A stretch of DNA of 64,000 nucleotides from Pseudomonadota bacterium (GTDB lineage Bacteria; Pseudomonadota; Gammaproteobacteria; Burkholderiales; Burkholderiaceae_C). Shown in pieces: positions 1 to 64,000 of this stretch (positions within the stretch are counted from its first letter, which is position 1; each line of letters starts with the position of its first letter). The stretch lies in the NCBI GenBank assembly GCA_020161775.1, contig JAIUOW010000024.1, positions 1 through 64,000 on the forward strand, read 5' to 3'. The notes under the pieces are model-generated. The model did not search any database, was not told where the DNA came from, and saw only the letters and a program-made list of their open reading frames with translations. The translations under genes were made by a program, and so were the position numbers.

Positions 1-1
1 C

Positions 2-3000
2 ACGAACACGGTGACCTTGACGCCGCTGGCGGGGGTGACGAACCTGGGCAGCACGACGGCGACGGCGCCGGGCACGGCGACGGTGCAGGTCACGCCGAGC
101 CTGAGCAAGGCGGTGGCCAGCACAACGATCGCGGTGGGGGGCACGACCACGTTCACGATCGTGATCGGCAACGCGGGCCCGAGCACGCTGACCACGGCGA
201 GCATCGTGGACACGCTGCCGGCGAACCTGACGGCCACGCAGGTGAGCAGCGCCACCGGTGGCGGCGCGACGGTACCCACGGCGTTTGCAGCCAGCGGCAC
301 CAGCGTGGCCGGCAGCGTGACGGTGCCCACGGGCGGGACGGTGACGCTGACGGTGGTGGTGCAGGCCAACGCGGTGGGCGGCTACACGAACACGGTGACC
401 TTGACGCCGCTGGCGGGGGTGACGAACCTGGGCAGCACGACGGCGACGGCGCCGGGCACGGTAGGCGTGGTGGTGAACCCGAGCCTGAGCAAGACAGTGG
501 GCAGCACAACGATCGCCGTCGGCGGCACGACCACGTTCACGATCGTGATCGGCAACGCCGGCCCGAGCACCCTGACCACGGCCAGCATCGTGGACAGCCT
601 GCCGGCGAACCTGACGGCGTACTCGGTGCAAAGCGCGGTGCAGGGCGGCGCGACGGTACCGACGGCCTTCAGCCTGAACGGCACGACGGTACGTGGCAGC
701 GTCACGATCCCGCTGAACGGCACGGTGAGCGTGACGATCAACGTGAGCGCGACGGCCGCAGGCGGCTACACGAACACGGTCACGCTGACGCCGCTGGCGG
801 GGGTGTCGAACCTGGGCAGCACGACGGCGACGGCGCCGGGCACGGTGGGCGTGGCGGTGACACCGAGCCTGAGCAAGACAGTGGGTAGCACCACGATAGC
901 GGTGGGTGGCACGACGAGCTTCACGATCGTGATCGGCAACGCCGGCCCGAGCACCCTGACCACGGCCAGCATCGTGGACAGCCTGCCGGCGAACCTGACG
1001 GCGTACTCGGTGCAAAGCGCGGTGCAGGGAGGGGCAACGGTACCGACGGCCTTCAGCCTGAACGGCACAACGGTACGTGGCAGCGTGACGATCCCGCTGA
1101 ACGGCACGGTGAGTGTGACGATCAACGTAAGCGCGACGGCCGCAGGCGGCTACACGAACACGGTCACGCTGACGCCGCTGGCAGGGGTGGCGAACCTGGG
1201 CAGCGTGACGGCGACGGCGCCGGGCACGGTCACCAGCGCTGCTGACTTGAGCGTCACGGTGGTCTTGCCGGCAAACGGCACGGCGGGGCAAACCGTGAGC
1301 GGGACGGTGACCTTCAGTAACCCGGGAGCCGTGCAAGCCGACAATGTGACCCGTACGCTGGCAATGAGCGGAGGTACGCTCACGGCTGTCTCAGGTACGG
1401 GAACCATTGTGGCCGGCAGCATCACGGCCACTTTCAACGTGGCGAGCATGTTGCCAGGCAACACCGCAACCTATACGTTTACCTATGTCCTGCCGGCCAC
1501 CGGCAACGTCAGCGTGACGGCGACCATTACGACCACAACGGCTGAATCGACAACGACCAACAACGTATCGACTGCCACGACGGTGGTCGGCAGCCTGGCC
1601 GATGTCAGTGTCACCCTCAGTCTGCCGGCTTCCGCGTCTGCCAGTGCCGTCGTTGTGGGCACGGTGACCTATTTCAACCTGGGGGTCTCAACCGCTGCCG
1701 ATGTGACAAGAACAGTCGTGCTCCTGGGCGGAACGCTGACTGCCGTATCAGGTACAGGCACGATTGTGGCCGGTAGCGTTACGGCCACTTTCAATGTGGG
1801 CACCATGCCGGGCGGCAGCTCGGCGAGCTTTACTTTCTCGTATGTGGTGCCTGCCACGGGCAGCGTGAGCGCCACAGCCTCCATTGCCACCAGCACCACC
1901 GAGACAGTTACGACCAACAACGTGGCGACGGCCGTCACACTGGTCGGCACCCAGCCGCCGGATCTGTCCGTCACGCTGTCCACATCTCCGAGCCTTCTGG
2001 CGGCGGGAAGCAACACGGTGATGGTGACCGTCAAGCACATCTCCGGCATGAACACGACCGGCACCGTGGTGCTGACGATGCCCAATGCCACGACCGTAGG
2101 GTTCACGATTGCGACGCCGCTGGCGGTGGGTCAATCGGTGACGTTCAGCGCCAATTACTCGGTTTCGCTACTCACCTCGGCCTCGCAGACCTTCTCTGCC
2201 ATCGTCACGCCGAGCGCGGCGGCGGACTCCAACCCGCCCAACAACACGACGACCCTGGTGGCCGGCATTGGCGCGTCGCTCAACGGCCTGGCCTGGATTG
2301 ACTCCAACCGCAACCGCACCTTCCAGGCCGGTGAGGCGATCCTGCCCAACCTGCTGGTTCGCCTGTACAACAGTTCGTCGGTGGTGGTTGGCACCGCCAT
2401 GACGGGCTCGGATGGCCGCTACAACATCAGGGGCGTGCCACCTGGAACTGGCTACAGCGTGCAATTCTTCAACTGCGTGACGCCCTCGGATGCAAGCACC
2501 TGCGCGGCCATCAGTACCACGCCCTACAACCAGGCCGGCACCACGCAGGGTGGCAATGCGTCCACTGGCGTTACCACCGTGACCTCAACCACGTCCGGCG
2601 CGACCGTGGGGCAGGCGATCAGCAGCGTCACGCTGTACGCGGGCGACAACACGGTCGACCAGAACCTGCCGCTGGACCCGCGCGGCCAGGTCTATGACTC
2701 GGTCACGCGCCAGCCCATCGCCAACGTCCTGGTGCGTCTGAACGGTCCGGCCGGGTTCGTACCTGCCACGCACCTGATCGACCTGAACGGTGCCGGGCAG
2801 GTCAACAACGAGTCGACCACGGACGCCAACGGCTTGTACCAGTTCATCTTCATCAACAACCCGCCTGCGGGTGTGTACACGCTGAGCATCGTGAGCGTGC
2901 CGTCGGGCTACCTTGCCACCCCGGCGACGCTGGGCGGCGTGACGCAGCCAAACGTCATTGCCAACACCCTGACTTCCACGTGGGTCGTGCCGAGCGCGGC

Positions 3001-5206
3001 CACCAACATGCAACCGGGCTATGCAGCCCCGGGTACGCCGCCCGTGGGGGTTGTGGGCAGTTCTGCCGTGGGCGTGGCAGGCACCCAGTACGTCATGACC
3101 ATGTCGTTCGCGTTCGGCGTGGGCTACATCGGCGAGCTGTTCAACAACAACATCCCGCTTGATGCAATTGCCAGCGGCGGTGGCGGTGGCGGGACTACGG
3201 GCACGTTTGACCTGTCCATCACCAAGAACGGCCCGGTTGCTGTCGCCAGCGGAGTCACGGCGACCTACACCCTGCAAATCACCAATCCGGGCCCGACCTC
3301 GGCGGCGAACGTGACGGTGACCGACGTCATGCCGGCGGGCTTGAGCCTGCTCAGTGCCACGGTGCAACCAGCCAATGCCCTTGCGCTCAGCGTGACGCCG
3401 GCCGGCCTGGTGGCCACGACGTCAAGCATGGCGGTGGGGGTTGCGAATATCACACTGGTTGTCCAGGTGACCGGGGCAGCGGGCGGTGCGATCACCAACG
3501 TGGCGAGCGTCGCGACCACCTCCACGGAAACCAATGTCACGAACAACACCGCGTCGTTCACGACCCGCATCGAAGGCACGGACCTGTCGCTGGCCAAGCG
3601 CGGCCCGGCCACCCTGGCGGCCGGCAGCACCGCCAGCTATGTGCTGACCATCAGCAACAGCGGGCCCACCACAGCGGCCAATGTGACGGTCACGGACGTG
3701 ATGCCAGCGGGCCTGACGCTGGTGTCGGCTTCGGTGGTCTCCGGCAGCTTCACCCTGATCACCTCCGAAACCGTGCTGACCGCGGTTGCCCCGACCATGG
3801 CGGCGGGCTCCGCAGTCATCGCGCTCACTGTGGCAGTTGGTGACGCCGTGACGGGCAGCGTGACCAACGTGGCCAATGTCACCAGTACGACATCCGACCT
3901 GCAGCCGAGCAATAACGTTGGCAGCACCACCGCAGGTGTGCTGGGTGCTGACCTGGCGATCACCAAGCTCGGCCCGCCCACCATCAGCGCCGCTGGCACG
4001 GCCACGTACACGCTGGTCATTACCAACTATGGCCCCAGCTCGGCGGGCAATGTCACCGTGACCGACGTGATGCCAGTGGGCCTGACGCTGGTTGGCGCGT
4101 CGGCGTCCAGCAACAGCATCACATTGGTGGCAGAGCCGGAGAAGTTCGTCGCGACGGCAACGGCCGTCCGCGTGGGTACGACGGTGACCGTGACATTGAC
4201 GGTCCAGGCCGCCTACACGGCCACCGGTACGGTCACGAACATTGCCAATGTCACCAGTACCACGCCTGACCCGACAGTGACCAACAACATCGGCTCGGTC
4301 TCCTCGGTCATCAAGGAGGTTGAACCGGGTGTGATCCTGGTGAACAAGACCGGCAACAAGACCGTCGCCGAAGTGGGCGATTCGGTGCAGTACACCATCC
4401 GGATGCGCAACACCATCAACATGCCGGTGACCCGGATCACGCTGGAGGACTTGCTGCCCGCCGGCTTCCGGTACATCCTGGGTACGGCGCGCCTGAACGG
4501 CAAGGAGCTTGCCGACCCGGCGGGCGGCATCGGGCGCCAGCTGGGCTTTGACATCGGCACCATACCGGGCAACACCGTGTACGAGTTGACCTACTTCGTG
4601 CGCCTGGGCGTGGGTTCACAGCAAGGCGACGGCATCAACCGCGCGACGGCCGTGTTCCCCGGTGCACGGGGTACGCCGATCCGCTCGAACACCGCGCTGT
4701 TTAAGGTGAACGTCCAGGGCGGCGTGTTCAGCAACGAAGGCTGTATCGTGGGCAAGGTGTACATGGACTGCGACGGAAACAGCGCCCAGGGCAATGACAA
4801 CGGCTCGCGTGAACTGGGCATCCCTGGCGTGCGCCTGGTCATGCTCGATGGCAGCTTCATCGTGACGGACAATGAGGGCAAGTACAGCCTGTGCGGTGTG
4901 AAGCCGCAAACCCATGTGATCAAGGTTGACCGCACGACATTGCCCCGGGGCGCGCGCCTGCTGCCGTCCAGCAACCGCAATGCCGGCGTGGGCGACAGCA
5001 TCTTCATCGAGATGAAGGGCGGCGAGCTGGCTCGTGCCGACTTCATCGAAGGCTCCTGCAGCCCCGAGGTGCTGGAGCAGGTCAAGGCCCGCCGCGCCCA
5101 GGGGGGCGTGACTCTGCCCGAGCCTGACCGCCAGCTGCAGCCCGTGACACCTGGCGCCCCGAATGGCACGCCGGTCAGCGCCCCCGCCAACGGAGCACAG
5201 CGATGA
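2..5206 (+). CDS. Giant DUF11-repeat surface protein, 5' end outside window
   Basis: The frame is open at the left edge, so the N-terminus is missing; at least 1734 codons are visible. Nucleotides 1-1230 are near-identical 384-bp (128-aa) tandem units, each with the DUF11 hallmark of an NAGPSTL-type strand followed by a VDSLPANLT-type strand. They are followed by two diverged Ig-like units (about 1240-1960), an SdrD-B-like domain (GLAWIDSNRNRTFQAG, about 2280-2480), a carboxypeptidase-regulatory-like domain (about 2670-3000), three more DUF11 units beginning DLSITKNGP, DLSLAKRGP and DLAITKLGP, and a Cys-containing terminal SdrD-B-like domain (from about 4740). No LPXTG or other sorting signal is visible; the tail is Pro-rich. 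The stop overlaps the start of the barrel gene (ATGA), so the two are probably translated together. An extracellular adhesin or stalk role is inferred from the domains only. Confidence 0.8.
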   Translation, partial: TNTVTLTPLAGVTNLGSTTATAPGTATVQVTPSLSKAVASTTIAVGGTTTFTIVIGNAGPSTLTTASIVDTLPANLTATQVSSATGGGATVPTAFAASGTSVAGSVTVPTGGTVTLTVVVQANAVGGYTNTVTLTPLAGVTNLGSTTATAPGTVGVVVNPSLSKTVGSTTIAVGGTTTFTIVIGNAGPSTLTTASIVDSLPANLTAYSVQSAVQGGATVPTAFSLNGTTVRGSVTIPLNGTVSVTINVSATAAGGYTNTVTLTPLAGVSNLGSTTATAPGTVGVAVTPSLSKTVGSTTIAVGGTTSFTIVIGNAGPSTLTTASIVDSLPANLTAYSVQSAVQGGATVPTAFSLNGTTVRGSVTIPLNGTVSVTINVSATAAGGYTNTVTLTPLAGVANLGSVTATAPGTVTSAADLSVTVVLPANGTAGQTVSGTVTFSNPGAVQADNVTRTLAMSGGTLTAVSGTGTIVAGSITATFNVASMLPGNTATYTFTYVLPATGNVSVTATITTTTAESTTTNNVSTATTVVGSLADVSVTLSLPASASASAVVVGTVTYFNLGVSTAADVTRTVVLLGGTLTAVSGTGTIVAGSVTATFNVGTMPGGSSASFTFSYVVPATGSVSATASIATSTTETVTTNNVATAVTLVGTQPPDLSVTLSTSPSLLAAGSNTVMVTVKHISGMNTTGTVVLTMPNATTVGFTIATPLAVGQSVTFSANYSVSLLTSASQTFSAIVTPSAAADSNPPNNTTTLVAGIGASLNGLAWIDSNRNRTFQAGEAILPNLLVRLYNSSSVVVGTAMTGSDGRYNIRGVPPGTGYSVQFFNCVTPSDASTCAAISTTPYNQAGTTQGGNASTGVTTVTSTTSGATVGQAISSVTLYAGDNTVDQNLPLDPRGQVYDSVTRQPIANVLVRLNGPAGFVPATHLIDLNGAGQVNNESTTDANGLYQFIFINNPPAGVYTLSIVSVPSGYLATPATLGGVTQPNVIANTLTSTWVVPSAATNMQPGYAAPGTPPVGVVGSSAVGVAGTQYVMTMSFAFGVGYIGELFNNNIPLDAIASGGGGGGTTGTFDLSITKNGPVAVASGVTATYTLQITNPGPTSAANVTVTDVMPAGLSLLSATVQPANALALSVTPAGLVATTSSMAVGVANITLVVQVTGAAGGAITNVASVATTSTETNVTNNTASFTTRIEGTDLSLAKRGPATLAAGSTASYVLTISNSGPTTAANVTVTDVMPAGLTLVSASVVSGSFTLITSETVLTAVAPTMAAGSAVIALTVAVGDAVTGSVTNVANVTSTTSDLQPSNNVGSTTAGVLGADLAITKLGPPTISAAGTATYTLVITNYGPSSAGNVTVTDVMPVGLTLVGASASSNSITLVAEPEKFVATATAVRVGTTVTVTLTVQAAYTATGTVTNIANVTSTTPDPTVTNNIGSVSSVIKEVEPGVILVNKTGNKTVAEVGDSVQYTIRMRNTINMPVTRITLEDLLPAGFRYILGTARLNGKELADPAGGIGRQLGFDIGTIPGNTVYELTYFVRLGVGSQQGDGINRATAVFPGARGTPIRSNTALFKVNVQGGVFSNEGCIVGKVYMDCDGNSAQGNDNGSRELGIPGVRLVMLDGSFIVTDNEGKYSLCGVKPQTHVIKVDRTTLPRGARLLPSSNRNAGVGDSIFIEMKGGELARADFIEGSCSPEVLEQVKARRAQGGVTLPEPDRQLQPVTPGAPNGTPVSAPANGAQR

Positions 5207-8200
5207 AGCCGCGCCAGTCCCCGGCCCTGCAGCAGCTTCCGATGGCCCGGCGCGCGCCGGTGGCGGCGGCCGCGCTCGCATTGCTGCAGGGTGTCGCTGC
5301 CGCACAGACACCGCCGGCGCCCAACACCACCAGCGCCGATGTGCCCGAGGCACGCAGCCTGTTCCAGACCGGGGGCCAGGAAAGCATTGGCCCGCGGCCT
5401 TTCACCTCGTTCCTGGAACGGTTGTCGTCGCCGGTGGACAAGATCGCGATCAAGGTGGCGGGCGACAACCTGCTGGCTGACGGCATTACCGCGACGGACG
5501 TGCTGGTGCGGCTGGTGGATCGCGACGGGCAGCGCGTGCGCGGCGACATTGACGTGACCATTGAAGTGGACGCCGGTGCACGCGTGCAGATGCCGGGACG
5601 GGCCACCGCCGAAACCGGTGCGGACCGCGGCGACATCGACCGCATCCAGCCCGGGGTGCAGTACACCGTCAAGGACGGCGTGCTCCAGTTCAAGCTGATC
5701 GCGCCGTACAAGCCGGAGTCGGTGAACCTGAAGGTATCGGTCAAGAGCGTGACCGAGAAGGTCGTTGTGCGCTATGTGCCTGACCTGCGCGAAATGATCG
5801 TGGTGGGCCTGATCGAAGGCCACCTGCGCTCTGACAGGTTCGATCCGAACCAGATCGTGCCGGTGCGCGAGAACGACGGCTTTGACAACGAGCTGCGCAA
5901 CTTCACCAAGGAATTCAACGGCGGCAGCACGCGCCTGGGGGCGCGGGCGGCGGTGTACCTGAAAGGCAAGGTCAGCGGCAAATACCTGCTGACGCTGTCA
6001 TACGACTCTGAAAAAGACACGCGCAAGCGCCTGTTCCAGGACATCGACCCCAACGCTTTCTATCCGGTGTATGGCGACTCCAGCTACCGCGGCGTGGACG
6101 CCCAGAGTTCGGGCAAGCTGTATGTTCGCCTGGACAAGGGCCTGAGCTACCTGCTGTACGGTGACTACACCACGGCCGACTCCAACCCCGCCCGCCTGCT
6201 GAGCCAGTACAGCCGGTCGCTGCCCGGCCTGCAGGGGCGCTACGAGGAAGGCAATGTCACGGCCAACGCCTTCGTGGCACGTCAGGCGCTCACGCAGATC
6301 GTTGATGAATTCCCGGCACGGGGCGTGTCCGGGCCCTATGGCGTATCCCGCTCTGACGGCGTGGCGGGCAGCGAGAAGATCGAAATCCTGGTGCGCGACC
6401 GCAACCAGACCACCAACATCATCAAGGCCACGACCCTTACGCGTTCGCTGGACTATGAGTTCGAGCCATTCAACGGCCAGATCCTGTTCCGCGCGCCGGT
6501 TCCCAGCGTGGACGACCAGCTCAATCCGGTGTCCATCCGGGTGACTTACGAAGTGGACAGCGGCGGGCCGGCCTTCACGGTGCTGGGCGGCGACGTGCAG
6601 CTCAAGATCACCGACAAGCTGTCGGTGGGCGTCGCGGCCGCGCGTGACAACAACCCCGATGCACCGTACACGATCGCCGGTGCCAACCTGCACCTGAAGC
6701 TGAGCAAAAACACCGAGGTGATCGCCGAAGTGGCGCGCGCCAACAGTGTGGTTGGCGGCACTACCGGCAACTTCACCGCCAACAACAGCAACAACTTCGC
6801 CGGCATCACGGGGCCGGTGTCCGGCAGCGCCGCACGCGTGGAAATACGTCATTCAGACGAAACCCTGCGCGCACGGGCCTATGCCGCCACCGCGCAGGAC
6901 GGCTTCAACAACAGCTCGGCCGGCCTGACCGGCGGACGTACCGAGCTGGGTGCGTCGGCGGTGTACCAGGTCAACCCCGCGTTGAGCCTGAACGCCGAGC
7001 TGCTGCATTCCGAGGACCGCATCAGCGCGAGCAAGAGCGACGCGGCATCGATTGGCGCGGACCTCAAGCTCAGCGACCGGTTGACGGTGGGTGCCGGCGC
7101 GCGCCATGCCAGCCAGAACTCGGTCACCCTGGTGCCGTCCATTGGCAGCAACTGCCTGGGCGTGGGCAGCGGCACCACGCAGGGCTACAACGTCGGCTAC
7201 GGCATCAACCAGGTGGGCAACCAGCAGATCGACCCAGCCACCGGCCAGCCTGTGGTGTGCAACACGGTGCTGCTGCCCACCGGGCCCACGACCAACCTGG
7301 ACACGTCGTCGTTGTATGCCCGGGCCACCTGGAAGGCGACTGACGCGATCGCCCTGAACGGTGAAGTCCAGCGCGAAATGGGCCAGGGCTCCACCACCCT
7401 GTACCGCCTGGGGGCGGACTGGCGCGTGGCCGAGAAGACCCGCCTGTACGGGCGTTTCGAGCACTCGCGCCAGTTCACTGGTGCGTATGGCCTGGGGGTG
7501 GGTGAGACAGGCAGCAACCTGGCGATCGGCATCGACACGCAGTACATGCAGGATGGCTCGATCTACAGCGAATACCGCTTGCGCGATGCGTCGGCGGGCC
7601 GCGAAGTCCAGTCGGCCGTGGGCCTGCGCAACGGCTGGCGCATCTCTGAAGGGCTGCGGCTGGTGACCAACGTCGAACGCCTGAACACCAGCGGGGGCAG
7701 CGCCTCTGCCATGGGCCTGGGCGTCGAATACACCGCCAGCGAGCTCTGGAAGGGTTCCAGCAGGTTTGAATGGCGCCAGGACGCCACCAATACCAATTAC
7801 CTGCTCACCCTGGGCGTGGCCCGCAAGCTGGACCGCAACTGGACCCTGATCGGGCGCGACTACCTGAACCTGGTAGACCCCAAGGCCACCGGCCCCGGAC
7901 GCCGGCAGAACCAGTTGCAGGTGGGCTTTGCCTACCGTCCGGTGGACAACAACAAGTTTGACGCGCTGGGCCTGTACGAGCGCAAGTCCGAACGCGATAC
8001 TGCGGCCGGCCTGAACAGCACCACGGACATCGTGAGCCTGCGCGCCAACTACCACCCCACGCGGGTGTGGTGGGTGTCTGGCCGGTATGCGCTCAAGCGC
8101 GTGGATGAACTGCTGCTGGGCACCATCCAGGACAGCTACCATGCGCAGCTCTTTGGCAGCCGGGTGACCTACGACGTCAGCAACCGCTGGTCAGTCGGGG

Positions 8201-8460
8201 CGCTGGCCACGGTGCTGGTCGGCAAGGGCGGCGCGCGGCAATACGCCTATGGTGTTGAAGTGGGCTATGTGGTGGTGGACAACCTCTGGGTGACCCTGGG
8301 CTACAACTTCCGTGGCTTCCGGGACGATGAGCTCACGGGCAGTGACTACACCAACCGCGGCTGGGTGCTGGGCATGCGCTACAAGTTCGACGAAGACCTG
8401 TTCCGCAAGAACGACGCGTCGGTCAACCGCACCCTGACACCTGGGGCGCCGGCGAAGTAA
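5203..8460 (+). CDS. Outer-membrane beta-barrel protein with N-terminal Ig-like domain
   Basis: This 1085-aa protein starts with a signal peptide (hydrophobic AAALALLQGVAAAQT, predicted cleavage near residue 35). Residues about 65-200 look like an invasin/Big-type Ig domain (VDKIAIKVAGDNLLADG). The rest, from about residue 210, is a long run of alternating polar and aromatic beta strands ending in WVLGMRYKFDEDLF, as expected of a large outer-membrane barrel. No TonB box or plug domain was recognised. The ATG at 5203 has a GGAG motif 8-11 nt upstream and overlaps the stop of the DUF11 gene, so the two products probably act as a pair: barrel anchor or export pore plus repeat-rich surface partner. 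The function is inference; the barrel call rests on pattern and composition. Confidence 0.7.
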   Translation: MKPRQSPALQQLPMARRAPVAAAALALLQGVAAAQTPPAPNTTSADVPEARSLFQTGGQESIGPRPFTSFLERLSSPVDKIAIKVAGDNLLADGITATDVLVRLVDRDGQRVRGDIDVTIEVDAGARVQMPGRATAETGADRGDIDRIQPGVQYTVKDGVLQFKLIAPYKPESVNLKVSVKSVTEKVVVRYVPDLREMIVVGLIEGHLRSDRFDPNQIVPVRENDGFDNELRNFTKEFNGGSTRLGARAAVYLKGKVSGKYLLTLSYDSEKDTRKRLFQDIDPNAFYPVYGDSSYRGVDAQSSGKLYVRLDKGLSYLLYGDYTTADSNPARLLSQYSRSLPGLQGRYEEGNVTANAFVARQALTQIVDEFPARGVSGPYGVSRSDGVAGSEKIEILVRDRNQTTNIIKATTLTRSLDYEFEPFNGQILFRAPVPSVDDQLNPVSIRVTYEVDSGGPAFTVLGGDVQLKITDKLSVGVAAARDNNPDAPYTIAGANLHLKLSKNTEVIAEVARANSVVGGTTGNFTANNSNNFAGITGPVSGSAARVEIRHSDETLRARAYAATAQDGFNNSSAGLTGGRTELGASAVYQVNPALSLNAELLHSEDRISASKSDAASIGADLKLSDRLTVGAGARHASQNSVTLVPSIGSNCLGVGSGTTQGYNVGYGINQVGNQQIDPATGQPVVCNTVLLPTGPTTNLDTSSLYARATWKATDAIALNGEVQREMGQGSTTLYRLGADWRVAEKTRLYGRFEHSRQFTGAYGLGVGETGSNLAIGIDTQYMQDGSIYSEYRLRDASAGREVQSAVGLRNGWRISEGLRLVTNVERLNTSGGSASAMGLGVEYTASELWKGSSRFEWRQDATNTNYLLTLGVARKLDRNWTLIGRDYLNLVDPKATGPGRRQNQLQVGFAYRPVDNNKFDALGLYERKSERDTAAGLNSTTDIVSLRANYHPTRVWWVSGRYALKRVDELLLGTIQDSYHAQLFGSRVTYDVSNRWSVGALATVLVGKGGARQYAYGVEVGYVVVDNLWVTLGYNFRGFRDDELTGSDYTNRGWVLGMRYKFDEDLFRKNDASVNRTLTPGAPAK

Positions 8461-8482
8461 TACTTTCAATTTGTTTGTTTGC

Positions 8483-8513
8483 CGACAAAGGCGCCTCCAG
8501 GGCGCCTTTGTCG
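8483..8513 (+). terminator. Strong hairpin after barrel gene
   Basis: A perfect 13-bp stem, CGACAAAGGCGCC / GGCGCCTTTGTCG, with a 5-nt loop lies 23 nt after the stop codon of the barrel gene. The tail TATTTG is only modestly T-rich. Confidence 0.75.
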
Positions 8514-8740
8514 TATTTGCGCTGTGGCAACCCCTGTTACACACCGCCTTGCATCCGGGTAAGGATTTGCTGCGTATGAAACATCTGGCAGCATATGGAA
8601 ACGACTCAAGAAAATCGATCTAAGTCATTGATTTGAATTGAGTTCCTAAAAACCCATCCAAAACACAGCGATTACCGGGGCGAATTTGTGTAATTCCGCA
8701 CAAAAGACCTTAAGAAATTGCCTTAAAGCCGTAACATCTT
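8514..8740. other. Intergenic stretch without recognised gene
   Basis: This AT-richer stretch separates the barrel terminator from the lipoprotein promoter. I see no convincing ORF, tRNA or repeat in it. It may hold upstream regulatory sites for the lipoprotein gene. Confidence 0.5.
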
Positions 8741-8768
8741 TTTACATAAGCGGATACCAATGTAAGAT
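8741..8768 (+). promoter_or_regulatory. Predicted sigma-70 promoter of lipoprotein gene
   Basis: A -35-like TTTACA (8741-8746) and a -10-like TAAGAT (8763-8768) are separated by 16 bp, in an AT-rich tract 31 bp before the ATG at 8800. Confidence 0.55.
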
Positions 8769-8799
8769 TGTGTTTCTGGTGTAGAGAGCTCAATAAGCA

Positions 8800-9519
8800 A
8801 TGGTTTTCCGGTTCATTTTCGTCGCTGCAGCATTGGCCCTGACGGGTTGTGCACAGACCGTCGTCCAGCCGGAAGGCCCGGGCCCCGCGGCACGCGCGAC
8901 CGGATTGCTGCCTCAGGACCAGCGCACCACGGACCTGCGTATCGCGGCCGACCGCAAGGTCATGAGCGAAATCCAGCTGCGCCTGCGCCGCCTGAATGAA
9001 GCCGGGCTTGCCCAGAACCATTACCCCCTGGCCAAGGCCCAATGCTGGCTGGACACGGCCTGGAGCCAGTACCACGAGAACGATCGCACGGGTTATATAG
9101 AGGAGTCGTTGGCGGAGTCCCTCAAGATCGTGCAGGCGCTGGAGGCCGACAAGACGGTGAAGGTCGGTTACGACACACCGCTGGTGGCCCGCAGCACCCG
9201 CCTGCGCGACGATCTGTGGGCGCAACTGAACGCACTGAAGATGCGTGAATCCAGCCTGGTGTGCAACGCCCGCACCGTGGCTTGTGGTGAAGTCCGCCTG
9301 GTCCGTGCCGGCCATGCAGAGCAGCAAACCGGCTGGCGCCAGGCCAATGCGCACGTGATGATGGCCGAAGACGCGGTACGCCGCGCCTCTGCCGAAGCCG
9401 CCAACTGCCAGCCCGCCGTGGCAGCCGCCAAGCCAGCGGTGGTGGCTGCAAATGGAGCAGCCCCCGCGCCGGCCGCCGCGGCCACCGGCACGCCGGCACA
9501 CCGGCAGCAGGCGCAGTAG
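8800..9519 (+). CDS. Lipoprotein, probably truncated OmpA-family protein
   Basis: This 239-aa protein has a short signal peptide ending in the lipobox LTGC (Cys18). The mature part is mostly helical, with Cys residues near 148, 154 and 199 and an Ala/Pro-rich C-terminus. Translation stops at 9519, but the +2 frame directly downstream continues with an OmpA C-terminal-like sequence (LAEHLKSY, IQSLTVV, YTDRI). The sequence CCGGCA-CA-CCGGCA at 9493-9506 looks like a 2-nt insertion that shifts the frame. The intact ancestor was probably a peptidoglycan-binding OmpA-type lipoprotein, so the present product may be non-functional or lack cell-wall anchoring. Confidence 0.7.
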   Translation: MVFRFIFVAAALALTGCAQTVVQPEGPGPAARATGLLPQDQRTTDLRIAADRKVMSEIQLRLRRLNEAGLAQNHYPLAKAQCWLDTAWSQYHENDRTGYIEESLAESLKIVQALEADKTVKVGYDTPLVARSTRLRDDLWAQLNALKMRESSLVCNARTVACGEVRLVRAGHAEQQTGWRQANAHVMMAEDAVRRASAEAANCQPAVAAAKPAVVAANGAAPAPAAAATGTPAHRQQAQ

Positions 9520-9643
9520 CAGCTGTGGCCCCGGCCAGCGAAACCTTCACCGTGCTGGCCGAGCACCTCAAGAGCTACTGCAACATCCAGTCGCTGACGG
9601 TGGTGCGCTACACCGACCGCATCAACGGCCCGGCGAAGCCGGT
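9501..9643 (+). pseudogene. Remnant of OmpA-like C-terminal domain
   Basis: In the frame +2 relative to the lipoprotein gene, this stretch reads Ala/Pro linker, SETFTV, then LAEHLKSY, NIQSLTVV and YTDRIN. These match the end of helix 1 and the second strand of OmpA/MotB domains, but the segment that should lie between SETFTV and LAEHL (first strand) is absent and the sequence loses similarity after TDRIN. It therefore shows an internal deletion and a lost 3' end in addition to the frameshift. Confidence 0.6.
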
Positions 9644-9664
9644 TCCGCGGTGGCACTGGAAGCC

Positions 9665-10057
9665 TCAATCCGGCAGGACAGCGGTTACTTCAATCTCTAC
9701 CTTTGCGCGCTCTTCCACCAACGCGCTGACTTCCACGCAGGTCATGGCCGGGAAGTTCTTTCCCATCACCTCACGATAGACCGCGCCCAGCTCGCGCAGG
9801 CGTGCCACGTATTCCACACGGTCCACCACGTACCAGGTCATGCGCACCATGTGCTCGGGCCCGGCACCTGCCTCGGCCAGCACGGCAGCAATGTTGCGCA
9901 GGGCCTGGGCCGTCTGCGCAATGAAGTCGTCGGACTCGAACTGCTGCTGCCCATTCCAGCCGATCTGGCCGCCGACAAACACCAGCGTGCCGCGCGCGGC
10001 CACGCCATTCGCATAGCCCCGGGGGGTTGCCCAGCCGGGCGGTTGCAGGAATTTCAT
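9665..10057 (-). CDS. RidA/YjgF-family protein
   Basis: This 130-aa protein begins MKFLQPPGW and has the Rid fold signature (GTLVFVGGQIGWNGQ; QTAQALRNIAAVLAEAGAG). It is the last gene of the aromatic-CoA operon; its ATG (10057) overlaps the stop of the CoA ligase (ATGA). Family members hydrolyse reactive enamines and imines. The arginine that RidA enzymes use (PARS-type motif before VEV) is replaced here: the sequence reads FPAMTCVEV, so it is probably not a classical imine deaminase. A pathway-specific role on the amino-oxo-cyclohexene intermediates of 2-aminobenzoyl-CoA breakdown is inference from context. Confidence 0.85.
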   Translation of the reverse strand: MKFLQPPGWATPRGYANGVAARGTLVFVGGQIGWNGQQQFESDDFIAQTAQALRNIAAVLAEAGAGPEHMVRMTWYVVDRVEYVARLRELGAVYREVMGKNFPAMTCVEVSALVEERAKVEIEVTAVLPD

Positions 10058-11664
10058 GCTTGTCTCAATCTGAATCTCTGGAGCTTGCCCGTTTCGGTGC
10101 GCGGCAGCTGGTTGACGAACTCGATCTCGCGCGGGTATTTGAAAGGCGCGATGGTGGCTTTCACATGGTCCTGCAGCGCCTTGACCATGGCGGCGTCGCC
10201 GTCGTGCCCGGGCTTGAGCACGCAATACGCCTTGACGATCATGCCGCGCTCCTCGTCGGGCTTGCCCACCACACCGCATTCGGCCACGGCCGGGTGGCGC
10301 AATAGCGCGTCCTCCACTTCCGGGCCGCCCACGTTGTAGCCGGCGGTGATGATCATGTCGTCGGCCCGCGCCTGGTAGAAGAAATAGCCGTCGGCGTCCT
10401 GCGTGAATGCATCGCCGGGGTAGTTCCAGCCGTCCTTCACGTAGTTGGCCTGGCGCGCATCGTCCAGGTAGCGGCAGCCGGTGGGGCCGGTGACCGCCAG
10501 CTTGCCGATGGTGCCGCGCGGCACCTCGTTGCCGGCATCGTCGACCACCTTCGCTGTATAGCCCGGCACTACCTTCCCGATGGCACCGCGCCGCACTTCG
10601 TTGCCCGCGGAAGAAATGAAGATGTGGAACATCTCGGTCGCGCCGATGCCGTCCAGCATCTCGATGCCGGTGGCGTCCTTCCAGAGCTGCCGGGTGGCGT
10701 CGGGCAGGCCTTCACCCGCGCTGACGCAGATGCGCAGCGTGGGCAGGCCGTGGGTGCGGGCAAACGGCGCCATCTGCCGGTAGAACGTGGGCGCGGTGTA
10801 GCAGATGGTCGCCCCCACCTCATTGATGAGCTTGGCCATGGCCTCGGGCGTGTACGGGATGTCGGGAAAGTACACCGAGGCACCCGCCCACATCGGAAAC
10901 ACCAGCAAGCCGCCTAGCCCAAAGGTGAACGCCAGCGGCGGCGAGCCCATGACGATGTCGTCGGGCGTGGCCTTGAGCACATGGCGTGGCCAGGCCTCGC
11001 AGGCGGCCATCACATCGCGGTGGCTGTGAACGGCGGCCTTGGGCTTGCCGGTGGTACCCGATGTAAAAGCCATGAGCGCGATGTCGTCCGCGGCCGTGGG
11101 GCAGGGCGTGAAGTGCCCGGCCTTGGTGGCGCACAGCGCCCCCAGGTCCCGCGGATCATCCGGTGCGTTGTAGCGCAGGATGGTCTGCAGCGACGGGTGC
11201 TCCTTTTGCGCCTGCTCCAGCTCGTCCAGCAGCTTGGCATCGCAGATTGCCGCCACGGGCTGCGCCTTGTCAATGATGTCGCCCAGCTCGCGCGCGCGCA
11301 GCAGCGGCATGGTGGCCACCGCCACCAGCCCGGCCTTGACCACGGCCAGCCAGGCCAGCGCCATGCCCACGGAATTGCCGCCGCGCAGCAGCACGCGGTT
11401 GCCCGGCACCAGGCCCAGGTCCTGCGTCAGCACCTGGGCGATGCGGTCCACGCGCTCGCGGGCTTGCGCGTAGGTGAGCGTGACGCGGGGCGAGCGCAGC
11501 AGCGGCCGGTCGCCAAAGCCCTTGGCGGCCGCCTTGTCCAGCAGTTCCCCGATGGCGTTGAGTTGCGCCGGCAACTGCAGTTCAGGCAGGTCATAGTGCA
11601 TGCGCGGCCACTGGTTACGCGGCGGCAGGCGGTCATGAACAAAACGGTCTGTCTGCGCCGACAT
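10054..11664 (-). CDS. 2-aminobenzoate/benzoate-type CoA ligase
   Basis: This 536-aa member of the ANL (acyl-CoA synthetase) superfamily has the P-loop AFTSGTTGKPKAAVHSH, the GATEMFHIF motif (A5), the YPGDAF motif and the C-terminal catalytic lysine motif PRTETGKLQRF. It should activate an aromatic acid with ATP and CoA. The benzoate-CoA ligase-like sequence and its place with the fused monooxygenase/reductase point to 2-aminobenzoate (anthranilate) as substrate; salicylate or another substituted benzoate is possible. It lies 3 nt after the acyl-CoA dehydrogenase in a tight - strand operon. Confidence 0.85.
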   Translation of the reverse strand: MSAQTDRFVHDRLPPRNQWPRMHYDLPELQLPAQLNAIGELLDKAAAKGFGDRPLLRSPRVTLTYAQARERVDRIAQVLTQDLGLVPGNRVLLRGGNSVGMALAWLAVVKAGLVAVATMPLLRARELGDIIDKAQPVAAICDAKLLDELEQAQKEHPSLQTILRYNAPDDPRDLGALCATKAGHFTPCPTAADDIALMAFTSGTTGKPKAAVHSHRDVMAACEAWPRHVLKATPDDIVMGSPPLAFTFGLGGLLVFPMWAGASVYFPDIPYTPEAMAKLINEVGATICYTAPTFYRQMAPFARTHGLPTLRICVSAGEGLPDATRQLWKDATGIEMLDGIGATEMFHIFISSAGNEVRRGAIGKVVPGYTAKVVDDAGNEVPRGTIGKLAVTGPTGCRYLDDARQANYVKDGWNYPGDAFTQDADGYFFYQARADDMIITAGYNVGGPEVEDALLRHPAVAECGVVGKPDEERGMIVKAYCVLKPGHDGDAAMVKALQDHVKATIAPFKYPREIEFVNQLPRTETGKLQRFRLRQA

Positions 11665-11667
11665 GCT

Positions 11668-12834
11668 TCACTCCTGTAGAACCGACTTGCCAATGATCAG
11701 CTGCTGCACTTCCGTGGCGCCCTCGTAGATGCGCAACGAGCGGATGTCGCGGTACAGGCTCTCGACCCTTGTGCCGACCTTCACGCCCAGGCCGCCGTGC
11801 ATCTGCAGCGCCATGTCGATCACGCGCTGGGCGTTCTCGGTCGCGGCCATCTTGGCCATCGCCGCCTGCGCGGTCACGCGCACGCCCCCGCGTTTTTCGC
11901 CGTCGTCACGCAGCCAGGCCGCGCGGTAGGTCAGCAGCGCGGCCGCATCGACCAGCGCGGCCATCTCGCCCAGCTTCGCCTGCGTGAGCTGGAAGTCCGC
12001 CAGCGTCTGGCCGAACATGCGCCGCTGCTTCGCGTGCGCCACGGCCTCGGCCAGTGCACGGCGCGCAAAGCCGAGTGCGGCACCGGCGACCGACGCGCGA
12101 AAGATGTCCAGCGTCTGCATGGCCAGCTTGAAGCCGCCGTTGACCACGCCCAGCTGCTCGCTGGCCGGCACGCGGCAGTCGTTGAATGTCAGCGTGGCCA
12201 GCGGGTGCGGCGCCATCACGTGGATGTGCTGCGACGCGTCCAGGCCAGGCGCGTCCGCGTCCACGATGAAGGCCGTGATGCCGCGCGTGCCGGCGGCCGG
12301 GTCGGTCTTGGCGAACACGCAATAGAAGCTCGCCATGCCGCCGTTGCTGATCCAGGTCTTTTCGCCGCTCAGCCGCCAGGTGTTGCCGTCTTGCACGGCG
12401 CTCGTCGTCATCGCGCCGGCATCCGAGCCGGCGTTGGCCTCGCTCAGAGCGAACGCCGCGATCTTCTCGCCGCTGGCCACGCCCGCAAGGTAGGTGGCCT
12501 GCTGCTGCTTCGTGCCCGCCAGCGTGATCGCGCCGCTGCCCAGGCCTTGCATCGCAAATGCAAAGTCCGCCAGCGGCGAATGGAAGGCCAGCGTCTCGCG
12601 CAGAATCACGAGCGCGCGGGAGTCCAGCCGCTCCAGCGCGCCGCCGTGCGCAGCCGGCACGCAATAGCGCAGCCAGCCGGCCGCGCCCAGGCGCCGCACC
12701 CACTCATGGCAGGCGGCGCGGTCATCGCTTTCGTCCACGTGCTGCTCGGGCGCCCAGGCACTCAGGCGCTGGGCCAGGTCGCGGTGCGCATCGTCGAAAA
12801 AGGGCAGGGCCAGGTGCGTCGTCGGCGCGTACAT
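11668..12834 (-). CDS. Acyl-CoA dehydrogenase family protein
   Basis: This 388-aa protein has the normal ACAD order: N-terminal helical domain, FAD-binding middle segment ([24 protein letters not shown]) and C-terminal helical domain ending in [17 protein letters not shown], which carries the usual catalytic glutamate. A longer frame opens upstream, but the ATG at 12834 lies 1 nt after the stop of the enoyl-CoA hydratase gene and fits family length. It probably oxidises an alicyclic or ring-derived acyl-CoA in the lower aromatic pathway. Confidence 0.87.
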
Positions 12835-12835
12835 C

Positions 12836-13690
12836 TCAATCGCCCCCGAAGACAGGCTTCTGTTTTGCCGCAAAGGCTTCGTACGCGCGCGTGAAGTCCT
12901 GCGTCTGCATGCAGATCGCCTGCGCCTGCGCCTCGGCCTCGATGGCCTGCTCGATGGTCATGGCCCATTCCTGCTGCAGCATCGTCTTGGTCATGCCGTG
13001 GGCAAACGTCGGGCCGTCGGCCAGGTCGCGCGCGGCCTGCTGGACCCTGGACAGCAGTTCGCCGGGTTCGTGCAGCGCGTTGAAAAAGCCCCAGTTCAGG
13101 CCCTCGTTCGCCGTCATGGCGCGGCCGGTGAACAGCAGCTCCGACGCGCGGCCCTGGCCGATCACGCGCGGCAGCAGCGCGCAGGCGCCCATGTCGGCGC
13201 CGGCCAGGCCCACGCGCGTGAACAGGAACGCGGTCTTGGTCGCGGCGGTGCCGTAACGCATGTCGCAGGCCAGCGCCATCATGGCGCCCGCGCCGGCGCA
13301 GATGCCGTCGATCGCGCCCAGCACCGGCTGCGGGCAGTCGCGCATGGCCTTAACCAGTGCGCCCGTCATGCGGGTGAATTCCAGCAGCTCGGGCATGGTC
13401 ATCGTCGTGAGCGGGCCGATGATCTCGTGCACGTCGCCGCCCGAGCAGAAGTTGCCGCCCGCGCCGGTGACCACCACGGCCTTCACGTCGGTGGCGTACT
13501 TGAGCGCGCCGAACAGGTCGCGCAGCTCGCCGTACGACTCGAAGGTCAGCGGGTTCTTGCGCTCCGGCCGGTTCAGCGTGACCGTGCCCACGCCCGCGTC
13601 GAACGACCAGCTGAAATGCCGGCCGGTGTAGCCGGCCTGGGCGCTGAACTGCGCGCGCATGGGGTTGGTGCTGCCAATGTAGTGCTTCAT
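12836..13690 (-). CDS. Enoyl-CoA hydratase/isomerase family protein
   Basis: This 284-aa crotonase-fold protein has the oxyanion-hole segments [15 protein letters not shown] and [19 protein letters not shown]. The fold is certain, but the substrate cannot be read from sequence. It sits between the MarR gene (4-nt ATGA overlap at 13687-13690) and the acyl-CoA dehydrogenase gene, so it probably hydrates or hydrolyses a CoA-bound ring product of the fused monooxygenase. Confidence 0.87.
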
Positions 13691-14184
13691 GCGGCCTCCG
13701 CGCCGGTGGGGTTGTCGGCCTGGTTCTGGCTGTGTTCCTTGACCTTGCCCAGTAGCTTGTGCAGGGTGGCCACTTCGCGTTCGCTCAGCGCATCAAAGGC
13801 GTCCACGATCCACTGTTCATGTTCGCGCGCCATCTCATGGAACAGGCGGCGTCCGCGTGCCGTGAGGCGCACGCGGTAGGCCCGGCGGTCGCCCTCCACG
13901 TCCACGCGCTCCACCAGGCCTTCGGTCACCAGCTGGTCGGTGATGCCGGTGACGTTGCCGCCGGTCACCATCATGCGGCGCGACAGTTCGTTCATCTTCA
14001 GGCCTTCGGGCGCGCGCTCCAGCTGCGACATCAGGTCAAAGCGGGGCAGCGTGGTGTCGAACTGCTCGCGCAGGCGGCTGCGCACCTGCTTTTCCACCAG
14101 CTGCGTGCAGGTCAGCAGGCGCAGCCACAGGCGCAGGGCTTCGGGGTGTTCGCTGTGGGCGCGGGCTTCCAGGTCCATGGTCAT
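13687..14184 (-). CDS. MarR-family regulator of the aromatic-CoA operon
   Basis: This 165-aa protein has a MarR winged helix ([33 protein letters not shown], wing [13 protein letters not shown]). The start is placed at ATG 14184, which overlaps the stop of the upstream monooxygenase gene; a longer upstream extension is out of keeping with family length. Being inside the operon it controls, it probably senses the aromatic acid or its CoA ester and represses the promoter upstream of 16517. A palindrome centred on GTTTAAAC there is a candidate operator. Confidence 0.87.
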
Positions 14185-16517
14185 CCTTCTTCCTGAGCGT
14201 TGTTCTGTGCCTGTGCCGCCTCGATGGCCTGCATCTGGCGCTGGCGGGTCAGCTCGCGGTAAAGCTGGTCGCGCCCGCTCAGGTACTGGCGCGGCCATTC
14301 GACGGCGCGGCTGTCCAGGCGTGCTGCCTCGTGCAGCGTCCAGGCCGGGTCGGCCAGGTGGGGCCGGGCCACGGCGCACAGGTCGGCGCGGCCCGCGGCA
14401 ATGATGCTGTTGGCGTGGTCCGCCTCGCTGATGGCGCCCACGGCGATGGTGCGGATGCCCGCCTCGTTGCGGATGCGGTCGGCAAACGGCGTCTGGTACA
14501 TGCGGCCATACACGGGCCTGGCCTGCCGCGTGGTCTGGCCGGACGAGACGTCAATGAAGTCACAGCCGGCGTCCTTGAACAGGCGGGCCACGGCCACCGC
14601 GTCGTCGGCCGTGTGGCCGCCGGGCGCCCAGTCGTGGGCCGAGATGCGCACGCTCATGGGCAGGTGCGCGGGCCACGCGGCGCGCATCGCGCGAAATACC
14701 TCCAGCGGGTAACGGCAGCGGTTGTCCAGCGTGCCACCATAGTCGTCGGTGCGCAGGTTGGTCAGCGGTGTGATGAAGCTCGACAGCAGGTACCCATGGG
14801 CGCAGTGCAGCTCCAGCCAGTCAAACCCGGCTTCAGCGGCGCGGCGCGTGGCGTCCACGAACGCATCGCGGGTGCGGTCCATGTCGGCGCGCGTCATGGC
14901 GGCGGGCACCTGGTTTTGCTCGCCATAGGCCAATGCGCTGGCCGCCAGCAGGGGCCAGTTGCCCGAAGCCAGCGGCTCGTCCGTTGCCTCCCAGCCCAGC
15001 TGGGTGGAGCCCTTGGGCCCGCTGTGGCCCAGCTGGATGCCGATCTTCGCGGTGCTGGACTGGTGCACGAAATCCACGATGCGCGTGAACGCAGCCTGCT
15101 GCGCGTCGTTCCACAAGCCCGGGCAACCGGGCGTGATGCGGCCCTCGGGCGTCGGGCTGGTCATCTCCACGAATACCAGCGCCGCGCCGCCCAGTGCGCG
15201 CGCGCCCAGATGCACCAGGTGGAAGTCCTGGGGCACGCCGTCCACCGCGCTGTAGGTGGCCATGGGCGAAACCACCACGCGGTTCTTCAGCTCGATCTCA
15301 CGCACTTTCAGCGGCGTCAGCATCGGAAGCACCGGCTTGCCGCCGGCCAGCCAGGCCTCGTAGCCCTCCAGCCACTTCGCGTCACGCAGGCGCAGGTTCT
15401 CGTGGCTGATGCGCTGGCTGCGCGTGAGCAGCGAATAGGCAAACTGCTCGATCTCCATGCCGCTGTAGCGGTCCACGTTTTCGAACCATTCGGTGGAATT
15501 GCGCGCTGCGTTCTGGATCTTCAGCACCTCCACGCTGCGCCGGGCCTCATAGCCCTGCAGCACGGTATTCATGTCGTGGCCGGTGGCAAATTCGTCGGCC
15601 AGGTCGATGGCGTCTTCCAGGGCGAGCTTGGTGCCGCTGCCGATGGAAAAGTGCGCCGTGTGCGCTGCATCGCCCATGAGCACGATGGGCACGCTGCGCC
15701 CCTGGATCTGCTCGCGGTGCACCCAGGTGCTGCACACCACGCGCGGAAAGCGGATCCAGATGGCCGAGCCGCGCAGGTGCGATGCGTTGCTGATCAGCGC
15801 GTTGCCATCCAGATAGCGGGCAAAGAGCTTCTCGCAAAAGGCAATGGCGTCCTCCTGGCTCATGCTGTCCAGGCCATGGGCCTTCCACACGGCTTCGGGC
15901 GTCTCGACGATGAAGGTGGAGGTCTCGCCGTCGAACTTGTAGGCATGCGCCTGGAACCAGCCATGCTCCGTTTCTTCGAACGCGAAGGTGAAGGCGTCAA
16001 ATGTCCTGCGCGTGCCCAGCCACACAAAGCGGCACTGGCGCAGGTCCACGTCGGGCTGGTAGGTGGCGGCGTAACGGTTGCGGATGCGGCTGTTCAGCCC
16101 GTCGCTGGCAATGACCAGGTCGGCGTCGTACTGCGCCGCCAGCGCCTGGTCATCGGCCACGTCGGTCTCGAACACCAGTTCCACGCCCAGCGCCAGGCAG
16201 CGTTCCTGCAGGATGTTCAGCAGCCGCTTGCGGCCGATGCCGCAAAAGCCGTGGCCGGTGGAGCGCACCGAGCGGCCCTTGAAGAACACCTCGATGTCGT
16301 CCCAGTGGTTGAACGCATCGCCGATCAGGCGCGCGCTGACGGGGTCCGCCGCGCGCAGGTTGCCCAAGGTCTGGTCCGACAGCACCACGCCCCAGCCGAA
16401 GGTGTCAAAAGGGCGGTTGCGCTCCACCACCACGACACGGTGCCCCGGGTTTCGCTGCTTCATGAGCAGGGCAAAGTACAGGCCAGCCGGGCCACCGCCG
16501 ATGCACAGGATATTCAT
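14181..16517 (-). CDS. Bifunctional 2-aminobenzoyl-CoA/salicylyl-CoA hydroxylase-oxidoreductase
   Basis: This 778-aa two-enzyme fusion has a FAD hydroxylase at the N-terminus (about 1-390; [12 protein letters not shown] dinucleotide fold, [13 protein letters not shown], and [16 protein letters not shown]) and an Old Yellow Enzyme-like FMN domain at the C-terminus (about 400-750; [38 protein letters not shown]). This architecture is that of 2-aminobenzoyl-CoA monooxygenase/reductase and of salicylyl-CoA 5-hydroxylase. It should hydroxylate the CoA-activated ring and reduce the product, dearomatising it without ring-cleaving dioxygenases. The start MNILCIGG (16517) fits the FAD motif; a 12-codon upstream extension has no support. 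First gene of the operon. Confidence 0.87.
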
Positions 16518-16523
16518 GAGGAA

Positions 16524-16547
16524 ATAGTTTAGGTTTAAACAAAACAA
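16524..16547 (-). promoter_or_regulatory. Candidate MarR operator
   Basis: An AT-rich palindrome centred on GTTTAAAC (16533-16540), flanked by T-rich and A-rich arms, lies 7-30 bp upstream of the monooxygenase ATG, where a MarR dimer would block transcription. It is the only such palindrome in this divergent intergenic region. Confidence 0.4.
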
Positions 16548-16634
16548 AGTCAACAGGGGTTGTCATGGCACAAAGCGACGCTGTCCTACAAAAGACCGCC
16601 TTGACGTTGCGTTTGCTGGTGCAAGAATGTTTCC

Positions 16635-17915
16635 ATGCAGACGCTCATCCGCCGGGTGGAGTCCCGCCTTGCCGGCATGCCGGTACCCGTGGCGCTGGAA
16701 TTGCCGGCGGGCCAGCGCGTGGGCCCGCCGGATGCGGCGGTGACGCTGGGCTTTTCTGACTGGTCCAGCCTGGCCACCCTGGCCGCGGGGCAGATCGGCC
16801 GGCTGGCCGAGGACTTCGTGGAAAGCCGCGTGCGCCTGGAAGGCCGCATGCGCGACCTGATGACCGTGGCGGCAGGCCTCTTGCCCGGCAACCCGGCCGG
16901 CAGTGACACCGGCTGGTGGCCCCAGGTGCTGCGCCATGCGCGCTCATGGGCCGCGCATTCGCCGCGGAAGGACGCCGAGCAGATCCAGTTCCATTACGAC
17001 GTGTCCGACGACTTCTACGCGTTGTGGCTGGACCCGCGCCGCGTCTATTCATGCGCGTACTACCGTGACCCGTCCATGACGCTGGCCCAGGCGCAGGAAG
17101 CCAAGCTGGAACACATCTGCCGCAAGCTCATGCTCCGGCCCGGCGAGCGCTTCCTGGACATCGGCGCCGGCTGGGGCGGGCTGCTGCTGTGGGCGGCGCA
17201 GCACCATGGCGTGGACGCCACCGGCATCACGCTGTCACGCAACCAGCATGCCCATGTGCAGCGGCTGATCGACGCGCAGGGCCTGAACGGCCGGGTGCGG
17301 GTGCTGCTGCTGGACTACCGCGATCTCGATGAATCGAAGCCTTTTGACAAGATCGCTTCAGTGGGCATGTTCGAGCACGTGGGCCACGCCCACATGCCGG
17401 TGTACTTTGAAAAAATCTTCCGCCTGCTGGCGCCGGGCGGCCTGGTCATGAACCACGGCATCACCGCGGGCGGCACGGCCAACCACCAGCTGGGCGCGGG
17501 CATGGGCGAGTTCATCGAGAAGTACATCTTCCCCGGCGGTGAGCTGCTGCATGTGAGCCAGGTGCTGCATGACCTGGCCCGCTCGGGCCTTGAAATGGTG
17601 GACACCGAGAACCTGCGCCCGCACTATGCGCGCACGTTGTGGGCCTGGTCCGATGCGCTGGAGTCGCGCCTGGCGGATGCGCAACGCGTGCTGGAGCGTG
17701 ATGGCGATGCGCGGGGCGCGGGCCGGGTGCTGCGCGCCTACCGGCTGTACCTGGCGGGCTGCGCCATGTCGTTCGAGCAGGGCTGGATTTCGTTGCACCA
17801 GATGCTGGCCGCGCGGCCCAACGGTGAACCCGGTGCCGGCTCGGGTGGCCTGCGCGGCGCACAATCGGCGTACCCCTTCAACCGAAGCTACATCTACAAC
17901 CGGGACGGCCCATGA
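16635..17915 (+). CDS. Cyclopropane-fatty-acyl-phospholipid synthase family protein
   Basis: This 426-aa SAM-dependent methyltransferase has the SAM-binding motif FLDIGAGWGGLLLW, the upstream FHYDVSDDFYALWLD motif and the segment SVGMFEHVGHAHMPVYF typical of CFA synthases. It would add a methylene group across unsaturated acyl chains of membrane phospholipids, commonly in stationary phase or stress. It is transcribed divergently from the aromatic operon, and the next gene overlaps its stop (ATGA), forming a two-gene unit. Confidence 0.88.
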   Translation: MQTLIRRVESRLAGMPVPVALELPAGQRVGPPDAAVTLGFSDWSSLATLAAGQIGRLAEDFVESRVRLEGRMRDLMTVAAGLLPGNPAGSDTGWWPQVLRHARSWAAHSPRKDAEQIQFHYDVSDDFYALWLDPRRVYSCAYYRDPSMTLAQAQEAKLEHICRKLMLRPGERFLDIGAGWGGLLLWAAQHHGVDATGITLSRNQHAHVQRLIDAQGLNGRVRVLLLDYRDLDESKPFDKIASVGMFEHVGHAHMPVYFEKIFRLLAPGGLVMNHGITAGGTANHQLGAGMGEFIEKYIFPGGELLHVSQVLHDLARSGLEMVDTENLRPHYARTLWAWSDALESRLADAQRVLERDGDARGAGRVLRAYRLYLAGCAMSFEQGWISLHQMLAARPNGEPGAGSGGLRGAQSAYPFNRSYIYNRDGP

Positions 17916-18235
17916 TCTACAAGTTCAAATCCAAGGCAGACGGCGACCTCATCATGCTGGAGCCGCAGGGCCGGCGCGTGCTGGAAATCCTTGGCAAGGA
18001 CGCCGGTGCCCAGGGCATCATCACGGCCGCGCAGATCCCGGGCGCCATCCGCGCGCTGGAGGCGGCCATCGCCCATGAAGAGGCCATGAAAAAAGCGGCC
18101 GGCACCGAAGGCGCCGAACCGCGGGATGGCCAGTCGTCCACCGACAGCATCAGCCTGCGCCAGCGGGCCAAGCCTTTCCTGGACATGTTGCGCCGCTGTG
18201 AGGCGGCGCAGGCCGATGTGGTCTGGGGGGTGTGA
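17912..18235 (+). CDS. DUF1840 family protein
   Basis: This 107-aa protein has the N-terminal MIYKFKSKADGDLIML typical of DUF1840 proteins in betaproteobacteria, with a charged helical middle and a C-terminal AKPFLDMLRRC segment. No signal peptide or membrane segment is visible. The start overlaps the CFA synthase stop, so both are probably co-translated. The molecular role is not known. Confidence 0.85.
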   Translation: MIYKFKSKADGDLIMLEPQGRRVLEILGKDAGAQGIITAAQIPGAIRALEAAIAHEEAMKKAAGTEGAEPRDGQSSTDSISLRQRAKPFLDMLRRCEAAQADVVWGV

Positions 18236-18256
18236 GGACCCGTGGGGTGTGAGACC

Positions 18257-19273
18257 TCAATCCACCTTCGCGCCCGACGCCTTCACCACCGGCTGCCACT
18301 TCTTCAGCTCGGCATCGATCAGCTTTGCAAATTCAGCCGGCGTGTTGCCGCTGGGGATCGCGCCGTTGGCCAGCAGCCGTTCCTTCACGGCCGGTGCATT
18401 CAGCGCCTTGGCGGTTTCCTGCTGCACGCGGTTGACGATGTCCGCCGAGGTGCCCGCCGGTGCCAGCAGGCCAAACCAGGAGCTGGCGTCAAAGCCTTTG
18501 AGTGCCGGGCCGCCGGCCTGCTCCACGGTGGGCAGCTCGGGCAGCGCCGCCGAGCGCTGCGAGCTGGTGACGGCCAGCGCCTTGAGTTTGCCGGCCTTGA
18601 TGAGCTGCATGGACGACGGCAGGTTGTCAAACATCACGTCCATGTCGCCGCCCACCAGCGCCAGCAGGGCCGGGCCCGAGCCGCTGTAGGGAAAGTGCGT
18701 CATGTAGGTGCCCGTCATGGCCTTGAACAACTCGCCGGCCAGGTGGATGGATGTGCCGTTGCCGCTGGAGGCCATGTTCAGCTTGCCGGGGTTGGCCTTG
18801 GCGTACTTCACGAAATCATCCACGGTGCGGATGTTGCGCGCCGCGGCCTTTTCGGTGTTGACCACCATGACGTTGGGCACGCCGGCCACCAGCGTGATGG
18901 GCGCGAAGTCCTTTTGCGGATCAAACGGCATGCGTGTGTACAGCCACTTGTTGATGGACTGCGTTCCCACCGTCCCCATCAGCAGGGTGTAGCCGTCGTT
19001 GGGTGCCTTGGCCACCAGGTCCGCGCCGATGTTGCCGCCCGCGCCCGCGCGGTTTTCAACCACGAACTGCTGGCCAAAGGCCTTGGACAGTTCGGGCGCG
19101 ATCGCGCGCGCCAGGATGTCGGTGGTGCCGCCCGGGGCGAACGGCACCACGATGCGCACGGGTTTGTTGGGCCAGGCGCCCTGCGCGGCGGCCGGGCCGG
19201 CCAGCAGTGCGGCTGCGCTGGCGGCCAGGGCGGCCATGGCCATGCGGCGGCCGGTCTTGAATGGTTGGGTCAT
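18257..19273 (-). CDS. Bug/TctC-family periplasmic solute-binding protein
   Basis: This 338-aa protein has a signal peptide ([19 protein letters not shown]) and the Bug signature ([53 protein letters not shown]). Bug proteins bind carboxylates and related organic acids in the periplasm. No TctA/TctB permease genes are nearby, which is usual for the many orphan Bug proteins of Burkholderiales, so it may work with a distant permease or as a sensor. Confidence 0.88.
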
Positions 19274-19287
19274 GGTGCAAGTCTCCT

Positions 19288-19402
19288 TTAGTAGGGTGTC
19301 ATGTCAATCGCCTGCCGGCAGGTCTGGCCGGGCACCACACCCCATGCCGCCGCCAGTGCATTCACGTGGCGGATGATGCCATCGTTGAGCGTGTTGCGCC
19401 CG
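19288..19402 (-). pseudogene. Possible C-terminal relic of an unidentified gene
   Basis: Read on the - strand, this stretch is an open frame of about 38 codons (reads NTLNDGIIRHVNALAAAWGVV, later [14 protein letters not shown] then TAA) with coding-like codon use. It has no start codon or 5' part, because the hairpin at 19404-19429 abuts it. It resembles the end of a larger protein that I could not name. Confidence 0.35.
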
Positions 19403-19403
19403 T

Positions 19404-19429
19404 AAAAAAGCCGCCCGGAGGCGGCTTTT
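19404..19429. terminator. Bidirectional terminator
   Basis: The stem GCCGCC / GGCGGC with a CGGA loop is flanked by six A on the left and four T on the right, giving a U-tract in either direction. It lies after the second Bug gene on the - strand. Confidence 0.8.
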
Positions 19430-19459
19430 CAGCGCATGTGCGCAAGGCATGGCGCAAGC

Positions 19460-20446
19460 TCAGTCGGCGTACTGCTTGGCGGCGTCCACGGCCGTCTTGA
19501 GCTTGGTGATCTCGGCGGCGACGAAGGCCTTGTGCTCAGCCGGCTCCATGCGCTTGTCGGTCACCACGATGGCGCCCAGGCCCTCGTTCTTCTTGATGAA
19601 GTCCGGGTCCTTCAGCGACTTCTTCAGGGCGTCGTTCAGCATTTTGGTAATGGCTGGCGGCGTGCCCTTGGGTGCGTACAGGCCGTGCCAGATGGTCAGG
19701 TTGAAGCCCTTGAGGCCCATTTCCTGCAGTGTGGGGTAGTCCTTGAGCAGCTTGTGGCTGGACAGCGGCTTGGCCGTGGTCACTGCGAAAGCCTTCACGC
19801 GGCCGCCTTCGATCTGGCCGGTGGTGTTGGTGGTCTGGTCGCACATCACGTCCACCTGGCCGCCGATCAGCGCCGTCATGGCCGGGCCCGTGCCGCCGAA
19901 CGGAATGGTCGTCATGGCTTCCTTGGTCTGCAGGGCCGATTGCCACATCAGGCCGCAGATGTGCGATGCGGAGCCCAGGCCGGCGTGCGCCAGGTTCAGC
20001 TTGCCGGCGTTGGCGCGGATGTAGTTTTCAAAGTCGCGGTAGGTGTTGGCCGGCAGTTGCGGCTTGCCGATCAGCGTCATGGGCACGTCGTTGACCATGC
20101 CCAGGTATTCGAAGTCGTTCAGCGCGTTGTACGGCAGACGGCGGTACAGGGCCGGCGTGGCGGCCATGCCGATGTGGAACAGCAGCAGCGTGTGGCCGTC
20201 CGGCGCGGCCTTGGCCACCTTGTTGGCGCCAATGGTGCCGCCGGCGCCCGCGGCGTTTTCCACCACGAAGTTGCTGCCGGGGATCTGCTTGGCCATGGCG
20301 ATGGCCAGGTCACGCGCCACGCGGTCGGTGGGGCCGCCGGCTGCGAACGGCACCACGATGGACACCGGCTTGGAGCCGGGGTAGGTCTGGGCGTTGACTG
20401 CAAAGGCCGACGCAATGGCGGCAGCAAGAATGAGCAGGCGTTTCAT
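19460..20446 (-). CDS. Bug/TctC-family periplasmic solute-binding protein
   Basis: This 328-aa protein has a signal peptide (MKRLLILAAAIASAFAVNAQ) and the Bug core KPVSIVVPFAAGGPTDRVARDLAIAMAK followed by NFVVENAAGAGGTIGANKVAKA. The start at 20446 directly precedes the signal peptide and has an AAGGAG-like motif upstream; the longer frame adds an unlikely 16 residues. It is a paralogue of the neighbouring Bug gene but is set apart by a terminator, so it is a separate unit. Confidence 0.88.
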   Translation of the reverse strand: MKRLLILAAAIASAFAVNAQTYPGSKPVSIVVPFAAGGPTDRVARDLAIAMAKQIPGSNFVVENAAGAGGTIGANKVAKAAPDGHTLLLFHIGMAATPALYRRLPYNALNDFEYLGMVNDVPMTLIGKPQLPANTYRDFENYIRANAGKLNLAHAGLGSASHICGLMWQSALQTKEAMTTIPFGGTGPAMTALIGGQVDVMCDQTTNTTGQIEGGRVKAFAVTTAKPLSSHKLLKDYPTLQEMGLKGFNLTIWHGLYAPKGTPPAITKMLNDALKKSLKDPDFIKKNEGLGAIVVTDKRMEPAEHKAFVAAEITKLKTAVDAAKQYAD

Positions 20447-20663
20447 GGTTGACTCCTTGGTCTGTCTGTAGGTAACGGATTGAATCGTAGCCAAGCTCCG
20501 GCCACCTTCAATCGCGGGAACTACTTAGCGCCGGACAGGGGAAATCCCTTGTATTTCAAGGGCTTGCGTCCTTATAGGCGCAGCTTATTTGCACATGGCG
20601 AATCTGTATTGGACGCCCGCCGCGGCGTTGCCTAGAGTGCAGCCTCGCCCCTGAAAGCTGTTG

Positions 20664-21170
20664 ATGAAACGAATTGCCCCGCTGATCCTCGCCCTGTTCG
20701 CCGGTGCCGCCTCGGCCCAGCTGGCCGATGCCGTTTCGGCCGAGGCCGCCGCACAGGCGCTGGCGCGTGGCGCGACCGTGGTGGACGTGCGGCCCGTGGC
20801 CGACTACCGTGCCGGCCACCTGCCCGGCGCGGTGCTGCTGGACGCGCACGCCGCCACACGCGGATTGGCCGCGCTGCAGGATCAGGTGTCGCGCCAGGGA
20901 GTGGACCTGTCGCGTGAAGTGGTGGTGGTGGGCCAGCCCGGCGACCTGCTGGCCCAGCGCCTGCAACAGCACCTGGCCCGGTACGCCACAGGGCGCGTGA
21001 GCTGGCTGGTGGGTGGCGTGCACGAATGGGTGCTGAGCGGCCGGCCGGTGGACACTGCCGCCGTGGCCCTGCCCGCCGTGCCCCAATACCTTGTGCCGCT
21101 GCGCGCCGAGGCGCGCTCCCCACGCATGGCAGGTGCTGCCTTGCGCGACGCCAGCGGCCCGGCGATCTGA
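20664..21170 (+). CDS. Periplasmic rhodanese-like protein without catalytic cysteine
   Basis: This 168-aa protein has a signal peptide ending AGAASA-Q, then a single rhodanese-fold domain (TVVDVRPVADYRAGHLPGAVLL; VSWLVGGVHEWVLSGRPV). In active sulfurtransferases the strand VVVYC ends in the catalytic Cys; here it reads EVVVVGQPGDLL, with Gly in place of Cys and no other Cys in the protein. It is therefore unlikely to be a sulfurtransferase and may be a binding or sensing version of the fold. It stands alone between divergent and convergent neighbours. Confidence 0.8.
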   Translation: MKRIAPLILALFAGAASAQLADAVSAEAAAQALARGATVVDVRPVADYRAGHLPGAVLLDAHAATRGLAALQDQVSRQGVDLSREVVVVGQPGDLLAQRLQQHLARYATGRVSWLVGGVHEWVLSGRPVDTAAVALPAVPQYLVPLRAEARSPRMAGAALRDASGPAI

Positions 21171-21184
21171 GAACGCCTGTTTTT

Positions 21185-22432
21185 TTACTTGTAGCTGCGC
21201 GCGTCCTCGATCACCTTGCCGTCATTGGGCAAGGTGCCGGGGGCCAGCAGTTCCACCTGGCCGCGCAGCTTGGTCACGTCGCGGATGGCCTCGCCGATGC
21301 GTGCGTCCAGCCCCTGGGGCATGGACGATGCTTCGACCTTGAGTGTCATCTGGTCGCTGGCCATCTCGCCGCTGACCACCAGCCGCGCCTTGACCACCTC
21401 CGGAAAGCGCCGCGCGATGTCAGCCACCTGTGACGGGTGCACGAACATGCCACGGATCTTGGTGGTCTGATCTGCGCGGCCCAGCCATCCCTTGATGCGG
21501 GTGTTGGTGCGGCCCGTGGGGCACGGCCCCGCCAGCACGGCTGACAGGTCGCCGGTGCCAAAGCGCACCAGCGGGTAGGCCGGATTCAGCGAAGTCACGA
21601 CGAGTTCGCCCACCTCGCCCTCGGGCACCGGGTCGCCCGTGCCAGGGCGCACGATCTCCACGATCACGCCCTCGTCCAGCACCAGACCTTCGCGCGCGGT
21701 GGTCTCATAGGCCACCAGGCCCAGGTCGGCCGTCGCATAGCTCTGGTAGATGTCCATGCCATGCGCGGTGAACCAGTCCCGCAGGCTGGGCGGAAAGGCT
21801 TCGCCGCCCACCAGGCCTTTCTTCAGGCTGGCAATGTCGCTGCCCATCTCCAGCGCCTTCTCGACCAGGATGCGCAGGAAACTGGGCGTGCCGGTGTAGG
21901 CGTCGGGCTTCAGCTCGGCGATGGCCTGCAGCTGCTGCTCGGTCTGGCCGGTGCCGGCCGGGAACACCGTGCAACCCACGGCGTGCGCGCCCGATTCCAT
22001 GATGAACGCACCCGGCGTCATGTGGTAGCTGAAGGCGTTGTGCACCAGGTCACCGGCGCGAAAGCCTGCCGCGTAAAGCGCGCGTGCCGAGCGCCAGTAG
22101 TCGCGCTGCGTGCCCTCGGGTTCGTAGATAGGGCCAGGCGATGAATACACGCGCGGCATCAGGGGGCCGCGCACCACGGCGGCAAAGCCGCCAAACGGGT
22201 CCTGCGCGCGCAATGCCTTTTGCCGCTCAAAAAGTTCGTGCTTGCGCGTGACCGGCAGCCGCGCCAGCGCGGCGCGCGAGGTGACGCCCGCGGCGTCCAC
22301 GCCTTGAAGAATCTCGCGCATCGCCGCCGAATGCGCCTGCGCGTGCGCCACCTGGCGCGGCAGCGCCGCCATCAGTGCGGCTTCGCGCTCCCGCGGATCG
22401 CGCGCCTCCAGCGCGTCAAAAAAGTCACTCAT
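21185..22432 (-). CDS. PaaK-like (phenylacetate-CoA ligase family) AMP-forming ligase
   Basis: This 415-aa adenylate-forming enzyme of the PaaK type has RVYSSPGPIYEPEGTQRDYW, AYTGTPSFLRILVEKA, SYATADLGLVAYE and the C-terminal GWLGRADQTTKIRGMFVHPSQV. It would activate an aryl or other carboxylic acid to its CoA ester. The start at 22432 (MSDFFDALE) is preferred to the longer frame, which runs into a repeat. It is the last gene of the Liv-type ABC operon, so its substrate is probably what the importer brings in, although that substrate is unknown. Confidence 0.82.
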   Translation of the reverse strand: MSDFFDALEARDPREREAALMAALPRQVAHAQAHSAAMREILQGVDAAGVTSRAALARLPVTRKHELFERQKALRAQDPFGGFAAVVRGPLMPRVYSSPGPIYEPEGTQRDYWRSARALYAAGFRAGDLVHNAFSYHMTPGAFIMESGAHAVGCTVFPAGTGQTEQQLQAIAELKPDAYTGTPSFLRILVEKALEMGSDIASLKKGLVGGEAFPPSLRDWFTAHGMDIYQSYATADLGLVAYETTAREGLVLDEGVIVEIVRPGTGDPVPEGEVGELVVTSLNPAYPLVRFGTGDLSAVLAGPCPTGRTNTRIKGWLGRADQTTKIRGMFVHPSQVADIARRFPEVVKARLVVSGEMASDQMTLKVEASSMPQGLDARIGEAIRDVTKLRGQVELLAPGTLPNDGKVIEDARSYK

Positions 22433-22501
22433 AAAAGGTCCCGTTGATAAGCAGGGATGACAAGCGAGGCAGCCGTGGAACCGGCTCCGCCGGGCCACTG
22501 G

Positions 22502-22545
22502 CTGCGCCCCCTTGAGGGGGAGGCGCCGCAGGCGCTACGGGGGGG
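22502..22545. repeat. Palindromic intergenic repeat
   Basis: The stretch contains CCCCC-TTGA-GGGGG (22507-22520) followed by the GC-rich palindrome AGGCGCCGCAGGCGCT. It occupies the gap between livF and the PaaK-like gene and looks like a dispersed REP-type element. Confidence 0.45.
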
Positions 22546-22547
22546 AA

Positions 22548-23357
22548 TCATGCAAGCCAACGCTTTCTGCGCTTGTAGCTCTTGACGTCCTTGAAGCTCT
22601 TGCGCTCCCCGCCGCCCACGCCCAGGTAGAACTCCTTGACGTCCTCGTTGTTGGCCAGGTCCGAGGCCGGGCCGTCCATCACCACGCGGCCGCTTTCCAT
22701 GATGTAGCCGTAGTCCGAATAGCGCAGCGCCATGTTGGTGTTCTGCTCGGCCAGCAGGAAAGTGACCTTTTCCTTGGTGTTCAGGTCCTTCACGATCTCG
22801 AACACCTCTTCCACGATCTGCGGCGCCAGGCCCATGGACGGCTCGTCCAGCAGCACCATGCTGGGGTTGGCCATGAGCGCACGGCCAATGGCGCACATCT
22901 GCTGCTCGCCGCCCGAGGTGTAGGCCGCCTGCGAGGTGCGCCGGGTCTTCAGGCGCGGGAAGTAGGTGTAGACTTTTTCAAGATTGGCCGCGATCTCGGC
23001 CTTGCTCTTGCGCGTGTAGGAGCCGGTCAGCAGGTTTTCCTCGATCGTCAGGTGGGCAAAGCAATGGCGGCCTTCCATCACCTGCACCACGCCGCGCTGC
23101 ACCAGGTCGGCGGGCGAGAGGTTTTCAATACGCTCGCCACGCAGCTCGATGCTGCCCTTGGTGACTTCGCCGCGCTCGCCGCGCAGCAGGTTGGACACGG
23201 CGCGCAGGGTGGTCGTCTTGCCCGCGCCATTGCCGCCCAGGATGGCCACGATGCCGCCTTCGGGCACCTGCAGCGAGACGCCCTTGAGCACCAGGATCAC
23301 ATGGTTGTAGATGACCTCGATGCCGTTGACGTTGAGAACGATGTTTTTTGTGCTCAT
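22548..23357 (-). CDS. livF: Branched-chain-type ABC transporter ATP-binding protein (LivF)
   Basis: This 269-aa ABC ATPase has Walker [13 protein letters not shown], the signature TSGGEQQMCAIGRAL (variant of LSGGQ) and Walker B MVLLDEPSMGLAP. The LivF subclass is suggested by its position after the binding protein and by IVAILGGNGAGKTT. It energises import of the LivK ligand with LivG, LivH and LivM. Confidence 0.87.
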   Translation of the reverse strand: MSTKNIVLNVNGIEVIYNHVILVLKGVSLQVPEGGIVAILGGNGAGKTTTLRAVSNLLRGERGEVTKGSIELRGERIENLSPADLVQRGVVQVMEGRHCFAHLTIEENLLTGSYTRKSKAEIAANLEKVYTYFPRLKTRRTSQAAYTSGGEQQMCAIGRALMANPSMVLLDEPSMGLAPQIVEEVFEIVKDLNTKEKVTFLLAEQNTNMALRYSDYGYIMESGRVVMDGPASDLANNEDVKEFYLGVGGGERKSFKDVKSYKRRKRWLA

Positions 23358-23367
23358 AAGTTTTGGG

Positions 23368-23490
23368 GGCTATGGGCAAGCGCTGACTCGCAGTACTTGC
23401 CTATAGCCTGTCATTGCGGGCTTGACCCGCAATCCATGGCACCCCGATGACCCGGTGCCGTGGATCCCGGAGCAAGTCCGGGATGACAGG
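23368..23490. repeat. Two adjoining imperfect inverted repeats
   Basis: The first pair is GGCTATGGGCAAG (23368-23380) with CTTGCCTATAGCC (23396-23408). The second is a larger imperfect palindrome, with arms 23407-23439 and 23458-23490, each containing its own hairpin (TGCGGG-CTTGA-CCCGCA and CCCGGA-GCAAG-TCCGGG). This is a REP-like structure between livK and livF. Confidence 0.65.
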
Positions 23491-23497
23491 TGACGGG

Positions 23498-24832
23498 TCA
23501 GCTCTGGCAGTCAGCCGGCGTGCGCGGCGACAGCTTCTTGTCCGCCGCGTACTTGGCTGCCGTGCTCTTGACCAGCGGCTTGATGATCTGCTGGTCGGCC
23601 TCGATCCAGTCGCTGGTGAAGGTCCACTTGGCGCCGTCCCAGGTATGGATACGGGCGGCGCCTGCGCCCACGTGGTCCGCGCACGATGTGCTGACCGGGC
23701 GCATCACACCCTTGAAGCCCAGCGCGTCCAGCTTGGCCTGCGTGAGGTTCAGGTTCTCCAGGCCCCAGCGGACCTGCTCGCCCGTCATGACCTTGCCCTT
23801 GCCAAAGCGCTCCTGCGCCGCGCGGATGCCTTCCACCCCCATGGCGGCGCTCACCACGCCGCGCAGGTACAGGGTTTCGCCCACTTCTTCCTTGGGTCCG
23901 GTGCCCTGGCCCTTGGCGTGCAGCTTTTCCAGGATTTCCTTGACGATGGGTGCGTTGCGGTCGGTGCCGTGCTGCAGCGTCACGCCGTTGTAGCCCTTGG
24001 CGCCCTGGCCGACGTCCTTCACATCGGGCTCGGCGCTGGACCACCACACGCCGTACATCTTCTCGCGCGGGTAGCCGGTGGCCTGGGCCTCCTTCAGCGC
24101 GGTGGAGTTCATCACGCCCCAGCCCCACAGCAGCGTGTAGTCCGGGCGGCTCTGGCGCACCTGCAGCCAGGTGGCTTTCTGTTCAACACCGGGCGCCGTC
24201 ACGGGCAGCAGCTGCAGATCGAAGCCGTGCATCTTGCTGCGCTCCTGCAGCAGCGGGATGGGTTCCTTGCCGAACGGGCTGTCGTGATAGACCAGCGCGA
24301 TCTTCTTGCCCTTGAGCTTGTCCAGGCCGCCTTCCTTCTTGCCGATGGCCTGGATGATGGCGTCGGCGGCTACCCAGTAGGTGCCCAGCAGCGGGAAGTT
24401 CCATTTGAAGATGGTGCCGTCGGCGCTTTCGCTGCGGCCGTACCCGGTGGTGATCAGCGGGATCTTGTCGGCCGGGGCCTTTTCGGTCAGCGCGAAGGTG
24501 GCACCGGTGGACCAGGGGTGGATCAGCGTGGCGCCGCCGTTCTTGCCTTTCAGGCGCTCGTAGCATTCCACGCTGCGGGCGGTGTCATAACCGGTTTCGC
24601 ACTCTTCAAACAGCAGCTTCACGCCGTTGATGCCACCGCGCGCGTTGACCAGCTTGTAGTAGTCCACGATGCCGTTGGCCGTGGGCGTGCCGTTGGGGGC
24701 GTACGGGCCCGTGCGGTAGGACAGCACGGGCAGGTACTGCTCCTTGGCCTGGGCGAAGGCGCCCGTCGATACCAGCGACGAAGCGCCAGCGGCCACCACG
24801 GCGGCGGCGAGGACGATTTTGCGAAGTTTCAT
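23498..24832 (-). CDS. Liv-type ABC transporter substrate-binding protein
   Basis: This 444-aa protein has a signal peptide (AAAVVAAGASSLVSTGAFAQA) and a type I periplasmic-binding fold of the LivK/AmiC class (EECETGYDTARSVECYERL; KKIALVYHDSPFGKEP). The start is at ATG 24832, directly before the signal peptide; the far longer open frame upstream is a shadow of livM. The cysteines in the ECET/VECY segment and near the C-terminus may form a disulfide. It delivers an unknown ligand, probably an organic or aromatic acid, to LivHM. Confidence 0.87.
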   Translation of the reverse strand: MKLRKIVLAAAVVAAGASSLVSTGAFAQAKEQYLPVLSYRTGPYAPNGTPTANGIVDYYKLVNARGGINGVKLLFEECETGYDTARSVECYERLKGKNGGATLIHPWSTGATFALTEKAPADKIPLITTGYGRSESADGTIFKWNFPLLGTYWVAADAIIQAIGKKEGGLDKLKGKKIALVYHDSPFGKEPIPLLQERSKMHGFDLQLLPVTAPGVEQKATWLQVRQSRPDYTLLWGWGVMNSTALKEAQATGYPREKMYGVWWSSAEPDVKDVGQGAKGYNGVTLQHGTDRNAPIVKEILEKLHAKGQGTGPKEEVGETLYLRGVVSAAMGVEGIRAAQERFGKGKVMTGEQVRWGLENLNLTQAKLDALGFKGVMRPVSTSCADHVGAGAARIHTWDGAKWTFTSDWIEADQQIIKPLVKSTAAKYAADKKLSPRTPADCQS

Positions 24833-24921
24833 GTCTGTCTCCTGTTGATAAAAGTTAACGCACTGCCAGTAAACGGATAAACGCGATGAAAAGCATTGGG
24901 GGTGGCGAGCCATCCGTGCCC

Positions 24922-25998
24922 TCAATGGGGGAACGGCCACAGCCGCAATTTCTGCTTGCCCACGGCCCACAGCCGCGCCAACCCGTGGGGCTCCACGATC
25001 AGGAACCACACGATCAGGCCGCCAAAGATCATCAGTTCGGCATGCGACACCGCGGTGGTGGAAATGGTGATGCCCACCAGCCCTGCCAGCAGCGGCAGGA
25101 ACTGGTTGAGCGCGATCGGCAGGATGACGATGAACGCCGCGCCGAAGAAGCTGCCCATGATCGAGCCCAGCCCGCCAATGATCACCATGAACAGCAGCCG
25201 GAAAGAGTAGTCCACCGAGAAGGCCGAGGGCTCCCAGGCACCGAGGTAAATGAAGGCCCACAGCGCGCCAGCCACGCCGATGATGAAGGAGCTGACCGCG
25301 AACGCGCTGAGCTTGGCGTACATCGGCCGGATGCCGATCACGGCGGCCGCCACGTCCATGTCGCGGATGGCCATCCATTCGCGGCCAATGGCGCCGCGCA
25401 CCAGGTTCTTGGCCAAAAGCGCAATGACCGCCAGGATGCAAAGGCAGAACAGGTATTTGCTGACCGCGCTGTCAATCGGCATGCCGAACACCTGCAGGTT
25501 GGACACCGCTACCGAGCCCGACGGCGTGTCCAGGGTGAACCACTTGATGCGCAGGAACATCCAGTCGGCAAAAAACTGCGCGGCCAGCGTTGCCACCGCC
25601 AGGTACAGCCCGCGCACCCGAAGGCTGGGCAGCCCGAACAGGATGCCGAAGAACATGGCGCACAGCCCGCCCAGGATCAGCGCCGGAATCAGCGGCAGGC
25701 CGGGAAGGCGCACAAAGAAGTTGTAGGCGCCGTAAGCGCCCACCGCCATGAAGGCGCCCGAGCCCAGCGAGATCTGGCCGCAATAGCCCACCAGGATGTT
25801 CACGCCCACGGCGGCCAGCGAAAAGATCAGGAACGGGATCAGGATGGCCCGCATCAGGTAGTCGCTGGCGAGCATGGGCACGGCCACGAAGGCAACCGCC
25901 AGCAGCACGAACACCGCAATGCGGTCCTGCAGGATGGGCAGGATCTGCTGATCCGCCCGGTAGGAGGTCTTGAACTGGCCGTTTTCTCTGTAAAGCAT
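24922..25998 (-). CDS. livM: Liv-type ABC transporter permease (LivM)
   Basis: This 358-aa polytopic membrane protein has about nine hydrophobic segments and the LivM signature VGYCGQISLGSGAFMAVGAYG, with the EAA-like loop GREWMAIRDMDVAAAVIGI. It ends in a basic cytoplasmic tail. It pairs with LivH to form the channel of the importer. Confidence 0.88.
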   Translation of the reverse strand: MLYRENGQFKTSYRADQQILPILQDRIAVFVLLAVAFVAVPMLASDYLMRAILIPFLIFSLAAVGVNILVGYCGQISLGSGAFMAVGAYGAYNFFVRLPGLPLIPALILGGLCAMFFGILFGLPSLRVRGLYLAVATLAAQFFADWMFLRIKWFTLDTPSGSVAVSNLQVFGMPIDSAVSKYLFCLCILAVIALLAKNLVRGAIGREWMAIRDMDVAAAVIGIRPMYAKLSAFAVSSFIIGVAGALWAFIYLGAWEPSAFSVDYSFRLLFMVIIGGLGSIMGSFFGAAFIVILPIALNQFLPLLAGLVGITISTTAVSHAELMIFGGLIVWFLIVEPHGLARLWAVGKQKLRLWPFPH

Positions 25999-26010
25999 GG
26001 CTCTTCTTCT

Positions 26011-26940
26011 TCAAACGCGATCAATGATCTTCTCGCCGAACAGCCCTTGCGGGCGGAACAGCAGGAACACAAGGGCCAGCACATAGGCGAACCAGATCTC
26101 GATGCCGCCGCCCACATAGGGGCCCAGGTACACCTCGGACAGCTTCTCGCCCACCCCGATGATCAGCCCGCCGATGATGGCGCCCGGCACCGACGTGAGG
26201 CCGCCCAGGATCACCACCGGCAGCGCGCGCAATGCCAGCGTGGTCAGAGAGAACTGCACACCCAGCTTGCTGCCCCAGATCATCCCGGCCACCAGCGCGG
26301 CCACGCCGGCCACGCACCACACGATGAACCAGATGCGGTCCAGCGGAATGCCGATGGACTGCGCGGCCTGGTGGTCGTCGGCCACCGCGCGCAGCGCGCG
26401 GCCGGTCGACGTCTTCTGGAAGAACAGGCTGAGCAGCGCGACCAGGGCCGCGGCAATGGCCGCCGCGATCAGGTCTTCCTTGTTGATCAGGATGCCGCCC
26501 TGGAACACGTTCTCGAACGCCATGACCGGCTCCTTGGGCATGCCGATGTCCAGCTTGTACACGTTGCTGCCGAAGATGGTCTGGCCCAGGCCGTCGATGA
26601 AATAGGTGATGCCCAGCGTGGCCATCAGGAGCGTCGCGCCTTCCTGGTTGACCAGGTGGCGCAGCACCAGCCGCTCGATCAGCCAGGCCAGCACGAACAT
26701 CAGGGCGCCGGCCAGCACGAAGGCGCTGAGGTTGGCGAACAGCAGGCTCTGGATGCCCGTCCACTGCGGTATCCATTCGGCAAAGCGCGCCATGGCCAGC
26801 GCCGCGAACAGCACCATCGCGCCCTGCGCGAAATTGAAGACGCCGGACGCCTTGAAGATGAGCACAAAGCCCAGCGCCACCAGCGAATACAGCATGCCGA
26901 CCATCAGGCCGCCCAGGAGTGTTTCGAGGAAAAAGCCCAT
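26011..26940 (-). CDS. livH: Liv-type ABC transporter permease (LivH)
   Basis: This 309-aa polytopic permease starts MGFFLETLLGGLMVGMLYSLVALGFVLIFKASGVFNFAQGAM, the usual LivH N-terminus, and carries the coupling loop GRALRAVADDHQAAQSIGI. It lies 12 nt upstream of livM on the - strand, with which it forms the heterodimeric channel. Confidence 0.88.
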   Translation of the reverse strand: MGFFLETLLGGLMVGMLYSLVALGFVLIFKASGVFNFAQGAMVLFAALAMARFAEWIPQWTGIQSLLFANLSAFVLAGALMFVLAWLIERLVLRHLVNQEGATLLMATLGITYFIDGLGQTIFGSNVYKLDIGMPKEPVMAFENVFQGGILINKEDLIAAAIAAALVALLSLFFQKTSTGRALRAVADDHQAAQSIGIPLDRIWFIVWCVAGVAALVAGMIWGSKLGVQFSLTTLALRALPVVILGGLTSVPGAIIGGLIIGVGEKLSEVYLGPYVGGGIEIWFAYVLALVFLLFRPQGLFGEKIIDRV

Positions 26941-26941
26941 G

Positions 26942-26990
26942 TCAGCCTCCGCACGGCCGCCCGAAGGAGGCTGAAGCCCCCGCGGGGGGC
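26942..26990. repeat. Palindromic intergenic repeat
   Basis: The arms CAGCCTCC / GGAGGCTG are followed by GCCCCC / GGGGGGC. This REP-like structure separates livG and livH. Confidence 0.5.
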
Positions 26991-27030
26991 AGCGTAATAC
27001 ACGTAGTGATAAGCGTGGGGGTTCTCATGA

Positions 27031-27813
27031 CTAGTGTCCTGTGCCCAGATAGGCTTTGATCACTTCGGGGTTGTTGCGCACCTCGTCCGGCGCGCCGTCG
27101 CCGATCTTCTTGCCGTAGTCCAGCACCACCACGCGGTCGCTGATGTCCATCACCACGCCCATGTCGTGCTCGATCAGGACCACGGTGGTGCCGAACTCGT
27201 CATTCACGTCCAGGACGAAGCGGCACATGTCCTGCTTTTCCTCCACGTTCATGCCCGCCATCGGTTCGTCCAGCAGCAGCAGCTGGGGCTCCATGGCCAG
27301 GGCGCGACCCAGGTCCACGCGTTTTTGCAGGCCATAGGGCAGCTGGCCCACGGGTGTCTTGCGGTAGGCCTGGATTTCCAGGAAGTCGATGATGTGTTCG
27401 ACGAATTCACGGTGGCGGATTTCCTCGCGCTCGGCCGGGCCGAGGCGCAGCGCCTGCATGAGGATGCCGCTCTTGATCTTCAGGTTGCGCCCGGTCATCA
27501 GGTTGTCCAGGACGCTCATGCCCTTGAACAGCGCGAGGTTCTGGAAGGTGCGCGCCACGCCCATCACGGCCACCTCGTGGCTGTTCATGTGCTTGAAGGT
27601 CTTGCCGCGAAACGCGATGGTGCCCTGCTGCGGCTGGTACACGCCGTTGATGCAGTTGAGCATGGAGCTCTTGCCCGCGCCGTTGGGGCCGATGATGGCG
27701 CGGATCTCGTGCTCGCGCACATTGAAGGAGATGTCCGTCAGCGCCTTGACGCCGCCGAACGACAGGGAAATGTTGTTGACGTCCAGAATGACGCCGCCGA
27801 TCTTTTTGGTCAT
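27031..27813 (-). CDS. livG: Branched-chain-type ABC transporter ATP-binding protein (LivG)
   Basis: This 260-aa ABC ATPase has Walker [14 protein letters not shown], the signature QLPYGLQKRVDLGRAL, Walker B LLLLDEPMAGMN and the H-loop VVLIEHDMGVVM. The LivG assignment follows from the long insertion after Walker A and from gene order. Its start lies 1 nt after the stop of the acyl-CoA synthetase, so the two are co-translated. Confidence 0.88.
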   Translation of the reverse strand: MTKKIGGVILDVNNISLSFGGVKALTDISFNVREHEIRAIIGPNGAGKSSMLNCINGVYQPQQGTIAFRGKTFKHMNSHEVAVMGVARTFQNLALFKGMSVLDNLMTGRNLKIKSGILMQALRLGPAEREEIRHREFVEHIIDFLEIQAYRKTPVGQLPYGLQKRVDLGRALAMEPQLLLLDEPMAGMNVEEKQDMCRFVLDVNDEFGTTVVLIEHDMGVVMDISDRVVVLDYGKKIGDGAPDEVRNNPEVIKAYLGTGH

Positions 27814-27814
27814 G

Positions 27815-29761
27815 TCAGGCCGCCGCCTTTACCGGCGCAAAGGTTTTCGCATCCATGATCCTGAGCGTGGCGCTCACGCTGCCGGTGCGCCCGTCCTCGA
27901 ACTTCACCTGGGTCTCGATGTACTGCTCGGTCTTGCCGCCGTACAGCGCGTCCACCAGCACGTCGTACTTTTCCGCGATGTAGCCGCGGCGGACCTTGTT
28001 GGTGCGGGTGAGCTCACCGTCATCGGCGTCCAGCTCCTTGTGCAGCACCAGGAAGCGGCTGACCTGGCTGCCTGCCAGCAATGCGTCGGCGGCCAGGTCG
28101 GCGTTGACCTTTTCCACGCATTCGCGGATGAGCTGGTATACCTCGGGCTTTTGCGCCAGGTCGGTGTAGCCGGCATAGGGCAGGTTGCGCCGCTCGGCCC
28201 AGTTGCCCACGGCGTCGAAGTCGATGTTGATCATCACGCAGACCTTCTCGCGCCGGTCGCCGTAGGCCACCACTTCCTTGATGTGCGGGAAGAATTTGAG
28301 CTTGTTCTCCACGTACTTGGGCGCGAACATGGCGCCGTCGTTGGCGCCGCCCATGATGCGGCCTACGTCCTTCACGCGGTCGATGATCTTCAGGTGGCCC
28401 TGCGCGTCCAGGAAGCCCGCGTCGCTGGTGTGGTACCAGCCGTCGGCGGTCAGCACCTCGGCCGTGGCCGTGGGGTTCTTGTAGTACTCCTTGAGCAGAC
28501 CGGGCGACTTGACCAGGATTTCGCCGTTGTCGGCCACCTTGATCTGCACGCCGTCAATCGGTATGCCCACGGTGTCGGCGCGCGCCTGGTTGTCCGGCTG
28601 CAGGCAGACGAACACGGCCGTTTCGGTGGAGCCGTACAGCTGCTTGAGGTTGATGCCGATGGAACGATAGAAAGTGAACAGGTCCGGGCCAATAGCCTCG
28701 CCCGCGGTGTAGGCCACGCGCACCCGGCTCATTCCCAGGTTGTTGCGCAGCGGGCCATAGACCAGCAGGTTGCCCAGCATGTACTTGAACCTGTCCAGGC
28801 CGCCCACGCTCTTGCCGTCCATCAGGCTGGGGCCCACCTTGCGCGCCACGTCCATGAAGGCGTGGAACATGCGGCGCTTGATCGCGCCCGCGTCTTCCAT
28901 GCGGATCATCACCGTGGTCAGCAGGCCTTCAAACACGCGCGGCGGCGCGAAGTAGTAGGTGGGGCCAACTTCCTTCAGGTCGATCATCACCGTGCCCGCC
29001 GACTCCGGGCAGTTCACCACGTAGCCGCAGGCCAGCCACTGCGCGTAGCTGAAGATGTTCTGGCCGATCCAGGCGGGCGGCAGGTAGGCCAGCACCTCCT
29101 CGTCGCCGGTCAGCTTGTCGAACGCGGCGCCGGCGCGGGCGCGGTCCAGCAGCGTGTTGTGGGTGTGCACCACGCCCTTGGGGTTGCCCGTGGTGCCCGA
29201 GGTGAAGAACATCGCGGCCACGTCGTGCGGGTGGGACCGGGCCACCTCGGCTGGCACGAAGCCCGGGTTCTGCCTGGCAAATGCGGCGCCTGCCTCGATC
29301 AGGCTGTCCAGCGAGGCCAGGCCGTTCTCGGCGTAGTTGCGCAGGCCGCGCGGGTCGTCAAAGAAGATGTGCGCCAGCTGCGGGCACTGCTCGCGCGCTT
29401 CCAGCAGCTTGTCCACCTGCTCCTGGTCCTCGGCAAAGGCAAAGCGCACGTCGGCGTTGTTGATGGGAAAGACACATTCGGCGGCCACGGCGTCCTGGTA
29501 CAGCGGCACCGGAATGGCGCCCAGCGACTGCGCCGCCAGCATGGTGGCGTACAGGCGCGGACGGTTGCCGCCCACCAGCACCATGTGGTCGCCGCGCACC
29601 AGGCCGGCCTGGTACAGGCCGCAGGCAATGTGCTCCACCAGGCGGGCCAGCTCCGCCCAGGTCATGGTCTGCCAGATGCCGTATTCCTTCTCGCGCATGG
29701 CGGGCGCCGCGGGGCGGTCCTTCGCGTGCTGCGCGAGCAGCTGGGGAAAGGTTGTCTCCAT
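27815..29761 (-). CDS. Long-chain-type acyl-CoA synthetase (AMP-forming)
   Basis: This protein of about 648 aa has the ANL motifs FFTSGTTGNPKGVVHTHN, QLYGSTETAVFVCL and DGWYHTSDAGFLDAQGHLKIIDRVKDVG. Its length and the large middle domain are of the FACS/bubblegum type. The start METTFPQLL at 29761 is chosen over two upstream Met codons that lie close to the regulatory palindrome. It is first in the operon with livGHMKF and the PaaK-like ligase, so two different CoA ligases flank one importer. Confidence 0.83.
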   Translation of the reverse strand: METTFPQLLAQHAKDRPAAPAMREKEYGIWQTMTWAELARLVEHIACGLYQAGLVRGDHMVLVGGNRPRLYATMLAAQSLGAIPVPLYQDAVAAECVFPINNADVRFAFAEDQEQVDKLLEAREQCPQLAHIFFDDPRGLRNYAENGLASLDSLIEAGAAFARQNPGFVPAEVARSHPHDVAAMFFTSGTTGNPKGVVHTHNTLLDRARAGAAFDKLTGDEEVLAYLPPAWIGQNIFSYAQWLACGYVVNCPESAGTVMIDLKEVGPTYYFAPPRVFEGLLTTVMIRMEDAGAIKRRMFHAFMDVARKVGPSLMDGKSVGGLDRFKYMLGNLLVYGPLRNNLGMSRVRVAYTAGEAIGPDLFTFYRSIGINLKQLYGSTETAVFVCLQPDNQARADTVGIPIDGVQIKVADNGEILVKSPGLLKEYYKNPTATAEVLTADGWYHTSDAGFLDAQGHLKIIDRVKDVGRIMGGANDGAMFAPKYVENKLKFFPHIKEVVAYGDRREKVCVMINIDFDAVGNWAERRNLPYAGYTDLAQKPEVYQLIRECVEKVNADLAADALLAGSQVSRFLVLHKELDADDGELTRTNKVRRGYIAEKYDVLVDALYGGKTEQYIETQVKFEDGRTGSVSATLRIMDAKTFAPVKAAA

Positions 29762-29825
29762 GGGGCTCAAAACCATTCTTTTGTGATCGACTGAATGGGA
29801 TGCTAGGCCTGGCTTTGACGCCATG

Positions 29826-29843
29826 TTGTCTTTGCGACGACAA
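29826..29843. promoter_or_regulatory. Candidate operator between acyl-CoA synthetase and Crp/Fnr genes
   Basis: The inverted repeat TTGTC-N8-GACAA lies in the divergent intergenic region. Its spacing is close to that of Crp/Fnr-family sites (TTGAT-N4-ATCAA class, longer spacer). Regulation of both divergent units by the adjacent regulator is inference. Confidence 0.4.
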
Positions 29844-29919
29844 TTTGCGGGATAGTCCTAGTAGGGGAGTCCCTTGCCGCACGGGGCCGGGCGCTCTCGT
29901 GCCAGAAAGGTTTTTTGCC

Positions 29920-30678
29920 ATGTCCTCCGACCTCTCGCTGCACCAGCGGCGGCGCTCGCCCACCGCCGACGAACTGGCTGGCATCCCGTGGCTGCAGCTG
30001 CTGCAGCCGGCCGAGCGCAGCCACGCCGTGGCGCAGCTGATGGTGGGCGATGCGCTGCCGGGTGACCATGTGTGCCGCTTCGGCAAGCCGGTGACCTACT
30101 GGTTTGGCGTGGTGGAGGGCCTGCTCAAGATGAGCAGCGACAACGCCCAGGGCCAGAGCATCACCTTCAGCGGCCTGCCGCCGGGCGGCTGGTTTGGCGA
30201 AGGCACGGCGCTCAAGCGCGAGGCCTACCGTTACAACATCCAGGCGCTGCGCAAGAGCGTGGTGGCCGGCCTGCCGGTGGACACGTTCCACTGGCTGCTG
30301 GACCACTCCATCGGCTTCAACCGGTTTGTGATGAACCAGCTCAACGAGCGGCTGGGCCAGTTCATCGCCGCGCGCGAGATTGACCGCCTGAACAACCCCG
30401 ACGTGCGCGTGGCGCGCAGCCTGGCCGCGCTGTTCAACCCGGTGCTGTTCCCCGGCGTGGGCGAGATCCTGCGCATCACCCAGCAGGAGCTGGCTTACCT
30501 GGTGGGCCTGTCGCGCCAGCGAGTGAACGAAGCGCTGGCCGCGCTGGAGGCGCAGGGCAGCATCCGCGTGGAATACGGCGGCCTGCGTATCCTGGACCTG
30601 GGTGCGCTGAGGTCCAGCGTCACGTCAAAGACAATGGGAGCCCCCGCCACGGCCGCGCGCCAGAGACTGAACGCCTGA
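29920..30678 (+). CDS. Crp/Fnr-family transcriptional regulator
   Basis: This 252-aa protein has an N-terminal cyclic-nucleotide-binding-like domain (LLKMSSDNAQGQSITFSGLPPGGWFGEGTAL) and a C-terminal winged helix (RITQQELAYLVGLSRQRVNEALAALEAQGSIRVEYGGLRILD). It lacks the four-cysteine Fe-S motif of FNR. The start at 29920 has AGAAAGG upstream. Divergent orientation suggests control of the acyl-CoA synthetase/ABC operon. Confidence 0.85.
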   Translation: MSSDLSLHQRRRSPTADELAGIPWLQLLQPAERSHAVAQLMVGDALPGDHVCRFGKPVTYWFGVVEGLLKMSSDNAQGQSITFSGLPPGGWFGEGTALKREAYRYNIQALRKSVVAGLPVDTFHWLLDHSIGFNRFVMNQLNERLGQFIAAREIDRLNNPDVRVARSLAALFNPVLFPGVGEILRITQQELAYLVGLSRQRVNEALAALEAQGSIRVEYGGLRILDLGALRSSVTSKTMGAPATAARQRLNA

Positions 30679-31493
30679 TGACCCGACCCTCCGCACCCTC
30701 CGTACCTGCCACACCCTCCGCCCCCGCCGGAACTTCCCGCCTGAACAAGCGCATGGCCGAGCTGGGCATGTGCTCGCGCCGCGAGGCCGACGACTGGATT
30801 GCCCGTGGCTGGGTGCGCGTGAACGGCCAGGTCGCGCCCATGGGGCTGCAGGTGGCGCCCGACGCCCGCATCGAGGTGGACCCCCAGGCCCGCGGCCAGC
30901 AACAGCAGCAGGTCACCATCCTGCTGCACAAGCCCATGGGCTACGTGAGCGGCCAGGCCGAAGACGGGCACGAGCCCGCCGTGACCTTGGTGCAGGCGCG
31001 CAACCACTGGAAGGGCGACCCGTCAAAGACGCGCTTTGCGCCGGCCCAGCTGCGCGGGCTGGCGCCGGCCGGCCGGCTGGACATTGATTCGGTGGGCCTG
31101 CTGGTGCTCACGCAGGACGGCCGCGTGGCGCGCCAGCTGATCGGTGAAGACTCGGGCACCGAAAAGGAATACCTGGTGCGCGTGACCTGGGCAGGCCCGC
31201 AGGGCGAGGTGGCCACGAACGTGGACAAGGTGTTCCCGCCGGCCCAGCTGGCGCGGCTGCGCCACGGCCTGAGCCTGGACGGCCAGCCCCTCAAGCGTGC
31301 CCAGGTGGACTGGCAGAACCCCGAACAGCTGCGCTTTGTGCTGACCGAAGGCAAAAAACGCCAGATCCGCCGCATGTGCGAACAGGTGGGCCTGAAGGTG
31401 GTGGGCCTCAAGCGCATCCGCATCGGGCGGGTGGTGCTGGGGCAACTGCCGGTGGGGCAGTGGCGCTACCTGGGGCTGACTGAACGCTTCTAG
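30678..31493 (+). CDS. 23S rRNA pseudouridine synthase, RluB/RluE/RluF family
   Basis: This 271-aa protein has an N-terminal S4 RNA-binding domain (RLNKRMAELGMCSRREADDWIARGWVRVNG) and the catalytic motif APAGRLDIDSVGLLVLTQDG with the catalytic Asp in GRLD. The GKKRQIRRMCEQVGLKVVGLKRIRIG segment is typical of the RsuA/RluB group; the sequence is closest in feel to RluF. It starts within the stop of the Crp-like gene (TGATG overlap). Confidence 0.83.
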   Translation: MTRPSAPSVPATPSAPAGTSRLNKRMAELGMCSRREADDWIARGWVRVNGQVAPMGLQVAPDARIEVDPQARGQQQQQVTILLHKPMGYVSGQAEDGHEPAVTLVQARNHWKGDPSKTRFAPAQLRGLAPAGRLDIDSVGLLVLTQDGRVARQLIGEDSGTEKEYLVRVTWAGPQGEVATNVDKVFPPAQLARLRHGLSLDGQPLKRAQVDWQNPEQLRFVLTEGKKRQIRRMCEQVGLKVVGLKRIRIGRVVLGQLPVGQWRYLGLTERF

Positions 31494-31497
31494 CGGC

Positions 31498-31535
31498 TTG
31501 ACATATCCGCATATTCACATAAATATGCGGATATG
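31498..31535 (+). promoter_or_regulatory. vapBC promoter and palindromic operator
   Basis: The -35 is a perfect TTGACA (31498-31503), with an AAATAT -10-like box (31521-31526) at 17-bp spacing. A perfect 14-bp inverted repeat, CATATCCGCATATT (31502-31515) and AATATGCGGATATG (31522-31535), covers the promoter and the vapB start codon, as expected for VapBC autorepression. Confidence 0.75.
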
Positions 31536-31799
31536 CGTACCAGCCTCGATTTCCCCGATCACTTGTTTCGCCACCTCAAGGCGCGTGCTGCCCTGGAGGG
31601 CACCACCCTGCGTGACCTGGTGTTGAGCCTGATCGAGCGGGGGCTGAATGCACCGCCGCATGTGGCGCAGCCTGGCCCGGCCGAGCTGCCCAGCCTGAGC
31701 CTGGGCGCGCCCATGGCGCTGGCTGCCGGCGAGCTGAGCAATGCCCGCCTGAGCGAGTTGCTGGACGGCGAACTGCACGATGAGCCGCACGATGAGTAA
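31533..31799 (+). CDS. vapB: VapB-type antitoxin
   Basis: This 88-aa protein has an N-terminal ribbon-helix-helix-like start (MRTSLDFPDHLFRHLKARAALEGTTLRDLVLSLIERGL) that should bind the palindrome overlapping its own start codon, and an acidic C-terminus expected to wrap the toxin. No clear Shine-Dalgarno precedes ATG 31533, and the predicted transcription start falls at or next to the ATG. It overlaps vapC by 20 nt. Confidence 0.78.
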   Translation: MRTSLDFPDHLFRHLKARAALEGTTLRDLVLSLIERGLNAPPHVAQPGPAELPSLSLGAPMALAAGELSNARLSELLDGELHDEPHDE

Positions 31800-32331
31800 G
31801 CGCTACCCCACCGCTGCGCCTACCCCGCCGCTGGTCGCGCGCGAGGCGCCGGGCATCCCCTGGTCCGTGTCGGGCGGCGACTTGCCCGACATCAACGTCT
31901 GGCTGGCGCTGGCAGTGCAGGAGCATCCGCACCACGCCGCGGCGCGCGCCTACTGGTCCGACGTTCAGGCCGCAGGCACGTCGATGTGGTTTTGCCGGGT
32001 GACCATGCTGGGGCTGGTGCGCCTGCTGTGCCAGCCCAGGGTGATGGGCGCCGGTGCGCTGGCGCCGGGCGCGGCCTGGGCGGCCTACCAGGGCTTTCGC
32101 GGTGTGCGCGGTGTGGGCCTGCTGGCCGAGCCCGAGGGCTGCGACCTGCAGCTGCACGCCCTGTTGGCGCAGGCGCCGCTGCCCGCGCGCCTGTGGACAG
32201 ACGCTTACCTGGCCGCGCTGTCACGCGCGGCGGGCCTGCGGCTGGTCACGTTCGACCGGGACTTCCACCGCTTTGCGCTGGAGCGCGTGCTGGTGCTTAA
32301 TAACAGCGACCACAACAAGGAGACACCATGA
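31780..32331 (+). CDS. vapC: PIN-domain VapC-type toxin
   Basis: This 183-aa PIN-domain ribonuclease has LPDINVWLALAVQEHPHHAAARAYW with the first catalytic Asp, and LWTDAYLAALSRAAGLRLVTFDRDFHRF with the later acidic residues. It cuts RNA when free of VapB. The start could be 31780 or the in-frame ATG at 31792. Its stop overlaps the start of the solute-binding protein gene (ATGA). Confidence 0.78.
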   Translation: MSRTMSKRYPTAAPTPPLVAREAPGIPWSVSGGDLPDINVWLALAVQEHPHHAAARAYWSDVQAAGTSMWFCRVTMLGLVRLLCQPRVMGAGALAPGAAWAAYQGFRGVRGVGLLAEPEGCDLQLHALLAQAPLPARLWTDAYLAALSRAAGLRLVTFDRDFHRFALERVLVLNNSDHNKETP

Positions 32332-33359
32332 AACTCACCACCCTGCGGCTCATCGCCAGTGCCGCAGCCCTTGCCGGGCTGGCCGGCGCGGCCGTGGCCC
32401 AGACCGCTACCGTCAACGCCCTGTGCAGCACCGACGCATCCTGGTGCGAGCTGGCCGCCACCGAATTCACCCGGGCCACCGGCATCAAGGTCAACCAGGC
32501 GCACAAAGGCACGGGCGAAATCGCCGCGCAGCTGCGCGCCGAAGCCGCCAACCCCAAAACCGACATCTGGTGGGGCGGCACTGGCGACCCGTTCCTGCAG
32601 GCGGCCGAGCAGGGCCTGCTGGAGGCCTACCGCCCGCCCAGCTACGGCCAGCTGTACGACTGGGCGCAGCGCCAGTACACCTTGTCCAAGGACATGGTGG
32701 GCGGCTTCTATACCAGCGCCATCGGCTTTGGCTTCAACACCGACGTGCTGGCCAAGAAGAAGCTGGCCGAGCCCAAATGCTGGGCCGACCTGATCAAGCC
32801 CGAATACAAGGGCGAGATCGAAATCTCGCACCCGGCCACCAGCGGCACGGCCTACACCGTGATCGCCGCGCTGGTGCAGATCATGGGCGAGGAGCAGGCG
32901 TTTGACTACCTCAAGAAGCTGCACCGCAACGTGTCCAACTACACCCGCAGCGGCCAGGCCCAGGCGCCCAATGTGGCCAAGGGCGAAGTCGGCATCGGCG
33001 TGAGCTTCATCTTCGGCTTTGACAAATGGCGCCATGACAAATACCCCGTCAAGACCGTGGCGCCCTGCGAAGGCACGGGCTACGAGGTGGGCGGCATCGC
33101 CATCGTCAAGGGCGCGCGCAACAAGGAAGCCGCGCAGCGCTATTACAACTTCCTCATGAGCGCCGAAGGCCAGGCCGTGGGCGGGCGCGCGGGCAGCCTG
33201 CAGGCGCCGGCCAACAAGACCTTCAAGCCGGACCCGCGCATTCCGTCCATGGACGGCGTGAAGCTCATCAACTACGACTTTGCCAAATACGGCTCGGCCG
33301 CCGAGCGCCGCCGCCTGATCGAGCGGTGGACCAGGGAGGTGGAGTCGATTCCGCGCTGA
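32328..33359 (+). CDS. Extracellular solute-binding protein family 1 (FbpA/AfuA-like)
   Basis: This 343-aa protein has a signal peptide (LIASAAALAGLAGAAVAQT) and a type II periplasmic-binding fold (VNALCSTDASWCELAATEFTRATGIKVN; DIWWGGTGDPFLQAAEQGLLEAY; GYEVGGIAIVKGARN). Related proteins bind Fe3+, phosphonates or polyamines. No permease or ATPase genes follow; a two-component system does, so it may work as a ligand-sensing partner or with a distant transporter. A good AAGGAG site precedes the ATG inside vapC. Confidence 0.82.
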   Translation: MKLTTLRLIASAAALAGLAGAAVAQTATVNALCSTDASWCELAATEFTRATGIKVNQAHKGTGEIAAQLRAEAANPKTDIWWGGTGDPFLQAAEQGLLEAYRPPSYGQLYDWAQRQYTLSKDMVGGFYTSAIGFGFNTDVLAKKKLAEPKCWADLIKPEYKGEIEISHPATSGTAYTVIAALVQIMGEEQAFDYLKKLHRNVSNYTRSGQAQAPNVAKGEVGIGVSFIFGFDKWRHDKYPVKTVAPCEGTGYEVGGIAIVKGARNKEAAQRYYNFLMSAEGQAVGGRAGSLQAPANKTFKPDPRIPSMDGVKLINYDFAKYGSAAERRRLIERWTREVESIPR

Positions 33360-33385
33360 ACGCGACGCTCTGGCCCTGCTTCGGC

Positions 33386-33401
33386 CCTAATTCGGACCTA
33401 A
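33386..33401 (+). promoter_or_regulatory. Direct-repeat box (CCTAA-N6-CCTAA), candidate response-regulator site
   Basis: Two CCTAA half-sites 11 bp apart lie 48-63 bp before the small membrane protein gene that heads the two-component operon. The same arrangement occurs at 35744-35759. The 11-bp tandem spacing matches the PmrA/QseB-class box. Confidence 0.6.
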
Positions 33402-33448
33402 CTTGCCCGCGCGATCATCCAGGCTCCCCTTGCCGCACACCCACGCCC

Positions 33449-33679
33449 ATGGATACCCTGACCGAACGCGCCGTCCGTACCCTGCTGTTCATCGCGGGGC
33501 TTTTCACCCTGCCCGCGCTGGCGCCCGACATGGCGCTCATGCTGGGGGGCTACCAGGCGCTGATGGGCGTGCTGGCGCTGGCGCTGCTGGGCGTGGCGGC
33601 CGTGCTGCTGCGCGCGGCCCGGCGTGAAGCCCGCTGGAACAACCCGGCCCTGGCCAAGCCGCCCCAAGAGGATCACTGA
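33449..33679 (+). CDS. Small two-helix membrane protein
   Basis: This 76-aa protein has two hydrophobic segments (VRTLLFIAGLFTLPALAPDMALML and LMGVLALALLGVAAVLL) and a basic then acidic tail. The ATG at 33449 gives a compact protein that directly follows the direct-repeat box; its stop overlaps the response-regulator start. It may modulate the adjacent sensor kinase, as small membrane proteins do in other two-component operons, but this is inference. Confidence 0.65.
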   Translation: MDTLTERAVRTLLFIAGLFTLPALAPDMALMLGGYQALMGVLALALLGVAAVLLRAARREARWNNPALAKPPQEDH

Positions 33680-34383
33680 TGCGCGTCCTGCTGGTTGAAG
33701 ACGACGACATGATCGGGCGCAGCCTGTCGCAGGCGCTCGAATCCAATGGCTGGTCGGTCGATTGGGTCAAGGACGGCCTGCTGGCGCAAAGCGCGCTGGC
33801 CGATGGCGACTATGCCTGCGTGCTGCTGGACCTGGGCCTGCCCAAGCGCGACGGCACCGAGGTGCTGGCCAAGGCCCGCGCCCAGGGCAACACCACGCCG
33901 GTGCTGGTGCTGACCGCGCGCGACGGGCTGGACGACCGCATTGCCGGGCTGGACCTGGGCGCGGACGACTACCTGCTCAAACCCTATGAATTTCGCGAGC
34001 TGCTGGCGCGCATGCGCGCCGTGATCCGCCGGCGCGACGGCGCGGCGCATTCGCTGATTGGCGGCGGCGACTTGCAGCTGGACCTGACCACGCGCGAGGT
34101 GCTGGTGCGCGGCGAACGCTCGGCACTGTCCGCGCGTGAATTTGCCCTGCTGCATGCGCTGCTGGAGCGCCCCGGCGCCATCCTGTCGCGCGAGCAGCTT
34201 GAAAACCGCATCTACGGCTGGGGTGAAGAGGTGATGAGCAACGCGGTGGATGTGCTGATCCACGGCATGCGCAAGAAACTCGGGCCCGACGCCATCCGCA
34301 ATGTGCGTGGGCTGGGCTGGCGCGCCGTGACCACGCTGGCCGTGGCCGGCGCCACCCCCGATGCCGGCGGGAGCGCTGCATGA
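33679..34383 (+). CDS. OmpR-family response regulator (QseB/PmrA-like)
   Basis: This 234-aa protein has a receiver domain (LLVEDDDMIG, phospho-acceptor Asp in VLLDLGLPKRDG, LTARDG, LLKPYEFRELL) and a C-terminal OmpR winged helix (LSAREFALLHALLERPGAILSREQLENRIYGWGEEVMSNAVDVLIHGMRKKLG). The YGWGEEVMSNAVDVLI stretch is close to the QseB/PmrA subgroup. It overlaps the histidine kinase by 4 nt and probably binds the CCTAA direct repeats at 33386 and 35744. Confidence 0.87.
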   Translation: MRVLLVEDDDMIGRSLSQALESNGWSVDWVKDGLLAQSALADGDYACVLLDLGLPKRDGTEVLAKARAQGNTTPVLVLTARDGLDDRIAGLDLGADDYLLKPYEFRELLARMRAVIRRRDGAAHSLIGGGDLQLDLTTREVLVRGERSALSAREFALLHALLERPGAILSREQLENRIYGWGEEVMSNAVDVLIHGMRKKLGPDAIRNVRGLGWRAVTTLAVAGATPDAGGSAA

Positions 34384-35726
34384 GCACGATCAATGTCTTT
34401 CCGGCCGGGCGGCTGTGTTCGCTGCGCGGCGTGCTGATGATGTGGCTGCTGCCGGCCTACGTGCTGGTGGGCGCGGTGTCTGCCACCGGCGCCTACTGGA
34501 GCTACACGCACATGGTGGGCACCTTCATGGACGACCAGATGCAGCTGCTGGCTGATTCGCAGGTGACGCAGCCCGGCACGCCCGACTGGCCGACCCTGAC
34601 GCATGAGCAGGTGCATGAATGGGGCACCTATGTGGGCCAGGTGTTTGACCGCGACGGCCGGCTCATCGCCAGCTCGTGGCCCGCGCTCACGCTCGACAGG
34701 ATTTCCGATCCCGGCTTCCATGACGCCATCGCCGACGGCCAGAAATGGCGCGCCTATGTGGCGCGTTCGCCGGACGGCCACCAGGTGCAGGTCGTGCAAA
34801 GCGGCAATTTCCGCACCCACCTGGCCGCGGGCCGCGCGCTGGGCGTGATCGCACCCGTGGTGGTGCTGCTGATCGTGTCGTCGTTCATCCTGTGGGGCGT
34901 GGTGGCCATGATCTCGCGCGCCATCGGCGACATCGCGCGCCAGGCCGCGCAGCAAGACGAAAACAACATCGCCGAGCTGCCGCTCACGCACGTGCCGCGC
35001 GAGATCACGCCGCTGATCGTTTCATTCAACAGCCTGCTGACGCGCCTGCGCGATGCCTTCACCACGCAGCGCCGCTTTGTGCAGGACGCCGCGCATGAGC
35101 TGCGCACGCCCATTGCCGCCATCGGCCTGCAGCTGGAAACGCTGCGCGGCGACGTGTGCTGCGGCGAAACGCAGGAGCGCTTCAGCCAGCTGGAGCAGGG
35201 CATCCAGCGCGCCCAGCGGCTGGTGGATCAGCTGCTTCGCCTGTCGCGCCAGGAGGGCGTCACCGGCGACGCAGCGCCGGCCGACGTGGACGTGCTGGCC
35301 GTGCTGCGCGAAAGCGTCAACGGCCTGATCCTGCTGGCCGAGCAGCGCGGCATTGACCTGGGCCTGCTGCCCACCACGGTCAGCCATGTGCCGCTGCGCT
35401 GCTCGGTGGCCGACCTGCGCAGCGTGCTGGACAACCTGATTGAAAACGCGCTGCGCTACACGCCAGAAGGCGGGGTGGTGGACGTGAGCCTCACGCATGA
35501 CGCGGGCAAACTCGTCATTGAAGTCATCGACACCGGCCCGGGCATTCCGCAGGAGCTGCTGGACCGCGTGTTTGACCGCTTCTTCCGCGTGCCCGGCACC
35601 GGCGCGCGCGGCAGCGGCCTGGGCCTGGCCATCGCGCGTGGCGCGGCGCAGCGCTGCGGCATGAACATCTCCCTGCGCAACCGCGAAGGCACCAGCGGCC
35701 TGATTGCCCGCGTTGAAACCTCCTGA
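34380..35726 (+). CDS. Sensor histidine kinase (QseC/PmrB-like)
   Basis: This 448-aa kinase has an N-terminal membrane helix, a periplasmic sensor of about 120 aa, a second membrane helix (LGVIAPVVVLLIVSSFILWGVV), then the H-box QDAAHELRTPIAAI with the phospho-His, the N-box LDNLIENALRYTPEGG, and the G-boxes DTGPGIP and GSGLGLAIA. It autophosphorylates and passes phosphate to the overlapping response regulator. The stimulus is unknown. Confidence 0.87.
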   Translation: MSTINVFPAGRLCSLRGVLMMWLLPAYVLVGAVSATGAYWSYTHMVGTFMDDQMQLLADSQVTQPGTPDWPTLTHEQVHEWGTYVGQVFDRDGRLIASSWPALTLDRISDPGFHDAIADGQKWRAYVARSPDGHQVQVVQSGNFRTHLAAGRALGVIAPVVVLLIVSSFILWGVVAMISRAIGDIARQAAQQDENNIAELPLTHVPREITPLIVSFNSLLTRLRDAFTTQRRFVQDAAHELRTPIAAIGLQLETLRGDVCCGETQERFSQLEQGIQRAQRLVDQLLRLSRQEGVTGDAAPADVDVLAVLRESVNGLILLAEQRGIDLGLLPTTVSHVPLRCSVADLRSVLDNLIENALRYTPEGGVVDVSLTHDAGKLVIEVIDTGPGIPQELLDRVFDRFFRVPGTGARGSGLGLAIARGAAQRCGMNISLRNREGTSGLIARVETS

Positions 35727-35743
35727 AACAAGGCGCGGCGGCG

Positions 35744-35759
35744 CCTAACCCGGGCCTAA
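35744..35759 (+). promoter_or_regulatory. Second direct-repeat box, upstream of DUF4148 gene
   Basis: CCTAA (35744-35748) and CCTAA (35755-35759) are 11 bp apart, followed by GTTTCCCC, just as the box at 33386 is followed by CTTGCCC. A -10-like CTAATT (35778-35783) fits a promoter in which the right half-site overlaps the -35 position. Confidence 0.62.
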
Positions 35760-35878
35760 GTTTCCCCTCAGTGAAGGCTAATTTGCGGGACCTACAGTTC
35801 ATTCACCGGAACACAAACACATACCGGTGTCTCCTGAACCGAAGTCTCTCAAGTCAACTCACTGAAAGGTCCCTGATC

Positions 35879-36175
35879 ATGAACAAGTCCACCGCCCTCA
35901 TCGCCATCGCCGCCTTCGCCGCCCTGGCCTCCACCGCTGCCCGTGCCGAAAGCCCGGCTGCTGAATCGCAGTACGCCGTGTCGATCGACGGCAGCCGTAC
36001 CCGCGCTGAAGTCATGGCCGAAGCCTCCACTGTGGCCAAGACCCGCAGCACCGAACCCGCCGGCTCGCGCGTCGCCGCCCCGATCCAGTCCACGCTGGAC
36101 ACCGCCACCGTGCGCGCGCAAGCCGCGCAGGCCGTGCGCCTGGGCCAGATCCCCAGCGGCGAACTGAGCCTGTAA
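35879..36175 (+). CDS. DUF4148-like small periplasmic protein
   Basis: This 98-aa protein has a signal peptide (ALIAIAAFAALASTAARA) and a short Ala-rich mature part containing SRTRAEVMAEA, the motif of DUF4148 proteins common in Burkholderiales. The ATG at 35879 directly precedes the signal peptide, leaving a 5' leader of about 90 nt after the predicted promoter. Its upstream box suggests it is a target of the adjacent two-component system. Function unknown. Confidence 0.75.
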   Translation: MNKSTALIAIAAFAALASTAARAESPAAESQYAVSIDGSRTRAEVMAEASTVAKTRSTEPAGSRVAAPIQSTLDTATVRAQAAQAVRLGQIPSGELSL

Positions 36176-36234
36176 ACCCCGGCGCGGCCCCTGGGCCGCA
36201 CGCGGACACGCGATAATCCGGTCTTGAAAGCCGA

Positions 36235-36268
36235 CGAAGCGCCCCTAATTCAGGGGCGTTTCGCTTTT
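36235..36268 (+). terminator. Rho-independent terminator
   Basis: The stem GAAGCGCCCCT / AGGGGCGTTTC (one G-T pair) with an AATTC loop is followed by GCTTTTT. It terminates the DUF4148 transcript before htpG. Confidence 0.85.
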
Positions 36269-36303
36269 TCCGTTATCGCTGACAGACGTCCACACACAAC
36301 ACC

Positions 36304-38208
36304 ATGAGCAAGCAAACCCTGTCCTTCCAGGCCGAAGTGGCCCAGCTGCTTCACCTTGTCACCCATTCGCTGTATTCCAACCCGGAAATCTTCCTGCGTG
36401 AGCTGATTTCCAACGCGTCCGACGCCTGCGACAAGCTGCGCTTCGAGGCGCTGAACAACCCGGCCCTGTACGAAGACGCGCCCAACCTGGAAGTGCGCGT
36501 GAGCTACGACAAGGACGCCAGGACCCTGACCATTGCCGACAACGGCATCGGCCTGAGCCAGCAGGAAGCGATTGACAACCTGGGCACCATCGCCAAGAGC
36601 GGCACGCGCGAATTCATGGGCAGGCTGTCGGGCGACCAGAAAGCGGATGCCCAGCTGATTGGCCAGTTTGGCGTGGGCTTTTATTCGGGCTTCATCGTGG
36701 CCGACAAAATCACCGTCGAATCGCGCCGCGCGGGCGCCGCCGCGGGCGAGGGCGTGCGCTGGACCAGCGGCGGCACCGGCGACTTCGAGGTGGAAACCAT
36801 CGAGCGGGCCCAGCGCGGTACCAGCGTCACGCTGCACCTGCGCGACGATGCCCAGGACTACCTGAATACCTGGAAGCTCAAGGACATCATCGGCAAATAC
36901 TCCGACCACATTGCCCTGCCCATCCTGATGCGCAAGGAAGAATGGAAGGAAGGGGAAGAAGGCAAGGGCGGCGAAATGGTGCTCACCGACGAGTGGGAAA
37001 CCGTCAACCAGGCCAGCGCCCTGTGGACGCGGCCCAAGAAAAACATCACCGACGAACAGTACGCCGAGTTCTACAAGGCCATCAGCCACGACTTTGAAGC
37101 GCCGCTGGCCTGGGCCCACAACCGCGTGGAAGGCAGCTCTGAATACACGCAGCTGCTGTTCATCCCGGGCAAGGCGCCGTTTGACCTGTGGAACCGCGAC
37201 AAGAAGGCCGGCGTCAAGCTCTACGTCAAGCGCGTGTTCATCATGGACGACGCCGAGGCCTTGATGCCCACCTACCTGCGGTTTGTGAAGGGCGTGATCG
37301 ACTCCGCCGACCTGCCGCTGAACGTGAGCCGCGAGCTGCTGCAGGAAAGCCGCGACGTGAAAGCCATCCGCGACGGCAGCACCAAGCGCGTGCTGTCCAT
37401 GCTGGAAGACCTGGCCCGCCAGGAAAAAGAGGGTGAAAGCGATGAGGCCAAGGCCAAGTACGGCAAGTTCTACGCCGAATTCGGCGCTGTGCTGAAAGAA
37501 GGCCTGGGCGAAGACTTTGCCAACCGCGATCGCCTGGCGAAGCTGCTTCGCTTTGCCTCCACCACCAGCGACACCGTGAGCGTGAGCCTGGCCGACTACA
37601 AGGCCCGCATGAAGGAAGGCCAGGACGCGATCTACTACATCACGGCTGACACGCTGGCCGCAGCCAAAAACAGCCCGCAGCTGGAAGTGTTCCGCAAGAA
37701 GGGCATTGAAGTGCTCTTGATGACCGACCGCGTGGACGAATGGGCGCTGAGCCACCTGAGCGAATTTGACGGCACGCCGATGCAAAGCGTGGCCAAGGGC
37801 GCGGTGGACCTGGGCAAGCTGCAGGACGAAGCCGAAAAGAAGGCGGCCGAGGAAGCCGCGGAAGCGTTCAAGCCGGTGCTGGCCAAGCTGAAAGAGGCCC
37901 TGAAAGACAAGGCCGAGGACGTGCGCGTGACCACCCGCCTGGTTGATTCACCCGCCTGCCTGGTGGTGAAGGACCAGGGCATGAGCCTGCAGCTGGCGCG
38001 CATGCTCAAGGCCGCAGGCCAGGCCGCGCCCGAGGTCAAGCCCGTGCTGGAGGTGAACGCCGACCATGCCCTGGTGAAAAAGCTGGACGGCAGCGTGCAC
38101 TTCAACGACCTGGCCCACATCCTGTTTGACCAGGCCCTGCTGGCCGAAGGCGGCCTGCCGGACGACCCGGCGGCGTATGTGCGCCGCGTGAACGCGCTGC
38201 TGGTGTAA
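36304..38208 (+). CDS. htpG: Molecular chaperone HtpG (Hsp90)
   Basis: This 634-aa protein has full family length and the GHKL ATP-binding motifs [26 protein letters not shown] and [14 protein letters not shown], followed by the middle domain ([28 protein letters not shown]) and a C-terminal dimerisation domain. It lacks the eukaryotic MEEVD tail, as expected. It is a cytosolic ATP-dependent chaperone for late folding steps and stress. Monocistronic in appearance. Confidence 0.95.
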
Positions 38209-38261
38209 AGATGGGGCGCGCGGATACACCCGCGCGCTTTGCCCGCTCCTAGAATGACCGG

Positions 38262-38669
38262 ATGACGCATACCCCACGCTTGTTGATGGCGCCCTGGGCG
38301 CTGGCGCTGCTGGCCCTGGCGGGCTGCGGCACGGCCGGCGTGGGCGTGGGCATCAACATCCCGGTGGGCCCGGTGTCTGTCGGGGTTGGCGTGGGCTCTG
38401 GCGGCGCTACCGTAGGCGTGGGCACGGGCGTGGGCCCGGTCGGCGTAGGGGTGGGCGTCAACCAGCGTGGCGTGGTCTCGGGCGGCGTGGGCGTGGGTGC
38501 GAGCACCCCCATCGGCAACAGCGGCGCCCGCGCGGGCCTGGGGGTTGGCACCGGCACGGTGCTGTACGACCCGCAGAACCGGAACACCACGGCGCCGGCC
38601 GCGACGATCCGCGGCACGCCTGGTGCACGGCAAACCGCACCGGCGGCGGGTGACCTGGTTGCGCCGTAG
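38262..38669 (+). CDS. Gly/Val-repeat lipoprotein
   Basis: This 135-aa protein has a signal peptide and lipobox LAGC. The mature region, residues about 23-95, is a low-complexity run of alternating Gly and Val (GVGVG, PVGVGVGV), then a tail rich in Thr, Ala and Pro. Such sequences form glycine-rich outer-membrane lipoproteins of unknown role. It lies just left of the CRISPR leader or trailer region. Confidence 0.72.
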   Translation: MTHTPRLLMAPWALALLALAGCGTAGVGVGINIPVGPVSVGVGVGSGGATVGVGTGVGPVGVGVGVNQRGVVSGGVGVGASTPIGNSGARAGLGVGTGTVLYDPQNRNTTAPAATIRGTPGARQTAPAAGDLVAP

Positions 38670-38904
38670 CGGCGCGGACGTGCCGTCGACAAACACCAAC
38701 GTAATCGGTGAAAATCAAAATCGATCACGGCACGCTTTGGGCGTTTGGCGGCCGGTGCAAGCAGGTTGCTCCCGTGATCACCTTTCTAGCGAGTTTGGCT
38801 GACTTTCGAAAGACTTCAGCACATCTCCAAAACTGTGTTGGCTCAGATTCTTGAACAACGCGCGAAGCGCTGACTTCACAAGGCAGGTCCTCCTGCGTTG
38901 TGAA
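38670..38904. other. Non-coding region at left end of CRISPR array
   Basis: This 235-bp region without a credible gene holds an inverted repeat GATCACGG (38723-38730) / CCGTGATC (38772-38779), and its right edge is a strong hairpin that runs into the first repeat. It is either the leader or the trailer flank of the array. No clear promoter could be fixed. Confidence 0.5.
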
Positions 38905-38908
38905 GTCA
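38871..38908. repeat. Hairpin abutting and entering the first CRISPR repeat
   Basis: The outer stem TGACTTCACAA (38871-38881) / TTGTGAAGTCA (38898-38908) is perfect. An inner stem GCAGG / CCTGC closes a TCCT loop, with one G-G mismatch between. The right arm supplies the altered first bases of the degenerate terminal repeat (from 38905). Confidence 0.8.
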
Positions 38909-41900
38909 CAGCTCCCTCTCTCACCCCGGATAGCTACACTCGCGCCAACGCCAACGTGCCCCGGCAGCGCCGTTGTAGCTCCCTCTCTCACCCCGGATAG
39001 CTACACTCCAGGAGAAATCGTCCATAGTCGCCGCACCTGTTGTAGCTCCCTCTCTCACCCCGGATAGCTACACTCCCTGACTGGTCTGACACGCAGATTC
39101 TGGCGGTTGTAGCTCCCTCTCTCACCCCGGATAGCTACACTCTTTGAGCGCGGCGACGATCTTCCCCTGATTGTTGTAGCTCCCTCTCTCACCCCGGATA
39201 GCTACACTCGCCGGGGTTGTAGTCATTGGTGACCGTGGCGTTGTAGCTCCCTCTCTCACCCCGGATAGCTACACTCCATCGTCAAGGCCTTTGCTGAGGG
39301 CGAAGCGTTGTAGCTCCCTCTCTCACCCCGGATAGCTACACTCAAAAGCGAATACCAGAAACTCAATGAAGAGGTTGTAGCTCCCTCTCTCACCCCGGAT
39401 AGCTACACTCGCCAACCAGTGGGAGGGCGCTGTCGTGTACGTTGTAGCTCCCTCTCTCACCCCGGATAGCTACACTCGCTGGCTACATCTTGGCCATCGG
39501 ACCCATCGTTGTAGCTCCCTCTCTCACCCCGGATAGCTACACTCCGACTGTATCGATTCAGGCCCTCCGGCATGGTTGTAGCTCCCTCTCTCACCCCGGA
39601 TAGCTACACTCTAGTTCGGGTGTGACAGAGTGCAGGTTGCGGTTGTAGCTCCCTCTCTCACCCCGGATAGCTACACTCGAACGGTCAGCCGGGGATGCCG
39701 TCACTGTGGTTGTAGCTCCCTCTCTCACCCCGGATAGCTACACTCACGGGCGCAACGTACTCAACGGGCATCACCGTTGTAGCTCCCTCTCTCACCCCGG
39801 ATAGCTACACTCAGCGAAGCCATCACATCGTCCGGGCTGGTTGTTGTAGCTCCCTCTCTCACCCCGGATAGCTACACTCGATACCCGTGGCCTAACCCGT
39901 GGGCCAACTGTTGTAGCTCCCTCTCTCACCCCGGATAGCTACACTCGCAGTCACCAGCATGATGTACGGGCCGTGCGTTGTAGCTCCCTCTCTCACCCCG
40001 GATAGCTACACTCCCGGCAACAACTCTTTCCCGAATAATGGAGGTTGTAGCTCCCTCTCTCACCCCGGATAGCTACACTCAGCCCACTGTTGACATGCAG
40101 CCGACGGAGTGTTGTAGCTCCCTCTCTCACCCCGGATAGCTACACTCTTGAGACCGACATTCCCCGCGTCATCTATAGTTGTAGCTCCCTCTCTCACCCC
40201 GGATAGCTACACTCCCCGGCAAACAGGGTGAGGTGATCTGGCAAGTTGTAGCTCCCTCTCTCACCCCGGATAGCTACACTCCCTTGGGTTGATGAATCGT
40301 CAGGGTTTGACGTTGTAGCTCCCTCTCTCACCCCGGATAGCTACACTCCCCGCTGGCGGGGGCCTGTTGATAAGTCGGGTTGTAGCTCCCTCTCTCACCC
40401 CGGATAGCTACACTCGCGGAGACGGGCCATCATCGCGGCCAGATCGTTGTAGCTCCCTCTCTCACCCCGGATAGCTACACTCGCTGATGTGCGCCATCAC
40501 GTGGTTGGTGCGGTTGTAGCTCCCTCTCTCACCCCGGATAGCTACACTCGCGCCGCGCATCTTGCACAGCGACGGCGCTGTTGTAGCTCCCTCTCTCACC
40601 CCGGATAGCTACACTCGTTGTATGCCAGCACAGGCGCACCGACCAGGTTGTAGCTCCCTCTCTCACCCCGGATAGCTACACTCCATATTTCGTGCGGCAT
40701 AACCTGAAAGGAAGTTGTAGCTCCCTCTCTCACCCCGGATAGCTACACTCTGATTCTCCCGATACGTGAGGGTTAGGAGCGTTGTAGCTCCCTCTCTCAC
40801 CCCGGATAGCTACACTCAAAGGGCAGGCAATCAGGTGCATCAAGGCAGTTGTAGCTCCCTCTCTCACCCCGGATAGCTACACTCGCTGAGGCCGGAATAC
40901 TGGGCGACCATACGGTTGTAGCTCCCTCTCTCACCCCGGATAGCTACACTCTGTCCGAATCATCTATGAGCTCGTGATCGAGTTGTAGCTCCCTCTCTCA
41001 CCCCGGATAGCTACACTCCCGACGCCTGCCGCAGCATCGCCACTCAACGTTGTAGCTCCCTCTCTCACCCCGGATAGCTACACTCCGGCGCGGGAGAATA
41101 CCAATCCCCCAAACGGTTGTAGCTCCCTCTCTCACCCCGGATAGCTACACTCCCCATCGGCGTGATGGTGGAGGCTGAGCGCGTTGTAGCTCCCTCTCTC
41201 ACCCCGGATAGCTACACTCTGAGATCGAGGAAACCTGAACATGACACCCGTTGTAGCTCCCTCTCTCACCCCGGATAGCTACACTCTGTCCGAATCATCT
41301 ATAAGCTCATGATCGAGTTGTAGCTCCCTCTCTCACCCCGGATAGCTACACTCTTGCCACACACCGACTACCTAAACACGCCAGTTGTAGCTCCCTCTCT
41401 CACCCCGGATAGCTACACTCGCCGGCGCCCTGGGCGCCAGCGCCACGCTGGTTGTAGCTCCCTCTCTCACCCCGGATAGCTACACTCACGCGGCCAGTGG
41501 CGCCGCCCGTGCCCATTGTTGTAGCTCCCTCTCTCACCCCGGATAGCTACACTCCCACCGTTGACGCTGGCATTCGTCAGCACGGTTGTAGCTCCCTCTC
41601 TCACCCCGGATAGCTACACTCGCGCCGCGTTCCCGATGCGCTTGGTCAGCAGTTGTAGCTCCCTCTCTCACCCCGGATAGCTACACTCGCCAGCGCCAGC
41701 CCGATGTAGGGCACAGCGGTTGTAGCTCCCTCTCTCACCCCGGATAGCTACACTCTGAAAGACCCCGACACCAAACGCCTCGGCGGTTGTAGCTCCCTCT
41801 CTCACCCCGGATAGCTACACTCCTCGAAATACTTGAAGGTATTTTCGCTTATGTTGTAGCTCCCTCTCTCACCCCGGATAGCTACACTCAGATCAGGGAC

Positions 41901-42291
41901 AGCAACTATGCCTTGTGTTGTTGTAGCTCCCTCTCTCACCCCGGATAGCTACACTCGACATAAACACGTTCGCAGGACACTGCCCGGTTGTAGCTCCCTC
42001 TCTCACCCCGGATAGCTACACTCAGTTTTTTTGGCCTTGCCCTCTTTCACATTGTTGTAGCTCCCTCTCTCACCCCGGATAGCTACACTCATCGTTAAAG
42101 CCTTTAAACAGGGCGAAGCCGTTGTAGCTCCCTCTCTCACCCCGGATAGCTACACTCTCTAGCTCAGCCTGTGAAGGCTCAGGATAGGTTGTAGCTCCCT
42201 CTCTCACCCCGGATAGCTACACTCAATGGCGCTGCTTCTGCTACCAGGCGGCTGGTTGTAGCTCCCTCTCTCACCCCGGATAGCTACACTC
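38905..42291 (+). CRISPR. Type II-C CRISPR array, 51 repeats and 50 spacers
   Basis: The 37-bp repeat starts GTTGTAGCTCCCTC and ends GGATAGCTACACTC. Repeat starts follow an exact 67-bp period from 38905 to 42255, so every spacer is 30 bp. All repeats that I read are identical except the first, whose positions 3-5 differ (GTCACA instead of GTTGTA). The 5' part pairs with the anti-repeat of the tracrRNA at 46999-47032, which sets the crRNA strand as +. The repeat resembles that of Neisseria (GTTGTAGCTCCC start). In Neisseria each repeat carries a crRNA promoter ending TACAAT; here the corresponding box is TACACT. Two pairs of related spacers are present: 39277 with 42091, and 40952 with 41287. 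Confidence 0.99.
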
Positions 42292-42305
42292 TGACCCGCT
42301 CGAAA

Positions 42306-42340
42306 CCCGCTCCAAGCCTGGCTTGGAGCGGGCTTTCGTT
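42306..42340 (+). terminator. Terminator at right end of CRISPR array
   Basis: The perfect 12-bp stem CCCGCTCCAAGC / GCTTGGAGCGGG with a CTG loop is followed by CTTTCGTT. It lies 14 bp after the last repeat and 14-49 bp from the cas2 stop, so it can stop array transcription on the + strand and, less strongly, the convergent cas operon. Confidence 0.85.
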
Positions 42341-42354
42341 ATGAAAAACCCTGG

Positions 42355-42687
42355 TCAGAACAGCACAATTTGGGCTGCGTTCACCTTTTTTTCCTGAAAA
42401 AGGGGCAGACCAACCAACAGTTTCATCCCCGCGTACTGCTTTTCTGTCACTGTGAGTACCCGAATAGAGCCTTCCGATGGCAGGTTGGCCAAGAGGCGTT
42501 TCATGTGCTTCTCGCCGGCATCCGCCCCGTTCAGGATGCGGCCATACACAGAAAACTGGATCATGTCGTAGCCGTCATTGAGCAGGAATCGGCGGAACTG
42601 TGTGTAAGCGCGACGTTCGGCCTTGGTCACCACGGGCAAATCGAAGAAGACCATCATTCGCATGAATCGCCTCGTGTCCTGGCTCAT
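42355..42687 (-). CDS. cas2: CRISPR-associated endoribonuclease/adaptation protein Cas2
   Basis: This 110-aa protein has the ferredoxin-like Cas2 fold start [42 protein letters not shown]; the Asp in FFDLP is the conserved family residue. It forms the integration complex with Cas1. It begins 11 nt after the cas1 stop and is the last gene of the cas9-cas1-cas2 operon. The absence of csn2 and cas4 makes the locus type II-C. Confidence 0.97.
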
Positions 42688-42698
42688 AGGCTTGCGCG

Positions 42699-43607
42699 CT
42701 ACATTTCGTGCCGATGCTGATTCAGCCCAATCAGTTTTGGCAATTCCAGTACTTGTTCGCTGCCTCCGTCATACATGCGCGCCATTGACTCGGCCGCTTG
42801 TTCTACCGAAGACAGTACGCTCATCACGCCGCGTGGCATGGCGACGTCGACGTTGAGCAGTCCAACCAAAGCGATCTTGTCTACGGGGCTCAACTCGACG
42901 GAATCATCTGTCTTTCGATTGGTCGCTACAAAAAGATCAACTATCGGTCGATAGGGCTCAATCAAGTCGTCCGCCAGATTGAACGCATTTAGTTCGCTCG
43001 CATGAAAGATACCGATGGTGGGCAGCAGTCCGTGAGCGACCAAGGCACGCGCGCAGGCACCACGCATTACTGCATAGCCGTAGTCCAGGGCCGCGTTGGC
43101 CCAAGTCTCCTGCGCCCGCGTGAAACTGCGGCCCATGATCTGCGGGAAGTAGTACGCGCTGGCCTGCGCTTCCATGTTGCCCGTATCGCCTGAGCGAACG
43201 CGGCGCGCATACGACTCCAGTCTCTCGTGGTCGCCAGAGTTCAGCATCTTCATGCAGAACACCTGATTGTTGATCTTTGCTTGCACTACAGTAGCCCAAG
43301 CCCGCTTGCCAGTTGGCTTGTCCAAGTCAAGCTGCAGTCGCAGCATGCGTGTAGCTCGACTGTGGCTTTGGAATGGCAAAAATACGCCGCTGGGTTGATG
43401 GTTGTCACCGGTGGCATAGAGGCCGATGCCGTATTCGGCGCAAGCAGACAAGACCGGGTGAGTGAGGGTGATCTCACGGTTGTTAAGAACGATCACCGCA
43501 ATGTCTTCGAACGGAACGCGAGCTGATTTTTCTTGTTCGATGACCAGCGCAAAGTGATCGCGCTTGAGCTTGGCTGGATTGCTGACAACAACGCTACGCC
43601 AGACCAC
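42699..43607 (-). CDS. cas1: CRISPR-associated integrase Cas1
   Basis: This 302-aa protein has the type II Cas1 pattern with the metal-binding residues Glu146 (GNMEAQAS), His212 ([17 protein letters not shown]) and Glu227 ([10 protein letters not shown]). It joins prespacers to the array end with Cas2. The start overlaps the cas9 stop by 14 nt (43594-43607), indicating translational coupling. Confidence 0.97.
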
Positions 43608-46600
43608 TTCGCTTCTCCGCAGGTGCCGGGTAGGCCCGTCCCAATGTGTCGACGTGAAGCTTTTCGAGTGAGATGCAAGTTTTCACGCCGATACCTCGTA
43701 CGAGGCCATCCTTTCCGACCGCCTGATTTCGGTCATGGACCCATAGGCTGATTGCTCCAGTGGATCGATCACATCCTGCGTAATATCCAAGAACTGAATC
43801 TTTCTTCAATGTGACTCTTAAAAGATCGTTTGGATATGCGGAGAAGAGGAAATCGCTTTCCTGCACTTCAGTCCACTCGCTTTCGTCCTTGTAGGCCACG
43901 ATAGCTCTGTTTGGAAGTCCTGCTACTTTGTGATGGACATACACAGGAACTACGTGAAACTTCCTCGAGCTCAGAAAAAAATCCACTCTTAGCATCGAAT
44001 CATTCTTGGCAATTCCCCCGCGGATTGCTAAGCCGCTCAGCTTGTCAATTACTAATGTCACAGTGCGCACAACTGGCCCCGTAGAATTCCCCTGCTTGTC
44101 CGGCTTGCGCAGCGGATTGTCAGCAGGAAATGCCTTGTCAGCCTTTCCTGCATGCGCTTCAAGCCGGGTGCGGATGGCGCTGTACAACTTCTCGTTGCGA
44201 TGCGGGTCGGCAAGGTTGTTTAAGTCCTTGAGAGTGAGGCTGGAAAGTGCGACTTTCTGAGTCACGCCGCCTTGCTTCAAGAGCCGCTGCGGTTGCGCAT
44301 AAATTGTTTCCTTGTGCGCCGCACCTCCGTTGCGTCGTTGCGGCGCGCGCGAAACAAACAGAGGGCGGATGCACTCAAGGGCTTGAGGCGAATAACTTCC
44401 CAGACGGCCTGCTTCTTCGCGCAGCGCTGCAACATCGTCGGTCTTGAGTCGCAGCGTCAGTTCATGCCTGAAGTGGGACCAAGGGTCGGGAAAATGTTCT
44501 GTCAGCCGCTGATGCGCTGACGGACTGTTGATCTCGCCAGTCTCCGGGTCGGGAAATCCCTCGCGCAGGTTCTCCAGCTCCTTCTTTCTGGCGTAATCCG
44601 CCAGGCGTTTGACCATGGCGTGACTGCATGCAGCGACCACGGTGGCGTCAAGCGCGTGATGGCGGTCGCTCTCGTCACGAGTCTTGATCAATCCCCAGCG
44701 GGCGCGCAGAAAGCTGGTGAGTTGACCGTTCAGCACGACGCACCGCTTGTTGTCGCTGCCGTCGGCCAACTGCAGGTATTGCTCCACGTAGTTCTTGAAG
44801 AACTTGCAGATATACCGCGTGTCATTGAGGTTTCGATCCTTGAAGGAACTGGCCTCCTCTGCACCGTAGTTCTTGCGCAGCAGGCGACTGCGCTTTGCCT
44901 GACGATAGGATTTGTTTCCTTCGACCCAGGAAACGAAATTACGCCAACGCTCGGATTCGCTCGCGCCGTCCAGAAATTCATACGGCGTTCGGTTCCCCTT
45001 GTCCTGATTGACTTTGGTCAGTGCGAGAACCTTGTTGTTCTTGCTGTCGTCATAGCTGCGGGAGTAGGGCAGCGCATGGTCCACTTGAACATAACTTGGA
45101 TCATCAATGACACGATGCAGGTCAAGGGGCTCCAGGGAATAGCCGCATTTACCGTGTTGCTCCCGGTACAGAAGCCATTTCTCGAATTCAACCCCTGAGG
45201 GGCGGCGATTGAAATCAGCTGTGAACTGCTCCCGAGCTTTCTCGTTTTTTTCTCTGTATTCCTTCTGTAGCTTCTCGATATCGCGTCGTTCGTCCATCGG
45301 ACGCGAAAGGTCCCGCGCCATCTCAATATGTACAGACCAGGGCGCTCCGTACTCCTTGATCAGCGCATTCACCACCTTGCGAGCCTGATTGAGTGCGCGC
45401 AGAACAACCGGATTGCGCGGAATATCGATGTCATCCCGAAATTTCATGCGGCCGTCTTTGTCGCGGCCGTCGTAGAACGGGGGCAAGAATCTTAGGCTTC
45501 CTGCGCCTGCAACAAAGCGTTGGCTGTGATGGCCGTAGTCGGGAATCTTCGCGACAGCCTCGTCATAGCGATGGCCTTGCTCCATCAGCGGAACGATCTG
45601 CCGCAAGGCTTTGAGGGACAGGGCGTGGAACTTGTCAAACCGAATTCCCAGCAATGTCTCAATAACCCTTGAGTCTCCTGGCAGGCCAAGCTTCTCCAGC
45701 TCCGCCTCGACCTCCTTGTCGTCCTTGTAGACGCTCAGAACCCACGCAATGCCGTCCAGTTGCTCTGGACGGCCTTCAATGGCGGCAGTGGAGATCTGAT
45801 CCCACTCGGATTTCAAACCACTCTTGTTAAAAGCGAGGCGAAGCTCGTGCCACGCTGGCAACTTGACCAGCGGCTGGTCTTCCGGGTCTTTTGCTTTCTC
45901 TTCTTCCTTTTGTTTTCCGCTTGGATACGCCAGACCGCCAAAGCGAAAAGACTCGCCAAGCTTTCCGGCTTGGACAAGTGCCTTGCGCAAGGTTTTGTAC
46001 GTGAACTTCTCGCCTGACTGATAGGGCAACGGCAGTGAGAACCGGCGCTCGTCGTCGTTGAGTCCGCGCGAAACGCCATCCACGATAACCCTCAGGTTGT
46101 TCAGCCGCGTCAGCCAGACGTGGCGCTCCGCCGTAAAGCTGGCTTTGGGCGCGCGGTATTCACCCTTTTCAAAGGTGCAATGACCCAGCATTTTGAGAAG
46201 GTCTTTGCCTGCGAGCGCGGGTTTCTGCGACCAAAGGAGGCCGCTGCGCGAGCCGTTGCGGCCGCGCAATGCTTCCTCCAGCGCCGGTGTCGCATAGGGG
46301 TTGCCGTGCTCCCGCTGGGACGCGAAGAGGCTTGCCAACTCGGCGTCGAGCAAAACACGGGATAGCGCCTTGCCATAGTCGCCCCGCTTGTTGCGCTGTG
46401 CATCCGGGAATTCGGCCAAGACCATTTCAGCTGCGGTCCGGTAGCCCTTTTCCGTCATCAGCTTCTTCGTATGAGCCAGCCCCGCCTTGACCCTCCCACT
46501 TTCCCCTTTGGTGTCCTCATCGGCCTTTCGCTCTTCGGCTCTGCTGATCCAGTGAAAGCCGCGGTGCTTGCACAGGTGATAGATCACTCGAGCCCATTCC

Positions 46601-46971
46601 ATGGGCGTCAATTGCCGGTCCAGGCCGGCTACTCGCAGCGCCCAGGTGGAGTCCGTGAAGTTGGGTTGGGTCTTCAACGCATCTACAGAGTTCAGGACGC
46701 CATGTCGCTTGAGCAAACGTCCCAGCTTTGTCAGTCGCCACGCCCGCCGCCAAAGGCGTCGGCGCAGCAAGCGCGCTTTCCGTCGTTGCAGATTCAGCGA
46801 CTCGCCTTTGTCGGCGGTTTCTGCTTTGTCGAAGGCGCGCACGCCCAAGTCAATGATCCGCCTCTCGGAAATGACCGACCAGCCGACAGACGCAATGCCA
46901 ATGTCGAGCCCGAAGGTGAATGGACCTTCATTGGAAACCGGGCTTTTCCCCGTTTGCTGGTTGTCACCCAT
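43594..46971 (-). CDS. cas9: Type II-C CRISPR endonuclease Cas9
   Basis: This 1125-aa protein is within the compact II-C size class (Neisseria Cas9 is about 1080). RuvC-I FGLDIGIASVGWSV carries Asp23. The arginine-rich bridge helix spans residues 62-90 (QRRKARLLRRRLWRRAWRL). RuvC-II HIEMARD carries Glu550. The HNH motif has Asp631, His632 and Asn655 (QVDHALPYSRSYDDSKNNKV). RuvC-III HHALDA carries His772 and Asp775. All catalytic residues are present, so the nuclease should be active. The start ATG 46971 has GAGGACGAGGAC upstream; the tracrRNA promoter on the other strand overlaps it. The PAM cannot be read from sequence. Confidence 0.98.
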   Translation of the reverse strand: MGDNQQTGKSPVSNEGPFTFGLDIGIASVGWSVISERRIIDLGVRAFDKAETADKGESLNLQRRKARLLRRRLWRRAWRLTKLGRLLKRHGVLNSVDALKTQPNFTDSTWALRVAGLDRQLTPMEWARVIYHLCKHRGFHWISRAEERKADEDTKGESGRVKAGLAHTKKLMTEKGYRTAAEMVLAEFPDAQRNKRGDYGKALSRVLLDAELASLFASQREHGNPYATPALEEALRGRNGSRSGLLWSQKPALAGKDLLKMLGHCTFEKGEYRAPKASFTAERHVWLTRLNNLRVIVDGVSRGLNDDERRFSLPLPYQSGEKFTYKTLRKALVQAGKLGESFRFGGLAYPSGKQKEEEKAKDPEDQPLVKLPAWHELRLAFNKSGLKSEWDQISTAAIEGRPEQLDGIAWVLSVYKDDKEVEAELEKLGLPGDSRVIETLLGIRFDKFHALSLKALRQIVPLMEQGHRYDEAVAKIPDYGHHSQRFVAGAGSLRFLPPFYDGRDKDGRMKFRDDIDIPRNPVVLRALNQARKVVNALIKEYGAPWSVHIEMARDLSRPMDERRDIEKLQKEYREKNEKAREQFTADFNRRPSGVEFEKWLLYREQHGKCGYSLEPLDLHRVIDDPSYVQVDHALPYSRSYDDSKNNKVLALTKVNQDKGNRTPYEFLDGASESERWRNFVSWVEGNKSYRQAKRSRLLRKNYGAEEASSFKDRNLNDTRYICKFFKNYVEQYLQLADGSDNKRCVVLNGQLTSFLRARWGLIKTRDESDRHHALDATVVAACSHAMVKRLADYARKKELENLREGFPDPETGEINSPSAHQRLTEHFPDPWSHFRHELTLRLKTDDVAALREEAGRLGSYSPQALECIRPLFVSRAPQRRNGGAAHKETIYAQPQRLLKQGGVTQKVALSSLTLKDLNNLADPHRNEKLYSAIRTRLEAHAGKADKAFPADNPLRKPDKQGNSTGPVVRTVTLVIDKLSGLAIRGGIAKNDSMLRVDFFLSSRKFHVVPVYVHHKVAGLPNRAIVAYKDESEWTEVQESDFLFSAYPNDLLRVTLKKDSVLGYYAGCDRSTGAISLWVHDRNQAVGKDGLVRGIGVKTCISLEKLHVDTLGRAYPAPAEKRSGLA

Positions 46972-46989
46972 GTCCTCGTCCTCTAGAAT
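46961..46989 (+). promoter_or_regulatory. Predicted tracrRNA promoter
   Basis: TTGTCA (46961-46966) and TAGAAT (46984-46989) are separated by 17 bp, which predicts a start near 46996. The -35 box lies inside the first codons of cas9 on the opposite strand. Confidence 0.7.
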
Positions 46990-46995
46990 TCACCC

Positions 46996-47094
46996 TGTTG
47001 TAGTTATCCGGGGTGAGAGCCGTTGCTGCAATAAGAATCTCGCAAGAGATTCGTATCCAGAAGCCCGCCGGGGAAACCCGGCGGGTTTTCTCTT
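46996..47094 (+). ncRNA. tracrRNA
   Basis: The anti-repeat TGTAGTTATCCGGGGTGAGAG (46999-47019) is complementary to the 3' two thirds of the repeat with one G-T pair. After a bulge, GTTGCTGCAAT (47022-47032) pairs with the GTTGTAGC start of the repeat. The order GGTGAGAGCCGTTGCTGCAATAAG closely parallels the Neisseria tracrRNA. It is followed by a nexus hairpin AATCTC-GCAA-GAGATT (47036-47051) and a terminator hairpin CCCGCCGGG-GAAA-CCCGGCGGG (47064-47085) with TTTTCTCTT. At about 99 nt it is compact for II-C. It guides RNase III maturation and loads crRNA into Cas9. Confidence 0.92.
46997..47031 (-). promoter_or_regulatory. Candidate cas9 promoter inside the anti-repeat
   Basis: On the - strand, TTGCAG (47031-47026) and GATAAC (47008-47003) are 17 bp apart, with TACAAC (47002-46997) as an alternative -10. 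Both lie in sequence shared with the CRISPR repeat (CCCCGGATAACTACAAC versus CCCCGGATAGCTACACTC). Confidence 0.4.
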
Positions 47095-47125
47095 ATCAGC
47101 CTTCTAAAGGTGAGTCGTCCTCATG

Positions 47126-47374
47126 TCAATCCTCCAACTTGGGGAGAAGACGCGGCTCGTTGGCCTGCGCGAAGGACGTAACTTCGCGTTCGAGCTCCCC
47201 AGCATCAAGCCGCGTCACCGGGATGCGAAGTGATCCCAGCAGATCAATGAACGCCGACAGACTCATACCCGCCAATCTCGCGGCATGACTCAAACTGATT
47301 TGGCCTTCGTCGAAGAGTCGCGCGGCTGAGCGTACGGGCTCATCAAGTGGGGATGATGTTTGGTCGGTTGTCAT
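47126..47374 (-). CDS. UPF0175 family (antitoxin-like) protein
   Basis: This 82-aa protein (84 aa if the GTG at 47380 is used) has the UPF0175 core AARLFDEGQISLSHAARLAGMSLSAFIDLLGSLRIPV, a small helix-turn-helix-like domain. UPF0175 proteins usually pair with a DUF3368 PIN toxin, but none is adjacent here, so it is an orphan. It begins 2 nt after the srkA stop (or overlaps it if GTG is used) and points at the tracrRNA terminator. Confidence 0.75.
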   Translation of the reverse strand: MTTDQTSSPLDEPVRSAARLFDEGQISLSHAARLAGMSLSAFIDLLGSLRIPVTRLDAGELEREVTSFAQANEPRLLPKLED

Positions 47375-47376
47375 CT

Positions 47377-48384
47377 TCACACCACCAGCGCCGGCTCCTC
47401 CATCGCCTCCAGCTGTTCCTGCAGCATCTGCACCTGCCCCTGCCAGTAGTCGCTGGTGCCAAACCAGGGGAAGGCGGCGGGGAAGGCCGGGTCGTCCCAG
47501 CGGCGAGCCAGCCAGGCGCTGTAGTGGATCAGGCGCAGCGTGCGCAGCGGCTCGATCAGCGCCAGCTCGGCGCGGTCAAATTCACGGAACTGTTCATAGC
47601 CATCCACCAGCGCGCCCAGCTGCTGCGTGCGTTGCGCACGGTCACCGTCCAGCAGCATCCACAGATCCTGCACCGCGGGGCCCATGCGGGTGTCGTCCAG
47701 GTCCACAAAGTGCGGGCCGCCGCCGGGCTGGTCTTCGGGTGTCCACAGGATGTTGCCGGGGTGGCAGTCGCCATGCAGGCGGATGGTGGCGGTGCGGGTG
47801 TGCTCAAAGTGCCGTGCAATGGCGTCGATCGCCTTGTTGCACTCGGCCTGCCACGCGCCCTGCACGTCCAGCGGGATCATGTGGTGCGCCAGCAGCCAGT
47901 CGCGCGGCTCGGTGCCAAAGGTGCGTAGGTCTAGCGTGCCGCGCTGCGCAAACGGCCGCGCCGCGCCCACGGTGTGGATGCGCGCCAGGAAGCGGCCAAG
48001 CCATTCCAGCACATTGGCGTCGTCCAGCTCGGGCCGGCGCCCGCCGCGGCGCGGGCTCACGCTGAATGAAAAGCCCGCGTGCGGGTGCAGCGTGCGCCCC
48101 TGCAGCACCAGCGGGCCAATGGCGGGCACCTCGGCCGCCATCAGCTCGGCGGCAAACGCGTGTTCTTCCAGGATCTGCGCCTCGCTCCAGCGTCCGGGCC
48201 GGTAGAACTTGGCCACCACCGCGCTGTGTCCCGCGTGCGGCTCTTCCAGGTGGATGAGATACACACGGTTTTCATACGAGCTCAGGGCCGTCAGGCGGCC
48301 ATCGCCATACAGGCCGACTGACGCCAGGGCGTCCATCACCACGTCGGGCGTCAGGGTTTCATACGGGTGCGGGGCTTCGGTCAT
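47377..48384 (-). CDS. srkA: Stress response kinase A (YihE/SrkA-like)
   Basis: This 335-aa protein has the aminoglycoside phosphotransferase/choline kinase fold of SrkA: VAKFYRPGRWSEAQILEEHAFAAEL (substrate region), the catalytic LHGDCHPGNILW (HGDxHxxN) and the metal-binding FVDLDDTRMGP. SrkA-type kinases act in stress survival. It overlaps the end of the kinase-USP gene by 26 nt. Confidence 0.87.
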   Translation of the reverse strand: MTEAPHPYETLTPDVVMDALASVGLYGDGRLTALSSYENRVYLIHLEEPHAGHSAVVAKFYRPGRWSEAQILEEHAFAAELMAAEVPAIGPLVLQGRTLHPHAGFSFSVSPRRGGRRPELDDANVLEWLGRFLARIHTVGAARPFAQRGTLDLRTFGTEPRDWLLAHHMIPLDVQGAWQAECNKAIDAIARHFEHTRTATIRLHGDCHPGNILWTPEDQPGGGPHFVDLDDTRMGPAVQDLWMLLDGDRAQRTQQLGALVDGYEQFREFDRAELALIEPLRTLRLIHYSAWLARRWDDPAFPAAFPWFGTSDYWQGQVQMLQEQLEAMEEPALVV

Positions 48385-49834
48385 GTGCCGATTGTGGGCC
48401 CCGCGTGTCCGGTGGTGCGTCCAGCAGGGCGAACGGTGTTGCCTGGCGCACCAGCAGCACGCTGCAGGGGGCGTCCATCACCACGCGCATGGGCACGGTG
48501 GCCACCAGCCGCTGCATCTGCAGGCCGTGGGTGGCCGCGCCCAGCACCATCAGGTCCACATGGTTGCCACGGGCATAGGTGCACAGCGCGCGTGCCACGT
48601 CGCCCGACTCAATGACGTGGAACGACGCCTGGTGGCCTTCCAGGTGGATGCCCTGGGCCCACTGGCGCAGCCGTTCCAGGTGCAGGCGATGGGCGTCGAT
48701 CTCGTCCTGGCCGCTGTCCACCGGCGCAATCACGCTCACGCAGGCCAGCCGGGCGCCGGGGCGTATGCCCAGCGACCGGCTCACCGCCTGGCGCAGCGAA
48801 TACAGCGTGGCGTCGCTGGCGTCCAGGTGCGGCACGGCCACCATCACGATGGGCACTTCGCGGATCGCCTGTGACGGCAGCGGGCTGGGTTCGTATTGCA
48901 GGCCCGCGGCCCTGAACCAGCGCCGCAGGTGGGTGCGCAGCGGCGTGCCGCGGGTGCGCCCGCCGCGCTCACCCACCACCACCTGGTCCGGGTGGCCCAG
49001 GTCGAACGCCAGGTGCGCGGCCGACGGATAGCGGCGCGCGGCTTCGGGTTCCAGGCAGCGCAGGATGACTTCCTGCAGCCAGCCCGGCACGCCTGCATTC
49101 AGCGCGCGCGGCGGGGGTGGGGCCATCCACAGCCGCTGGCGCAGCCCGCCCGTGGTGGCTGGCTCGCCAAACGGCAGCTCGCCCGTGGCCAGCTCGTACA
49201 GCATGACGCCGATGGCAAAGATATCGCTGCGCGGGTCGCCGCGCACGCCCACCACCTGCTCGGGCGCCATCCAGGCGGGCGAGCCCACGGCGCGGCGCAG
49301 TTCCTCGGCCAGCAGGTCGGGGTAGTGCGCATGCCAGCTCAGGCCAAAGTCCAGCAGCACGGCGCGCCCGTCGTGGCGGATCAGCACGTTGGCGGGCTTC
49401 AGGTCCAGGTGCACCGCGTTTTGCTGGTGCAGGCTGTGCGCCGCCACGGCCATGGCCTGGCCCAGCCGGGCGATCTCCTGCGCATCCGGGCGCTGGCGCA
49501 GCGTGCGGGCTTCGTCCAGCCAGTGCTGCAGCACGCGGCCGGGCACGTATTCCATGACCAGGTAGGGCAGGCGTGCCAGGTCGCCCGCGGCCACGAAGCG
49601 CGGCACGTGGTCACCGCCCAGGGTCTGGAAGATCTGGTGCTCGACCTCGAAGCCCAGCAGGTTCTCCGCGCCGTCGTCGCCGGCCATGCGCGGCACCTTC
49701 ATGGCCATGGCAAAGCCGGGGTCGGGCCGGCCGTCGGCGTAGTGCACGCGGTAGATGTGGGCCATGCCACCCGAATGGATCACTTCGCCCACGGCAAACC
49801 CGTCGAGCACGGTGCCCGGTGCCAGCAGTTTCAT
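48359..49834 (-). CDS. Ser/Thr protein kinase fused to universal stress protein domain
   Basis: This 491-aa two-domain protein has a kinase at residues about 1-275: Gly loop IHSGGMAHIYRVHY, Lys in MAMKVPRM, catalytic HLDLKPANVL, DFG in LLDFGLSW, and MAPEQV. The C-terminal UspA domain ends in the nucleotide-binding pattern GAATHGLQMQRLVATVPMRVV. The ATG at 49834 overlaps the stop of the metallophosphoesterase gene and has a good GGAGG site; an upstream start is less likely. It probably couples stress or nucleotide sensing to protein phosphorylation. Confidence 0.85.
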   Translation of the reverse strand: MKLLAPGTVLDGFAVGEVIHSGGMAHIYRVHYADGRPDPGFAMAMKVPRMAGDDGAENLLGFEVEHQIFQTLGGDHVPRFVAAGDLARLPYLVMEYVPGRVLQHWLDEARTLRQRPDAQEIARLGQAMAVAAHSLHQQNAVHLDLKPANVLIRHDGRAVLLDFGLSWHAHYPDLLAEELRRAVGSPAWMAPEQVVGVRGDPRSDIFAIGVMLYELATGELPFGEPATTGGLRQRLWMAPPPPRALNAGVPGWLQEVILRCLEPEAARRYPSAAHLAFDLGHPDQVVVGERGGRTRGTPLRTHLRRWFRAAGLQYEPSPLPSQAIREVPIVMVAVPHLDASDATLYSLRQAVSRSLGIRPGARLACVSVIAPVDSGQDEIDAHRLHLERLRQWAQGIHLEGHQASFHVIESGDVARALCTYARGNHVDLMVLGAATHGLQMQRLVATVPMRVVMDAPCSVLLVRQATPFALLDAPPDTRGPQSAHDRSPAPV

Positions 49835-50583
49835 CGCCCTTCCTCCAGCCTTTGTGCAAACCATCCGGGCTGGGGCGTGCGCCGCACGGCCGCCGCCGCT
49901 GCCCGGTATTCGTAGGCTACGCGGTGAAAGGTGAGGCGGCCTTGCGTGGCGTCAAACAGCGCGTACATCGCGCGCGGGTCGCCATCGCGCGGCTGCCCCA
50001 CCGAGCCCACGGTGGCCAGCCACTGGCGGTGGGCCGGCACCGGTATGGCCACGCCCGGCGTGGGCATGAATTCCATCAGCGCGCGGGCGGCGCCCTGGTA
50101 GTACAGGCGCTGGTGGTGCACATGCCCGCAAAACACGTGGCTCACGCCCGAGTGCGCGCAGGCCGCCGCCAGGCTGCGCTGGGCGCGGTGGGGGTTGTCC
50201 ACGTAATGCCAGTTGGCGGGCGCATCGGCGCTGGCATGCACCAGCCAGGCGCTGCCCAGCTGCGCGTGCAGCGGCAGCCTCGCCAGGAAGGCGCACTGGG
50301 CTGCGTCCAGCTGACCGTGTGTCCAGGCGGCCGACAGGTCGCCGTGGGTTTGCGGCTGCGCCGGCGGCTGCACGGCCAGCGCGTCATGGTTGCCGCCCAG
50401 CACCACCGCGCCGCGGGCGGCCAGGTGCATCACCGCGTCCACCACCTGCGCGGGCTCGGCGCCGTAGCCCGTCAGGTCGCCCAGCACGGCATGGTGGGTG
50501 GCGCCGGCCTCCTGCGCATGGGCCAGGCAGGCGTGCAGCGCGCGCAGGTTGGCGTGGATGTCCGACAGCAGGGCCAGCTTCAT
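49831..50583 (-). CDS. Metallophosphoesterase (YfcE/MJ0936-like)
   Basis: This 250-aa calcineurin-like phosphoesterase has LLSDIHANL (DxH), AVLGDLTGYG, LGGNHDAL and CGHVHHQRL, so the dinuclear metal site is complete. It overlaps the kinase-USP gene by 4 nt, which suggests a linked kinase and phosphatase-like unit. Whether it acts on proteins, nucleotides or other phosphate esters cannot be told. Confidence 0.85.
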   Translation of the reverse strand: MKLALLSDIHANLRALHACLAHAQEAGATHHAVLGDLTGYGAEPAQVVDAVMHLAARGAVVLGGNHDALAVQPPAQPQTHGDLSAAWTHGQLDAAQCAFLARLPLHAQLGSAWLVHASADAPANWHYVDNPHRAQRSLAAACAHSGVSHVFCGHVHHQRLYYQGAARALMEFMPTPGVAIPVPAHRQWLATVGSVGQPRDGDPRAMYALFDATQGRLTFHRVAYEYRAAAAAVRRTPQPGWFAQRLEEGR

Positions 50584-50625
50584 GGCGCCATCATGGCGTG
50601 CGAAGCTGATGCGGGGCTTGCAGCT

Positions 50626-51714
50626 TCAGCCCAGCGACAGCATGTGCCCCGTGCGCGGGTCGCCGCGGCCGGCCAGCACCTGCGCATAGGCGGCCTGCAC
50701 GGCCTGCGGGCCCTGGTGCTGCTGCACCACCAGCCACGGCGCCGCCGCATCGGTGGCCCGGCCGCTGAAGGCCTGCCAGGCCTGCACCAGGCGCTTGCCG
50801 AGTTCGGCGGCACCCCAGTCGGCGTTGCGTTTCTTGATCTGTGCGGGTGCAAAGAACAGCGTGGCGCGCGGTCCGGGCAGATCTTTGGCGCCGCCCAGCT
50901 GCTCCACATGGGTGCCGCCGATGGAGCAGCTGTACTTGAGCTGTCCGAACCGCGTATGGATCTGCTGGCGCAGGCCGGCATTGCCGGCAAAGTCCACATA
51001 CACGCAGGCCGCATCGGCGGCCACCTGGTCCAGCTGGTCATAGGTCAGCACGCGGCTGTAGCAGCCCAGGCTTTCGCAGAACGCCTGGTTGGCGGGCGAT
51101 GTGAGGCCGATCACTTCAATGCCCGGGCGCTGCGCCAGCTGGAAGGCCGTGCCATAGGCCGTCTTGCTGGACGCGCTGGACAGCAGCATGACGTTGGCGC
51201 CAAAGAAATCGTTGTCGGCCATGAAGTCGTCGATCAGCCACGAGGTGACGAACAGCGGGCGCAGCAGCGCCTGCGGGCCTTCGGTGCCGGGGGTGTAGAA
51301 CGGGTCGCGGTTGCAGCGCAGCAGCTGGTTGTACACCGCGTGCAGGCCGGCGCGGTGCGGCGCGGCGTCGGTAAAGCCGGCCTCCGTCAGGCGCTCGGGC
51401 TGCAGCACGGCGCTGCTGGCCATGGGCCAGTAGCCATACAGCCGCTCGCCCACGGCCACGCCGGGGTGCAGGCTTTGCGTCACGGTGGCAAAGCCCCAGA
51501 CCGGCACGATGCCCCAGCCGTCCTCGCCGGTGGGCCAGAACTGCCAGTAGCTCATGGCGTCACCAAAAGCGGCGTAGGTGATGTTGTTGGACGTGAGCGC
51601 GAAGTGCTCCACGCGCACGCGCACCTGGCCGGGGGCCAGGGCAGCGTCTTCGGTGGTGACAAGGCGCGTCTCGGTCAGCTTGTCCTTGCGGACCTGGAGT
51701 GTGGTGGTGCTCAT
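50626..51714 (-). CDS. DUF2855 family protein
   Basis: This 362-aa protein starts MSTTTLQVRKDKLTETRLV, followed by LAPGQVRVRVEHFALTSNNITYAAFGDAMSYWQFWP, the hallmark of DUF2855 proteins, which have a diverged medium-chain dehydrogenase/quinone reductase-like fold. The dinucleotide segment is MLLSSASSKTAYGTAFQLAQ. The start at 51714 is preferred over a 12-residue upstream extension. No catalytic zinc ligands were recognised. Biochemical role unknown. Confidence 0.82.
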   Translation of the reverse strand: MSTTTLQVRKDKLTETRLVTTEDAALAPGQVRVRVEHFALTSNNITYAAFGDAMSYWQFWPTGEDGWGIVPVWGFATVTQSLHPGVAVGERLYGYWPMASSAVLQPERLTEAGFTDAAPHRAGLHAVYNQLLRCNRDPFYTPGTEGPQALLRPLFVTSWLIDDFMADNDFFGANVMLLSSASSKTAYGTAFQLAQRPGIEVIGLTSPANQAFCESLGCYSRVLTYDQLDQVAADAACVYVDFAGNAGLRQQIHTRFGQLKYSCSIGGTHVEQLGGAKDLPGPRATLFFAPAQIKKRNADWGAAELGKRLVQAWQAFSGRATDAAAPWLVVQQHQGPQAVQAAYAQVLAGRGDPRTGHMLSLG

Positions 51715-51733
51715 GATTGCCACGTTAAGCGAA

Positions 51734-51764
51734 GCGGCCCGCCGGTTCAAGACCGGCGGGCCGC
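51734..51764 (-). terminator. Hairpin after ohr
   Basis: The perfect stem GCGGCCCGCCGG / CCGGCGGGCCGC with a 7-nt loop is followed on the - strand by TTCGCTTAACG. It separates ohr from the DUF2855 gene. Confidence 0.7.
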
Positions 51765-51789
51765 ATTCGTGACAGCCATTGTTGACGGA

Positions 51790-52206
51790 TCAGACGAGGG
51801 TGATCGTCACGTCAATATTGCCGCGCGTAGCGTTGGAGTAGGGGCACACCTGGTGGGCGGCGTCAACCAGCTGCTGGGCGGCGGCGCGGTCCATGCCCGG
51901 CAGGCTCACGTTCAGGCGTGCGGCAATCCCATAGGCATTGGGGATGGGGCCCAGGTCCACCTCGGCGTCAATCGCCAGGTCGGCTGGCAGCGTGACCTTC
52001 ATCTTGCCGGCCACGGCCTTCATGGCGCCGATGAAGCAGGCGCTGTAGCCGGCGGCAAACAGCTGCTCGGGGTTGGTGCCCGTGCCCGAGGTGCCGGGCG
52101 AAGACAGCGTGACGTCCAGGCGGCCGTCATCGGTCCTGGACGCGCCGTCGCGCCCGCCAGTGGTGTGGGCGCGGGCGGTGTAGAGGACTTTGTCGAGCTT
52201 GGTCAT
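51790..52206 (-). CDS. ohr: Organic hydroperoxide resistance protein Ohr
   Basis: This 138-aa protein of the OsmC/Ohr fold has the two catalytic cysteines in YSACFIGAM and [11 protein letters not shown], and the N-terminal [12 protein letters not shown] segment of Ohr proper. It reduces organic hydroperoxides with lipoylated partners. It is the second gene after ohrR, 43 nt downstream, and is expected to be repressed by OhrR. Confidence 0.93.
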
Positions 52207-52249
52207 GGTTGCTTCCTTGAAGGGGGTGGTTGGAAAGGGAAAGGGGGGG

Positions 52250-52699
52250 TCAGGCCGTCAGGCGCTGGCGCAGGGCCTGCACCTGCTGGGTGAGCGAGAT
52301 CAGCTCGGGGATGGAGCACTGGCTGGCCGCCAGGATGCAGCCCGGAACCTTGGCCGCGCGGCTCTTGAGCTTGCGCCCGGCGGGTGTGAGGGTGATGTGC
52401 ACGCGGCGTTCGTCCTGCACGTCACGGATGCGGGCCACCAGGCCTAGGGCTTCCAGCCGCTTGAGCAGCGGGGTGAGCGTGCCGGAATCCAGCGACAGCC
52501 GCTCGCCCAACTCGGACACCATGAGTCCGTCACGCTCCCACAACACCAGCATGGCGATGTACTGCGGGTAGGTCAGGCCCAGTTCGTCCAGCAGCGGCTT
52601 GTACAGCTTTGTCATGGCCAAAGACGCCGAATACAGCGCAAAGCACAGCTGGTTGTCCAGCAGCAGGGCCTGGTCGGGGGTGAATTTTTGCTGTGCCAT
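52250..52699 (-). CDS. ohrR: MarR-family organic peroxide sensor OhrR
   Basis: This 149-aa protein has the MarR winged helix ([47 protein letters not shown]) and the peroxide-sensing cysteine in [12 protein letters not shown] (Cys19). Oxidation of this Cys releases the repressor from DNA. The adjacent ohr gene and the palindrome 19-44 bp upstream support the assignment. Confidence 0.93.
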
Positions 52700-52717
52700 G
52701 GTTTGAATTGTAGCGTC

Positions 52718-52743
52718 AAATTAAATTGTGTGCAATTTAATTT
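52718..52743 (-). promoter_or_regulatory. OhrR operator
   Basis: The perfect 11-bp inverted repeat AAATTAAATTG (52718-52728) and CAATTTAATTT (52733-52743) around TGTG lies directly upstream of ohrR. AT-rich palindromes of this kind are typical OhrR sites. Confidence 0.85.
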
Positions 52744-52766
52744 TCTCCATACTGACATCACTCCTG

Positions 52767-53014
52767 GATCCTGCGAACAGGGCACTCTGCTCCGCGGCTG
52801 TCCTCCGGCGGGCTGCGCCCGCCTCCCCCTTTATGCCGCTGCGCAGAGCGCCCTGTCCGCAGGATCAGCGACCGTAGCGGCGCACCACGGGTTGCGCCCC
52901 AACGATGTAGCGGGGTTGTGGTGATGGTGCCCGGTGCAGCGGCATAAAGGAGGAGCCGGGCGCAGCCCGGCGGGGGACAGCCGCGGAAGCGGGCACCGTC
53001 GCCGCAACCCCGCG
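52767..53014. repeat. Two-module inverted-repeat element
   Basis: Module A has outer arms (GATCCTGCGAACAGGGC, 52768-52784; GCCCTGTCCGCAGGATC, 52850-52866) around a core of about 55 bp. Module B has different outer arms (CGGGGTTGTGGTGATGGTGCC at 52911-52931; GGCACCGTCGCCGCAACCCCG at 52993-53013) around the same core in inverted orientation. The core contains GGCGGGC-TGC-GCCCGCC-type palindromes and TTTATGCCGCTGC. No ORF is evident. Confidence 0.75.
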
Positions 53015-53026
53015 GACCGGAAATCG

Positions 53027-53857
53027 CTAACGACCACTGAACCGCGCAGGCCGCTTCTCGGTAAACGACCGTACACCTTCCGCCGCGTCCTCGCTGTTGG
53101 ACAGGCGCTGCTGCGTGCTGATGAAGTCCTGCATGGCCATCAGCGGCCCGTGTTCCACGGCCTTGAGCGCGTTCATGCGGGTGGCCACCACCGCCAGCGG
53201 GGCCTGTTCGGCAATGGCCTGCGCGATGCGCAGCGCCTCGTCCAGCACCTGGGCAGCGGGCACCACCTTTTGCACGAAGTTCAGCCGCAGCGCCTCGGCG
53301 CTGCCGAATTCGTCGCCTGTCAGCAGGTGCAGCATGGCGTTGCCCAGGCCTGCGCGCTCGGCCATGCGCAACGTGGCGCCGCCCGTGGCCATGATGCCGC
53401 GCTTGACCTCCAGCTGCGAGAAGCGACAGTCGTCCGCCGCCACCACGATGTCGGCCGCCAGCATCAGCTCGATGCCCACGGTGAACGTGATGCCCTTGAC
53501 CGCCACCACCATGGGCTTGCTGCGCCGCCGGTAGCCCGGCGTGCCCAGGTCGTTGGGCTCCACCAGGCCGAAGGGAAAGGCCTTTTCGCCGCGCTGCATC
53601 AGCGGCGCAATGGTCGGCAAGTCCAGCCCGGCGGTGAAGTGGTCGCCGTGGGCGTGCAGCACGCCCACGCGCAGCGCAGGGTCGTCATCCAGCAGGGTGT
53701 AGGCCTCGGCCAGCTCGCGGTACATGCGCGGCGTGAAGCCGTTGCGCTTGGCCGGCCGGTTGATGCCGATCAGCAGCAGCGCGCCGCGCCGCTCGGTGGT
53801 GATGGTGCCTTCGGGCGGGGGCGTGCCGGTGGTGGGCGCAGGGGTGGGGGTGCTCAT
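53027..53857 (-). CDS. Enoyl-CoA hydratase/isomerase family protein
   Basis: This 276-aa crotonase-superfamily protein has GVLHAHGDHFTAGLDLPTI (first oxyanion segment) and AVKGITFTVGIELMLAADIVVAADD. It probably hydrates 2-enoyl-CoA substrates. It lies in the same orientation as the hydroxyacyl-CoA dehydrogenase at 54965, with one membrane protein gene between, which suggests a shared beta-oxidation unit. Confidence 0.85.
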   Translation of the reverse strand: MSTPTPAPTTGTPPPEGTITTERRGALLLIGINRPAKRNGFTPRMYRELAEAYTLLDDDPALRVGVLHAHGDHFTAGLDLPTIAPLMQRGEKAFPFGLVEPNDLGTPGYRRRSKPMVVAVKGITFTVGIELMLAADIVVAADDCRFSQLEVKRGIMATGGATLRMAERAGLGNAMLHLLTGDEFGSAEALRLNFVQKVVPAAQVLDEALRIAQAIAEQAPLAVVATRMNALKAVEHGPLMAMQDFISTQQRLSNSEDAAEGVRSFTEKRPARFSGR

Positions 53858-53892
53858 GCCCGCATGCTAGCGGCGCGGGCCGCACGCGCGCA

Positions 53893-54942
53893 TCACGTGG
53901 GTGACAGCGCGGGTTCGGGCGTGAGTGAAGGCATCGGCGCAGGCGCTGCGGCGGCGCTGGCTGTCTCGATGGCCATGGCGTCGTCCAGCACGCTGTCCAG
54001 CAGCATCAGGTCCCGGTACACGCCCAGCGGCAACAGCGGCGGGCCCATGGCTCTCACGCGCATGTCGTGTTCACCCAGCATCCAGCGCAGGATCCACATG
54101 CGCGCGGGCCGGTGCGGCCACTGGCCCATGATGCCCTCGCACAGGTGCGTGTCGTCCAGCAGCTGCGCGTCGGCGGTGGACGGCGCCGACCACTGCGGCG
54201 CGTTCTGGCCAAAGCGGGCGCGAAAGGCGTCGCGCGCCACCTCCCATTCCTGCTGCAGGGCCAGCTCCTTGTACAGCTCGCGCAGTTCCATGAACACCCA
54301 CGGGCTGGTGTAGCGGAAGTCCACCAGGTGCTGCTGCAGCAGCAGCACGGCCGCCACCACGTCGCCACGCTTGCGCCGGCGCTGCAGCTTCTGGTCCATC
54401 TGGTGCAGGTCGATCAGCGTGGCCTCGCGGCGCGAATTCGTCTCGCCAATGGCGGTGACGTAGATGGCGCGCGCGGCTTCGGCCGGGTTGGGGTTGTCGG
54501 GCAGGATGTCGTCCAGGCTGTTCACGCGCGTGACGATGGACGACGCGGCGGGCTGTACGTCCGCCCACAGCACGGAATCGCTTTCGCGCCGGTTGCGCCG
54601 CCGCTCGATCACCCAGCCGATGCTGGACACCAGCGCAATGCCACCCAGCGCCACCGTCAGCGGCACCAGGCTGGGCGCGGTGCGCGCGACCGCGGCCGCG
54701 TCGCGCAGGGCGGCTACGCCGTGGGCGATGGAGCCGGGGGGTGGGGGCGCGGGTGCAACGGCCTGTTGCGCCGCTTGTGCAGCAGCCGGGGCCGGGGCAG
54801 GTTCTGCAGGTGCCGCTACGGGCGCAGCGGCAGGTGCCGCCACCGGTGCAGCTGGCGCCTGGTCAGGCGCCGGCACCCGGCCCAGCGCCGGGCTCAGCCG
54901 CAGCGTGGCCGGCGGGGTGTCCGGTGTGCCGGTGGGCGCCAT
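53893..54942 (-). CDS. Predicted membrane protein with Pro/Ala-rich N-terminus
   Basis: This 349-aa protein has a Pro/Ala-rich first 85 residues, a single membrane helix (SLVPLTVALGGIALVSSIGWVI), a basic stretch RRRNRR, then a soluble C-terminal part with helical, TPR-like segments (DVVAAVLLLQQHLVDFRYTSPWVFMELRELYKELALQQEWEVARDAFRARFG). This part resembles the C-terminal region of FimV-like proteins but is not diagnostic. I do not recognise its function. Confidence 0.6.
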   Translation of the reverse strand: MAPTGTPDTPPATLRLSPALGRVPAPDQAPAAPVAAPAAAPVAAPAEPAPAPAAAQAAQQAVAPAPPPPGSIAHGVAALRDAAAVARTAPSLVPLTVALGGIALVSSIGWVIERRRNRRESDSVLWADVQPAASSIVTRVNSLDDILPDNPNPAEAARAIYVTAIGETNSRREATLIDLHQMDQKLQRRRKRGDVVAAVLLLQQHLVDFRYTSPWVFMELRELYKELALQQEWEVARDAFRARFGQNAPQWSAPSTADAQLLDDTHLCEGIMGQWPHRPARMWILRWMLGEHDMRVRAMGPPLLPLGVYRDLMLLDSVLDDAMAIETASAAAAPAPMPSLTPEPALSPT

Positions 54943-54964
54943 GAAAGCGGGCCGCGTTCAGGGC

Positions 54965-55831
54965 TCAGTAGCTGTACACGCCGCGCCCGGTCTTGCGGCC
55001 CAGGCGGCCGGCTGCGACCATTTCCTTGAGCAGCGGGCAGGCGCGGTACTTGCTGTCGCCAAACTCGGCCAGGTACACGTCCATGACGGCCAGGCACACG
55101 TCCAGACCAATCATGTCGGCCAGCGCCAGTGGCCCGATCGGCTGGTTGCAGCCCAGCTTCATGCCGGCGTCAATGTCCTCGGCCGTGGTCAGGCCCTCGG
55201 CCAGCACAAAGAAGGCTTCATTGATCATGGGCACCAGGATGCGGTTGACCACGAAGCCCGGAGCATTCTTCACGGTGATCGGGCTTTTGCCCAGTTGTTC
55301 GGCCAGTGCCTTTACCGCGTCGTGCGTGGCATCGCTGGTCTGCAGGCCGCGGATGATCTCCACCAGCGCCATCATCGGCACGGGGTTGAAGAAATGCATG
55401 CCGATGAAGCGGTCAGCGCGCGACGTGGCCGCCGCCAGCTTGGTGATGGAAATCGACGAGGTGTTGGACGCCAGGATCACTTCCGGCGCGACCAGCGCAT
55501 CCACCTGGCGCAGGATCTTGAGCTTGAGCTCGTAATTCTCGGTGGCGGCCTCGATCACGATGTGTGCGGCCCGCAGGTCGTCGTAGGCTGTGCTGCCCTT
55601 GATCAGGCCCAGCGCCGCGGCCTTGCCGGCTTCGGTGATCTTTTCTTTCTTGACCAGCCGGTCCAGGCTGGCCGAGATGGTGGCCAGGCCCTTGGCCACG
55701 GCGGCGTCCGACACGTCCACCATCACCACCGGCAGCCCCGCCACGGCGCAGGCCTGCGCGATGCCATTGCCCATGGTGCCGGCGCCAATGATGCCCACCA
55801 CGCCCAGGCTCTTGCCCAATTCGTTGCCCAT
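54965..55831 (-). CDS. 3-hydroxyacyl(butyryl)-CoA dehydrogenase
   Basis: This 288-aa NAD-dependent enzyme has the dinucleotide fold GIIGAGTMGNGIAQACAVAGL, the catalytic His region GMHFFNPVPMMALVEI and the C-terminal helical domain (NAPGFVVNRILVPMINEA). The start ATG 55831 directly precedes the NAD motif and fits the 280-290 aa family length; the 28-residue upstream extension is not supported. It oxidises 3-hydroxyacyl-CoA in fatty acid or butyrate metabolism. Confidence 0.9.
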   Translation of the reverse strand: MGNELGKSLGVVGIIGAGTMGNGIAQACAVAGLPVVMVDVSDAAVAKGLATISASLDRLVKKEKITEAGKAAALGLIKGSTAYDDLRAAHIVIEAATENYELKLKILRQVDALVAPEVILASNTSSISITKLAAATSRADRFIGMHFFNPVPMMALVEIIRGLQTSDATHDAVKALAEQLGKSPITVKNAPGFVVNRILVPMINEAFFVLAEGLTTAEDIDAGMKLGCNQPIGPLALADMIGLDVCLAVMDVYLAEFGDSKYRACPLLKEMVAAGRLGRKTGRGVYSY

Positions 55832-55958
55832 CTGGATATCCCCATGTATGCCCGGCGCTGCCGACCCGGCTGGCCGAAGAACCCGGATGTTAACGGGTGT
55901 TACAAGGTGGACCAATCCGGGTTAAGGTACGCGCCTGTATCACCAGGAGGGGACACAC

Positions 55959-57545
55959 GTGCTTGACTACATCATCATCGGCGGTGGCTCGGCTGGCTGC
56001 GTGCTGGCGGGGCGGCTGTCGGAAGACCCTTCGGTGCGCGTGGCGCTGCTGGAGGCAGGCCCTGCTGACACCAGCCCGCTCATCCACTGCCCCGCCGGGC
56101 TGGCGCTGCTGGCCAAAAACGGCCAGGCCAACTGGGCGCTGCAGACGGTGCCCCAGCCCGGCCTGAATGGCCGGCGCGGCTACCAGCCGCGCGGCAAGGT
56201 GCTGGGCGGCTCCAGCTCGGTCAACGCCATGATCTATGCGCGCGGCGTGCCCGAGGACTACGACCACTGGGCGCAGCAGGGCAACCCTGGCTGGGGCTGG
56301 GCCGACGTGCTGCCGTACTTCAAGCGGTCCGAGCACAACGAGCGCGGCGCCGATGCATTCCATGGCACAGGCGGGCCGCTGAATGTGCGCGACCTGACCT
56401 CGCCCAACCGCTTTGGCCCGGTCTTCGTGCAGGCCGGCGTGCAGGCCGGCTATCCCGCCAACCCCGATTTCAACGGCGCGCAGCAAGAAGGCGTGGGGAT
56501 GTACCAGGTCACCCACAAGAACGGCGAGCGCTTCAGCGCGGCCAAGGCCTACCTCACGCCCCACATGTCGCGGCCCAACCTGCAGGTCATCACGGGCGCG
56601 CATGCCACGCGCATCCTCACCGAGGGCCGGCGCGCGGTGGGGGTGGAATACCGCCAGGGTGGCGAGCTGCGCCAGCTGCGCGCCACGCGCGAGGTGCTGC
56701 TGTGCGCCGGCGCGTTGCTGTCGCCCCAGCTGTTGCTGCTGTCGGGCATTGGCGCACCTGACCAGCTGAGCCAGCACGGCATTGGCGTGGTGCACGACCT
56801 GCCGGGCGTGGGCATGCACCTGCACGACCATGTGGACGTGGTGCAGGTGGTGAATGCACCGCACCTGAAAGACCTCTTCGGCCTGTCCCTGGCCGGCCTG
56901 GTGCGCGCCGTGAAGGGCATTGTGGAATGGCGCAATTTCCGCACCGGCATGCTGACCACCAACTTTGCCGAGGCCGGCGGCTTCATCAGGAGCCAGCCGC
57001 AGGAAGCCCTGCCCGATCTGCAACTGCATTTTGTGATCGGCAAGCTGGTGGACCATGGCCGCAAGACGGTGTTTGGCCACGGCTATTCATGCCATGTGTG
57101 CCTGCTGCGCCCGCAAAGCCGCGGCAGCGTCACGCTGGCCAGCGCCGACCCGATGCAGCCGCCGCTGGTGGACCCGAACTTCCTGGCCGAGCCGGACGAC
57201 CTGGCCCGCATGGTGCGTGGCTTCAAGCTCATGCGCCAGCTGCTGCAGCAACCCGCGCTGGCGGGCTACCGGGGTCAGGAGCTGCCGGTGTCAGCGGCCG
57301 CGCAGACGGATGAGCAGATCGGGCAGTTCATCCGCAACTACGCCGACACCATCTACCACCCGGTGGGCAGCTGCCGCATGGGGCCTGGCCCGCTGGACGT
57401 GGTGGATGCGCAGCTGCGCGTGCACGGCATGCAGGGCCTGCGCGTGGTGGACGCGTCGGTCATGCCACGCATCGTGGGCGGCAACACCAATGCGCCGGTG
57501 ATCATGATGGCCGAGAAGGCCGTGGACATGATCCGCCAGGCCTGA
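55959..57545 (+). CDS. GMC-family FAD oxidoreductase (choline/alcohol dehydrogenase-like)
   Basis: This 528-aa protein has the N-terminal FAD motif YIIIGGGSAGCVLAGRL, GMC signature 1 GKVLGGSSSVNAMIYARG and the C-terminal catalytic His-containing HPVGSCRMGP, followed by VVDASVMPRIVGGNTNAPVIMMAEKAVDMI. It starts with GTG at 55959, preceded by a strong AGGAGG. It oxidises an alcohol to an aldehyde; the substrate could be choline or an alkanol, and no betaine genes are nearby. Confidence 0.87.
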   Translation: MLDYIIIGGGSAGCVLAGRLSEDPSVRVALLEAGPADTSPLIHCPAGLALLAKNGQANWALQTVPQPGLNGRRGYQPRGKVLGGSSSVNAMIYARGVPEDYDHWAQQGNPGWGWADVLPYFKRSEHNERGADAFHGTGGPLNVRDLTSPNRFGPVFVQAGVQAGYPANPDFNGAQQEGVGMYQVTHKNGERFSAAKAYLTPHMSRPNLQVITGAHATRILTEGRRAVGVEYRQGGELRQLRATREVLLCAGALLSPQLLLLSGIGAPDQLSQHGIGVVHDLPGVGMHLHDHVDVVQVVNAPHLKDLFGLSLAGLVRAVKGIVEWRNFRTGMLTTNFAEAGGFIRSQPQEALPDLQLHFVIGKLVDHGRKTVFGHGYSCHVCLLRPQSRGSVTLASADPMQPPLVDPNFLAEPDDLARMVRGFKLMRQLLQQPALAGYRGQELPVSAAAQTDEQIGQFIRNYADTIYHPVGSCRMGPGPLDVVDAQLRVHGMQGLRVVDASVMPRIVGGNTNAPVIMMAEKAVDMIRQA

Positions 57546-57564
57546 GCCTGTGACGCAGTTCACA

Positions 57565-57600
57565 GCCGGCGCGGCGCGTGCCGGCGTTTAAGGTTTTTTT
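57565..57600 (+). terminator. Terminator after GMC oxidoreductase
   Basis: The GCCGGC / GCCGGC stem with a 9-nt GC-rich loop is followed by GTTTAAGG and seven T. It separates the oxidoreductase and hemerythrin genes. Confidence 0.65.
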
Positions 57601-57709
57601 AGCAATCGTTTAAGCATTTCTTAGCGGCGCGCCAAACCCGGTTCTTTGACACTTCTTTTCGCGGTGCACGGTGCACCTGCCATCCCACACAACAACGGAA
57701 AGAAGAACC

Positions 57710-58456
57710 ATGAACATCGATTCCAACGAACTGCAGCAGGTTGCTGCCACGGCCGCTGCCACCGACGCCCCGCGCGTGGACATGTACGCCGGCATCCACA
57801 AGGCCATGCGCGCGCTGATGGCCGACACCCTGCTGGCGCTGGGCCGCATGGACTGCGACGACGGCCTGGAGCTGGCCCAGACCACCCAGCAGGTGCTGGC
57901 GCTGATGGACGCCTGCGCCTCCCACCTCAAGCATGAAAACGAGTTCATCCATGCCGCGCTGGAAGCGCGCGCCCCCGGCGCCAGCGCCGTGATCGCGCAT
58001 GAGCATGACGACCACCTGGCCCACATCGGCCGCCTGGCGGGCGCCGCCACCGCGCTGCTGCGCACGCCGGCCGCGCAGCGGCCCGCCGCCGTGCTGGCGC
58101 TGTACCGTGACCTGTCGCTGTTCATTGCCGAGAACTTCCACCACATGCATGTGGAAGAAACCGCGCACAACGCCGTGCTGTGGGCGCGCTACACCGACGC
58201 CGAGCTGGAGGCCATCCATGACGCGCTGGTGGCCTCCATCCCGCCCGAGGAGATGATGGGCATCGTGCGCTGGCTGGTGCCCTTCATGAACCCCGCCGAG
58301 CGCACGGCGCTGCTGGCCGACATGCGCGCCAAGGCGCCCGAGGCGGTGTTCCACGCGGTGCTGGACGCGGCGCGCCCACACCTGACCCAGGGTGAATGGA
58401 CCAAGCTGGCCCGCAGCCTGGGCCTGCCGCCGGTGGACGGCCTGGTGGCGGTTTAG
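57710..58456 (+). CDS. Hemerythrin-like domain protein
   Basis: This 248-aa protein has hemerythrin-type His/Glu motifs in order: DMYAGIHKAMR, SHLKHENEFIHAAL, HEHDDHLAHI and ENFHHMHVEETAHNAV. This gives enough ligands for a di-iron site that could bind O2 or NO or store iron. A preceding 13 codons in frame are unlikely to be used; the ATG at 57710 has GGAAAGAAG upstream. The last 150 residues form a further helical part with EEMMGIVRWL. It overlaps the end of the next gene on the - strand by 4 nt. Confidence 0.8.
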   Translation: MNIDSNELQQVAATAAATDAPRVDMYAGIHKAMRALMADTLLALGRMDCDDGLELAQTTQQVLALMDACASHLKHENEFIHAALEARAPGASAVIAHEHDDHLAHIGRLAGAATALLRTPAAQRPAAVLALYRDLSLFIAENFHHMHVEETAHNAVLWARYTDAELEAIHDALVASIPPEEMMGIVRWLVPFMNPAERTALLADMRAKAPEAVFHAVLDAARPHLTQGEWTKLARSLGLPPVDGLVAV

Positions 58457-59811
58457 GCGTCCACCAGCGCCACGGGACGCAGCACCGCCAGGCGGAAGCG
58501 CCCGCGCCCGGTCTTTTCGATGCGGATATGCGGGCTGTGCTCCACCAGGCGGCGCTGCAGCAGCACCAGGCGTGCTTCCAGGTTGTCGGCCACGTCGGGC
58601 AGGCCGATGGAAGCGTCCAGGCGCAGCTCGCGGTTGCTGAATTCGGTGCGCCCGTGCTGGGTGAAGTCCTTCAGCAGCTTCCACAAAATGGCGCCAGCCA
58701 CACCCTTGATGAGGTAGGTGTCGTTGATGAACACGCTGTCGTTGGCGCTGAAATGCCGCACCTGTACGACGGTGCCCGTGGCTCCGGTCATCGCCTGCGC
58801 GGGCGGGCTGGTGGGGGCGGGTGGCTCCGCTGCTTCGGTACTGGCCTGCATCAGGTCCATGGCCGCGCCCAGGTGGCCGGCCACGGCCACCAGCATGTCT
58901 TCGTCCTCATAGCTGAACTGCAGCGCGCGCGGACTCTCCAGGAACAGCACGCCCAGCAGCCGCCCGGCGGACAGCACCGGCACGGCCAGCTGGCTGTGCG
59001 GCTCGGCCAGGCCCGGGTAGGGGATGTCGGTGGCCGGGTCGATGTCAGGCACGTTGGCATGCAGGCTGCGGCGCATCGCGCGGATGTAGCGGTAGGCGCT
59101 GGTCATGTGCCCGATGCGAACCGGCGTGCGCTCGCGCGCGGCCACGCCCACCACGCCTTCGCCCATTTCGATTTCCGAGCCCACGCCCGAGGTGGCATAG
59201 CCACTGCTGGCCACGGTGTACAGGCGCTGCGTGCTCGCGTCCAGCATCAGCACCATGGCGTGCTGGATGCCCATCAGGTCGGTGATGGCGCCCAGCACCG
59301 CGTTGAGCAGCTCGTCCATGGCGGTGCAGCGTGCCATGCGTTCGCTGCAGCGGCGCACGGCGCCCAACAGGCCCACGCGCGGCGCGGGCGTGGGCAGGGG
59401 CTGGCCGGGCACGGATTCAATCTGCTGCACTTCGTACACGTCCGAGCCCAGCAGGCGAAATACCCCGTCCATGCCGGTGTGCGACGCAATGCCGGCCAGC
59501 TGGGCCTTCATCTGCTCGAACAGCGGCCCGGCGGTTTCAGTACGCAGGTACCGGATGTGCAGGCGAAAGAACGCCGCGGTTTGCGGATGCAGCACCAGCA
59601 CGGTGGCCACCGGGTTGGCCAGAATGTTCTTGCGCGTGGTGTTGAAGAACTGGAACGACAGCGCCACGTGCCGTGCGTCTACGTAGTAAACCTGCGAGAT
59701 GTAGGCCACATTGGGCGTGCCGTCGGCAGCGCACGTGGCCATGACGGCGGGGATGGCTCCCTCAAAGCAGGGGCGGATGGCGTCCAGCGAGGTTGTGCCG
59801 GCCGTGCTCAT
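58453..59811 (-). CDS. PNPOx-GAF-winged helix signalling protein
   Basis: This 452-aa protein has an N-terminal pyridoxamine 5'-phosphate oxidase-like flavin domain (GAIPAVMATCAADGTPNVAYISQVYYVDARHVALSFQFFNTTRKNI), a GAF domain (RMARCTAMDELLNAVLGAI; MGEGVVGVAARERTPVRIGHM; LLGVLFLESPRALQF) and a C-terminal winged-helix-like domain (ILWKLLKDFTQHGRTEFSNRELRLD). This looks like a redox or flavin-linked sensor with an output DNA or protein-binding domain. It overlaps the next PNPOx gene by 4 nt and should be co-translated with it. Confidence 0.72.
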   Translation of the reverse strand: MSTAGTTSLDAIRPCFEGAIPAVMATCAADGTPNVAYISQVYYVDARHVALSFQFFNTTRKNILANPVATVLVLHPQTAAFFRLHIRYLRTETAGPLFEQMKAQLAGIASHTGMDGVFRLLGSDVYEVQQIESVPGQPLPTPAPRVGLLGAVRRCSERMARCTAMDELLNAVLGAITDLMGIQHAMVLMLDASTQRLYTVASSGYATSGVGSEIEMGEGVVGVAARERTPVRIGHMTSAYRYIRAMRRSLHANVPDIDPATDIPYPGLAEPHSQLAVPVLSAGRLLGVLFLESPRALQFSYEDEDMLVAVAGHLGAAMDLMQASTEAAEPPAPTSPPAQAMTGATGTVVQVRHFSANDSVFINDTYLIKGVAGAILWKLLKDFTQHGRTEFSNRELRLDASIGLPDVADNLEARLVLLQRRLVEHSPHIRIEKTGRGRFRLAVLRPVALVDA

Positions 59812-60305
59812 GTGCGCCCCGCCAGCAGCAGCACGCCGGCTTGCGGCCCCGGCGTCTGGTCAAACGCCTGCGCGGGCGTGAAGCTGACGGCCACCAGGTC
59901 GTCCAGCCGGTGCGCCAGCATGGCGCGGGTCATCGCAGGCGGCAAGCCGATGCGTTGCAGCTCATGCTCCATGGATTGCAGATAGCGTGCCAGCACCGGT
60001 GCATCGGCCTCGTTGGCGGCGCGTATCTGCGCCTGATGCGCCTTGAGCTGCACCGTGCGGTGGGTGGCCGGCTCGCTGAAGACCACGGCCACCTCGCCGG
60101 TGGCCGCCACGTCCTGCAGCAGCTGGCGCGACTGGCTGCGCGCCAGGTACACGGTGACCAGTCGCCCACCTTCAGCCACGTGGCAGCCCACGGCGCGCAT
60201 GATGCTCGGCCGGTGGGCCAGGTCGTGCGAGCCAACGATGGTGGACACGCCCCGGCTCATCATCTCCAACAGATCGGGTGGCAGCTGGGTGAGGGCGGTG
60301 CTCAT
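59808..60305 (-). CDS. PNPOx-like small flavin-binding protein
   Basis: This 165-aa protein has a split-barrel flavin-binding fold of the pyridoxamine-phosphate oxidase type (GVSTIVGSHDLAHRPSIMRAVGCHVAEGGRLVTVYLARSQSRQLLQDVAATGEVAVVFSEPATHRTVQLKA). It is the upstream partner of the PNPOx-GAF gene (ATGA overlap), and its own start lies 17 nt after the ABC permease stop. No catalytic role can be assigned. Confidence 0.7.
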   Translation of the reverse strand: MSTALTQLPPDLLEMMSRGVSTIVGSHDLAHRPSIMRAVGCHVAEGGRLVTVYLARSQSRQLLQDVAATGEVAVVFSEPATHRTVQLKAHQAQIRAANEADAPVLARYLQSMEHELQRIGLPPAMTRAMLAHRLDDLVAVSFTPAQAFDQTPGPQAGVLLLAGRT

Positions 60306-60321
60306 GGCGCGGGTGGTGCGT

Positions 60322-61119
60322 TCAGGCCTGGAAGCGTTTGCGGGTGAGCGCCAATGCCACCCAGAATGCCGCCACGGTATAGACCAGCAGCACCAGCGCG
60401 TGGCGCAGCGGGTGCGCGGGCCACTGGTCCATGAACAGGGGGCGCACGATCTCCACCGCGTTGGTCAGTGGCAGCCAGTCGGACGCCACGCGCACCGCGT
60501 GCGGCAGCTGTTCACGCGGAAAGAACACGCCCGACAGGAACATCATGGGCGTGAGAAACAGCGTGAAGTAGTAGGTGAAGAAGTCGTACCCACTGGCCAG
60601 CGCATTGAAGATCAGCGCAATGCAGCTGAAGGTGATGCCCGCGCCCAGCAGCACCGGCCAGGCCACCAGCAGTTTGGGGCTGTGGCTGATGCCCAAAGCG
60701 AGCATCACGCACAGGATGGCGGTGACGGTGAACATGGCCTTGAAGGCGGCCCACATCATCTCGGCCATGACCACGTTGTCCAGGCTGATCGGCGCGTTCA
60801 TGATGCCGTCCCAGGTCTTTTGCACATGCATGCGCGAGAAGGCCGAATACAGTGCCTCGAAGCTGGCCGCGTTCATGGCACTCATGCAGATGGAACCGCT
60901 GGCGAGGAACAGGATGTAGGGCACCTTGTCCGCGCCCACCTGCACCTGCCCCACCAGCGCGCCCATGCCGTAGCCAAATGCCACCAGCCACATCAGCGGC
61001 TCGGCGATGTTGCCCACCAGGCTGGGAATGGCGAGCTTCTTCCACACCAGCAGGTTGCGCAGGAACACGGGCCACCAGCGAAAGGACAGGTCTGGCGCGC
61101 GCCAGATGGAGGGAGTCAT
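60322..61119 (-). CDS. ABC-2 type transporter permease (NodJ-like)
   Basis: This 265-aa protein has six hydrophobic segments and an ABC2-membrane family signature near VVMAEMMWAAFKAMFTVTAI and FLTPMMFLSGVFFPREQLP. It forms the membrane part of an exporter with the ATPase whose stop overlaps its start (ATGA at 61119). The substrate is unknown, possibly a lipid-linked sugar or drug-like compound. Confidence 0.83.
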   Translation of the reverse strand: MTPSIWRAPDLSFRWWPVFLRNLLVWKKLAIPSLVGNIAEPLMWLVAFGYGMGALVGQVQVGADKVPYILFLASGSICMSAMNAASFEALYSAFSRMHVQKTWDGIMNAPISLDNVVMAEMMWAAFKAMFTVTAILCVMLALGISHSPKLLVAWPVLLGAGITFSCIALIFNALASGYDFFTYYFTLFLTPMMFLSGVFFPREQLPHAVRVASDWLPLTNAVEIVRPLFMDQWPAHPLRHALVLLVYTVAAFWVALALTRKRFQA

Positions 61120-62045
61120 CAGCCGTCTTCCCTTATTTGCCTGCCCGTCAATTTCAGGAACAGGTCCTCCAGGTTGGCTGGGCGGTGCAGGGTGCGCAGC
61201 CTGGGGCGCGCGGCCAGGGCGTCCAGCAGCGCTCGGGCGTCCTGGGTGTAGAAGAACACGGTCTCGCCGCTGACTTCGGTGCGCGCGGCCAGCGCCTTGA
61301 GCGCAGCGTCATCGGCCAGCGCCAGCGCGCCGTTGCCATAGGCTTCCACCACGTCGGGCTCCAGGTGCTGGGCGATCAGCTCGCGCGGCGTGCCCTCGGC
61401 GATCTTGCGGCCGTGGTCCAGCACCAGCAGGCGCGAGCACAGGCGCTCTGCCTCGTCCATGAAATGGGTGGTCAGCAGGATGGACTTGCCCTGCTGCAAA
61501 AGCAGTTGCAGCCGTTCCCACATCAGGTGGCGCGCTTGCGGGTCCAGCCCGGTGGTGGGCTCGTCCAGCAACAGCAGCGAAGGGTCGTTGACCAGCGCGC
61601 GCGCCAGGCTCAGGCGGCGGCGCATGCCGCCCGACAGTTCGCCAGGCTTGGCATCGGCCTTGTGCGACAGCGCGGCAAACTCCAGCAGCCTGGGGATGCG
61701 TTCGCGGATGGCGGCGTCCTTCATGCCGAAATAGCGGCCATAGACCAAGAGGTTCTCGGCGCAGGTGAAATCAGGGTCCAGGGTGTCGAACTGGCTCACC
61801 ACGCCCAGCCGGGCCTTGATGGCCAGCGCATCGCGTGGCATCTGCAGGCCCAGTGCATGGATGCTGCCGCCGTCAGGCACGCTCAGGCCCAGGCACATGC
61901 GGATGGTGGTGGTCTTGCCCGCGCCGTTGGGGCCGATCACGCCCAGGCATTCACCAGGCGCAATGGCAAACGACAGGCCGTCAACGACCGTCGTGTCACC
62001 GTAGCGTTTGCTCAGGTGCTGCGCTTCAAACAGGGGGGCTGCCAT
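61119..62045 (-). CDS. ABC transporter ATP-binding protein (NodI-like)
   Basis: This 308-aa ABC ATPase has Walker [17 protein letters not shown], the signature [16 protein letters not shown], Walker [14 protein letters not shown] and the H-loop [14 protein letters not shown], of the NodI/DrrA export class. It is divergent from psd across 53 bp. It powers the adjacent NodJ-like permease. Confidence 0.87.
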
Positions 62046-62098
62046 GGCTGGTATTGTGTCGCAGCTAGAATTTTTGCATTCCCCTTTGAAAGAGCCCT

Positions 62099-62938
62099 GT
62101 GTCTGATCGCCTGGCGGTGTTGCCGCAATACCTGTTGCCCAAGCGGGCGCTTACCGTGTTTGCAGGCTGGGTGGCCGGGGCACGCGCCGGGGGCATCACC
62201 ACCGCCATCATCCGCCGCTTCGTGGCGCGTTACGGCGTGAACATGGCCGAAGCCGCCGATCCGCGCATTGAAAGCTACGCGAGCTTCAACGAATTTTTCA
62301 CCCGGCCCCTGAAGCCCGGCGCCCGCCCGCTGGCGGATGCCCGCTGGGTGTGCCCGGTGGACGGCGCGGTGAGTCAGCTGGGCCGCATTGAGCGCGACCA
62401 GATCTTCCAGGCCAAGGGCCACCACTACAGCACGCGCGCGCTGCTGGGTGGCGATGCTGCATTGGCCGCGCAGTTTGACGACGGCGCCTTCGCCACCATT
62501 TACCTGAGTCCCAAGGACTACCACCGCATCCACATGCCCTGTGCCGGGCGCCTGACGCGCATGATCTACGTGCCCGGCGACCTGTTCTCGGTCAACCCCA
62601 CTACCGCGCGCGGCGTGCCGGGCCTGTTTGCCCGCAACGAGCGCGTGGTGTGCGTGTTTGACACGCCCCATGGCCCGTTCGTCAACGTGCTGGTGGGCGC
62701 CACCATCGTGGGCAGCATGGCCACCGTGTGGCACGGCGTCGTCAATCCGCCGCGCCCGGGCAGCGTGCGCGAGTGGACCTATGCGGAGCAGAACATCGCG
62801 CTGGCGCAGGGCGATGAGATGGGCCGCTTCCTGCTGGGCTCCACCGTGGTGATGCTGTGGCCCAAAGGCACGATCCAGTTCAACCCGGCCTGGGCGGCCG
62901 CGCAGCCGGTGCGGCTGGGCGAGGCCATGGGTACCTGA
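62099..62938 (+). CDS. psd: Phosphatidylserine decarboxylase
   Basis: This 279-aa proenzyme has the pyruvoyl-forming LGST motif in [10 protein letters not shown], with the catalytic region [16 protein letters not shown]. Self-cleavage at this site yields the small alpha and large beta chains. It makes phosphatidylethanolamine in the inner membrane. The start is GTG at 62099 ([15 protein letters not shown]). Confidence 0.93.
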
Positions 62939-62999
62939 AACAGGCCGTTTGGCAGCGGATCAGGACGTTGTCTTTTGTACATGATGGTAATATACGCGT

Positions 63000-63299
63000 G
63001 TGATTGACTTCGATGCCATCGTCGGCTTTGACTGGGACAAAGGTAACGCCCGGAAGAACGAAAAGCACGGTGTTTCCATGGCCGAAGCGGAGCAGGTTTT
63101 CTTCAACATGCCGCTTTTGCTTCTTGAAGATACGGCCCATAGCCGCATCGAGGTCAGGCTTCATGCGCTTGGCAAGACCGATGATTCGCGTTTGTTGCAC
63201 ATCAGCTTCACCCTGCGCAAGGGCGGATCGATGATCCGGGTCATTTCCGCGAGGGACATGCACCGCAAGGAGAGAGTGTTTTATGGCCAGGCAAACTAA
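63000..63299 (+). CDS. brnT: BrnT-family toxin
   Basis: This 99-aa protein with GTG start has the BrnT RNase core FDWDKGNARKNEKHGVSMAEAEQVFF and the C-terminal [21 protein letters not shown]. It is an RNase of the RelE-like fold, inhibited by BrnA. A -35-like TTGTCT (62968-62973) and -10-like TATACG (62991-62996) lie just upstream, so the transcript may be leaderless. It overlaps brnA by 17 nt. Confidence 0.88.
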   Translation: MIDFDAIVGFDWDKGNARKNEKHGVSMAEAEQVFFNMPLLLLEDTAHSRIEVRLHALGKTDDSRLLHISFTLRKGGSMIRVISARDMHRKERVFYGQAN

Positions 63300-63549
63300 A
63301 ACCGTACCGAAATTCGCCAGCGAAGCGCAAGAGCGTGCGTACTGGGAATCCCACGACTCGACAGAGCATCTGGATTGGTCAAAAGCCAAAAGCGTGACCT
63401 TGCCAAATCTCAAGCCGACAACCAAAACCATCTCGTTGAGATTGCCGCAACATCTGCTCGACTCCATCAAGTCGGCGGCGAATGCGCGGGATGTTCCCTA
63501 CCAGTCGCTCATCAAGGTCTGGTTGCAGGAAAAGCTGCACAGCCACTGA
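63283..63549 (+). CDS. brnA: BrnA-family antitoxin
   Basis: This 88-aa antitoxin has the typical [42 protein letters not shown] segment of CopG/BrnA ribbon-helix-helix proteins. It neutralises BrnT and binds its own promoter. The gene order, toxin before antitoxin with overlap, is the usual one for brnTA. Confidence 0.88.
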
Positions 63550-63577
63550 TGTCTTCGTCGCCGCTCAATTTTCAGCC

Positions 63578-64000
63578 ATGACCACCCTCGGAACCCCCCT
63601 GTCTGCCCACGCCACCAAAGTCATGCTGCTGGGCAGCGGCGAACTCGGCAAGGAAGTGCTGATCGCGCTGCAGCGCCTGGGCGTGGAAACCATTGCCGTG
63701 GACCGCTACGACAACGCACCGGGCCAGCAGGTGGCCCACCACGCACGCACCATCACCATGAGCGACCCGGCGCAGCTCAAGGCATTGATCGAGGCCGAGC
63801 GCCCGCACCTGGTGGTGCCCGAGATCGAAGCCATTGCCACGCCCATGCTGCAGGCGCTGGAGGCCGCGGGCACGGTGCGCGTGATCCCCACGGCGCGCGC
63901 CGCGCGCCTGACCATGGACCGCGAAGGCATCCGCCGCCTGGCGGCCGAGACGCTGGGCCTGCCCACCAGCCCGTACAGGTTCTGCGATTCACTGGCCGAG
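63578..64000 (+). CDS. purT: Formate-dependent phosphoribosylglycinamide formyltransferase PurT, 3' part outside window
   Basis: The first 141 codons are in the window, from ATG 63578 with the frame still open at 64000. The sequence [44 protein letters not shown] is the N-terminal pre-ATP-grasp domain of PurT, with [22 protein letters not shown] following. It uses formate and ATP to formylate GAR in purine synthesis. It follows brnA by 28 nt. Confidence 0.9.

What the first reader, a model, noticed from the sequence alone, without database searches (positions are those of the whole stretch)
40952..41316. Spacer pair 31/36 differs only by two changes that are synonymous in one frame
The spacers at 40952-40981 and 41287-41316 match at 28 of 30 positions. 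On the reverse strand, in one frame, both encode DHELIDDSD and both differences are third-codon-position changes (CAC/CAT, CTC/CTT). In the other frames the changes alter residues or hit stops. This pattern is what selection on a coding protospacer would leave, so these two spacers were probably captured separately from two related invaders at the same site, rather than by array mutation.
Basis: partly seen in the sequence, partly recalled or inferred. Interest (0 to 1): 0.78.

Follow-up and report, generated by a model that had tools for sequence, protein, structure and literature searches.

The report
CRISPR re-sampling of filamentous phage relatives
Two nearly identical memories in a bacterial CRISPR array were probably taken from two related filamentous phages at the same spot of one phage gene, within an array that holds many memories of that phage group.

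Summary
In detail: spacers 31 and 36 agree at 28 of 30 bases, and one reverse frame reads DHELIDDSD in both. The silent-change argument was weaker than stated: 27% of double transitions are silent in some open frame. Its prediction nevertheless held. A filamentous-phage contig (L003), found through a different spacer pair (6/48), encodes exactly DHELIDDSD in that frame of its Zot-family assembly gene; its 7-8 differences from the spacers are all silent. Shuffled spacers reached 7 residues at most. In all, 12 of 50 spacers match L003 at 22 or more of 30 bases (reversed-spacer maximum 20), including the five next to cas2. The system is type II-C. Array mutation is a poor explanation. Against: no exact protospacer was found, and the same motif occurs in bacterial katG genes, some 25-26/30 to the spacers, though the host's own katG is only 18-19/30. 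Invaders, PAM and order of capture remain inferred. A close parallel is published for Legionella. Verdict: reading supported; a new example of a known kind.

The parts
38905..42291 (+). CRISPR array, 51 repeats of 37 nt and 50 spacers of 30 nt; the only place with this repeat in the held genome at up to 3 mismatches
38905..38941 (+). first repeat, 3 mismatches; probably the old end of the array
40952..40981 (+). spacer 31; probable target in phage zot, CAC/CTC version of DHELIDDSD
   Evidence: 22/30 to L003:4515-4544, all differences silent
41287..41316 (+). spacer 36; same protospacer, CAT/CTT version
   Evidence: 23/30 to L003:4515-4544, all differences silent
39277..39306 (+). spacer 6; target in phage rep (IVKAFAEGE); probably the older member of the second pair
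   Evidence: 28/30 to L003:767
42091..42120 (+). spacer 48; same rep site shifted by 1 nt (IVKAFKQGEA); probably the younger member of the second pair
   Evidence: 22/30 to L003:768; 23/29 to spacer 6
39143..39172 (+). spacer 4; target in the phage single-strand DNA binding protein gene
   Evidence: 29/30 to L003; phrog_2866
40684..40713 (+). spacer 27; target at or just before the start of the coat-like ORF
   Evidence: 28/30 to L003
40751..40780 (+). spacer 28; target in rep (LLTLTYREN)
   Evidence: 22/30 to L003; 24 and 25/30 to L137 and L145
40818..40847 (+). spacer 29; target in L003 where ORFs 1013-1372 and 1257-1619 overlap
   Evidence: 22/30 to L003
41957..42187 (+). spacers 46, 47, 48, 49 with their repeats; match L003 at 29, 26, 22, 28 of 30
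42225..42254 (+). spacer 50, nearest cas2; target in the ORF just upstream of zot
   Evidence: 27/30 to L003, differences silent
42355..42687 (-). cas2
   Evidence: PF09827 1.1e-15; TIGR01573 4.5e-23
42699..43607 (-). cas1, type II (NMENI)
   Evidence: TIGR03639 6e-82
43594..46971 (-). cas9, 1125 aa
   Evidence: TIGR01865 3e-220; solved Cas9 6kc8 8.3e-227
46999..47090 (+). probable tracrRNA: anti-repeat 46999-47031, then an inverted repeat and T run
   Evidence: anti-repeat score 21 against 11 for the next separate site in 36001-49100 outside the array; end read by eye

Best explanation
A type II-C CRISPR-Cas9 system sampled the same protospacer twice, in the Zot-family (pI-like assembly ATPase, function recalled) gene of two related filamentous phages. 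SHOWN: the pair; the coding frame in a phage that other spacers of the array also match; a second same-site pair in rep; 12 of 50 spacers against one phage contig at 22/30 or better. INFERRED: 31 was captured first and 36 later, at the cas2 end, from a relative whose target differed from crRNA 31 at 14 and 8 bases from the PAM side. The protein motif is kept, so the phage varied there by silent changes, and the host took a fresh copy of the same site.
For: Pair confirmed. L003 was found through the 6/48 pattern, then seen to encode DHELIDDSD in Zot, PF05707 3.7e-13; L005 too. An exact 9-residue run in L003 is unusual: 2000 shuffled spacers gave 7 at most, and the 37 spacers not assigned to L003 gave 5 at most. 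Spacers 31 and 36 differ from L003 by 8 and 7 bases, all silent. Over the 12 spacers 39 silent and 14 changing differences, expected silent share 0.226. Histidine codon CAT 10 and CAC 11 among 26 distinct Zot alignments. Second pair 6/48, shifted by one base. 12 of 50 spacers at 22/30 or more on L003; maximum 20 in 750 reversed-spacer comparisons. Spacers 46-50 all match L003 (random placement 0.0004, chosen after seeing it). 50 unchanged repeats, where an array-mutation model would expect about 43 changes in 35. Anti-repeat fixes the crRNA strand. 3' flank motif NNNNNNRA at 7 of 11 sites, as strong in 2 of 150 random placements; nothing on the 5' side. Reports that II-C arrays grow at the 3' end (PMC12638026, PMC8092290, passages).
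Against: No exact protospacer in the collections tried. 31 and 36 are only 22-23/30 to L003, while katG genes picked by the peptide pattern reach 25-26/30. The exact nine residues occur in only 2 of 26 Zot alignments, and the leucine codons of the spacers are rare there: CTC 1, CTT 0. The L003 flank of the zot site reads AG, not RA, at positions 7-8. Age order rests on one degenerate repeat and the literature, and PMC12638026 says II-C may hold groups with different acquisition ends. Spacer 48 (young) fits L003 less well than 6 (old). Outside L003 other spacers reach 22-23/30 without a known reason: 17, 39, 1, 9, 37, 38. By protein alone spacers 27, 28, 29, 6, 49 and 48 (scores 39-45) lie inside the null range, top values 47 and 46 of 150.
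Confidence: 0.84

Rival explanations
1. Spacer 36 is a copy of spacer 31 made inside the array (repeat-mediated duplication), and two mutations followed.
For: Identical boundaries, and both differences are G against A.
Against: Neighbouring spacers are not duplicated. 50 repeats are unchanged where about 43 changes would be expected in 35 of them, though repeats may be under selection or homogenised. The 6/48 pair is shifted by one base, which this cannot give. CAT and CAC both occur in Zot relatives.
Confidence: 0.05
2. The two spacers come from katG (catalase-peroxidase) genes or a mobile element carrying one, not from phage zot; the frame would still be coding and the changes still silent.
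For: The peptide DHELIDDxD lies in a KatG-like context in 97 of 101 pattern-selected genome loci; two were confirmed as peroxidase, PF00141. Best matches 26/30 (spacer 36, L055) and 25/30 (spacer 31, four loci).
Against: These loci were selected by the peptide pattern from 257 billion bases, so high identity is built in. Only 10 of 101 have serine at residue 8, at 18-24/30. The host's own katG reads DHALVEAQD there, 18-19/30. L003 was found independently and other spacers match it.
Confidence: 0.05
3. Both spacers come from one phage or one infection that carried two zot variants (mixed population or tandem prophage).
For: L003-type phages are clearly variable; the spacers lie only five positions apart.
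Against: Spacers 32-35, which lie between them, do not reach 20/30 on L003, which suggests separate events; relatives of L003 could still be their source.
Confidence: 0.06
4. Add-on to the best explanation, not exclusive of it: re-capture at the same site was promoted by partial matching of the older crRNA (primed adaptation after escape) and was not chance.
For: Two coincident pairs among 12 recognised spacers; with 1 in 10 positions usable in a 7-kb genome, two or more coincident pairs have P about 0.0008. L003-matching spacers cluster (6 adjacent pairs, P 0.014). Priming is reported for type II-A (PMC8265633, passages) and proposed for Legionella pairs (PMC5071653, passages).
Against: If 30 spacers came from such phages the same P is 0.05, and 0.28 at 1 usable position in 32. 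Conserved sites are also easier to recognise. In PMC8265633 priming shows as spacers from the same region, within kilobases; use of the identical protospacer is not what those passages describe.
Confidence: 0.3

Closest known systems
Legionella pneumophila Toronto-2005 type I-C spacer pairs against LME-1 (PMC5071653; passages)
   Same: Two pairs of spacers of different age hit overlapping regions of one recurrent element; its authors offer escape followed by primed acquisition as one reading.
   Different: Type I-C there, with the element in hand and the newer spacer of each pair a perfect match; here type II-C, a filamentous phage, only relatives in hand and no better fit of the newer spacer.
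Neisseria meningitidis: type II-C arrays (PMC9238386, passages) and an unusually high share of inovirus spacers (PMC6813254, passages)
   Same: A type II-C system with many inovirus-derived spacers.
   Different: Different host; the passages seen do not describe same-site pairs with silent differences.
Flavobacterium columnare arms race, type II-C and VI-B loci (PMC5524643, passages)
   Same: II-C array gaining phage spacers over time; 6 of 18 phage-targeting II-C spacers had altered protospacers in later phages.
   Different: The four most specific changes there were non-synonymous and lay in protospacers of the VI-B locus.

Membership tests
Type II-C CRISPR-Cas | cas9, cas1, cas2 present | tested here: met
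Type II-C CRISPR-Cas | no csn2 or cas4 beside the operon | tested here: met
   63 bp separate array and cas2; of the ORFs tested upstream of cas9 two are kinase or phosphotransferase-like and the rest unmatched; not every neighbour was tested
Type II-C CRISPR-Cas | tracrRNA with anti-repeat | tested here: met
   46999-47031 +; expression not testable
Type II-C CRISPR-Cas | PAM on the 3' side of the protospacer | tested here: inconclusive
   NNNNNNRA at 7 of 11 sites of a relative; single-position test not significant (P 0.089) and the zot site does not fit in L003
Inovirus (filamentous phage) target | Zot/pI-type ATPase gene | tested here: met
   PF05707 3.7e-13; phrog_197 5.4e-33; gene cut by the contig end
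Inovirus (filamentous phage) target | rolling-circle Rep, ssDNA-binding protein and coat genes in one small genome | tested here: met
   PF23343 7.6e-12, phrog_3419, phrog_2866, phrog_7106, phrog_1242; 2 of 7 proteins unmatched; contig 4,715 bp, incomplete
Same-protospacer re-sampling from related invaders | each spacer matches its own invader exactly at the same site | tested here: inconclusive
   only relatives found
Primed adaptation | acquisition depends on a pre-existing partly matching spacer | not testable with these tools
   needs an acquisition assay

The most novel reading that the evidence does not exclude
A type II-C system re-captured the identical protospacer, in a conserved motif of a filamentous-phage assembly gene, because the older crRNA still recognised the silently changed target well enough to promote acquisition: same-site updating of memory driven by escape.
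Probability: 0.22. Interest if true: 0.65.

Novelty: new member of a known kind. Interest (0 to 1): 0.4.

Why it matters
The array looks like an ordered record of repeated encounters with one filamentous-phage group. It gives two natural pairs for testing whether type II-C immunity is renewed at the same site when a phage escapes by silent change. It also shows that a pair of near-identical spacers can point to the reading frame of an unknown target, and that a short shared motif (Zot and KatG here) can mislead if only one database hit is used.

Tried and rejected
The whole array against phages gave 35 records with 25-base matches at E about 4, to spacers 4 and 41. Against plasmids it gave 10 records: an Acidovorax plasmid, looked at, two Pasteurella plasmids, not looked at, and short matches. 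The first degenerate pattern missed L003 because it allowed only TCN serine codons; the widened one found L003 and L005.

The one genome-contig scan returned 101 stretches. A filter for the motif after a P-loop kept 0 of 118 loci, of which 101 were from that scan. On re-checking, 97 of the 101 lie in a KatG-like context by a motif test. I had first passed these over as chance; they are now a rival, and confidence in the best explanation was lowered from 0.88 to 0.84 for it. Rep gave 0 of 1 genus genomes (only the window's own) at 1e-10 and 1 of 399 order genomes at 1e-30.

Spacer 18 is a possible further L003 spacer (protein score 44, exceeded by 2 of 150 null values; DNA 20/30) and was not counted; it would add 3 silent and 7 changing differences. 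For spacer 29 the count used ORF 1013-1372; the overlapping ORF would give 0 silent and 6 changing. Spacers 31 and 36 were both counted, the serine codon switch counts three silent bases in each, and spacer 27 may lie outside the coding region, so the P is too small. The PAM doublet was found by scanning afterwards. The null maximum was 20 on L003 and 21 on the larger family stretches of 7.6-16 kb. L005 and L006 are the same contig, so the 15 loci are 14 contigs.

Full report
What is there. The window holds a complete-looking type II-C locus: cas9 (1125 aa), cas1 and cas2 on the minus strand, a probable tracrRNA just upstream of cas9 on the plus strand, and an array of 51 repeats and 50 spacers of exactly 30 nt next to cas2. 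It is the only place with this repeat in the held 4.36-Mb genome (32 contigs) at up to 3 mismatches. The anti-repeat shows that crRNAs read along the plus strand, so the PAM should follow the spacer's 3' end. The first repeat carries 3 changes and the other 50 none.

The pair. Spacers 31 and 36 match at 28/30, far above shuffled spacers. Only one of six frames is open and identical, reading DHELIDDSD. Taken alone this is weak: 27% of double transitions would be silent in at least one open frame, and 13% with that frame fixed.

The target. L003, an incomplete IMG/VR contig of 4,715 bp, was found with a pattern for the other pair, 6/48. It carries Rep, ssDNA-binding, coat-like, minor-coat-like and Zot-family genes; 2 of 7 proteins tested had no PHROG match. 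Its Zot gene holds the peptide in the predicted frame, with 8 (spacer 31) and 7 (spacer 36) differences, all silent. An exact nine-residue run is far beyond chance: 2000 shuffled spacers reached 7 at most (one case), and the 37 spacers not assigned to L003 reached 5. A widened pattern over IMG/VR found only L003 and L005, both Zot genes.

Variation in relatives. A Zot relative at 1e-12 was found in 14 of 399 genomes of the bacterial family, the window's own included and negative. Of 29 loci, 27 aligned and 2 were dropped for low score, giving 26 distinct rows. Some alignments are poor (L007, L009, L012-L014) and stayed in the count. Histidine is CAT in 10 and CAC in 11, both spacer states. Leucine is the residue in 20, but CTC occurs once and CTT never, and the exact nine residues only in L003 and L005. 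So one of the two silent positions is seen varying in the same way in relatives, the other is not.

A rival found on re-checking. The same peptide is frequent in KatG: 97 of the 101 loci of the genome contigs pattern scan have a KatG-like context, two of two tested are peroxidases, and the best are 26/30 to spacer 36 and 25/30 to spacer 31. These loci were chosen by the peptide, so high identity is built in; only 10 of 101 have serine at residue 8. The host's own katG is 18-19/30 and reads DHALVEAQD. Since L003 was found independently and carries other spacer matches, I favour zot, but katG is not excluded.

More of the same. The pair 6/48 matches at 23/29 with a one-base shift and reads IVKAFAEGE and IVKAFKQGEA in Rep. 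In all, 12 of 50 spacers (4, 6, 27, 28, 29, 31, 36, 46-50) match L003 at 22-29 of 30; the maximum was 20 in 750 reversed-spacer comparisons. Four of them (28, 29, 31, 48) sit at 22. On other loci some spacers reach 22-23 unexplained (17, 39, 1, 9, 37, 38), so the threshold is not perfect. The 12 show 39 silent and 14 changing differences against an expected silent share of 0.226 (not fully independent). They cluster: 6 adjacent pairs (P 0.014), and the last five all match (P 0.0004, post hoc). In the own genome no Rep relative was found at E up to 10, and the Zot query found only the two spacers.

Mechanism. The simplest account is ordinary adaptive immunity against a recurring, variable filamentous-phage group. 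Studies report that II-C arrays favour growth at the downstream end (PMC12638026, PMC8092290; passages), here the cas2 side, though the first paper warns that II-C may contain groups with different ends. Spacer 36 would then be younger than 31, and 48 younger than 6. The 31/36 differences fall 14 and 8 bases from the PAM side; the latter is in the expected seed (recalled, not tested). Escape of crRNA 31 followed by new capture at the same site is plausible but not shown. Two coincident pairs are unlikely for 12 spacers under loose PAM use but not if many more spacers derive from such phages or usable sites are sparse.

Array mutation. A duplicated spacer with two later changes would imply about 43 changes in 35 repeats of the same age, and none are seen; selection or homogenisation of repeats could lower that figure. 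The shifted 6/48 pair cannot arise in this way.

PAM. On L003 the 3' flanks favour R then A at positions 7-8 (7 of 11 sites, reached in 2 of 150 random placements; 5' side 29%). The zot site in L003 reads AG there, so the motif is provisional.

Known or new. Legionella type I-C pairs against LME-1 are a close published parallel (PMC5071653), and N. meningitidis is noted for inovirus spacers (PMC6813254). I file this as a new member of a known kind. All papers were seen as search listings and passages only.

Noticed in passing
39277-39306 and 42091-42120: Second pair of spacers (6/48) from the same Rep site, shifted by one base; includes two amino-acid changes (AE to KQ).
   Followed up: yes
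41957-42254: The five spacers next to cas2 (46-50) all match one inovirus contig, suggesting a burst of captures.
   Followed up: partly
L049:3545-3571 and 96 other genome-contig loci: KatG genes share the motif DHELIDDxD with the phage Zot gene, an apparent coincidence of two unrelated proteins at the spacer site.
   Followed up: yes
L004:5013-5049 (plasmid pEP1, Acidovorax temperans): In the stretch read the plasmid keeps one altered repeat beside cas2, with a hairpin-like stretch between them and a cas1 annotated at only 390 bp: it looks like a decayed relative of this locus.
   Followed up: partly
40014-40043: Spacer 17 matches at 23/30 a resolvase-like ORF of the inovirus-like contig L005.
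   Followed up: no
41622-41651: Spacer 41 has a 25-base match (96%) in Xanthomonas citri phage CP2 and a 26-base one (96.2%) in a Burkholderia plasmid gene named Gp37/Gp68 family, E about 3-4, possibly chance.
   Followed up: no
41354-41383: Spacer 37 matches at 22/30 prophage stretch L137 about 160 bases from the place of spacer 28; it may be another rep-derived spacer or chance.
   Followed up: no
47377-49864: Upstream of cas9 and the tracrRNA lie a phosphotransferase-family gene and a protein kinase gene with a universal-stress domain.
   Followed up: partly
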